From Rhodospirillales bacterium (lineage in GTDB: Bacteria; Pseudomonadota; Alphaproteobacteria; Rhodospirillales; Defluviicoccaceae): a stretch of 35,568 nt of DNA. The position numbers were made by a program, and so were the translations under genes. Positions 1 through 35,568 of the stretch are shown here, piece after piece. A model generated the notes under the pieces. The model ran no database searches. It was not told the DNA's origin and saw only the letters and a list, made by a program, of their open reading frames with translations. Where the stretch lies: contig JALOTH010000010.1 of assembly GCA_025458035.1 (NCBI GenBank), positions 1 to 35,568 on the forward strand, given 5' to 3'. The stretch's first letter is position 1, and the number at the start of each line of letters is the position of its first letter.

Positions 1-313
1 CACGGCCCGTGTAGGCGTGGTCATTGACCTTGGTAATGGTCCAGACCCGGGAGTCCGTTTCGCCGTCGTCGTAAACGAACGCCTCGTCAAGCACGAGCGT
101 CTTGCCATCCCAAGTGCCGACGATGTCAACAGTGAACTGCCGCCTTACCGTCCCGAAACGATCTTCGAACAGGCCCCAAGCCCGGGTCCGGCCGGCAAAG
201 TAGTTTTCAAGAACAAACCGGGGCTCTGCGTTGGCAAACTGCTCCGGCTTCATCGAGCTGCACCCCATTGTCATCATAGTTACCAGCAATGCGGCGAACA
301 GCCCACGAGACAT
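1..313 (-). CDS. DUF3833 family lipoprotein (partial, C-terminus outside window)
   Basis: The first 104 codons are visible; the gene runs off the left edge. The N-terminus is a short lipoprotein signal peptide ending in a lipobox-like TMGC (Cys18), so the mature protein should be lipid-anchored in the envelope. The following residues (KPEQFANAEPRFVLENYFAG, then an aromatic W-G-L-F-E-D-R-F-G stretch and V-G-T-W-D-G) resemble the lipocalin-like DUF3833 family, whose biochemical function is unknown. It starts 6 bases after the stop of the transporter gene and is the last visible gene of the five-gene lipid operon. That context suggests a role in handling modified membrane lipids, which is inference. 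Family assignment is from memory of the motif pattern. Confidence 0.75.
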   Translation of the reverse strand, partial: MSRGLFAALLVTMMTMGCSSMKPEQFANAEPRFVLENYFAGRTRAWGLFEDRFGTVRRQFTVDIVGTWDGKTLVLDEAFVYDDGETDSRVWTITKVNDHAYTGR

Positions 314-319
314 GCCAGA

Positions 320-1663
320 CTAATCCCTCGATAGCCGGCGATGTCGGGCCGACAGTCGGCGGCGTATGATATTCTGCCTGCGTTCGGTAAGCGGATGTCG
401 CCAGATCAACGCCACCGCACAGACTTTGAGTACGGTAGGGACCCCCGCATAGATCACCGCGAGCGCGAGGATCGCACCCGCTTCGTTCACCTCCCCCGGA
501 GCAAAACCGAAGGCCGCAAGTGCCGGAAATGCGATGCCCACGGCAAGGGCCAGCGCGAGTTTCGTTGCCATGCTCCACAGCGCGAAAAACAGCCCCGCTC
601 GCGCCGCGCCCGTGCGCAGCGTATCCAGATCGACGACGTCAGCTTGCATGGCCGGCGGCAGTGCCAGATCGGCGCCCAGGGCGACGCCGGTGACGATGCA
701 AATCGCGGCGAACACGAGCAGATCGCCGGGGCCGAGAAAGGGAACCCAGATGAACGCCGCACATGCCACCGCCATCGCCACGCACCATGTGCGATGCTTG
801 CCAAGCCGGCCGCTCAGCCTCACCCAAAGCGGGATCGCCGCAACACCGGAGATGAAATACAGCACGATCAGCACGCCGCGTTCGACGGCATCGGCCTGCA
901 GGCCATACTGCAAATAGAGCGGGAACAAAGCCGCTGGCAGGCCGTTGGCGAGGCCGTTGATGAACCAGCCGCCGAGCAGGCGGATGAACGGCTTGTTGGC
1001 GCGCATCGCGGCAATGTCGGCGCGACGCGGCCAGTCCGCCCGATGTCCCGGTCCGGAAACCGCTTCCGGCACCCGCCATACGAGCAGCGCGATGGTCGGC
1101 GCCCCAACACAGATCGCCAGCCACGCCACCGCCACCAGCCCGTCCCGTTCGCTGGCGCCGCTGCCCGCCGCGATCGCCGGCAAGCTGCCGGCGGCGACGA
1201 TGCCCAGCACCATCGCCATCTCGCGCGCCCCGGTGATGCGTGATCGTTGGTGGTAGTCGCTGGAGAGTTCGGCGCCCCATGCCGTGTAGGGCACGGCGAT
1301 CATTGTCCAGCCGAGATACAGGACAATCGACCAGAGAAGCAGGTAGGCGGCGCTGACATGGTCGGGCGGCTGGAACAAGGCAAGCAGGCCGGCGCCGGCA
1401 ACCACTGCCCCCGCCACCACCCATGGCCGCCGCCGTCCCCACCGCAGATGCAGCTTGTCGCTGATCACGCCGATAAGCGGATCGGTAATCACGTCGAAAA
1501 TGCGGGCGGCGAGCAGAGTGACGCCAACCGCCGCAAGGCCAAGCCCGAGATCGGCATAGAAGGACGGCAGATAGACGTATGCCGGGATCGTCGGCATGGC
1601 CAGCGCGAAGGCCGGCAGGGCATAGTACAGGAGCAGCGCGCGGGAAACCGGTGGCGCGCTCAC
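320..1663 (-). CDS. MFS transporter, GPH/MFS_2 (MelB-like) family
   Basis: This is a 447-residue protein with about twelve hydrophobic segments. The GTG start at 1663 is chosen because GGGGAT lies about 8 bases upstream and the hydrophobic core starts soon after; the open frame extends to 1768 but that part would overlap the cfa gene. Residues 57-61 (DVITD, followed by PLIG) carry the two aspartates that bind the coupling cation in MelB. They are followed by the SDK...RWGRRRPW loop typical of the glycoside-pentoside-hexuronide:cation symporter family. The same family includes the animal lysophospholipid symporter MFSD2A. The gene lies between a lipid methyltransferase (16-base gap) and a DUF3833 lipoprotein (6-base gap). 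A lipid or lipid-precursor substrate is therefore a reasonable guess, although family name alone would suggest a sugar. Confidence 0.85.
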   Translation of the reverse strand: MSAPPVSRALLLYYALPAFALAMPTIPAYVYLPSFYADLGLGLAAVGVTLLAARIFDVITDPLIGVISDKLHLRWGRRRPWVVAGAVVAGAGLLALFQPPDHVSAAYLLLWSIVLYLGWTMIAVPYTAWGAELSSDYHQRSRITGAREMAMVLGIVAAGSLPAIAAGSGASERDGLVAVAWLAICVGAPTIALLVWRVPEAVSGPGHRADWPRRADIAAMRANKPFIRLLGGWFINGLANGLPAALFPLYLQYGLQADAVERGVLIVLYFISGVAAIPLWVRLSGRLGKHRTWCVAMAVACAAFIWVPFLGPGDLLVFAAICIVTGVALGADLALPPAMQADVVDLDTLRTGAARAGLFFALWSMATKLALALAVGIAFPALAAFGFAPGEVNEAGAILALAVIYAGVPTVLKVCAVALIWRHPLTERRQNIIRRRLSARHRRLSRD

Positions 1664-1679
1664 GCGCGGATATCCCCGG

Positions 1680-2936
1680 TCACTGTGAGCCCGATGTCGT
1701 CGGCGCGACGATGCGATACTGCCCGACGTCGATGGCTGCGGTGCGGAAACCCGCTTCGCAATAGGCAAGGTAGTACAACCAAAGCCGCCGGAACCGCTCG
1801 TCGAAGCCCTGAGCCCGAATGCTGGGCCACGCCGCTTCGAACCGCTGGCGCCAAAGCGCCAGCGTTCGCGCGTACGAGGCGCCGAATGTGTCTTCGTCCG
1901 TTAACGTCAGCCCGGCAGCGCAAATGGCCGCGCGCAAGGCCGACGGACTTGGCAGCATGCCGCCAGGAAAGATGTGACGCTGAATAAAGTCAGCCGCGCG
2001 CCGATAGCGTTCGAAGCGGTCGTCGGCGATGGTGATGACTTGCAGCGCGGCAACGCCGCCGGGTTTTAAGCGTTGACGAACGACATCCCAATAAACCGGC
2101 CAGTAGGCCTCGCCGACCGCCTCGAACATTTCGATCGATGCGATCCGGTCGTAAACGCCGCTGACGTCGCGGTAATCCTGCAGCCGAACGTCGATGACGT
2201 CTTCCAGACCCTCGGCCCGAACGCGTTCGGCGGCAAACGCCCGCTGCTCCCGCGACAGCGTCAGGGCGGTGACACGACAGCCATACGATTTGGCCGCGAT
2301 GATCGCGAAAGCTCCCCAGCCGCAGCCGATTTCAAGGACATGTTGACCCGGCGCGAGTTGCAGCAGGCGGGCGAGGTTCTCATACTTCGTACTCTGCGCG
2401 GCTTCCAACGGTTGCGTGTCGTCGGCAAACATCGCCGAGGAGTAGGTCATCGACGCATCCAGCCAAGCGCCGTAGAAGCTGTTCGAGATGTCATAGTGCG
2501 CGGAGATGTTCTGCCGGCTGCCACGGCGGTTGTTGGGGCGGAGCCGGTGGCGAACGCGGTCGAGCCCGCGCAACAGCGTGTGACCCTCGATCGCATCACC
2601 GAGCGCGCGTTCGTTCAGCGAGGCGAATTCGAGAAAACCCGGCAAGTCGGGAGTATCCCAGTCCCCGTCCACGTACGCTTCGGCAAAACCGACATCACCG
2701 CCGAGAACCAAACGGCGAAAGGCGCGGGCGCGGTTGACCGTCACGGATACGCGCCGCCCGGGATCGCGCCGGCCCTCAATTAATCGCGCCTGGCCGTTGG
2801 GCAGCAGGAGCGCGCATTGACCGACTTCCAGGCGGCTACCGGCCGCCGACAACAAGGCCCGAGTCCAGAGGTCCGTCGGGGATGACTTGCCGGCGAGCAG
2901 CCAGGAGAGCGGATTGGCGATATCGAGGAGCGGCAT
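1680..2936 (-). CDS. cfa: Cyclopropane-fatty-acyl-phospholipid synthase family SAM methyltransferase
   Basis: A 418-residue enzyme expected to transfer a methyl or methylene group from S-adenosylmethionine to an unsaturated acyl chain of a membrane phospholipid. The N-terminal 130 residues form the lipid-binding part. HYDISNSFY lies at 147-155, the SAM-binding loop VLEIGCGWG at 200-208, and the family-typical QVITI and FIQRHIFPGG blocks at 299-303 and 317-326. Length is near the usual 380-430. It is the third gene of the operon, 22 bases after DUF1365. In Rhodobacter a relative (CfaA/UfaM) methylates vaccenic acid as a step to furan fatty acids rather than making a cyclopropane ring. Which reaction applies here cannot be told from sequence. 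Confidence 0.93.
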   Translation of the reverse strand: MPLLDIANPLSWLLAGKSSPTDLWTRALLSAAGSRLEVGQCALLLPNGQARLIEGRRDPGRRVSVTVNRARAFRRLVLGGDVGFAEAYVDGDWDTPDLPGFLEFASLNERALGDAIEGHTLLRGLDRVRHRLRPNNRRGSRQNISAHYDISNSFYGAWLDASMTYSSAMFADDTQPLEAAQSTKYENLARLLQLAPGQHVLEIGCGWGAFAIIAAKSYGCRVTALTLSREQRAFAAERVRAEGLEDVIDVRLQDYRDVSGVYDRIASIEMFEAVGEAYWPVYWDVVRQRLKPGGVAALQVITIADDRFERYRRAADFIQRHIFPGGMLPSPSALRAAICAAGLTLTDEDTFGASYARTLALWRQRFEAAWPSIRAQGFDERFRRLWLYYLAYCEAGFRTAAIDVGQYRIVAPTTSGSQ

Positions 2937-2958
2937 GGCGAGTGATGATCGGTCGAGG

Positions 2959-3759
2959 TTAGGGCGCGGTCGGATGCACGATACTGACCGGTTCGGGCGG
3001 AGGCGACGGACGACGGACGAGCGGGATCCCCTTCAGCCAAAGCTTCAGGGCTTCCCAGTGGATGCCGGCAATGACCTTGAAGGTCAGCAACGGCAGTCGG
3101 ACGGCATAGACGAGAAGGGTTCTGTCGTTGAGGGGGCGTCGTTTGCCCTGAAAACTGGCATACAATCGCGTGCCCTCGTCATCACGATAGTCGATGCCGA
3201 TGGCCACCCGCTCACCGTCGGTGCTGGGCGCCTTGACACGAAAGCGATACTCCCCATCGACGGCGAAGAACGGCGAGACGTAGAGGCGCTTGGCGCAGGA
3301 CTGGCGGATGATTTTCCCGCTGCCGTCGCCAACGGGAATCAGATAGCTGTGGCGCTCGCCAAATGTATTGCTAACCTCGTAAAGAATGGCGGCCAGAACC
3401 CCGTCGCGGCGACGGCAGAAGTAGACACTCAGCGGATTGAAAACGTAGCCAAGCACGCGCGGGTAGCACAGAACCTGGACCGAGCCATCCGCAACATCGA
3501 TGCCGGCAGCGGACAGCGTCGCAATCACGCGCTCGCGGATCGGCGCGCCGGCGCCATTGCCGTGATCCCGATCATAAAAACTGTAGAGATTAAACCGGTT
3601 CCGTGAAAACAGGCGCAGTCGTCCGGCGGCGGCGTCAATGTCGTCCAGATCGAGCAGCAGGGAGAGCACGCGATAGCGCAGGCGGTGGCGGCGCGGCTTG
3701 ACGCGCTGATGGACGACATCGCCGATGTACAGGCCCGATCTGTCACTGCCGCCGTTCAT
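2959..3759 (-). CDS. DUF1365 family protein
   Basis: A 266-residue protein starting at ATG 3759, which overlaps the stop of the preceding flavoprotein gene in an ATGA (3756-3759), implying translational coupling. The open frame reaches 3825, but the region before the ATG lies inside the upstream gene. Recognisable DUF1365 landmarks are the N-terminal GLYIGDVVHQRVKPRRHRLR, VLCYPRVLGYVFNPLSVYFC in the middle, YEVSNTFGERHSY, and RLYVSPFF. The family is nearly always found beside a CFA-synthase-like enzyme and an NAD(P)/FAD protein, as here. Its biochemical role is not established; some relatives were implicated in furan fatty acid synthesis in Rhodobacter (from memory). No transmembrane helix or signal peptide is evident. 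Confidence 0.9.
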   Translation of the reverse strand: MNGGSDRSGLYIGDVVHQRVKPRRHRLRYRVLSLLLDLDDIDAAAGRLRLFSRNRFNLYSFYDRDHGNGAGAPIRERVIATLSAAGIDVADGSVQVLCYPRVLGYVFNPLSVYFCRRRDGVLAAILYEVSNTFGERHSYLIPVGDGSGKIIRQSCAKRLYVSPFFAVDGEYRFRVKAPSTDGERVAIGIDYRDDEGTRLYASFQGKRRPLNDRTLLVYAVRLPLLTFKVIAGIHWEALKLWLKGIPLVRRPSPPPEPVSIVHPTAP

Positions 3760-5135
3760 GCGGCGGCTCTCGGCTCGACAGCGGCGCCCTGGGACTGATC
3801 CTGTCCTGCCGCGGGCGCCATCCACGGCCGCGCCACGCCGCCGGATGCCTCTGCTGCGTTCAACCCCGAAACCAGGGCATCTTCATGGAAGCCCGCACCA
3901 AAGTAGCTGCCGCAATACCAGGTGGAGCGGTGACCGGATAGCTGCGCCAATGCGGTTTGTGCCGCCAGTGCCCGATGGTCAAAGGTGGGGTGGCTGTAAT
4001 CGAAGGCGGCGATGACGTGCTCCGCCTGTGGCGGCCGTATCGGGTTCAACGTTACGAACAGCGGGTAACGCTCGTCGATATTCTGCAATCTGTTCATCCA
4101 ATAGGTGACCGATATCGCCCGCTCGCCGGGTGAGCGTCGCTCACCCAGATAGTTCCAGCTGGACCACGCGGCGCGGCGCTTCGGCATGAGCCGACGATCG
4201 GAATGGAGAATGGCGCGGTTGCGCGCATAGCGAAAGGCGGAAAGCAGATCTTGCTCATCCCGACTGGGATCGGCCAGCAACCGCAGCGCCTGGTCCGCAT
4301 GGGTGGCGACGACGACCCGGTCGAAGGCGGTCTTCGTCCCATTGGTTTCTTCAACGACGACGCCAGCATCGACGCGATGGATGCGGCGCACGCAGGCGTT
4401 CAGACGGATGCCATCGGCATAGGGTTCCGACAGAATCTTGATGTACTCGCGGGCGCCTCCGGTGACGGTGCGCCACTGTGGACGGCCAGACACGCGCATC
4501 AGTCCATGCGCCATGCAAAACTGCACGAAGGCCCGCGCCGGGTGCATGCGCATGTCGCCGGCGGGCGTCGACCAGATGGCCGCCGCCATCGGCAGCAGGT
4601 GATCGTCAATGAAGGCTTCGGAATAATTGCAACGATCCAGATACGCACCCAGTGTCAGGGTGGCCGCGTCGGCCATGTTCAACACGTCCGGCCCGTAGCG
4701 ATAGAACCGCAGAATATCCCGCAGCATCCGCCAGAAGCGCGGACGCAAGACGTTGCTCGGCTGGGCGAACAACCCTTTCAGGTCACTGCCGGCATACTCG
4801 AGGTGGCCGTCGTCCATGGACACCGAAAACGACATGTTTGACGCTTCGGTTGCGATGCCCAGGTGACGAAACAACGCCGTCAGGTTCGGGTAGTTGCACT
4901 CGTTGTAGACGATGAACCCCGTGTCGACAGCGATATGGCGGCCATCGTCGCAGGATATGTCGACGGTATTGGTGTGCCCGCCCAGTCGTCCGTCCTTTTC
5001 GAACAACGTCACACGATGCCGTTGTGAGAGCAGCCATGCCGCCGACAGGCCGGCAACACCGCTGCCGATGACGGCGATCGACAGGCTCGGCGGTGTGGTT
5101 TTGGCGAGGTTGCGCGGCATGGTTCCCACGGGCAC
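3756..5135 (-). CDS. FAD/NAD(P)-binding protein (flavin amine oxidase-like) of the lipid operon
   Basis: A 459-residue flavoprotein. The Rossmann dinucleotide motif GSGVAG is at 24-29, followed by LFEKDGRLGGHT at 44-55, as in flavin-containing amine oxidases, desaturases and cyclopropane-cluster oxidoreductases; a second FAD contact, YCGSYFGAGFHEDALVSGL, lies near the C-terminus. The GTG at 5135 has a good AAAGGAT ribosome site, but the promoter at 5152-5180 would start transcription only about 10 bases before it. The ATG at 5120 (454 residues) is therefore a serious alternative. It is first in the operon and overlaps DUF1365 by 4 bases. By analogy with Rhodobacter it may oxidise or desaturate methylated acyl chains; that is inference. 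Confidence 0.88.
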   Translation of the reverse strand: MPVGTMPRNLAKTTPPSLSIAVIGSGVAGLSAAWLLSQRHRVTLFEKDGRLGGHTNTVDISCDDGRHIAVDTGFIVYNECNYPNLTALFRHLGIATEASNMSFSVSMDDGHLEYAGSDLKGLFAQPSNVLRPRFWRMLRDILRFYRYGPDVLNMADAATLTLGAYLDRCNYSEAFIDDHLLPMAAAIWSTPAGDMRMHPARAFVQFCMAHGLMRVSGRPQWRTVTGGAREYIKILSEPYADGIRLNACVRRIHRVDAGVVVEETNGTKTAFDRVVVATHADQALRLLADPSRDEQDLLSAFRYARNRAILHSDRRLMPKRRAAWSSWNYLGERRSPGERAISVTYWMNRLQNIDERYPLFVTLNPIRPPQAEHVIAAFDYSHPTFDHRALAAQTALAQLSGHRSTWYCGSYFGAGFHEDALVSGLNAAEASGGVARPWMAPAAGQDQSQGAAVEPRAAA

Positions 5136-5151
5136 GGTTATCCTTTGGCTC

Positions 5152-5180
5152 GCTTACGCCGCCCACATCGCCACGGATCA
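5152..5180 (-). promoter_or_regulatory. Candidate RpoE (ChrR-controlled, ECF11-type) promoter
   Basis: On the minus strand TGATCC (5180-5175) is followed after exactly 18 bases by TAAGC (5156-5152). The RpoE promoter consensus of Rhodobacter sphaeroides, active in the singlet-oxygen response, is TGATCC-N18-TAAGA as I recall it, so only the last base differs. It lies directly before the flavoprotein gene that heads the lipid operon, whose homologues belong to that regulon. No rpoE or chrR gene is visible in the window, so the sigma factor would have to be encoded elsewhere. Confidence 0.65.
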
Positions 5181-5223
5181 CCCCGCCGCCGGGTCGGCAC
5201 AGGTGGCCTGAACGGACCCCCGG

Positions 5224-5892
5224 TCACGCCGGATACGCCAGCAGGCGGACGAGGCTGAAGACGCCGAAACCGAGAACGAGGGAGCCAAGAATGGCATTGA
5301 CCGCCGAAACCGCCTTCGTCGATGCGTGGCGGCGCACGGCGCGCGCGGCGCTGATCAGGGTCACCCACCACAACATGGAGCCGACAAAGACGCCGACGAT
5401 GACGACCCAGTTGTCCAGCAGCCGTCCCGTCTCGCTGGCAAACAGGCCAAAGCCGGCAAAAACGAAGGCGAACGCCGCCAGCGTTGCCGGGTTGATGATG
5501 GTCAACCCGAAGCCGGTGGCAAAATCGCCCAGCCACCAGCGCCAGCCCCGCGTCGGCGACGGCGCCAGCTCCAACGCTTCCTCGATGCGGTAGTGGCGGG
5601 TGCGGATCATGCGGATTCCGAGCACGATCAACACCACCCCGCCAATCAGCAGCAACGGGCCTTCGTGGTCGAGGACATACTGGGTGATCAGCGTCAGGCT
5701 CAGCATCGCTCCTGCTGCCAGGATCGAGTCGGCGAGGGCCGCACCGCAGCCGGTGCACAAACCATCGATCCACAGTCCCTGCAACGCACGCTTGAGGCAG
5801 ATGGCACCAATAGCGCCCACCGGCACGGCAACGACGAAGCCGGCGACGATCGCCTTGATCAGCTTGACCCATAGTCCCGCCTCGAACAGCAC
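5224..5892 (-). CDS. LysE/RhtB family transporter
   Basis: A 222-residue integral membrane protein with about six hydrophobic segments, the size and layout of the LysE/RhtB exporters that move amino acids or small metabolites out of the cytoplasm. The first segment carries VAVPVGAIGAICLKRAL, equivalent to the family's P-x-G-P start, and the fourth contains the typical IINPATLAAFAFVF (N-P motif). The GTG start at 5892 is chosen because GGAAG lies about 6 bases upstream and the membrane part begins within 10 residues; the open frame continues upstream to 6021 but that stretch is hydrophilic. It lies 88 bases before the RpoE-like promoter operon. Substrate is unknown. Confidence 0.8.
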   Translation of the reverse strand: MLFEAGLWVKLIKAIVAGFVVAVPVGAIGAICLKRALQGLWIDGLCTGCGAALADSILAAGAMLSLTLITQYVLDHEGPLLLIGGVVLIVLGIRMIRTRHYRIEEALELAPSPTRGWRWWLGDFATGFGLTIINPATLAAFAFVFAGFGLFASETGRLLDNWVVIVGVFVGSMLWWVTLISAARAVRRHASTKAVSAVNAILGSLVLGFGVFSLVRLLAYPA

Positions 5893-6031
5893 CGTCTTCC
5901 GTCCCTTCCCGTCCTGACCCCGTTTGCCATGTTCAAGCCAGGCCCGCCGCCGGCCACCGGCGTTGTCGCTGGTGCTGCTGCCTCTATAGCCGGGACCGCC
6001 ACGCTTCGCCAGCCGCGGCAATGCCGGGTCT

Positions 6032-6721
6032 TCAGCGACCGAGCCGCTGACACGGCAGCCGGTGGATGCGACGGTAGCCGATGACGTAGGCGGTAAAGCC
6101 GTTGGGAAACAGTCCGGCGATGGCGGGATCTCGCACCGTCAAGCCGCCGGTCAACGCACCGAACGCTGGCAGGATCAGCCGCTGGTCGCCGACGACGAAG
6201 CAGCGGCCGCGCAGTCGCCGGCCGCTGACGCGCACCTCCAGCTTCGGGTGCCAGTGCCCGGACACCTCCGCGCCGGCCGCGTCATCGGCGGCGCGATGAC
6301 GCAAGACGACGGCGCCGATCCTCACTTCGCTCACCACGTCACCCGCAAGGCCGCACCCCGGTCGCGGATCGTGGTTACCGGCAACCCACAGCCAATCGCG
6401 GCCGCGCGCGAGTTCCGACAATGTCTTCTGCTCCGGCGGCGGCAGGCGCGACGCGGCGGCCTCGTCGTGAAAGCTGTCACCGAGGCAAACCACACGGCGG
6501 GGCCGACAGGCGTCCACCACCTGCGCGAGCCCGGCCAGCGTCGCGCAGCTGTCATAGGGCGGCAGCAATTGGCCCCGGCCGGCGAAGCTCGAGCCTTTTT
6601 CCAGGTGCAAGTCAGCGACGATGAGGGCTTGCGCGGCCGGCCATTGCAGCGCGCCGGGAAGGGTGGCGCGCATCTCCTCGCCCGCAAACGTCAATGCTTG
6701 TCCCGAGCCGGTCGCGGTCAC
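6032..6721 (-). CDS. pdeM: Ligase-associated DNA damage response endonuclease PdeM (metallophosphoesterase)
   Basis: A 229-residue calcineurin-like metallophosphoesterase. The metal ligands are all visible: ADLHLEKG (36-43, D-x-H), GDSFHD (81-86), GNHD (115-118) and GHWH (155-158). This compact form with ADLHLEKG matches the ligase-associated metallophosphoesterase (TIGR04123 type), a nuclease of a four-protein bacterial repair module. The GTG start at 6721 overlaps the helicase stop in a GTGA (6718-6721), so the two are translationally coupled. The open frame extends to 7174, but that portion is an out-of-frame shadow of the helicase gene. The C-terminal 30 residues beyond the usual fold are basic. 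Confidence 0.9.
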   Translation of the reverse strand: MTATGSGQALTFAGEEMRATLPGALQWPAAQALIVADLHLEKGSSFAGRGQLLPPYDSCATLAGLAQVVDACRPRRVVCLGDSFHDEAAASRLPPPEQKTLSELARGRDWLWVAGNHDPRPGCGLAGDVVSEVRIGAVVLRHRAADDAAGAEVSGHWHPKLEVRVSGRRLRGRCFVVGDQRLILPAFGALTGGLTVRDPAIAGLFPNGFTAYVIGYRRIHRLPCQRLGR

Positions 6722-9198
6722 GGCGTGACGGTCGCCAGCAACGGAATCTGGCCCCCGCGTGCCGGTTCGTCCGGTTCGCGGCCGGTCGCCTCGGCGATCA
6801 GTTCGCGCGCCGCCCGGTCGAACAGCTCGTCGACACCGCCGCCGAACACGCTCTCCCGGCCGATTTCCAGCAATACCGGCACCGCCAGTGGCGAGACACG
6901 ATCGAGGCGGCGAACGAGGATGCGCCCGCGAATGCGTTTGAGCATGGCGGCAAGGCGGTCGAGATCGACGAAGCCGCGAGCGGCGTCGGCGTGCGTCGCT
7001 CGCAGCAACACGTGCGTGGGGTCGTGCTGCCGCAGTACGGTATAGATCAGATCGGAGTTGACGGTGAGCTGCCGGCCGCTGCGTTCGCGTCCCGGCTGCC
7101 GGCGGTCGATCAGCCCGGCGATGACGGCGACGTTGCGAAAGGTGCGCTTGAGCACGGAGGACTCCGCCATCCACTCTTCCAGATCGTCCCCCAGCATGTC
7201 TTCGGCAAACAGCGCCTCGACGTCATCGGCCTCATGTACACTCCACAGGGCCAGCACGTAATCGGTGGCAACGAAGCCCAGCGGCCCCAGCCCCGCGCGC
7301 TCCATGCGCCGCGACAGGAGCATCCCCAGTGTCTGATGGGCGTTGCGGCCTTCAAAGGCATAGGCGACGAGGAATGCCTTGCCCCCGCGCGGGAACAGCT
7401 CGACCAGCAGGTCGTCTGCTCCCGGCAGGCGCGAACGCTGCGCCTGCAGCGCCAGCCATTCGCCAACGGGGCGCGGCAGCGCCGACCAGCCAGCCTCGTC
7501 CGCGAGCATCGCCCGCACGCGGGCCGCGAGGTGGGTCGACAGCGGCAGCCGGCCGCCGGCATAGGCCGGCACCTTGGGCTCGCCGCCGCTGGCCCGGCTG
7601 ACCACCGCCGTCGTTTCGCGCACGCCTTCGAAGCGCAACACCTCGCCCGCGAACACAAAGGTATCGCCGGGCTGAAGCCCCTGGATGAAGTATTCCTCCA
7701 CTTCGCCGAGCACCGGCCCCCGCCGCAGCCGCACCTTCAGCGTCACCGCCTCGACGATGGTGCCGATATTCATCCGATAGCGCTGCGCATGCGCCGCCGA
7801 GGTCAGCCGCCAGCGGCCGTCAGCGGTCGGCTCCAGCCGGCGCCAGCGCTCGTAGGTTTTCAGCGCATATCCGCCGTCGGCGACAAAGGCGAGCGTCGCT
7901 GCGAAGTCCGCCGGCGACAGTGCGGCGTAGGGAGCGGCGGTGCGCACCTCGGCATACAGCGCGTCGGCGGCAAACGGCCCGGCGCAGGCAACCCCCAGCA
8001 GGTGTTGCGCCAGCACTTCGAGACCGCCGGGCGGCGGCGCCTCGCCGTCGAGGGTGCGGGCGCGCACGGCGTCGACGGCGGCCCGGCATTCCAGAACCTC
8101 GAACCGATTGGCCGGCACCAGCAGCGCCCGGCTCGTCCGGTCGAGGCGATGGCCGCTCCGGCCAATGCGCTGGACGAGCCGGCTGACACCCTTCGGCGCA
8201 CCGATCTGCACGACCTGGTCGACCGTCGCCCAATCGATGCCGAGGTCGAGGGATGAGGTGGCAACGACGGCGCGCAGCCGTCCGGACGCCATCGCCGCCT
8301 CCACCCGCCGCCGCTGCTCGACGGCAAGGCTGCCGTGATGCAAGGCGATGGGCAGGTTGGCTTCGTTGATGTGCCAAAGCTGCTGAAAGATGATCTCGGC
8401 CTGCGCCCGGGTGTTGACAAAAACGATCGTCGTTGCCGCGCCGGCGATCGCCGCATAAACGGCGGGCAAGGCGTGCAGCGCCATGTGCCCCGACCACGGC
8501 ATCCAGCCTTCCGGCTCGAGGATTTCGATCTGGGGCTTGCGGTCATCGGGGCAGCGGATCACCCGCACGTCGGCGGGCTGCGCATGCGGCGACAGCCATG
8601 CCCGCAGGTCATCCTCGCGCGCAACGGTCGCCGAGAGTCCGACCCGCCGACACCCGGGCGCCAGCGCCTGCAGCCTCGCGAGGCCCAGCGCCAACAGATC
8701 GCCGCGCTTGCTGCCGGCCAGGGCGTGCAACTCGTCGATGATCACCGTCTGGAGACCGGCGAACAGGTCTGCCGAGTCCGCATACGACAGCAGCAGCGCC
8801 AGCGACTCCGGCGTTGTCATCAGCAATTGCGGTGGCTGGCGGCGCTGGCGCTGGCGCTTCGCCTGCGGCGTATCACCGGTGCGGGTTTCGGCACGCAGCG
8901 CCAGCCCCATCTCGGCGATCGGCCGTTCGAGATTGCGGTGGACATCCTGCGTCAGTGCCTTCAGCGGCGAGATGTAGAGGGTGGATAGGGCGCTCCCCGC
9001 CGGCCTCCGATCACCGCCATCGGCGTCGATCAATGATGGCAGGAAGCCGGCAAGGGTCTTGCCGCCGCCGGTGGGCGCGATCAGCAGGGCGTGCGCGCCG
9101 TCACGGGCCGCCGCCAGCATCTCCAACTGGTGCGCGTAGGGCTGCCAGCCGCGGGCGGCAAACCAAGCGGCAAAACGGGTCGGTAGCGGCGGCGTCAT
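6718..9198 (-). CDS. Ligase-associated DNA damage response DEXH-box helicase (LA-Lhr)
   Basis: An 826-residue superfamily 2 helicase, the usual length for LA-Lhr (TIGR04121 type). Motifs in order are Walker A APTGGGKT (41-48), motif Ia YISPLKAL (75-82), TTPESL (128-133), DELH Walker B (155-158), SAT (189-191), TSSLDLGID (314-322) and motif VI QRIGRSGHR (343-351). They are followed by the winged-helix and Lhr-core C-terminal parts. Related Lhr proteins are 3'-5' DNA translocases that unwind RNA:DNA hybrids. ATG 9198 is chosen over the upstream extension to 9309, which is not family-like and would overlap the divergent exonuclease gene. It is coupled to pdeM and diverges from the exonuclease gene. 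Confidence 0.93.
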   Translation of the reverse strand: MTPPLPTRFAAWFAARGWQPYAHQLEMLAAARDGAHALLIAPTGGGKTLAGFLPSLIDADGGDRRPAGSALSTLYISPLKALTQDVHRNLERPIAEMGLALRAETRTGDTPQAKRQRQRRQPPQLLMTTPESLALLLSYADSADLFAGLQTVIIDELHALAGSKRGDLLALGLARLQALAPGCRRVGLSATVAREDDLRAWLSPHAQPADVRVIRCPDDRKPQIEILEPEGWMPWSGHMALHALPAVYAAIAGAATTIVFVNTRAQAEIIFQQLWHINEANLPIALHHGSLAVEQRRRVEAAMASGRLRAVVATSSLDLGIDWATVDQVVQIGAPKGVSRLVQRIGRSGHRLDRTSRALLVPANRFEVLECRAAVDAVRARTLDGEAPPPGGLEVLAQHLLGVACAGPFAADALYAEVRTAAPYAALSPADFAATLAFVADGGYALKTYERWRRLEPTADGRWRLTSAAHAQRYRMNIGTIVEAVTLKVRLRRGPVLGEVEEYFIQGLQPGDTFVFAGEVLRFEGVRETTAVVSRASGGEPKVPAYAGGRLPLSTHLAARVRAMLADEAGWSALPRPVGEWLALQAQRSRLPGADDLLVELFPRGGKAFLVAYAFEGRNAHQTLGMLLSRRMERAGLGPLGFVATDYVLALWSVHEADDVEALFAEDMLGDDLEEWMAESSVLKRTFRNVAVIAGLIDRRQPGRERSGRQLTVNSDLIYTVLRQHDPTHVLLRATHADAARGFVDLDRLAAMLKRIRGRILVRRLDRVSPLAVPVLLEIGRESVFGGGVDELFDRAARELIAEATGREPDEPARGGQIPLLATVTP

Positions 9199-9256
9199 GC
9201 GATCATAGATAACGCAGCATGCGCACGTGTCATGGTCGATAGCCGTGAGTGACGGG

Positions 9257-10285
9257 ATGGGCACGCAAGACGCAGCGACGGCGCGCCTGCCATCGTGGCT
9301 GCGGATCACCGATGCCGGACTGTATTGCGATGCCGGCGGCTTTCATGTCGACCCGGTGCGTCCCGTCGACCGCGCCGTGATCACCCACGGCCACGCCGAT
9401 CATGCCCGCGCCGGGCATCGACGGGTGCTGGCGAGCCCGGAAACGGCGGCGATCTTCGCCCTCCGCTACGGTACCGACGGGACGACGACGATCGAAGCGC
9501 TCCCTTGCGGCGAGCGGCGCACACTGGGCGGCGTCCGGCTATGGCTGGCACCGGCGGGGCATATCCTCGGCTCGGCGCAGGTGGTCATCGAGGGACCGGG
9601 ATGCCGGGTCGTTGTTTCCGGTGATTTCAAGCGGCGTGGCGATCCCACCTGCGCGCCGTTCGAGGTGGTGCCGGGCGATGTGTTCATCACCGAGGCGACG
9701 TTCGGACTGCCGGTGTTTCACCATCCCGCCGACGGCGGAGAAGTCGGCAAACTGCTCGCCTCGCTGGCCATTTTTCCAGAGCGTGCGCACCTCGTCGGCG
9801 TCTATGCCCTCGGCAAATGCCAGCGCCTCATCGCCCTGCTGCGCCAGGCCGGTTATGACCGGCCGATCTGGCTGCACGGCGCGCTGCTCCCGATGTGTCG
9901 GCTGTACGAACGGTTTGGCATCGCGCTGGGTGATCTCCGGGCCGTTCGCGGCGAGACGCGGCGGGCGCTCGCCGGGGAAATCGTCCTGTGCCCACCGTCA
10001 GCCATCGCCGACCGCTGGGCGCGAGCCTTCGCCGAGCCAGTGACCGCCGTCGCGTCCGGCTGGATGCTGATCCGCCAGCGGGCACGGCAGCGCGGCGTCG
10101 AGTTGCCGCTGGTCATTTCCGATCACGCCGACTGGCCGGAGCTGACGGCGACCCTCGCCGACGTTGGCGCGCCGGCGGTGCTCGTCACCCATGGCCGCGA
10201 GGACGCGCTCGTCCACCACGCCCGCCAAGCCGGCATCGCGGCGGCAGCGCTTTCGCTCACCGGCTATGATGAAGAGGGAGGATGA
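9257..10285 (+). CDS. Ligase-associated DNA exonuclease (metallo-beta-lactamase/beta-CASP fold)
   Basis: About 342 residues, matching the putative exonuclease of the ligase-associated module (TIGR04122 type), related to mRNA 3'-end-processing and SNM1-like nucleases. The metal-binding motif HGHADH is at 44-49, preceded by the family-typical GLYCDAGGFHVDPVRPVDRAV. GHILGSAQV and VVSGDFKRRGDPTC follow, with a late VISDHADW and VLVTHGRED, which supply beta-CASP-type motifs. The start is uncertain: ATG 9257, GTG 9245 and GTG 9227 are in frame and none has a clear ribosome site. ATG was preferred because the conserved part begins about 14 residues later. It diverges from the helicase gene across a gap of at most 58 bases. 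Confidence 0.9.
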   Translation: MGTQDAATARLPSWLRITDAGLYCDAGGFHVDPVRPVDRAVITHGHADHARAGHRRVLASPETAAIFALRYGTDGTTTIEALPCGERRTLGGVRLWLAPAGHILGSAQVVIEGPGCRVVVSGDFKRRGDPTCAPFEVVPGDVFITEATFGLPVFHHPADGGEVGKLLASLAIFPERAHLVGVYALGKCQRLIALLRQAGYDRPIWLHGALLPMCRLYERFGIALGDLRAVRGETRRALAGEIVLCPPSAIADRWARAFAEPVTAVASGWMLIRQRARQRGVELPLVISDHADWPELTATLADVGAPAVLVTHGREDALVHHARQAGIAAAALSLTGYDEEGG

Positions 10286-10312
10286 CGCCGGCGCGGCACG
10301 CACACGCCCCGC

Positions 10313-10921
10313 TCATGCGGTGACGAGCTTGACGCCGACGACCAGCAGGCCGATGGCGGCGATCCAGCTGCCGGCGGCGCGGACGGCGATGCGCACCCAG
10401 TCCGCCTGGCGCAGCAAGCTCACTGTCGTCGCCGTGGTGAGGGTGACGGTCAGATAGCTGGCAACGGTGATGCCCGCCACGAACAGGCCGACGTTGGTCG
10501 CCCCAGCAATCGCCAACGCGTTTTCCCAGCCCTGCGAGATCCCGAAGGTGACGCCGAGGCCGACAAAGAATTCCGCGGGCAGGCGGCGGGCGAGGACGAT
10601 CAGCAGGCCGATAACGACAAACCACAGGAGATTGACGCCATAGAGCAGCTTTTCCGGCGCCGGCAGCACCTGCGAGCAGACAACGCCGGCGGCGACGCCC
10701 ACGGGAAACGCGAGCACCATCCAGCGGCCGTTCCGTCCCCCCTGCAGGGCGGCGAGCAGACCCAACGCCAGCCAGGGGAGGGCGTAGTCCAGCGCCGACA
10801 ACGGGTGCAGCAGCCCGCCGTAGAAATCGCCGAAGCGGGCGTTGACGAGGTGAGCGCACGCCGGCGACGGCGTCGCGATGAGCGTCGCCGTCAGCGACGC
10901 GGCGAGGCCGGTGATCCGCAT
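10313..10921 (-). CDS. HupE/UreJ-like membrane protein (degenerate metal motif)
   Basis: A 202-residue membrane protein with a signal-like N-terminus and about six hydrophobic helices. After the putative signal peptide it reads AHLVNARFGDFYGGLLHPLS, a block typical of HupE/UreJ-family proteins of one subtype. HupE and UreJ are proposed nickel or cobalt permeases of hydrogenase and urease operons, with an essential H-x5-D-H in the first helix. Here the motif is H39-x5-D45-Tyr46, so the last histidine is missing. ATG 10921 is chosen because the longer open frame to 11230 only shadows the neighbouring gene. It follows the second HupE gene by 22 bases in the same direction. No hydrogenase or urease gene is in the window, so substrate is unknown. 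Confidence 0.8.
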   Translation of the reverse strand: MRITGLAASLTATLIATPSPACAHLVNARFGDFYGGLLHPLSALDYALPWLALGLLAALQGGRNGRWMVLAFPVGVAAGVVCSQVLPAPEKLLYGVNLLWFVVIGLLIVLARRLPAEFFVGLGVTFGISQGWENALAIAGATNVGLFVAGITVASYLTVTLTTATTVSLLRQADWVRIAVRAAGSWIAAIGLLVVGVKLVTA

Positions 10922-10943
10922 CGGCACCCCGCCGCCAGCCCCT

Positions 10944-11555
10944 TTAAGCCCCAACCATTCCCATCTGCGCGGCGAGAAAATAGCCGCCGAGAACGGCGAT
11001 GACGACGCCACACGCCCGCACCGCGCGCACCCCCATCGGCCAAGCAACGGCGAGGCCAACGAGGATACCGGCGAGATGCAGCAGACCGGTGGCCAACACG
11101 AAGCCGATGCTGTAGGCGAGCGGATTGACGGCGTCGGGAACCTCGCCGCCGTGCGCATGGCCATGGAAGATGGCGAACGCGGCAACGAGCAGCGCGGCCA
11201 GCCACACTGGCGGGCGCACGTGCAGAGCAACCATCAGGCCGAGAACGATGGCGGAGATCGGCACCCCCCAGGCGACAAACGGCATCGGCACGCCGATGAG
11301 CGCCAGCAGCCCGCCGAACGCCATCACCAGCGGAAACGTCATCGGCAGGATCCAGATCAGCGGCTGGCCGAGCTGCGCGCCCCAGAGGCCGACTGCCACC
11401 ATGGCGATGAGGTGGTCCGGCCCCGTCAGCGGATGGCTGAAGCCACTGGCGAAGCCGCCGGCGACGCCTTCCTGGGCGTGTGCGAAGGCGGGCGTGCCGG
11501 GACAGCTTACCGCGAGGACAAGCAGCATGAACGAGAGCAAAAAGCGGGGTGCCAT
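10944..11555 (-). CDS. HupE/UreJ family protein (putative nickel/cobalt permease)
   Basis: A 203-residue protein with a clear cleavable signal peptide (about residues 1-25, ending AFA-HAQ) and six hydrophobic segments. The canonical metal motif HPLTGPDH (41-48, H-x5-DH) and the later AIFHGHAHG (His-rich) are present, as in HupE/UreJ secondary metal permeases. It heads a two-gene unit with the degenerate paralogue at 10313-10921, and the pair could act together. A hairpin terminator of the upstream phosphoesterase gene (11604-11627) separates it from that gene, so it probably has its own promoter in the 11556-11603 gap, although none is obvious. The metal transported cannot be determined. Confidence 0.87.
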   Translation of the reverse strand: MAPRFLLSFMLLVLAVSCPGTPAFAHAQEGVAGGFASGFSHPLTGPDHLIAMVAVGLWGAQLGQPLIWILPMTFPLVMAFGGLLALIGVPMPFVAWGVPISAIVLGLMVALHVRPPVWLAALLVAAFAIFHGHAHGGEVPDAVNPLAYSIGFVLATGLLHLAGILVGLAVAWPMGVRAVRACGVVIAVLGGYFLAAQMGMVGA

Positions 11556-11603
11556 GGCGGGATGAACCTGAGAAGTTCCGGGAAGAGCGACACGCGAAGG
11601 GAA

Positions 11604-11627
11604 GCGTCGGCGGACGGCCGCCGACGC
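11604..11627 (-). terminator. Hairpin terminator after the phosphoesterase gene
   Basis: A perfect 10-base-pair stem (11604-11613 with 11618-11627) and a 4-base loop, GC-rich. On the minus strand it is followed by TTCCCTT. It lies 23 bases past the stop of the phosphoesterase gene. The T tract is interrupted, so termination may be partial. Confidence 0.5.
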
Positions 11628-11650
11628 CCCGTCAGACCATAACGGAAACG

Positions 11651-12991
11651 TTAATTGCCGACGATGTAGCCGACGGCGCGACCGTTTTTCATTTCCACGG
11701 GCGGCGTGCTGCCGTTGACGCTGAACGTTGTCATCGCGGGCTCATCACTGCCGGCCTTGACCACCATCGACGACGCGCTCGGACAGTTGGCGATGTTCGC
11801 CTCAATGCAGATGCCGAAATCGGCGCCGGCAAACTTCATCTCGGTCTCGAACACCTCCGGATCGTTTTCCTGAATGGTGAACAGGCGGGCGCCACGCAGG
11901 CGATGATTGTCGGTACCGCCGAGACCATAGGTACCGAAGCCGGTATTGGCGGCGTAGCCGAGGTAGACGCCGTGATAGTTGCCGAAGTAGCTGTTGATGT
12001 GATCGTGACCGACAAAGATGCCCTTGACATCGCCGCGATCGCGCACCGCCGCGTAGAGGCCGCTATTGAACGGACCGGTGCACACGCATTCGTTCCGTTC
12101 GTTCTGACCATAGCCCGAGTTGGCCCGCATCCCGTATCGATCGTAATCGGTGTTTGTCGGGTCTTGCGAGGTGAACGAGGGGATCACCGGGTTGGCGGTA
12201 CCGTCCGTGTCATTGGGCCAGGGCGTGCCAAACTGGGTGTTCCACATCGTCGCATGCTCGAACAGCGGGATATGGAACCACATCAGCCCAGGGATCTTCT
12301 TGCCGAAGCGCTTTTCGAAATTCAGCGACGTGTTCCGGTACCAGTCGACCTGATCCTGGCGGATGTAGTCCCAGGTGTTTTCGTTGCCGTTGATCTTTTG
12401 CCCGGCGACGTCATCGGGGTTTGGCGCGTAACGGCCGGAGTCGAGGCCCCACACAGCAAACACCGGCTTCTTGAAATCAACGACCGATCCGAACACCAAG
12501 CGCACGAAGTTACTGTGACCGGTGACTCCCTCGGCCGTCGATGGATTCACGTTGCAGGTAAAAGAGCGGTAGTATTCGTATTGTTCGTGCTCTGACCATG
12601 TTACGTTGCGGCCATCAAAGCTGTCCTGATCATGATTACCAAACACCATCATGAACGGGATGCCCCGCTCCTCCAGCGGCTTGGCGATGTTATCAATGGC
12701 CTTTCTCACATCGGCATTATTTTTCGGGCCGCCGGTAATGTTATCGCCGCTGAATACGACCAGATCAGGCTTGTGGTATTCCACTGCCGCAATCATCAAC
12801 TGTACGGTCCGTGGCTCGATATTCTGGTCATCCTGGGTATCGGTGAACTGAACGATGCGGAACTCGCCATTCTTGAACTTCAAGGGAAGCGGGTTCACGC
12901 ACCGGGCATGCGCCTCGGACAGCGATGCGGTCGCGAACAGGGTGACGAGAGCGGCCGTGACGGCGGCGCGCGACCCCGTGGAAGTTTTCAT
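11651..12991 (-). CDS. Secreted calcineurin-like metallophosphoesterase (purple acid phosphatase/Dcr2-like)
   Basis: A 446-residue protein with a cleavable signal peptide (about 1-29, ending AHA), so it should act in the periplasm or outside the cell. Phosphoesterase motifs are FTDTQDD (49-55), VVFSGDNITGG (78-88), FGNHDQDSFDG (117-127), MWFHIPLFEHA and GHDHINSY. The fold resembles the Dcr2 and plant PAP28/29-type calcineurin phosphatases. The usual first motif D-x-H reads D51-T-Q53, a substitution that may affect the first metal site. ATG 12991 is preceded by GAGGTT. Base composition of this gene and especially of its upstream region is lower in GC than its neighbours, a mild hint of transfer. 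Substrate (phosphomonoester or diester) is unknown. Confidence 0.85.
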   Translation of the reverse strand: MKTSTGSRAAVTAALVTLFATASLSEAHARCVNPLPLKFKNGEFRIVQFTDTQDDQNIEPRTVQLMIAAVEYHKPDLVVFSGDNITGGPKNNADVRKAIDNIAKPLEERGIPFMMVFGNHDQDSFDGRNVTWSEHEQYEYYRSFTCNVNPSTAEGVTGHSNFVRLVFGSVVDFKKPVFAVWGLDSGRYAPNPDDVAGQKINGNENTWDYIRQDQVDWYRNTSLNFEKRFGKKIPGLMWFHIPLFEHATMWNTQFGTPWPNDTDGTANPVIPSFTSQDPTNTDYDRYGMRANSGYGQNERNECVCTGPFNSGLYAAVRDRGDVKGIFVGHDHINSYFGNYHGVYLGYAANTGFGTYGLGGTDNHRLRGARLFTIQENDPEVFETEMKFAGADFGICIEANIANCPSASSMVVKAGSDEPAMTTFSVNGSTPPVEMKNGRAVGYIVGN

Positions 12992-13010
12992 AACCTCAAC
13001 CTCGCCCAAA

Positions 13011-13039
13011 ATTTTAAGTATAACCCTGAATGTCAGCAA
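13011..13039 (-). promoter_or_regulatory. Candidate sigma-70 promoter of the phosphoesterase gene
   Basis: Minus strand: TTGCTG (13039-13034), 17-base spacer, TAAAAT (13016-13011; five of six match TATAAT). Predicted start near 13004 gives a leader of about 13 bases holding the GAGGTT ribosome site of the gene that begins at 12991. Confidence 0.45.
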
Positions 13040-13220
13040 ACTTGCTGGGATCGGCACATCATCAATCCCGTTGGTGACATTACGATGCCGGTGCCATGAA
13101 GGTTTTTTGGCATATCCTCGTCATTTTGTGGCAAGCGCAATTGTCGATTGTTGTTTTCTATCCGGGGTTTTGTTGAGCGAGATCGTCTAAAAGCCGTAAT
13201 GATATCTTTTATATCCTATG

Positions 13221-13251
13221 CGTGTAATAAGTTTTGTAATACTATTACACG
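13221..13251. promoter_or_regulatory. Nested palindromic operator with three TGTAATA half-sites
   Basis: CGTGTAATA (13221-13229) and TATTACACG (13243-13251) form a perfect 9-base inverted repeat with a 13-base spacer. Inside it, TGTAATA-C-TATTACA (13235-13249) is a perfect 7-1-7 palindrome that uses the same right arm. The result is two direct TGTAATA half-sites 12 bases apart plus one inverted. The 7-1-7 layout is that of Fur/Zur/PerR-type sites, but the exact sequence is not one I can assign. It lies 79 bases before the isomerase–HupE operon. Confidence 0.55.
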
Positions 13252-13329
13252 AGGCAATTGGTGATGCTCTTGCGCCTGACTTGCCGGTCAGGCATTGTCC
13301 GCCCGGCTACCGATCCACGGGGAACCCCG

Positions 13330-14136
13330 ATGAGCTCCTGGCGGCGTGAACCTCTCCTGCATTTCACCGTGTTGGCGGGCATCCTGTTCGGGCTGTATCA
13401 GTGGGTTGGCCCAAAGCCGACCAACTCCGCCGTCATCGTCGTCGACGCCGCCGTGCGCAACGACATGATCGATCGCTTTCGCAAGGCGACCCAGCGCGAA
13501 CCGGCGCCGGCCGAACTGGACCATCTCATCGACGGCTGGATCGCCAAGGAGGTCATGTATCGCCAGGGACTGGCGATGGGCCTGGACCGCAGCGACGGCC
13601 GCATCCGGGAAATCGTCATCGCCAACATGCATGCACTGGTCCGCGCGCAGTCGGTTCCGGATGCGCCGCCGGAAAGCGAGCTGCAGAAGTGGTTCGAACA
13701 GCGCCGGTCAAACTATGATCGCCCCCGGACTTTCGATTTCGTACAGGTGCTGTTCGCCGGCGACGACGCCGATGCGCAAGCGCGCGCGCAGCAGGCCCGT
13801 CTGACGCTCGCCAGTGCCGCCAACTCCGAGGAGGCCGAGCCGCACCTTCGCCCCTATCGGCAGCGCACGCGCGAGCAGGTGGTCAAGACCTATGGCGAAG
13901 CCTTCGCCGCGGCGCTGGAGCGCCAGCCGCTGGGAGAGTGGGGCGTGCTGCGCTCGATGCGAGGCTGGCACGCTGTGCGATTGGATGCGATCGCCGAACC
14001 GCAGGCCGCGGTGTTTGAAACGCTCAAGGCACAGTTGGAGAACGATTGGCGCCGCGAGAAGGAATTCGAACTCGCCGCCGAAATGCAGCGGGCGATGCGC
14101 GCCAGCTACACCGTCGAGCGCGTCGACCAGCCGTGA
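13330..14136 (+). CDS. Membrane-anchored peptidyl-prolyl cis-trans isomerase (parvulin type)
   Basis: A 268-residue protein with one N-terminal hydrophobic helix (about 10-26) acting as an uncleaved anchor. An N-terminal helical region (VRNDMIDRFRKATQREPAP, then a WIAKEVMYRQGLAMGLDRSD block typical of SurA/PpiC chaperones) follows, then a degenerate PpiC domain (RTFDFVQVLFA through LGEWGVLRSMRGWHAVRLD). It should assist folding of exported proteins in the periplasm. ATG 13330 is chosen with GGGGAA about 8 bases upstream; the frame is open back to 13258. The stop overlaps the start of the next gene in a GTGA (14133-14136). A PPIase next to a HupE/UreJ_2 gene is a recurrent pairing in proteobacteria (from memory). 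It may mature that membrane protein or its partners. Confidence 0.82.
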   Translation: MSSWRREPLLHFTVLAGILFGLYQWVGPKPTNSAVIVVDAAVRNDMIDRFRKATQREPAPAELDHLIDGWIAKEVMYRQGLAMGLDRSDGRIREIVIANMHALVRAQSVPDAPPESELQKWFEQRRSNYDRPRTFDFVQVLFAGDDADAQARAQQARLTLASAANSEEAEPHLRPYRQRTREQVVKTYGEAFAAALERQPLGEWGVLRSMRGWHAVRLDAIAEPQAAVFETLKAQLENDWRREKEFELAAEMQRAMRASYTVERVDQP

Positions 14137-15116
14137 GCCCCCTGCGCCTGCTGCTGGCCGCCATCGGCGTGTTGATGATCGCGTCATCCGCCGCCCGTGC
14201 CCACAGCGTGCCGATGGCGGTGCTGTTGGTCCAGCAGACGGACCTCGGCCGCTTCACCGTGCGCTGGCTGAACGCGCCGACCCTCGCCGACGATGCGGAA
14301 GCCTATGAGCGATTGCGCCCCCGGTTTCCGCCCCATTGCACCTTCCAAGCGCCCCAGCTCGATTGCGGCACGGCAGGACTGGTCGGCCCCTTCATCGCCG
14401 CCGGTCTTGACTACCGCTATCCCGCCATGGTGCTGCGGCTGAACTGGCGTTCCGGCGCCGCCACCATCCACACCCTCACCACCGCCAGCCCGCGCGTCGT
14501 CCTCACCGGTTCCGGCAGCGAAGCGGTCGAGTGGCGCCGTCTCGCCGTCACCTACATTCCGATAGGCGTCGAGCATATTCTGCTCGGTGTCGACCACCTG
14601 CTGTTCGTTCTCGGCCTGATCTGGATCGTCAGCACGCCGATGATGCTGGTCAAAACCATCTCCGCCTTCACCATCGCCCACAGCCTCACTCTCGCCGCGG
14701 CGACTCTCGGCTGGGTCGGCGTGCCGGAAGCGCCCGTCAATGCGGCGATCGCCCTCAGCATCGCCTTCGTTGGCGTCGAGGTGGTGAAGGTCAGCCGTGG
14801 CGAGGGCGGCCTGACGGCGCGCTATCCGTGGGCGGTGGCGTTCGCCTTCGGTCTCCTGCACGGGTTCGGCTTCGCCCGCGCCTTAACCGATCTCGGGCTT
14901 TCGGCGGCGAGCGTGCCGGTGGCGCTGCTGTTCTTCAACATCGGCGTCGAGATCGGCCAACTGGCCTTCGTGCTCCTTGTGCTGGCCCTCATCTGGGCGC
15001 ACCGGCGCCTGGATCTCTGCCCGCCCCGCGGCAGCGAGTTGATCCCCGCCTACGGCATCGGCGTATTGGCGATGTTCTGGTGCATCGACCGCGTCGTCGG
15101 CTTCTGGCCGGCGTAA
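14133..15116 (+). CDS. HupE/UreJ_2 family membrane protein
   Basis: A 327-residue protein starting at GTG 14133, coupled to the isomerase by a 4-base overlap. It has a signal peptide (about 1-23, ending ARA-HS), a periplasmic domain of about 120 residues with a Cys pair (C69, C78), then about six helices forming a HupE/UreJ_2 domain. The metal motif H148-x5-D154-H155 (HILLGVDH) is intact and is followed by the LLHGFGFA and NIGVEIGQ blocks seen in this family. The function of the long form is not established; metal uptake is inferred from HupE. It is the third HupE-type gene within 5 kb and the only one with a periplasmic domain. Confidence 0.85.
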   Translation: MSPLRLLLAAIGVLMIASSAARAHSVPMAVLLVQQTDLGRFTVRWLNAPTLADDAEAYERLRPRFPPHCTFQAPQLDCGTAGLVGPFIAAGLDYRYPAMVLRLNWRSGAATIHTLTTASPRVVLTGSGSEAVEWRRLAVTYIPIGVEHILLGVDHLLFVLGLIWIVSTPMMLVKTISAFTIAHSLTLAAATLGWVGVPEAPVNAAIALSIAFVGVEVVKVSRGEGGLTARYPWAVAFAFGLLHGFGFARALTDLGLSAASVPVALLFFNIGVEIGQLAFVLLVLALIWAHRRLDLCPPRGSELIPAYGIGVLAMFWCIDRVVGFWPA

Positions 15117-15206
15117 ACGCAGGCGAACTCACCGCCGGCCTCGTCGTTGCTGCCACCGCGGCAGCCGTCACGAGGTTCGGCGGCGGCCGGATGCCGCGGA
15201 GGGATC

Positions 15207-16805
15207 GTGAACGCGTTTTCCCGCCTGCTCGACAGCCTCGTCTTCGCCCCGCAGCGTACGGCGAAACTGCGGCTGATTAAGCGCTATTTCTCGACGGTCG
15301 GGGACCCCGACCGCGGCTGGGGGCTCGCGGCGCTGACCGGAACCCTGGTGTTTCCCCATGCCAAGCCGGCGGTGATCCGGGGGCTGATGGCCGAGCGCGT
15401 CGATCCGCTGCTGTTCCAGCTGTCCTACGATTACGTCGGCGATCTTGCCGAAACCGCCTCGCTGCTGTGGCCGGCCGCCGACGGCGGCGAGGAACGTCCG
15501 CCGCCGCCGCTGCGCGAGGTGGTGGCAACGCTGCGCGAGGCGCCGAAGGCGGCGGTCGCGGCGCATCTCGTCCGCTGGCTCGACGCCCTCGATGCTTCCG
15601 GACGCTTCGCCCTGCTCAAGCTGATGACCGGCGGCCTGCGCGTCGGGGTATCGGCGCGGCTGGCGAAGACCGCCCTCGCCGAGTTCGGTGGCCGCGATGT
15701 CGCGGACATCGAGGAGCTGTGGCATGGCCTCGATCCACCGTACGCCGAACTGTTCGCCTGGCTCGAAGGCCGCGGGCCGCAGCCGCGGGCGGCGATGGCG
15801 CTGACCTTCCGGCCGATGATGCTGGCGACAACCCTGGCCGAGGCGGACCTGGCGGACCTCGACCCGTGCGCTTATGCCGCGGAATGGAAGTGGGACGGCA
15901 TCCGCGTGCAGCTCGCCGTCAGTGCGGACGGTGGTGTGCGCATCTTCTCGCGGACGGGCGACGATATCACCGCCGCGTTCCCGGACGTCGCCGCCACGCT
16001 TTGCGCGCCGGCGGTGCTCGACGGTGAACTGCTGGTTGTTCGCGATGGCGCGGTGGCACCGTTCAACGACCTGCAGCAGCGCCTCGGCCGCAAGGCGCCG
16101 CCCAAATCGCTGCTGGCCCGCCATCCCGCGCATGTCCGCCTCTATGACATGCTGTTCGATGGCGGCGAGGACCTGCGTCCGCTGCCGTTTGCGGCGCGGC
16201 GGGCGCGTCTGGAAGCCTGGCTGGCCCGCACACGGCCGCCGGCCATGGATCTGTCGCCGCTTCTCGAATTTGCAGGCTGGACGGACCTCGCGGCCCACCG
16301 CGCCCGCGACCACGGCGACAGCATCGAGGGGGTGATGCTGAAGCGGCGCGACAGCCCCTACCTCGCCGGCCGGCCGAAAGGCCCATGGCTGAAATGGAAG
16401 CGCGATCCGCTGACCATCGACTGCGTGCTGATGTATGCCCAGCGCGGCCATGGCAAGCGGTCGTCCTATTATTCCGATTACACCTTCGGCTGCTGGCGGA
16501 CCGACGGTGACGGCCGCCGGGAACTGGTTCCCGTCGGCAAGGCCTACTTTGGCTTCACCGACGCCGAACTGCGTCAGCTGGATCGCTGGGTGCGCAGCCA
16601 CACGGTCGAGCGGTTCGGACCGGTGCGGGCGGTCGATCCGGCGCTGGTGCTGGAAATCGCGTTCGACGGCGCGCAGCGCTCCAGCCGTCACAAATCGGGC
16701 TTGGCGCTGCGCTTTCCCCGCGTCCACCGCATTCGCTGGGACAAGCCGGCGGCGGAAGCCGATACCGTCGCGGCCCTGACCCGCCTGCTGCCCGCCACGC
16801 CGTGA
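15207..16805 (+). CDS. ATP-dependent DNA ligase of the ligase-associated repair module (PP_1105 type)
   Basis: A 532-residue ligase (cisplatin damage response ATP-dependent DNA ligase of alphaproteobacteria). GTG 15207 is supported by GGAGGG 3 bases upstream and by the family-like start NAFSRLLDSLVF. The N-terminal DNA-binding domain covers about 1-195. The adenylation domain has nucleophile Lys228 in EWKWDGIR, FSRTGDDIT (247-255), LDGELLV (271-277), EGVMLKRRDSPY (374-385) and WLKWKRD (394-400). The oligonucleotide-binding domain follows and ends with RHKSGLALRFPRVHRIRWDK. It seals nicks and is normally encoded next to LA-Lhr, PdeM and the exonuclease; here those lie about 5 kb upstream with unrelated genes between. 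Confidence 0.95.
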   Translation: MNAFSRLLDSLVFAPQRTAKLRLIKRYFSTVGDPDRGWGLAALTGTLVFPHAKPAVIRGLMAERVDPLLFQLSYDYVGDLAETASLLWPAADGGEERPPPPLREVVATLREAPKAAVAAHLVRWLDALDASGRFALLKLMTGGLRVGVSARLAKTALAEFGGRDVADIEELWHGLDPPYAELFAWLEGRGPQPRAAMALTFRPMMLATTLAEADLADLDPCAYAAEWKWDGIRVQLAVSADGGVRIFSRTGDDITAAFPDVAATLCAPAVLDGELLVVRDGAVAPFNDLQQRLGRKAPPKSLLARHPAHVRLYDMLFDGGEDLRPLPFAARRARLEAWLARTRPPAMDLSPLLEFAGWTDLAAHRARDHGDSIEGVMLKRRDSPYLAGRPKGPWLKWKRDPLTIDCVLMYAQRGHGKRSSYYSDYTFGCWRTDGDGRRELVPVGKAYFGFTDAELRQLDRWVRSHTVERFGPVRAVDPALVLEIAFDGAQRSSRHKSGLALRFPRVHRIRWDKPAAEADTVAALTRLLPATP

Positions 16806-16817
16806 TCGCGGCCGGCC

Positions 16818-17795
16818 TCACAGCCACTTGCGATGGCGGAAATAGAGGTAGGGAAGCACCGCCGACAAGATCATCAGGCCAACGGCGAAAGGATAGCCGA
16901 ACTCCCAGTGCAACTCGGGCATGAAATCGAAGTTCATGCCATACATGCTGGCCACCACCGTCGGCGGCAGGAAGACGACGGCGATGACCGAGAAGATCTT
17001 GATGATGGCGTTCTGCTGGATATTCACCAGGCCAAGGGTCGCATCCAGCATCAAGGTCAGGCGGTCGGACAGCCGCTCGACGTACCCCATCAGCGAGAGG
17101 ATATCCCGCTGGACGTCCTTGATCCGCGCCCTGACGTGCTTTTGCCCGGCTTGCCGCACGTCGGAGTCGAAGAAGCTCAGCAGTCGGGACAAGCTGACGA
17201 GGCTTTCATCAACCTTCGTGCAGCGGATGGCGTTCAGGCCGATCGTCTGCAGCGCGCTGGTATAGTCGATGCGCGCCGCGTCGGTACCCTTCTGCGGAGC
17301 GAAAATGCTCTGGGATAGGGCATTGACGTTGGCGTCGACGGTTTCCAGGGTGTCGGCCAGCCGATCGACGATGGCATCCATCAGCTCGACGAGGGCGACC
17401 TCGGCGGATTCGAGCAGCGCGGGATTGGCGCGGATCCGCGTGGCGAAGGTGTTGAAGGGCATCGGCGAGGCGTAGCGAATGGTCAGCAGCAGGTTGTCGA
17501 CAACGACAAACGTCGTCGCCCGCGTCTCCGGCTCATGCGTTTCCGTGCGGTTGATCAGACTGGCCGTCATGAACAGGGCAAGGCCCTCGCGATACAGTCG
17601 GCTGGACGGCTCGATCTCGCGCATTTCCTCGGGCGTCGGAACCTCAACGCCCACCACCGCCTTCAGCCAGGCGGTGTCCTCCGCCGACGGATCGAGCGCG
17701 TCGATCCATATCAGGCCAGAGGGCAGGCCGACGCTGCCGCTGGGTGGCTCGCTGGTCACGACCTTGCCTTGCTGGCGGCAATACAGGGTGATCAT
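16818..17795 (-). CDS. corA: CorA family magnesium/cobalt (or zinc) transporter
   Basis: A 325-residue protein. A long cytoplasmic N-terminal part rich in helices (to about 262) is followed by two transmembrane helices with the signature YGMNF between them (GMN at 286-288) and the basic C-terminus RHRKWL. This is the standard CorA length and topology; the protein works as a pentameric channel in the inner membrane for Mg2+ and sometimes Co2+, Ni2+ or Zn2+. ATG 17795 is chosen; the frame is open to 18110, but that overlaps the oxygenase gene and is not CorA-like. It converges with the ligase gene, with 12 bases between stops, and follows the oxygenase gene by 53 bases. Confidence 0.93.
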   Translation of the reverse strand: MITLYCRQQGKVVTSEPPSGSVGLPSGLIWIDALDPSAEDTAWLKAVVGVEVPTPEEMREIEPSSRLYREGLALFMTASLINRTETHEPETRATTFVVVDNLLLTIRYASPMPFNTFATRIRANPALLESAEVALVELMDAIVDRLADTLETVDANVNALSQSIFAPQKGTDAARIDYTSALQTIGLNAIRCTKVDESLVSLSRLLSFFDSDVRQAGQKHVRARIKDVQRDILSLMGYVERLSDRLTLMLDATLGLVNIQQNAIIKIFSVIAVVFLPPTVVASMYGMNFDFMPELHWEFGYPFAVGLMILSAVLPYLYFRHRKWL

Positions 17796-17848
17796 CGCCG
17801 TGCCTTTCCCGTGCTGGCCAGTCCGCGGTCTGCCGCCGACAAAGGAAC

Positions 17849-18475
17849 CTATCGGGCGCGCTCCTTGCGCCACCGTTTGAACAGCGTCTTGAAGCCCGGC
17901 ACCTTCAGGTGCCTCTGCTCCCGTTTTGGCTTCACCCAGTACATTTGCAGAGAGCGGCGCTCCGCCTCCACCGGATAAAATCCATGGAAGGATGTCTCGG
18001 AACGGCGAAAAGCCAGCATGGTGCCGCCGGACGGCTCGACCTCCGCCTGATAATCGTCGAGCGATTTCGGCGAGCGCATCAGCCGCAGCCGGCCGCCGGC
18101 GTGCGGCCATGTCTCGTTGAAATAGATGAGCACCGTGATGATTTTCGTCTTCGAATCGTTGTGGACGTTGCCGTCGGTCGCTTCCGAATATTTCCGGACC
18201 GTCAGCTGCAAGGGCAACTCACTGATATCGAGACCGAACTTGCCGGCGAAGCGCTGTCTCGTTTCCTGACTGCGCAGTTCGCTGAGCAGCTGCTTGAACG
18301 CCGGGCCGTGCGGGAAAACCTCCGGCTCGAAATTCCCCGGCTCCGTGATCTCGGGGTAGTCGCGATTGATCGCGGCCAGCGCATCTGACTTGATGAAATG
18401 CGGGACGACCAGAAAGTCGCACGGGTCGCGCGCCAGCGGCGTCCGTTCGAACGCCTCGAAGTCGATCATCTGCAT
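17849..18475 (-). CDS. 2OG-Fe(II) oxygenase (prolyl-hydroxylase-like)
   Basis: A 208-residue double-stranded beta-helix dioxygenase. The iron ligands H105-x-D107 (VHNDS) and distal H164 (SFHGF) and the 2-oxoglutarate-binding arginine R174 (ERRSLQMYW) are in the expected order and spacing. GGRLRLM and GGTMLAFRRSETSFHGF match small 2OG-Fe(II) oxygenases related to prolyl 4-hydroxylases. No signal peptide is seen, so it is probably cytoplasmic. Substrate is unknown. ATG 18475 or 18469 could be the start. It lies 98 bases downstream of scpB, where tatABC is often found in related genomes. Confidence 0.82.
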   Translation of the reverse strand: MQMIDFEAFERTPLARDPCDFLVVPHFIKSDALAAINRDYPEITEPGNFEPEVFPHGPAFKQLLSELRSQETRQRFAGKFGLDISELPLQLTVRKYSEATDGNVHNDSKTKIITVLIYFNETWPHAGGRLRLMRSPKSLDDYQAEVEPSGGTMLAFRRSETSFHGFYPVEAERRSLQMYWVKPKREQRHLKVPGFKTLFKRWRKERAR

Positions 18476-18573
18476 GCCGTGCGGTCCTTGGAACGACAGT
18501 TCGGGATCAGCCGATCGCTAGCACATCACCGAAATGGAGGCAAACCGTACCGCCCGACTCGCGCCGGCACGGC

Positions 18574-19152
18574 TCACTGAGCGGCCGAGCCCTCGCACTC
18601 CGCAGCGGGCAGCCCGAGGATGGCGGCGGGGGCGGCATCGAGCAGACCGGCGGCGCGCAGTTCGGCGGCGTCCGGCAGCTCCTTCAGGCTGGTCAACCCA
18701 AAATGGCGCAGAAACAGATCGGTGGTGCCCCAGGTGACCGGCCGCCCGGGGGTATCGCGGCGGCCCTGCGGCGCGATCCAGCCTTGTTCAAACAGCACAT
18801 CGAGGGTGCCCTTGGACACGTGCACGGCGCGGATCTGTTCGATGTCCGCCCGCGTGACCGGCTGGTGATAGGCGATGATGGCGAGCGTTTCGATCGCGGC
18901 CCTCGACAGTTTCAGCTCGTGCGAGCGGTCCGCGGCCAGCTGTGCGCCGAGATCCGGCGCCGTCATGAACGCCCAGGTCTCGCCCGCACGCACCAGCTGG
19001 ACGCCGCGTCCCGCATAGTCGGCGGCCAGGCGCGCCAGCAGCCGCTTCACATCGCTGCCAGCCGGCAGCCGCCGCGCCAGCCAGCGTTCGTTCAGCGGTT
19101 CGCCCGCGGTGAACAGCATCGCCTCCAAAAGCCGCAACGCGTCATCCGCCAC
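18574..19152 (-). CDS. scpB: Segregation and condensation protein B (ScpB)
   Basis: A 192-residue protein starting at GTG 19152, overlapping the end of scpA by 11 bases, with GAGGGAGGG upstream. It carries two winged-helix domains. Family landmarks are LRLLEAMLFTAGEPL at the N-terminus, LSRAAIETLAIIAYHQPVTRADIEQIRAV, the G-W-I loop, GRPVTWGTTDLFLRHFGL and SLKELP. ScpB dimers bind ScpA and regulate the SMC ATPase in chromosome condensation and segregation. The frame is open to 19251, but that extension lacks family similarity. It is the last gene of the seven-gene minus-strand operon. Confidence 0.93.
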   Translation of the reverse strand: MADDALRLLEAMLFTAGEPLNERWLARRLPAGSDVKRLLARLAADYAGRGVQLVRAGETWAFMTAPDLGAQLAADRSHELKLSRAAIETLAIIAYHQPVTRADIEQIRAVHVSKGTLDVLFEQGWIAPQGRRDTPGRPVTWGTTDLFLRHFGLTSLKELPDAAELRAAGLLDAAPAAILGLPAAECEGSAAQ

Positions 19153-19969
19153 CCGTCGACCCTCCCTCAGCGGCAATGATGAAAATCGGCCCGAACGGGC
19201 GCGCTTGACGCATGCGCACGGCGCCCTCCCGTGCCAGTTCGAGGCAGGCAACGAACGTTGCCGCCACTGCGGCGCGCGTCGTCAGCGGATCGGCCTCGTC
19301 GTTCAGGCATTCCTCGGGCAGGTAGCGCAGGAAGCTCTCCCAGCCCGGAACGGCGCCAAGGCCGGCGCGAAGACGGGCAAGGGCGGCATCCACCGACATC
19401 AACGACGACGGCGTGACCACAAGCCGCGGTGTCTGCTGCCGTTTCAGGTGTCCGGCGTAGGCGGCAAGCAATTGCGTCAGCGTGCACGCACCGGCGGGCA
19501 CGGCCGGCACCGAGGGAGCGGCGGGCACCTTCGCCGCTGGCCGCAGGAAGGTATCGCGGCCGAGCTGCGGGCGGGCGAACAGCCGGTGGCCCATCCGCCG
19601 CATCGCATCCAGCCGTTGCAGTTGCCAGGCGAGGGCGGCGGCAAGAGCTTCCGGCTCCGGCTCGTCATCCTCCAGCACCGGCCGCGGCAGCAGCAGGCGC
19701 GACTTCAAGTACGCCAGCCATGCCGCCGTCACCAGGTATTCGGCGGCGACCTGGAGGCTCCGGCGGCGCGCCGCGGCGACGAAATCGAGATACTGGTCGG
19801 CCAGCCGGACGATGGAGATCCGGCTCAAGTCCACCTTCTGCGAGCGCGCCAGCGACAGCAGCACGTCGATCGGCCCGGCGAAGCCATCGAGGTCGACGAC
19901 GAAGGCCTCGTTGCCGTCGCTGCGCACCTCCGCATCGAAGGGGCTCTCGCGTTCCGCCCACGCCGTCAT
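19142..19969 (-). CDS. scpA: Segregation and condensation protein A (ScpA, kleisin)
   Basis: A 275-residue kleisin that bridges the SMC heads and ScpB. The N-terminal domain shows FVVDLDGFAGPIDVLLSLAR and QKVDLSRISIVRLADQYLDF, then AAEYLVTAAWLAYLKSRLLLP with a following acidic linker. The C-terminal winged helix includes TFVACLELAREGAVRMRQARPFGPI. Length is typical for alphaproteobacteria (250-290). ATG 19969 overlaps the site-2 protease stop in ATGA (19966-19969), and its own end overlaps scpB by 11 bases, so the three are co-translated. Confidence 0.94.
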   Translation of the reverse strand: MTAWAERESPFDAEVRSDGNEAFVVDLDGFAGPIDVLLSLARSQKVDLSRISIVRLADQYLDFVAAARRRSLQVAAEYLVTAAWLAYLKSRLLLPRPVLEDDEPEPEALAAALAWQLQRLDAMRRMGHRLFARPQLGRDTFLRPAAKVPAAPSVPAVPAGACTLTQLLAAYAGHLKRQQTPRLVVTPSSLMSVDAALARLRAGLGAVPGWESFLRYLPEECLNDEADPLTTRAAVAATFVACLELAREGAVRMRQARPFGPIFIIAAEGGSTGGG

Positions 19970-20649
19970 CGCGCCCCCGTCAGCTTGAGGATGAACCGCA
20001 TGATCGACTCAGCCGGCTCGATCACCAGCCAGCCGAACACATCCAGCTTGAAGCCCAGCTCCGCACCGATGAACGGCAGGAGGAAAATGAGGCCGATGAC
20101 GATGAAGAACCCGAAGGGCTCCAGCCGCGCCAGTGGCCGCCCGAGGACACTCGGCAGCAGGCCGACGGCAACCCGGCCGCCGTCCAGCGGCGGGATCGGC
20201 AGCATATTGAACACCGCCAGCAACACATTGATCCAGATGGCGTTCTGCAAGTTGAGAGTGACCCAGACGCCGCTCTGTCCGGGGATCAGCAAGCCGACGG
20301 GCAGCAGCAGCGCGGCGACGACGGCAATGGCGATGTTGATGCCGGGTCCGGCCGCCGCCACCAGCACCATGTCGCGGCGTGGCCGCCGCAATCGGCGGAA
20401 GGCGACGGGAACCGGCTTGGCATAGCCGAACAGCATGCGCCCGCCCGAAAGGAACAGCAGCAGCAGCGGCAGGATGATGGTGCCGAACGGATCGATATGA
20501 CGGGTCGGATTGAAGGAAACGCGGCCGAGGCGGAGCGCCGTATCGTCGCCGAGCTTGCTCGCGACCCAGCCGTGCGCCGCTTCGTGCAGGGTGATCGCGA
20601 TCAGCGCCGGCAGCGCCCACACCGAGATGGTGTAGAGGATCTCCTGCAC
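19966..20649 (-). CDS. Site-2 protease family protein (M50, FtsH-independent membrane metalloprotease)
   Basis: A 227-residue polytopic membrane protein. The zinc site HEAAH (22-26, HExxH) is in the first helix. GPGINI and the family motif NMLPIPPLDGGR, which supplies the third ligand (Asp), follow. It belongs to the short M50 group without a PDZ domain; members cut substrates in the membrane, but targets of this subgroup are mostly unknown. GTG 20649, 4 bases after the nagZ stop, is chosen because nothing upstream is family-like; no good ribosome site is visible, consistent with coupling to nagZ. It sits between nagZ and scpA, which are adjacent in many relatives. Confidence 0.88.
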   Translation of the reverse strand: MQEILYTISVWALPALIAITLHEAAHGWVASKLGDDTALRLGRVSFNPTRHIDPFGTIILPLLLLFLSGGRMLFGYAKPVPVAFRRLRRPRRDMVLVAAAGPGINIAIAVVAALLLPVGLLIPGQSGVWVTLNLQNAIWINVLLAVFNMLPIPPLDGGRVAVGLLPSVLGRPLARLEPFGFFIVIGLIFLLPFIGAELGFKLDVFGWLVIEPAESIMRFILKLTGAR

Positions 20650-20653
20650 GGCG

Positions 20654-21688
20654 CTAAGCCATGACGTCCGCGAGCAGCGCCCGCAACCGAGCGGTCGCGG
20701 CGGCGACGTCAAAGTCGCCGGGGCCGGCGGCGACGGCGGCCAGCGCCGTGTCCCAGCGCGCAAGCGCGGCGGCCGACATCGGCGGGCATGCGGCGGCCAC
20801 CTCCGCCATCTCGGCGGCATCGCCGCTGCAATGGAGGACAACATCGCAACCGGCGGCGAGGGCGCCTTGCGCCCGCTCACGAAACCCACCGGTCAGCGCC
20901 CGCATGCCGATGTCATCGGAGAGCAACAACCCCTGGAAACCGATGGCGCCGCGGACCACTTCGGCGATGACGACGGGTGACGCGGTTGCCGGTGCACCGG
21001 CGTCGATCGCCGCATAGACAACGTGTGCCGTCATCGCGATGGGCATGCCAGCCAGCGCGGCGAACGGCGCGAAATCCACCCGCTCCAGGTCGGCCAGCGT
21101 CGCATCGACCACGGGCAGCGCGTGATGACTGTCGACGGCGGCACGGCCGTGCCCGGGTATATGCTTGATGACGGGAACAACGCTGCCCGCCAGCAGGCCG
21201 GCGGCAAGGGCGGCGCCGACCAACGCCGCCTGTTCCGCCGTCCGGCCGCAGGCCCGATCGCCGATGATCGGATCGGCTGTCGGCTCGGGCACGTCGAGAA
21301 CCGGCGCGCAGTTGACGGTGATGCCGATAGCGGCGAGTTCGGCGGCAAGCAGCCGTCCGTTCAGCCAGGCCGCTTCGATGGCGGCACCTTCGTCCCGGTC
21401 GGCGAGGTCGGCGAAACGCGCCATCGGCGGCGCCGCCCGCCACTGCGGCGGAGGCAGCCGCTGCACCCGGCCGCCTTCCTGATCGATGAGAACGGGGGCA
21501 TCGTTTCGCCCCACCAACGCCCGCAGCGTCTCGCACAGCCGGCGCACCTGCTGCGGCGAGCGGCAGTTGCGGGTGAACAGGATGAAGCCAAGCGGCGGCG
21601 TTGCCGCAAACAGCGCGCGCTCCGCGGCGGTCGGCTCGTCGCCGGCAAGGCCGAAGATGACTGCGTGAGGCGGGCGCACGTCAACCAC
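20654..21688 (-). CDS. nagZ: Beta-N-acetylhexosaminidase NagZ (glycoside hydrolase 3)
   Basis: A 344-residue cytoplasmic enzyme that removes N-acetylglucosamine from anhydro-muropeptides during peptidoglycan recycling. Landmarks are LIDQEGGRVQRL (68-79), the catalytic loop KHIPGHG (175-181) with following D-S-H-H, and SDDIGM (257-262), which carries the nucleophilic aspartate. GTG 21688 overlaps the SPOR gene by 8 bases; GTG 21679 is an alternative. The frame is open to 21865, but that part shadows the SPOR gene. In Gram-negative bacteria NagZ products can induce AmpC beta-lactamase, but no ampC or ampR is here. Confidence 0.93.
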   Translation of the reverse strand: MVDVRPPHAVIFGLAGDEPTAAERALFAATPPLGFILFTRNCRSPQQVRRLCETLRALVGRNDAPVLIDQEGGRVQRLPPPQWRAAPPMARFADLADRDEGAAIEAAWLNGRLLAAELAAIGITVNCAPVLDVPEPTADPIIGDRACGRTAEQAALVGAALAAGLLAGSVVPVIKHIPGHGRAAVDSHHALPVVDATLADLERVDFAPFAALAGMPIAMTAHVVYAAIDAGAPATASPVVIAEVVRGAIGFQGLLLSDDIGMRALTGGFRERAQGALAAGCDVVLHCSGDAAEMAEVAAACPPMSAAALARWDTALAAVAAGPGDFDVAAATARLRALLADVMA

Positions 21689-22673
21689 TGGTGGAGACAA
21701 CGATGCAACTGACGCTGCGCCCGGACAGGGCCTTGCAGAGCTGCTGCGCCCGCTCCGGTCCGTCGATGGGACCGGCCCGCAGGCGATAGAATGTCCCCTT
21801 GCCGCCGAGGTCGGCGCGGGCGATCGACGGTCGCAGCCGGCCGAGGATATCCGGGTTGCCGGCAACGAGCTTGGCCCATTGCGCCTGGGCGAGTTCCGGC
21901 GAACTCATCGCTCCCAGCTGAACCTGGAAGCGTCCGCCAGCCAGCGGCGGCTTGGCCTCCGCGGGTGGCGGCAGCTTTGTATCCAGCGCGACCGTCTTCA
22001 CCGATGGTGATGGTTTGGCATCGGCGGCCGCCCGGCCTTCGCCCGGCTTTGCCGCCGGCCGCGCCACCGGGCGCAGGACACTGGCTGCGGTGGCGGCGGG
22101 CGGTTCCGCGTCCTCTACCGATGGCGGCACGGCGACGGCGGAGGGCGCAACGGGCGCACTGATCACGGACGGTTCCGCGGCGGCGGCGGCAGCAGCAGCG
22201 GCTGCGGTGTCCGTCACCGCGGGCCCGTGCGCGGCAACGACGGCAGCCACCTCGCCGCCAGCGGCCGGTGCTGGCACCGCCTTCGGCAGTTCCGGCGGCA
22301 ACTCCGGCGGCGGCAGCGGGCGTTCCGGTCCCGGCAGCAGCCTTTCCACCTCGGGAGCCTCGGCCACTCCACGCATCCGGTTATAGACGAGCTTGTCGCG
22401 ATTGGGGACTTCGAGCCCGCCCGGCTCGTCCGGCAAGACCTTGAACGGGCGCTCGTCGGCACGAACGACCGGCAGGTCCTCGTCACGCTGCGCCTTCGTC
22501 GAGTGGCTGCCCGATGACAGGGCATAGAATGTCCCCGCGCCGAGAACCGCCACCAGCAAGGCTCCGAGCGCGAGATACAGAATGCTGCGGCCTCCGTCGT
22601 CCCGGATCGCCCGCGTCGGCCGCGCGTCTTCGGAAACGTCGATGCGGGCCAGCTCCTCATCCGTCGCCGCCAT
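21681..22673 (-). CDS. SPOR domain protein
   Basis: A 330-residue protein with one transmembrane helix (about 31-53) after a short cytoplasmic tail. A long low-complexity periplasmic linker rich in Ala, Pro and Val includes a run of alanines. The C-terminal SPOR domain (about 248-330) begins GRFQVQLGAM and ends KALSGRSVSCIVV. SPOR domains bind denuded glycan strands at the septum, so a role in cell division or wall remodelling is likely. The ATG at 22673 shares its A with the argS stop (TGATG); GTG 22676 in the same frame is an alternative. It sits between argS and nagZ, the usual place in alphaproteobacteria. Confidence 0.9.
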   Translation of the reverse strand: MAATDEELARIDVSEDARPTRAIRDDGGRSILYLALGALLVAVLGAGTFYALSSGSHSTKAQRDEDLPVVRADERPFKVLPDEPGGLEVPNRDKLVYNRMRGVAEAPEVERLLPGPERPLPPPELPPELPKAVPAPAAGGEVAAVVAAHGPAVTDTAAAAAAAAAAEPSVISAPVAPSAVAVPPSVEDAEPPAATAASVLRPVARPAAKPGEGRAAADAKPSPSVKTVALDTKLPPPAEAKPPLAGGRFQVQLGAMSSPELAQAQWAKLVAGNPDILGRLRPSIARADLGGKGTFYRLRAGPIDGPERAQQLCKALSGRSVSCIVVSTSG

Positions 22674-24448
22674 CACCGTAACTCCTCCACCGGGTTAACA
22701 CCGATCACGTTCAAGCCAGACGCGATGACGATGGCGGTGGCGCGCACCAGCGCAAGCCGGGCCAGGGTCAACGCCTCGTCATCGGGATTGAGGAATCTCA
22801 ACTCGGTATCCTCCTTGCCGCGCGTCCACAGAAGATGGAACAACGCCGCCAGTTCCTGCAGAAAGAACGCGATGCGGTGGGGTTCGTGAGCCTCTGCCGC
22901 CGCCTCGATGACGCGTGGCCAGCCCGCCATCGCCCGGATCAGATCGAGTTCGGCGGGATCGGCGAGCCGGTCAAGGGGCGCGGCGGCAAGCGCGGCGTCG
23001 GTCGCCGCCGCCGCCCCCAATGTCGCCTCCGCGTGGCGCATCACCGAACAGCAGCGGGCGTGCGCGTATTGGACATAGAAGACCGGATTGTCCTTCGACT
23101 GCTCGGTGACGGTCTGGAAATCGAACTCCAGCGGCGCATCGTTCTTGCGCGTCAGCATGATGAACCGGAACACATCGCGGCCCACCCGGTCGACGACCTC
23201 ACGCAGCGTGACGAAGGTGCCGGCGCGCTTGGACATGCGCACCGGCTCTCCCCCATCAAGCAGGGTCACCAGTTGGCACAGCTTGACGTCGAGCGCCCCG
23301 GCGCCGCCGGTCAGGGCGTTGACGCCCGCCTGCATGCGCTTGACGTAGCCGCCGTGATCGGCACCCCAGACGTCGATCATGGTTCGAAAACCACGCCGGA
23401 ACTTGTCGAGGTGATAGGCAAGGTCGGCGGCGAAATAGGTCCACGAGCCATCCGACTTCCTCAGTGGGCGGTCGACCTCGTCGCCGAATTGCGTCGCCCG
23501 GAACAACGTCTGCGGCCGCGGCTCCCAGTCGTCGGGCAGCTTGCCCTTCGGCGGTTCGAGCACCCCGGTGTAGAGGAGGCCGCGTTCGGCGAGGAGCGCC
23601 ACCGCCTCATCGACGCCGCCGCCCGCCACCAGCGCCCGCTCCGACGCAGTCACATCGAAGCGGATGCCAACGGCGGCGAGATCGGCCTCGATCAGCGCCA
23701 TCATCCGTTCGACGGCGAAATCGCGCAGCGCCGGCAGCCAGGCGTCCTCGGCGGCGTCAACCCATTGGCTGCCGTCGCGGGCGGCGAGCGCTTGCGCCGC
23801 CTCGATCAGGTAATCGCCGCCATAGGCGACCGCGCCCTCCGCCAGCAGGGTGGCGAAGTGGCCATCGGGGCGGGCGCCGACGGCAACCAGGTAGCGGGCG
23901 TACAGCGAGCGGGCCAGCGCCGCCACCTGCGCCCCCGCATCGTTGACGTAGTATTCGCGCGTAACCCGGTAGCCGGCCTTCTCCAGCAGCGAGGCCAGGG
24001 CATCGCCAACCACCGCGCCCCGTCCATGGCCGACGTGCATCGGCCCGGTCGGGTTGGCCGACACGTACTCGACGTTGACCGGCTCGCCACCCCCGATGGC
24101 GGAGGCGCCATAGGCGATGCCTGCGCGCAGGATTGCCGACACTTCCGCCCGCCAGATTTCCGGCTTCAGGCGCAGGTTGATGAAACCCGGGCCGGCGATG
24201 CTCGCCGCGCTGACGCCGCTCGCGGTGGCAAGATCGCCGATCAGCCGTTCGGCGAGGGCGCGCGGCGCCATCTTCGCCGCGCCAGCCAGAACCATCGCCG
24301 CATTGGTGGCGATGTCGCCGTGGGCGGGATCGCGCGGCGGCTCGACACTGATACGCTCCAGCGGCAAGCCGGGTGGCAGTTCGCCGGCGTCGACCCGCGA
24401 CGCGACCGCCATCAGCACCACATCCCGATATTGTGCAAAGAGGCTCAT
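22673..24448 (-). CDS. argS: Arginyl-tRNA synthetase
   Basis: A 591-residue class I synthetase that charges tRNA-Arg. The HIGH motif reads HVGH (138-141) inside [20 protein letters not shown]; the KMSKS-equivalent is [12 protein letters not shown] (404-415). An N-terminal Add-1 domain (about 1-100) and a C-terminal helical anticodon-binding domain with [13 protein letters not shown] are present. Length is normal (550-600). ATG 24448 overlaps the dgt stop in ATGA (24445-24448). Confidence 0.97.
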
Positions 24449-25626
24449 GAGATCCGCGACTGCACGTCGAACAGCTTCTGGTGTTCATCGAGGGCGGCGC
24501 GATCGGTCATGCCGGCGATATAGTCGGCGACAACGCGCGCCGTTTCCGCCGTTGACGGCGCGCCGGCCCGGCGGCGCCATTCCGTCGGCAGGCACTCCGG
24601 CTCCGCCAGGAACAACTGGAACAAGTCCCGAATCAGTCGCCGCGCCTTGCTCGACATCCGGTTCAATTTGTAGTGCCGGTACATGTTGTCGAACAAAAAC
24701 GCCTTCAGCGCCCGGTCATGGTGCTGCATCGTCACCGAAAAGGCGGCCACCGGGACACCGGCGCACCGCACATCGTCGGGAGTGCGCGGCGCCAGCGCCG
24801 CGAGGCGCTGGCTGGTCTCCGCCAGCAGGTCATCGACCATCTGGCCGATCAGCCGGCGGACCGTTTCATGAATCAGCCGCGGCGTTGCGATCCCGGGAAA
24901 CGCCGCTTCGACGTGGCGGATCATCGGGCCGACCAGCGGCACTTCCTTCAGGTCATCGACGCTGAACAGGCCGGCGCGCAAGCCGTCATCGACGTCGTGA
25001 TTGTTATAGGCAATATCGTCCGCGAGCGCGGCGATCTGCGCCTCGACGGACGGCCAGCTATCGAGGCCAAGATCGTGGGCCGCGGTATACTCGGCAATCG
25101 CGCTCGGCAGTGGCCGGGTGGCGCCGGCGCCGGTGAGGGGGCCGTTGTGTTTGACCACGCCCTCCAGCGCCTCCCATGTCAGATTGAGGCCGTCAAACGA
25201 CGCATACCCCTGCTCCAACCGGGTAACCACCCGAAGGCTCTGGGCGTTGTGATCGAAACCGCCGAAAGGCGCCATCATCTCGCGCAATGCATCCTCGCCG
25301 GCATGGCCGAAGGGCGGATGACCCAGGTCGTGCGCCAATGCCAGAGCCTCCGCGAGATCCTCGTTCAATCTCAAGGCGCGGCAGACGGAACGGGCGATCT
25401 GCGAGACCTCGAGACTGTGGGTCAACCGGGTGCGGAAGAAGTCTCCCTCATGGCTGACGAACACCTGCGTCTTGTATTCCAGCCGCCGAAACGCCGCCGA
25501 ATGCAGAATGCGATCACGGTCGCGCTGGAAGCACGTGCGCGTCGCGCTTTCCGGCTCGGGATGCACACGCCCACGGCTTGCCCCGGGACGGCACGCGTAC
25601 TCGGCCAAGCCATCGGCGGTGTTCAT
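24445..25626 (-). CDS. dgt: dGTPase-like deoxyguanosinetriphosphate triphosphohydrolase
   Basis: A 393-residue HD-domain enzyme expected to hydrolyse dNTPs to deoxynucleoside and triphosphate, controlling nucleotide pools. Metal ligands are H70 in [15 protein letters not shown]99-D100 in [15 protein letters not shown], and a later Asp in [39 protein letters not shown] at the N-terminus is diagnostic of the dGTPase-like family. It heads the seven-gene minus-strand operon and diverges from erpA, 154 bases away. Its own ribosome site is weak. Confidence 0.95.
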
Positions 25627-25698
25627 GGCGAAAAGCTACCGAGGCGCGTTGCGCGCGGCAACGCTCGCGTCGACGGCCGCGCCTCGCGGCCGCCGGTT

Positions 25699-25726
25699 TT
25701 GACAATTGCGCCGCGGTCCATACATA
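25699..25726 (+). promoter_or_regulatory. Candidate sigma-70 promoter of erpA–xth
   Basis: A perfect TTGACA (25699-25704) is followed after 16 bases by TACATA (25721-25726; ACATAA with 17). The region turns AT-rich just there. The predicted start near 25733 gives a leader of about 48 bases to the erpA ATG with GGGGAG upstream. Confidence 0.5.
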
Positions 25727-25780
25727 AATATAGCTAATTGCTTGGTATTCCCCCACGGGAAAACAGGGGAGCTGCGATCC

Positions 25781-26134
25781 ATGATGGCCGACGGCACCAG
25801 CGGCACCGATTTGATTACCGTCAGCGCCAGCGCGGCGCGCCGAATCGCGCAGTTGCGGGCGGCGGAAGCGAACGACTCCCTGATGCTGCGAATCGCCGTG
25901 TCCGGCGGCGGCTGCTCGGGCTTTCAATACGGATTTTCCCTGGACGATACGCGCAACGCGGACGACCACCTGTTCAGCCGGGATGGCGTCAGCATTGTCG
26001 TCGACGAAGTCTCCCTCGATCTCGTCCGCGGTTCGGAGATCGATTATGTCGAGGACCTGATCGGCTCCTACTTCGCCATCAAGAACCCCAATGCCGCGTC
26101 CACCTGCGGCTGTGGCTCGTCGTTTTCGGTTTAG
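25781..26134 (+). CDS. erpA: A-type iron-sulfur cluster insertion protein ErpA
   Basis: A 117-residue carrier that passes Fe-S clusters to apo-enzymes. The three conserved cysteines are C45 in SGGGCSGFQYGF and C109/C111 in STCGCGSSF. ATG 25781 (or 25784) has GGGGAG upstream; the frame is open back to 25706 but the start agrees with family length (about 110). It is divergent from dgt and 17 bases before xth, an arrangement I recall as common in alphaproteobacteria. Confidence 0.94.
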   Translation: MMADGTSGTDLITVSASAARRIAQLRAAEANDSLMLRIAVSGGGCSGFQYGFSLDDTRNADDHLFSRDGVSIVVDEVSLDLVRGSEIDYVEDLIGSYFAIKNPNAASTCGCGSSFSV

Positions 26135-26151
26135 GCGCGGATGGCGCGGCC

Positions 26152-26928
26152 GTGAAGGTCGCAACCTGGAACGTCAACTCGATCAAGGCGCGCCTGCCCC
26201 ATGTCGAGCGCTGGCTGCGGGAGGCCGGTGCCGACGTGGTGCTGCTGCAGGAAACGAAGGTCACCGATGAGGCCTTTCCCCGGCAGGCCCTGGAAGACCT
26301 CGGCTACAACGTCGCCAGCCGCGGCCAGAAAACCTACAACGGCGTCGCCATTCTCTCGAAGCAGCCGATCGACGTGCTCGCCGACGCCCTGCCCGGCGAC
26401 GGGGCGGACGAGCAGGCCCGCTACCTCGAAGCGTTTACCGGCGGATTGCGCGTCGCCAGTCTGTATGTCCCCAACGGCAACCCCGTGGACTCCGACAAGT
26501 TCGCGTACAAACTGCGCTGGCTGCGTCGGCTAGCCGCCCACGTCGAGGCGTTGCTGGCCAGCGAGGACGCCGTCGTTCTCGGTGGTGATTACAACGTGGC
26601 GCCCACCGACGGGGATGTCCACGACCCCGCCGGCTGGCGTGATGACGCGCTGTGCCGGCCCGAGTCACGGGCGGCGTTGCGTGCGGCAACGCACCTTGGG
26701 CTGACGGACGCCATCGCCGCGAAGCTGCCTGGCGCTGGCCATTATACGTGGTGGGATTACCGGCGTGCCGCCTTCGATGCCGATCAGGGCCTGCGCATCG
26801 ATCACCTGCTGCTGTCGCCGCAGGCGGCGGACCGTCTCGTCGATGCCGGCATCGACCGCGCGCCCCGTTCGTGGGAAAAGGCCTCCGATCACACGCCCGT
26901 ATGGTGTGAGCTGTCGGCGGCCGGCTGA
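26152..26928 (+). CDS. xth: Exodeoxyribonuclease III
   Basis: A 258-residue Mg-dependent AP endonuclease/3'-exonuclease of base excision repair. Conserved residues are N7 in TWNVNSIKARL, E34 in LLQETKV, Y105 in LYVPNGNP, D146 and N148 in LGGDYNVAPTD, D217 in RIDHLL and the D246-H247 pair in SDHTPVW. GTG 26152 is chosen because the frame before it reads through erpA and the protein starts exactly as the family does. Probably cotranscribed with erpA, 17 bases away. Confidence 0.95.
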   Translation: MKVATWNVNSIKARLPHVERWLREAGADVVLLQETKVTDEAFPRQALEDLGYNVASRGQKTYNGVAILSKQPIDVLADALPGDGADEQARYLEAFTGGLRVASLYVPNGNPVDSDKFAYKLRWLRRLAAHVEALLASEDAVVLGGDYNVAPTDGDVHDPAGWRDDALCRPESRAALRAATHLGLTDAIAAKLPGAGHYTWWDYRRAAFDADQGLRIDHLLLSPQAADRLVDAGIDRAPRSWEKASDHTPVWCELSAAG

Positions 26929-26977
26929 ACCGGCGATCATCGGCAGCGGTGGCCGGGATGCCTGCCGCTTTCGCCGC

Positions 26978-27526
26978 TCAACGCCGGCTGAAATCCGCGG
27001 GCAGCCGCGTCGCCTCATCCAATTGGGCACTGTCCAACTGCTGAGGGATCAGGCCGCGGACGCCGGACAGGTTCGCCCCGCACAGGTTGGCATCATCCAA
27101 AACCGCCGCCGACAACTCCGCGCCGTGCAGATCGGCCCCGTGCAGATCGGCATGGCTGAGATCGGCCTCGCTCAAGTTGGCATCGTGCAGATCGGCGCGA
27201 TGCAGATCGGCCCAGCGGAGATCGGCGCCCCGCAGATCGGCACGATGCAGGTCCGCCGCGTGCAGGTCAGCACCGTCGAGGTCGGCATGATCGAGCGCGG
27301 CGCGATGCAGGTCGACCTTGTGCAGGTCGGCATCGCTGAGCACCACCCCAACCAGAGCGCGGCCATGCAGGTCCCGGCCGTGCAGATCGGCGCGGCGCCC
27401 GGTTTCCCATCCCGACGCGACCCATTGGCGGTGCCGCTCAAGCACGCTCTCCATCGCCACGTCCGGCTTGGCGGCGGCGCGCGCCGATGCTGATGGTGGC
27501 GGCTGGCCCTGATCGTCCCGACTCAT
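26978..27526 (-). CDS. Pentapeptide repeat protein with periodic histidines
   Basis: A 182-residue protein. A 45-residue hydrophilic N-terminus (with LERHRQWVASGWETGRR) leads into 22 uninterrupted pentapeptide repeats (residues 46-155, A-D/N-L-x-x), then a 27-residue tail. Such repeats fold as a right-handed quadrilateral beta-helix, four repeats per coil. The fourth position of each repeat is His in repeats 1, 2, 5, 6, 9, 10, 13, 14, 17 and 18, so His recurs every 20 residues at 49, 69, 89, 109, 129 and at 54, 74, 94, 114, 134. ATG 27526 is chosen because the upstream extension is unlike the family. It has no signal peptide, so it is probably cytoplasmic. Qnr- or MfpA-like gyrase binding is possible but unsupported. 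It converges with xth. Confidence 0.88.
   Translation of the reverse strand: MSRDDQGQPPPSASARAAAKPDVAMESVLERHRQWVASGWETGRRADLHGRDLHGRALVGVVLSDADLHKVDLHRAALDHADLDGADLHAADLHRADLRGADLRWADLHRADLHDANLSEADLSHADLHGADLHGAELSAAVLDDANLCGANLSGVRGLIPQQLDSAQLDEATRLPADFSRR
27062..27391 (-). repeat. Tandem 15-base (60-base higher-order) coding repeat
   Basis: The 22 pentapeptide codon blocks form a 330-base stretch with 15-base periodicity and a 60-base superperiod set by the His-His pairs. The opposite strand consequently shows a spurious open frame with V-Q-I-G repeats. Confidence 0.85.
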
Positions 27527-28038
27527 GTCCCGTTCCCTTTCGGCGCCCGCCCGCTGTTTACCCTTCGCGCGCAGATCCTTTGCCGTCACTGGCAGTCTAG
27601 CCGATTCGGCCGCACGGCGGAACCCCGAGCAGCGGCGGCGGCGCGCACCGGGTGGGATCATCGCCGCGGCGCGCTGCCGCAGCCGCCCTTCCCGACTGCT
27701 GTGGCGGCACAACAACACCTGTGAGATAATCGCTACGGTCCCAAACCGCGGCCGGGAGCGACAACGGCTTGACGGATGCCGCCGCGGATACTGTTCAAAT
27801 ATTTGTTATTGCGAGATATATTGGGTATTCATCGGGATCGCCCCTGGCCATTGCTTGCGCGCTCGGCAAAGCCAAGTGTGTCGTTGATCCCACCGAAGCC
27901 ATACCCACCGCCGGTTTTGTCGGTTTACGCCACACAAGGCTGCGGCTATGAGTAGCCACAGGGGGCGGCCGGAGCGCTGCCGGACTTCCGCTCGCTGTAC
28001 AGATGAGTTCTTTGGGAACTTTCTGAGGAGGACCTGTG
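27527..28038. other. Intergenic region before the OmpA-like gene
   Basis: A 512-base gap without a convincing gene. Around 27795-27830 the sequence is AT-rich and holds the palindrome CAAATATTTG (27795-27804) and a weak sigma-70-like pair, TTGTTA (27802-27807) and TATTCA (27825-27830) with a 17-base spacer. This would give the OmpA-like gene a leader of about 200 bases. A strong TTGACG at 27769-27774 lacks a good -10 partner. AGGAGG (28026-28031) is the ribosome site of the next gene. Confidence 0.6.
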
Positions 28039-28878
28039 ATGAGAGTTTTGACGGGGCTTTCGGCGATCGGCTTGTCCGCCGCCCTGCTCGCCGGCTGCGC
28101 TGGCGTTACGTCGTCGAATTTCAATACGCAAAAACTGCCCGCCGATAAGACGTTCAACGCCTGCCTGGCGCAAGGCTTTCAAGACCTGAGCCGGACCACC
28201 TACAACGAAGGCAATTATACGCAGGCAGACGTCTTTGCCACGAAGGGCCGCGCTACCGCCGCCGGCAACCCGCCGGCGCCGTCCGAGGTCGTCCAGATGA
28301 ACGCCCCCGCCGACAAGGTGGGCGAACTGCAACAGGCGCGGACGCGCCTGATCGCCGGCCTCAATCGGCCAACGGCGAAAGCCGCGCCGTGCGATGCCGC
28401 CCGTTGTCAGATCCTCTACGAGTGCTGGCTGCATGAGCAGCAGCAGGCTTTCGATTTCCAGGCGAAGCAGGTCGCGTCATGCAAGGCCGGCTTTGAGGAA
28501 TGCATGAAGCGGCTTGAGTGGGAAGAGAAGGCTGCGGTGACGCCGCCGGCGAGCTTCCAGGTGTTCTTCGACTTCGACAAGTACAATCTGCGGCCCGAGG
28601 CGCCGGACGTGCTCAAGCAGTTCATCGCCTTCGCCAAGAAGGAGAACATCAAGAAGCTCCGCGTCGTCGGCCATACCGACACCGTCGGTTCGAAGGCGTA
28701 CAACCTCGGCCTGTCGCAGCGCCGCGCCGAAACGGTCAAGCGCTTCCTCGTGGATAACGGCCTGAAGGATGCCGAGATCACCACGCAGGGCGTCGCCTTC
28801 ACCGACCTGCTGGTGCCGACACCGCCGGGCGTGCCCGAGCTGAAGAACCGGCGCGCGCAGATCCTGTTCCAGAAGTAA
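28039..28878 (+). CDS. OmpA family lipoprotein (peptidoglycan-associated)
   Basis: A 279-residue protein. The lipoprotein signal ends LLAGC (Cys20), so it is anchored in the outer membrane by a lipid. Residues 21-170 form an uncharacterised helical region with six cysteines (42, 118, 123, 129, 148, 155). An OmpA-like domain follows, with FFDFDKYNLRPEA (176-188), GHTDTVGS (211-218) and NRRAQI (270-275), the peptidoglycan-binding signature. ATG 28039 is fixed by a perfect AGGAGG 7 bases upstream; GTG 28036 is adjacent. It resembles Pal but has a larger N-terminal part and is not next to tol genes. It is monocistronic, ended by a strong terminator. Confidence 0.9.
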   Translation: MRVLTGLSAIGLSAALLAGCAGVTSSNFNTQKLPADKTFNACLAQGFQDLSRTTYNEGNYTQADVFATKGRATAAGNPPAPSEVVQMNAPADKVGELQQARTRLIAGLNRPTAKAAPCDAARCQILYECWLHEQQQAFDFQAKQVASCKAGFEECMKRLEWEEKAAVTPPASFQVFFDFDKYNLRPEAPDVLKQFIAFAKKENIKKLRVVGHTDTVGSKAYNLGLSQRRAETVKRFLVDNGLKDAEITTQGVAFTDLLVPTPPGVPELKNRRAQILFQK

Positions 28879-28900
28879 GAAACCAGAAGCCAAAATCGGA

Positions 28901-28978
28901 CGGGGCGCCCATCGGCGCCCCGTTTTTGTTGCTCCCGGGCGCCAATCGGCGCCCCTTATCTTAATCCCGGGCGCCGAT
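28901..28978. repeat. Three iterated terminator-like GGGCGCC units
   Basis: After the terminator stem, a second hairpin GGGCGCC-AATC-GGCGCCC (28937-28954) follows, then a third half copy (CCCGGGCGCCGAT, 28966-28978). The units start about 32-35 bases apart, and the last two share CCCGGGCGCC exactly. They fill the convergent gap between the OmpA-like gene and the decarboxylase gene. Confidence 0.7.
28902..28928 (+). terminator. Rho-independent terminator of the OmpA-like gene
   Basis: A perfect 8-base-pair stem GGGGCGCC (28902-28909) and GGCGCCCC (28914-28921) with a 4-base loop, followed by G and TTTTTG. It lies 23 bases after the stop codon. Confidence 0.85.
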
Positions 28979-28979
28979 G

Positions 28980-30464
28980 TTACGAGTTGAGCAGGCTCTT
29001 GACCTGCGACGAGATCGCCCGCTTGCCGTTCGCCCGGTAGGCCTCGTGGTTGGCGTCGATCTTGCCGAGATCGTAGCGGTAGTTGACCATCAGCCCGCCC
29101 GACTGCTGGAGACCCCGCGGCGAACGGTCGCCCATCCAGTTCAGCCGATCGACGCGGGCGCCGTTGCTCAAGTGGAAATGCGCCACCGGGTCGAGGGCGG
29201 CACCGTCCGGCCGCTGCTCCCGCACCAGGTAGCGGGCGGCGAGCCGCATCAGGATCGGCTTCGCGATCTTGGCGATCGTCTCATCGCTGGCCCAGCCCCG
29301 CTCGTCGACCACCTGTTTCAGCCAGCCCTTGCCACCGCGCGCGACGCCCGCCGCACTCGCGATCGCCCGCCGCTCCGCCGGCAGCAGCAGCCCCGGATCA
29401 CCCTCGGCAATCAGCCGGCCGAGCCAGCCGCCGAACCCCGGGATCGGCGAGAGGGTGGCGAACGTCTTGACGTTGGGAAACTCGTGGGACAGCCGGTCGA
29501 CCACCCGCTTGATCAGGAAGTTGCCGAAGCTGATGCCGGTCAGGCCGCGCTGCGCGTTGTTGATGGAATAGAAGATGGCGGTGTCCGCCTTCTCCGGGTT
29601 ATGCACCGGCGCTTTCGGGTCGAGCAGCGCCTGCACGTTGTCGGCGATGCCGTTGACGAGGGCGACCTCGACGAAGATCAGCGGCTCGTTAGGCATGCGC
29701 GGATGGAAGTAGGCGAAATAGCGCCGGTCATAGTCGAGGCGGTTCTTCAGATCGTCCCAGCTCTCGATGGGGTGCACCGCCTCATAGGCGATCAGCCGCT
29801 CCAGCAGCGCGCCGGAGGCGGTGTCCCAGGTGATCCGCCGCAACTCCAGGAAATCGACGTCGAACCAGCGGGCGAGCAAGCCGCGCAGGTCGTCCTCCAC
29901 CGGCAGCAGTGACGGATCGCGCCGCGCCAGCGCCAGCAGCTCGGCACGCAGGTCGACGAGGAACTTGATCCCCTGCGGCAGACTGTTGAACTGGGTGAGC
30001 AGGCGGACGCGCGGCGCTTCCAGCGCGGCGCGCAGCGTCCGCTGCGCCTCCCGCCGCTCGTCCTCGCTGGTCGCCTGCTGCCAGAGCAGCGCCGCCTCAT
30101 CGAGGGCGCGATTGTCCACATCGAAGTCGCGGGCCAGGATGGCCAGGAAGCGTTCGCGGCCGGTGGCGTCGAGAGCGAGGTAGGCTTGGCCCAGCGCCGC
30201 CGCCCGCGCCCGTGCCGTCACCTCGCCGCCACGCGCTTCCAGGCAGGCGCGCATCTGTTCGCGCAACCGGCCGACGTCGTCGGCCGGCAGGTCGGGCCGG
30301 TCGCTCGCCTGCTCGGCGTCGTACTCGGTGCCGGCGATCACCTGCCAGCGGGCGCGCAACGACCGCAGCGCCTGGCGCAGCAGGCTGCCGGTTTCCTCGG
30401 CCTTCGCCGCCGGCGGCGCCGATGGGTACACCGTCGCTGGAAGATTTTCGCCCGCTACGTTCAT
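28980..30464 (-). CDS. Malonyl-CoA decarboxylase
   Basis: A 494-residue enzyme of the eukaryotic/rhizobial MCD family that converts malonyl-CoA to acetyl-CoA and CO2. The N-terminal helical oligomerisation domain reaches about 150. The catalytic domain has FHPRMPNEPLIFVEVAL (253-269), FYSINNAQRGLTGISFGNFLIKRV (split across 298-321), SPIPGFGG with Ser339, and HFHLSNGA with His431, matching the catalytic Ser/His pair of human MCD. No malonyl-CoA synthetase or malonate carrier lies beside it, unlike classic mat operons. It may instead regulate malonyl-CoA levels. It follows the NAD(P)HX repair gene by 34 bases on the same strand and is probably cotranscribed. Confidence 0.95.
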   Translation of the reverse strand: MNVAGENLPATVYPSAPPAAKAEETGSLLRQALRSLRARWQVIAGTEYDAEQASDRPDLPADDVGRLREQMRACLEARGGEVTARARAAALGQAYLALDATGRERFLAILARDFDVDNRALDEAALLWQQATSEDERREAQRTLRAALEAPRVRLLTQFNSLPQGIKFLVDLRAELLALARRDPSLLPVEDDLRGLLARWFDVDFLELRRITWDTASGALLERLIAYEAVHPIESWDDLKNRLDYDRRYFAYFHPRMPNEPLIFVEVALVNGIADNVQALLDPKAPVHNPEKADTAIFYSINNAQRGLTGISFGNFLIKRVVDRLSHEFPNVKTFATLSPIPGFGGWLGRLIAEGDPGLLLPAERRAIASAAGVARGGKGWLKQVVDERGWASDETIAKIAKPILMRLAARYLVREQRPDGAALDPVAHFHLSNGARVDRLNWMGDRSPRGLQQSGGLMVNYRYDLGKIDANHEAYRANGKRAISSQVKSLLNS

Positions 30465-30498
30465 CGTCGTCCACTCCCCAACCGAGACTCCTATAAGC

Positions 30499-32010
30499 TC
30501 AGCCCTGTCGGCCCTGGGTGCAAGATGCCGCCGCCATCGCGCCGGCGCCGGCGCGCCCCCAGCCTCGCGCCAGCACCGCCGGCAGGATGTCGATGAGATC
30601 CTCGGCGATCAGTCCGCAGCCAAACTCGGCCGCCGCACGCCCATGCAGCCAAGCCGCGGCGGCGGCGGCGGGAAACGGCTCCATCCCTTGCGCCAGCAGG
30701 GCGACGGCAAAGCCGGCGAGCACATCCCCCGAGCCGCCCGTCGCCAATGTGGGTGGCGCATCGACGGTGATGGCGGCGCGGCCGTCGGCGGCGGCGATAA
30801 CCGTATCGGCGCCCTTCAGCAACACGGTCGCACCGCAACGGCTGGCGGCGGCGCGGGCGCGGCTCAGCTTGTCGCCGGTTGCGTCGAACAACCGGGCGAA
30901 CTCCCCTTCGTGCGGCGTCAGCAGGCACGGCCCGCGGATCGCGGCAAACAGCGTTTGCGGGTCACCGGCAAACGCGGTGAGCGCGTCGGCGTCCAGCACG
31001 CACGGCTTGCCCGTCGCCAACGCCGCCAGCACCTTGCCGCGGGTGTCCGCCGTGACCCCGGCGCCCGGGCCGAGCAGGGCGCTGTTGCGGCGGCGATCGC
31101 CGATCAGCGCCGCAAACGCGTCAATGCCGTCGGCGGCGGCGAGAATGGTGCCGGGTCTCGCCGCGGCATACAGCGGCAGGGCGGCGGTCGCGGTGGCGAT
31201 GGTGACCAGGCCGGCGCCCATCCGCCGCGCCGCATCGGCGGCGAGCCGCGCCGCCCCGCACATCGGCGCGCCGCCCAGGATCAGGGCGTGGCCGCGCCCG
31301 TACTTGTTGCCGGCGAGCGCCAGCCGCGGCAACGCCGCCGCCCACAGGTCCGGTCCATTCACCGCGGTCAGCGGCGAAATCGCCGGCAGCACCCCGTTTG
31401 GAATCCCGATGTCGGCAACGATCAACTCGCCGCACAACGGCCGTCCCGGCAGCAGCAGGTGCCCCGGCTTCGGGCGGAAAAAGGTGACCGTCAGCCGGCA
31501 GCGCGGCGCCGTGCCGAGAACCGCGCCCGTATCGCCGCTGACCCCCGACGGCACGTCGATGCCGACGCAGTCGAGATCCCTGTCGTTGATGGCGTCGATG
31601 AGCCGCGCCGCGATCCCGTCCACCGGCCGGGCGAGGCCGGCGCCGAACAGGCCATCAACGACGAGCGGCCCGCCGGCGATCAGCGATTCGTCGAGCGGGC
31701 GGATCGGTCCCCGCCAGCGGCCGGCGTTGACCGCCGCATCGCCCTTGAGCGCATCGACGGAACCGAGCAGGCCCAGGCGCACCGGCCAGCCCTCCGCCGC
31801 CAGCAGCCGGGCGACGACGAAACCGTCGCCGCCGTTGTTGCCGGGGCCGCACAGAACCGCGACGGGACGCGGCCGCCAGCGCTGGCGGATGGCACGGGCG
31901 ATCGCCCAACCCGCCGCCTCCATCAGCCGCAGGCCGGGAACACCGCCGGCGATCGCCGCCGCGTCGGCCCGGTACATCTCGGCAACGGTGAGGACGGCGG
32001 CATCGCCCAT
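30499..32010 (-). CDS. nnr: Bifunctional NAD(P)H-hydrate epimerase / ADP-dependent NAD(P)H-hydrate dehydratase
   Basis: A 503-residue fusion that repairs damaged NAD(P)HX. The N-terminal epimerase domain (about 1-210) has VLCGPGNNGGDGFVVARLL (52-70), VVDGLFGAGL (117-126) and PSGVSGDTG (154-162). The C-terminal dehydratase domain has AGNKYGRGHALILGG (233-247), LLTPHEGEF (363-371), LLKGADTVI (397-405) and TGGSGDVLAG (424-433). ATG 32010 is chosen over the frame's upstream extension to 32076, because MGDAAVLTVAEMYRAD is the family-like start and a promoter lies between. It is upstream of the decarboxylase gene. Confidence 0.95.
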   Translation of the reverse strand: MGDAAVLTVAEMYRADAAAIAGGVPGLRLMEAAGWAIARAIRQRWRPRPVAVLCGPGNNGGDGFVVARLLAAEGWPVRLGLLGSVDALKGDAAVNAGRWRGPIRPLDESLIAGGPLVVDGLFGAGLARPVDGIAARLIDAINDRDLDCVGIDVPSGVSGDTGAVLGTAPRCRLTVTFFRPKPGHLLLPGRPLCGELIVADIGIPNGVLPAISPLTAVNGPDLWAAALPRLALAGNKYGRGHALILGGAPMCGAARLAADAARRMGAGLVTIATATAALPLYAAARPGTILAAADGIDAFAALIGDRRRNSALLGPGAGVTADTRGKVLAALATGKPCVLDADALTAFAGDPQTLFAAIRGPCLLTPHEGEFARLFDATGDKLSRARAAASRCGATVLLKGADTVIAAADGRAAITVDAPPTLATGGSGDVLAGFAVALLAQGMEPFPAAAAAAWLHGRAAAEFGCGLIAEDLIDILPAVLARGWGRAGAGAMAAASCTQGRQG

Positions 32011-32048
32011 GGTCGCGCCACCCGCGCAAAAAACGAACAACACTCTCG

Positions 32049-32076
32049 GATATAAGCCGTTTTTGCGATGGCGCAA
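32049..32076 (-). promoter_or_regulatory. Candidate sigma-70 promoter of nnr
   Basis: Minus strand: TTGCGC (32076-32071), 16-base spacer, TATATC (32054-32049). The predicted start near 32042 gives a leader of about 32 bases before the ATG at 32010. The surrounding bases are the only AT-rich patch in this gap. Confidence 0.4.
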
Positions 32077-32169
32077 AGCACCAGCCGGCGCCTACTTTAG
32101 GGTTTGGTGATCAGCGCCAGAGCGAGCGGCGAATAGCGGGCGGCCAGCGCAAGGGGAACGGCGAGGACG

Positions 32170-33438
32170 ATGCGGGTTGCAGTGCTGGGAGCCGGCGTGA
32201 TCGGCGTCACCACCGCCTTCGAGCTGGCCTCGGGCGGCGCCGACGTCGTCGTCATCGATCGCCAGCCGGGTGCCGGCCTTGAGGCCAGCTTTGCCAACGG
32301 CGGCCAGATTTCGGCCAACCATGCCACGCCGTGGGCGACGCCCAGCGCGCCGTTGAAAGCGCTGAAATGGCTCGGGCGGGTGGACGCGCCGCTCCTTCTC
32401 CATCTGCGCTGGGATCCGCCGCTGTTCGCCTGGCTCGCCCGCTTCCTTGCCAACTGCACGGCGGCGCGGCTCGCGATCAACGTCGAGCGGGCGCTGCGCG
32501 TGGCGCTGTACAGCCGGCGGCGGATCGCCGCGGTGCGCGCCGAAACCGGCATCGCCTACGATCACCTCGGCCGCGGCATCCTGCACCTCTATCGCTCCCG
32601 CCGGGACTATGACGAAGCGCTGGCCGGCGTCGACCTGATGAACCGGCTCGGTTGCACCCGCACCGTCGTCGATGCGGATGGCTGCGTTGCCATCGAACCG
32701 GCACTCGCCCCAGTACGGCCGCAGCTCATCGGTGGCATCTACAGCCCCGATGACGAGAGCGGTGATGCGCATCGGTTTACCGTCCAACTGGCGGAGCTGG
32801 CAGCCGCCCGCGGCGCCCGGTTCCGCTTCGGGGTGACCGCGCGGCACCTGCTCGCCGGCGGCGGACGCATCAGCGCCGTCGACACCGATCATGGCACCAT
32901 CGCCGCCGATGCCTTCGTCGTCGCCCTTGGCAGCTACACGCCCCGTCTGCTCGCGCCACTCGGCCTTGCCCTGCCGATCTACCCCGGCAAGGGTTATTCG
33001 GTGACCCTGCCGATTCGGCCATCCGATGGTTCGGCCGGCGACGGCGCGCCAACGGTCAGCCTGATCGACGACGAACACAAGATGGTCTACAGCCGGCTCG
33101 GGATGCGGCTGCGCGTTGCCGGCACCGCCGAGTTCATCGGCTATGACACAGCCGTCAACCCGGCCCGCGCGCGCTTCCTGCTGGATACGGCGATGCGCCT
33201 GTTTCCGCACGGCGGCGATGCGGCGGCGGCCGAGTTCTGGGCGGGATTGCGACCATCGACGCCCGATGGCGTGCCGGTGATCGGCCGCACCCGCTACAGC
33301 AACCTGTTCCTCAACTCGGGTCACGGCACCTTGGGCTGGACGATGGCATGCGGCTCCGCCCGCGTTGTCGCCGACCTCGTCCTCGGCCGGACGCCGGAGA
33401 TCGATCTCGCCGGCCTTGGCCTCGAGCGATTCGGCTGA
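32170..33438 (+). CDS. dadA: D-amino acid dehydrogenase (DadA-like FAD oxidoreductase)
   Basis: A 422-residue flavoenzyme that deaminates D-amino acids (typically D-alanine) to 2-oxo acids, passing electrons to the membrane chain. The dinucleotide motif GAGVIG is at 7-12 and VVIDRQPGAGLEASFANGG follows at 27-45. The C-terminus has FWAGLRPSTPDGVPVIGRT and LNSGHGTLGWTMACGSAR, diagnostic of DadA-type enzymes. Length fits the family (410-430). No alanine racemase (dadX) is adjacent. It diverges from nnr, with 159 bases between starts, and converges with the DUF1622 gene, with 18 bases between stops. Confidence 0.92.
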   Translation: MRVAVLGAGVIGVTTAFELASGGADVVVIDRQPGAGLEASFANGGQISANHATPWATPSAPLKALKWLGRVDAPLLLHLRWDPPLFAWLARFLANCTAARLAINVERALRVALYSRRRIAAVRAETGIAYDHLGRGILHLYRSRRDYDEALAGVDLMNRLGCTRTVVDADGCVAIEPALAPVRPQLIGGIYSPDDESGDAHRFTVQLAELAAARGARFRFGVTARHLLAGGGRISAVDTDHGTIAADAFVVALGSYTPRLLAPLGLALPIYPGKGYSVTLPIRPSDGSAGDGAPTVSLIDDEHKMVYSRLGMRLRVAGTAEFIGYDTAVNPARARFLLDTAMRLFPHGGDAAAAEFWAGLRPSTPDGVPVIGRTRYSNLFLNSGHGTLGWTMACGSARVVADLVLGRTPEIDLAGLGLERFG

Positions 33439-33456
33439 AGGTCCGGCGCGGCGCAG

Positions 33457-33831
33457 TCAGCGGGTCGGCGAGCCGGTGATCTCGGCCCGCAGCTTCGCCT
33501 GCTCCGCCAGTTCCCGGCCGAGAAAATAGTTGAGAAAGGTGCGGATCAGCGCGATCAGCCCGAGTTGCAGCAGCGCTTCCGCGCTCGGGCTCACCGTCGT
33601 ACCGACGATATCGGCACCCAACTGAAACTCCAGCGCCACCGCCAGCCACGAGCCAAACCGGATGCGCAGATCGACGAGGGCGGTCGGCGGGCGATCGCGC
33701 ACGCTTTGCGCCGCCGACAGCAGGGCGGCGCCTACGCCGCACAGCACCGCGATCAGCGCCGCACCTTCGAGCAGCAGCTTCAGCGCTTCGGCGGCAACCG
33801 TCAGCATGTGTTCGAAACCCGCCATCGGCAT
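33457..33831 (-). CDS. DUF1622 family membrane protein
   Basis: A 124-residue protein with about three hydrophobic segments. The block RFGSWLAVALEFQLGADIVGTTVSPS followed by QLGLIALIRTFLNYFLGREL is typical of DUF1622, an uncharacterised family of small inner-membrane proteins. ATG 33831 (AAGGA close upstream) or ATG 33825 can be the start. It converges with dadA and is preceded by the structured non-coding stretch. No function is known. Confidence 0.85.
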   Translation of the reverse strand: MPMAGFEHMLTVAAEALKLLLEGAALIAVLCGVGAALLSAAQSVRDRPPTALVDLRIRFGSWLAVALEFQLGADIVGTTVSPSAEALLQLGLIALIRTFLNYFLGRELAEQAKLRAEITGSPTR

Positions 33832-34222
33832 CCATCCTTGACAGCCGTTGACCGCGAACCGCCCAGGACCCAGGCCCGGTCGGCGGCAGCCGATCTCCTC
33901 TCAGCCGCGATCAGTCATTTTTGCTGTACAAGGGAACGGCTCGGGATGAAACTGAGAGCCTCTTGGAACCGAGGCTGCCCCGACATCCCCCCTTGTCACG
34001 GGGCAGCCTCACCCATCCATTCCAGGAGCCGGGCCGCGCCAATCCCCCCCCACTATGGCGCGGCCCGGTTATCCTTGTTCACCACTGCCGGCACGCCAAG
34101 CCGAGGTGTTCCGCCGTTGGCGGCAGTCTCCCCAAGTGGCCATTCTGACAGCACCGATGGCGCGCGCTAGCCCGCAAGCGCAGAGCGGCGGGTCTTCGTT
34201 TCCGGGCCACCTCGCTGCACGC
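33832..34222. other. Intergenic region with stacked inverted repeats
   Basis: A 391-base gap between the araC-type gene (ending 34223, minus) and the DUF1622 gene (starting 33831, minus). No gene is recognised. A TTGACA at 33838-33843 (plus strand) lacks a -10 partner. Most of the remainder is taken up by the inverted repeats listed separately at 33957-34139. Confidence 0.7.
33957..34139. ncRNA. Candidate structured non-coding RNA with C-rich loops
   Basis: Three successive stems are visible. P1 is a perfect 11-base-pair stem (33971-33981 with 34000-34010), with a loop holding six C. P2 is a perfect 12-base-pair stem (34029-34040 with 34057-34068), with a loop holding eight C. P3 is 7 base pairs (34084-34090 with 34121-34127), flanked by CCACT/AGTGG (34082-34086 with 34135-34139). 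The 5' strand of P1 can instead pair with AGCCTC at 33957-33962, giving mutually exclusive hairpins. No promoter or T-run terminator is obvious on either strand, so strand and function are open; tandem terminators are an alternative. Confidence 0.35.
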
Positions 34223-35212
34223 TCAGCGATGGCGGCTGCGGGACAGCGTCTGTGACGGCGACTCGCCGAACCGTTGCCGATAGCGGCTGGCAAACCGGCC
34301 GAAATTGAAAAAGCCGAACTCCGTTGCGACGGCGGTGACCTGATGCTCCGGCGTTGGCGCCGCCAGCGCCTGGTGCGCGGCCTGCATTCGCAGCTCCATC
34401 AACCGCTGCGTTGGCGAGCAGCCACGATAGCGGCGGAACCCCACCTGCAGCGAGCGCACGCTGACGCCCGCCGCCGCCGCCATTTCCTCAACGCCGATCG
34501 GCTCCTTGAGGTTGGCGGCGAGCCAGTCTTCGACCTGCCCGATGCGGTCCCGCGCCACGTCGGCGACACGGTCGTCGCGCCGGGGGTGATGGTCATCGGC
34601 GCAGGCGAGCACCAGCATGATCAACGCCCGTTCCAGGCTTGCCGCCGCCAGCGGCGAGGTGACGATCTCGGCGTCCGGCCGGTCCAGCTCCCGCGCCGCC
34701 CACCGGCACAACGCGCGCAAGGCAACCCCCGCGGCCGTATCCAGCGGGAACTCTCGCAACCAGAGGTGAAGTGGCGGGCGTGGCCCATAGCGCTGCTGCA
34801 GGGCATCGTGCATGGCCGCGCCGTCCAGCGACAGCATCAGCATCGAGAACGGTTCGGTCTCCAGCTCCAGCATCTGGCCCGGACCGTGGACAACCGCCCG
34901 TCCCGGCGTCGAGACCCCCTCCTCGCCGCAGATGCGGTGGCGAAGGCGGCCGCCTTCCATGAGGGTGACGCGGAACGTCGGGCCGATCGGACCGCAGACG
35001 ACGCGAATGGAGCTTGGCGAACGGGCGAAGCTGAGGGTTGAGCGGCCAAAGCTGGTCTGGTGCCAACGGATGCCGTAATGACGTCCGCGTTGCAGGTGCG
35101 AGCGATGATACTCCCACAGCCGGCCAACGCTATCGCGGGCGAAGTCGAGGTCCGAGGTCACCAGCTGGCAATGGCTGACGAGATAGTCGGTGGGCGAAAC
35201 GGAGATCCGCAT
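34223..35212 (-). CDS. AraC family transcriptional regulator
   Basis: A 329-residue regulator. The N-terminal half resembles the AraC-binding-like domain (PF14525 type: FGRSTLSFARSPSSIRVVC, then GPGQMLELETEPFSMLMLSLD). The C-terminal 100 residues carry the double helix-turn-helix: IGVEEMAAAAGVSVRSLQVGFRRYRGCSPTQRL, then EFGFFNFGRFASRYRQRFGESPSQ. ATG 35212 is chosen because GAGGGAGAGG immediately precedes it; the frame is open to 35236. Effector and targets are unknown. It diverges from mdh, with 243 bases between starts. Confidence 0.9.
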   Translation of the reverse strand: MRISVSPTDYLVSHCQLVTSDLDFARDSVGRLWEYHRSHLQRGRHYGIRWHQTSFGRSTLSFARSPSSIRVVCGPIGPTFRVTLMEGGRLRHRICGEEGVSTPGRAVVHGPGQMLELETEPFSMLMLSLDGAAMHDALQQRYGPRPPLHLWLREFPLDTAAGVALRALCRWAARELDRPDAEIVTSPLAAASLERALIMLVLACADDHHPRRDDRVADVARDRIGQVEDWLAANLKEPIGVEEMAAAAGVSVRSLQVGFRRYRGCSPTQRLMELRMQAAHQALAAPTPEHQVTAVATEFGFFNFGRFASRYRQRFGESPSQTLSRSRHR

Positions 35213-35329
35213 CCTCTCCCTCTGGCCATACCCCAAACGCCTTGGTCTCGGCGCGCCCGCAAGCCTACAGGACGGTCATGGCCAAGGCCACGGCATTGAT
35301 TCGCGGCAACCGGCCGGCAGCAGCGATGA

Positions 35330-35568
<239 letters not shown>

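Follow-up and report, generated by a model that had tools for sequence, protein, structure and literature searches.

As far as the accessible text of the relevant paper goes, R. sphaeroides and R. palustris form furan fatty acids from vaccenoyl chains by means of UfaD, UfaO and UfaM, which in the latter producer are encoded in the order ufaD-ufaO-ufaM by RPA2571-2569 (PMC7380195). The accessible literature on R. sphaeroides places ufaD and ufaO at the head of RSP1091-1087 (ufaD, ufaO, RSP1089-1087), a core operon of the RpoE-ChrR regulon, and ufaM elsewhere as RSP2144; part of a review counts the genes for furan fatty acids among the core members of this regulon and describes them as required for the turnover of ChrR under singlet oxygen (PMC6852236). 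According to the available portions of three further papers, RpoE-type sites in P. syringae and S. oneidensis are of the form TGATCC-N16-CGTA, and the site of pos19 from R. sphaeroides, TGATCC-N15-GCGTA, has this form as well (PMC5507510, PMC4336711, PMC5036791).

Here we analysed a stretch of 35,568 bases from a Rhodospirillales bacterium, called the window in the following, in which a predicted ECF11 (RpoE/ChrR) promoter precedes an operon of this kind and is a well-supported addition to the known regulon. Genes for a flavin amine oxidase-type protein, a DUF1365 protein, which we take to be UfaO, and a CMAS methyltransferase adjoin in one direction and are followed by genes for a GPH transporter and a DUF3833 protein. 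The features of the locus are:

5175..5180, minus strand: -35 element TGATCC, 94% mean pairwise identity in six family loci
5153..5158, minus strand: -10 element CGTAAG with the core CGTA at 5158-5155, CGTA being identical in 6/6 family loci
5121..5152, minus strand: stretch between -10 element and start codon, holding AAAGGA at 5146-5141
3756..5120, minus strand: ufaD-like flavoprotein, putative fatty acyl desaturase of furan fatty acid synthesis by homology and context (PF01593, 80.4 bits)
2959..3825, minus strand: ufaO-like protein, DUF1365 (PF07103, 277.5 bits)
1680..2936, minus strand: ufaM-like SAM-dependent fatty acyl methyltransferase of the CMAS family (PF02353, 285.2 bits)
320..1768, minus strand: GPH/MFS_2 transporter (PF13347, 294.5 bits)
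2..313, minus strand: DUF3833 protein, truncated at the contig end (PF12915, 116.5 bits)

The operon had been regarded as uncharacterised in the initial annotation, which does not hold for its first three genes, as they match the published ufaD-ufaO-ufaM in families and order; among the papers listed by our literature searches, none names the operon for the organism studied here. RPA2571-2569, as described in the accessible text, codes for the same enzymes in the same order, but here the GPH and DUF3833 genes follow. The order of ufaD first and ufaO second is also that described for R. sphaeroides, whose lipoprotein gene RSP1088 further on probably corresponds to the DUF3833 gene, whereas its ufaM lies apart and here follows ufaO inside the operon. 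From the operon context we would assign the CMAS family member to UfaM and not to Cfa; the protein matched the NCBIfam Cfa equivalogs below their cut-off. By analogy to its relatives the operon is predicted to lead to furan fatty acids.

Upstream of ufaD the minus strand reads TGATCC (5180-5175), then 18 bases, then TAAG (5156-5153). The two boxes at exactly this spacing had been reported before and were confirmed, TGATCC-N17..19-TAAG occurring only once in the window compared to a mean of 0.02 over 100 shuffles. As the published sites have the form TGATCC-N16-CGTA and the window site fits this form, that of ECF11-type sites, perfectly in all ten bases, the informative -10 is CGTA rather than TAAG. 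The single deviation from the consensus that had been pointed out does exist and concerns the base after TAAG, but it carries little weight because this position is varied (A 11, C 8, G 7, T 4) in the 30 full sense sites found among the best 80 of at least 590 named ufaD loci.

The genome of the window (3.13 Mb, 239 contigs, 96% complete, contamination estimate 0.59%) was also searched, as had been suggested, for further sites of the TAAG type; it holds two of TGATCC-N17..19-TAAG in total, the second with N17 and inside a 342-aa ORF, and TGATC-N17..19-TAAG occurs eight times compared to one in the control. Such TAAG-based patterns were set aside for N16-CGTA, TAAG being the less informative -10. 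TGATCN-N16-CGTA occurs 15 times compared to 0 for the pattern read backwards, with the full TGATCC in eight of the 15. In our judgement five of these eight are placed before the start of a gene, namely of ufaD, rpoE, a fragment of rpoH and two short ORFs, whereas the C14, C132 and C232:15040 sites are internal to ORFs. The ORF calls behind this split are mechanical, and the ufaD, rpoE and rpoH sites, too, fall within ORFs that we judged spurious. The rpoE site also overlaps the end of the preceding gene, and ORFs of 110 and 473 aa begin 13 and 81 bases downstream of the C14 and C232:15040 sites. Other than these five and those before further genes of the predicted regulon described below, the TGATCN-N16-CGTA sites, mostly inside ORFs, are taken as background. 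One TGATCT-N16-CGTA match lies inside the GPH gene on the minus strand (window 431-456, equal to C232:431-456), 117 bases before the DUF3833 start; as a promoter it was set aside as probably due to chance.

The initial annotation had named the lack of an ECF11/ChrR pair in the genome as a finding that would refute the promoter, and such a pair is present, on contig C173 and not on the window contig. There the gene of a 217-aa sigma factor overlaps that of a 217-aa ChrR, followed by a DUF6134 and an SDR gene. The ChrR passes TIGR02451 with 193.8 bits (cut-off 124.5), both solved sequences that it matched are ChrR (2z2s as best and 2q1z), and it has the zinc anti-sigma domain and a cupin with all zinc ligands kept; all eight zinc ligands named in the accessible part of PMC6852236 are found in its alignment to 2z2s_B. 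For the sigma factor RpoE 2q1z is the best solved match with 152 bits compared to 68 for the next, and together with its ChrR partner this points to an ECF11-type RpoE. Upstream of this rpoE we found TGATCC-N16-CGTAAC (C173:4016-4041) with 39 bases from CGTA to the ATG. Both contigs end close to these genes, the window inside the DUF3833 gene and C173 about 1.1 kb past the SDR gene, and in three family members (L140-L142) the sigma/ChrR pair lies at most about 8 kb downstream of ufaD and convergent with it. One family member has a second sigma/ChrR pair (L145, G001:C124) that shows no site of at least 9/11 within 300 bases upstream, and the same is true for the pair of G004 (L147).

Among the 11 genomes of the family, ufaD was found at E 1e-40 in six, all of which have a ChrR over the cut-off, and ChrR passes the cut-off in nine; the three genomes with such a ChrR and without UfaD at E 1e-40 (G002, G003 and G005) count against the promoter reading. 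The site is present upstream in 6/6 family ufaD loci, three with 11/11 and three with 10/11 bases. Over these six loci the mean pairwise identity is 0.94 for the -35 and 1.00 for CGTA, compared to 0.26 for the spacer and 0.24-0.36 for the 30-base flanks, and such conserved boxes around a diverged spacer are the pattern expected if selection acts on a promoter. With this conservation and the sigma/ChrR pair in the genome, the earlier proposal of an RpoE/ChrR-type promoter driving the operon gains support.

We then extended the comparison to named loci, using the best 80 of at least 590 confirmed ufaD loci, a sample to which all counts in this paragraph refer. A sense site of at least 10/11 at gap 16 and at most 400 bases upstream was found in 44/80, compared to 0-2/80 at each other gap (10-15, 17-22), while 36/80 score below 10/11, which counts against the promoter reading. 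On the opposite strand 55/80 have such a site at gap 16 and 0-1 at other gaps. In 58/80 ufaD is flanked by a divergently oriented sigma gene, so the absence of rpoE from the surroundings, as stated initially, is correct for the window contig but does not extend to these other loci. Fifty-two of the 58 loci with a divergent sigma gene have the opposite-strand site, and in seven of the 22 loci that lack an adjacent sigma gene the sense site scores 10 or more. Head-to-head sites, both of at least 10/11, are seen in 34/58 divergent sigma-ufaD loci, the two -35 boxes being 4-59 bases apart in 31 of these, and such sigma and ufaD promoters may compete or cooperate.

For a test at the level of the class, 289 genomes were surveyed, 100 with ChrR over the cut-off, 142 with DUF1365 and 97 with both. 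UfaD was taken from the DUF1365 neighbourhood and a site of at least 9/10 was sought from 300 bases upstream to 60 bases inside the gene. The ChrR-positive sample comprised the top 40 by DUF1365 score among the 97, excluding the genome of the window, and the comparison sample 40 of the 45 genomes with DUF1365 and without ChrR over the cut-off, excluding G056, G074, G231, G256 and G269 (G056 and G074 are fragments and G231 is too close to a contig end). The site was found in 18/40 ChrR-positive genomes, in 1/29 without a ChrR match and in 0/11 with a weak ChrR; for 18/40 versus 1/29 a Fisher test gives p 9e-5, a value that is only a guide given the shared ancestry among the genomes. Other gaps gave 0-2/40 in the ChrR-positive genomes. 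That 22/40 of them have no such site near ufaD counts against the promoter reading. DUF1365 without a ChrR match occurs in 31/289 class genomes, 25 of the 31 being at most 2.0 Mb in size, and a UfaD homologue lies beside DUF1365 in all 29 such genomes fetched (e.g. L191-L219), with the promoter site in 1/29. Judged by these genes, the ChrR-free genomes with DUF1365 would carry furan-lipid-like genes minus the usual regulator.

The operon could also owe its transcription to read-through from lysE or to a housekeeping promoter, with the motif present by chance. The neighbourhood offers some points for this: lysE has the same orientation as ufaD and its end is at 5224, two family members (L142, L146) likewise have a LysE homologue ahead of ufaD, and a sigma-70-like match inside lysE (5522-5495, minus strand; 9/12 bases with 0.2 expected) points at ufaD. 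A scan of the intergenic stretch between lysE and ufaD found no terminator or inverted repeat, and the lone terminator-like match of the scan (5479-5467) lies inside lysE. We nevertheless regard this explanation as very improbable in view of a chance expectation of 0.02 per window, a site kept in 6/6 family loci around an unconserved spacer and the spacing specificity in the named loci (best 80 of at least 590); read-through could add to the promoter, not replace it. The co-directional lysE and the sigma-70-like match leave room for such other transcription of the operon. Slightly more remote still, with a search that covered part of the ECF sigma genes in the genome, is the use of the site by an ECF sigma factor other than the C173 RpoE, since the same site lies upstream of the C173 sigma gene itself and the sites accompany ChrR across genomes (18/40 versus 1/29). 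Around the other cupin match of the genome, on C189, no sigma gene was seen by eye among ORFs of at least 150 aa, and this double-cupin protein (a 378-aa frame below the ChrR cut-off) was set aside as a ChrR partner.

The distance of the site to the gene bears on the start of ufaD. The initial annotation had offered either ATG 5120 as the true start or a nearly leaderless message beginning near GTG 5135. The family N-termini and the distances between CGTA and start favour the former: five family homologues, read from the nearest in-frame ATG, begin with MP(F/R)D 13 residues before a conserved IAVIG-like stretch, which is preceded by 14 residues from ATG 5120 (MPRN) and by 19 from GTG 5135. From CGTA it is 34 bases to ATG 5120 and 19 to GTG 5135, and elsewhere in the genome we found 39 for rpoE, 37 for a glutathione peroxidase, 32 and 34 for the photolyases and 31 and 58 for the short ORFs; for the rpoH fragment the first ATG follows after only 7 and the next in-frame ATG at 49. 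AAAGGA (5146-5141), five bases before GTG 5135, argues for the GTG. In our estimate translation probably starts at ATG 5120 and not at GTG 5135. ECF promoters generally start transcription about 5-8 bases past the -10, and with this geometry the transcript would start at the corresponding distance here and ATG 5120 would have a leader of about 25-30 bases; a nearly leaderless message is not favoured.

The other sites suggest a wider regulon. On C92 one site faces the rpoH fragment (Sigma70_r1_2), cut by the contig end, and a TGATCT-type site faces a glutathione peroxidase (PF00255) whose N-terminus resembles a signal peptide by eye (compare Shewanella pgpD). Both photolyases have weaker sites with 10/11 and 9/11 bases. 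In R. sphaeroides RpoE reportedly controls rpoHII. Among the 30 family rpoH loci covered out of 56 matches, eight from six genomes have a site of at least 9/11 at most 400 bases upstream, three of the eight in G001 including one with CGCAA that is probably due to chance; a further rpoH copy (G000 C21) has too little upstream DNA for the comparison. The two short ORFs, both unannotated, are:

L236:1588-1707 (G000:C171), minus strand: 39-codon ORF with a full TGATCC-N16-CGTA site at 13738-13763, minus strand
L017:1585-1683 (G000:C25), plus strand: 32-codon hydrophobic ORF with a full site at 8328-8353, plus strand

Each has a Shine-Dalgarno-like stretch before and a hairpin behind it. For the C171 ORF, whose layout is similar to that of pos19 from R. 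sphaeroides, these are GGAGG and a strong hairpin without a U run (fold z -2.8), and in the C25 ORF TTTT follows a few bases after the predicted hairpin. Pfam gave no match above the cut-off for the C171 ORF and none for the C25 ORF, and in a comparison with 270 records neither had a homologue other than copies of itself, apart from one match over 19 residues at E 0.23. As a tentative proposal, to which we give somewhat less than even weight, RpoE might drive ufa, rpoE, rpoH, glutathione peroxidase, the two photolyases and two pos19-like short genes, the latter giving rise to small peptides of membrane type, or to small RNAs with coding capacity, in the response to singlet oxygen. These two short ORFs are the least explained part of the predicted regulon.

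Taken together we are highly confident that 5180-5153 (minus strand) is the promoter of ufaD-ufaO-ufaM-GPH-DUF3833, used by a ChrR-held ECF11-type RpoE under singlet oxygen or organic peroxides. Recognition of this putative switch, before genes predicted to make an unusual and protective membrane lipid, by a regulator already known from singlet-oxygen stress is very probable. ChrR would hold the RpoE of the genome inactive until it is lost upon the generation of singlet oxygen, by bacteriochlorophyll or a different sensitiser, or upon the formation of organic peroxides. The freed RpoE would then transcribe the operon from this site, and UfaM, UfaD and UfaO would convert phospholipid vaccenoyl chains into furan fatty acids, which are targets of singlet oxygen. 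If furan lipids are needed for ChrR turnover as in R. sphaeroides, a positive loop would result. The site and its conservation, the cognate pair with its autoregulatory site, the enzyme families and their order and the puf genes were observed directly; sigma binding, induction, lipid product and feedback are carried over from the relatives and would have to be alike here.

As pufBALMC is present in the genome, a source of singlet oxygen is likely in this organism; misbinning of the puf contig is conceivable in principle, the contamination estimate of the genome being 0.59%. The circuit does not depend on phototrophy in the family, because reaction-centre genes occur in 2/11 genomes compared to ufaD in 6/11, and peroxides are possible as a trigger. 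That a real promoter answers mainly to organic peroxides, cadmium or UV-A instead of singlet oxygen is, in our view, unlikely, with an appreciable chance left to it: activation of RpoE by organic hydroperoxides, too, is described in the accessible part of the review (PMC6852236), PF00124 gave no match in four of the six family genomes that carry ufaD, and the closest NCBIfam equivalog of the C173 ChrR is the cadmium/peroxide/UV type, with 149.7 of 300 bits and below the cut-off. Besides the likely source given by pufBALMC, the conserved cupin zinc ligands of this ChrR stand against it, as the singlet-oxygen response needs them according to the same part of the review (PMC6852236).

With singlet oxygen as the preferred trigger, one more lineage would have its furan fatty acid synthesis linked to the regulator of the singlet-oxygen response, with the enzyme operon and the regulator on different contigs that bear the same promoter, and an anoxygenic phototroph would gain a small and testable predicted regulon. 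Compared to the described systems the promoter is a fresh example of an already known circuit and not a new circuit. The accessible literature on the RpoE2 regulon of S. oneidensis and the PSPTO_1043 regulon of P. syringae gives the same TGATCC-N16-CGTA before rpoE and phrB/cfa operons and, in Shewanella, also before a periplasmic glutathione peroxidase; these two organisms are Gammaproteobacteria, in which the first gene of the operon is phrB (P. syringae) or ybgA (Shewanella). Unlike in R. sphaeroides, the SDR gene sits here with rpoE-chrR-DUF6134 on the other contig, and rpoE is not adjacent to the ufa operon.
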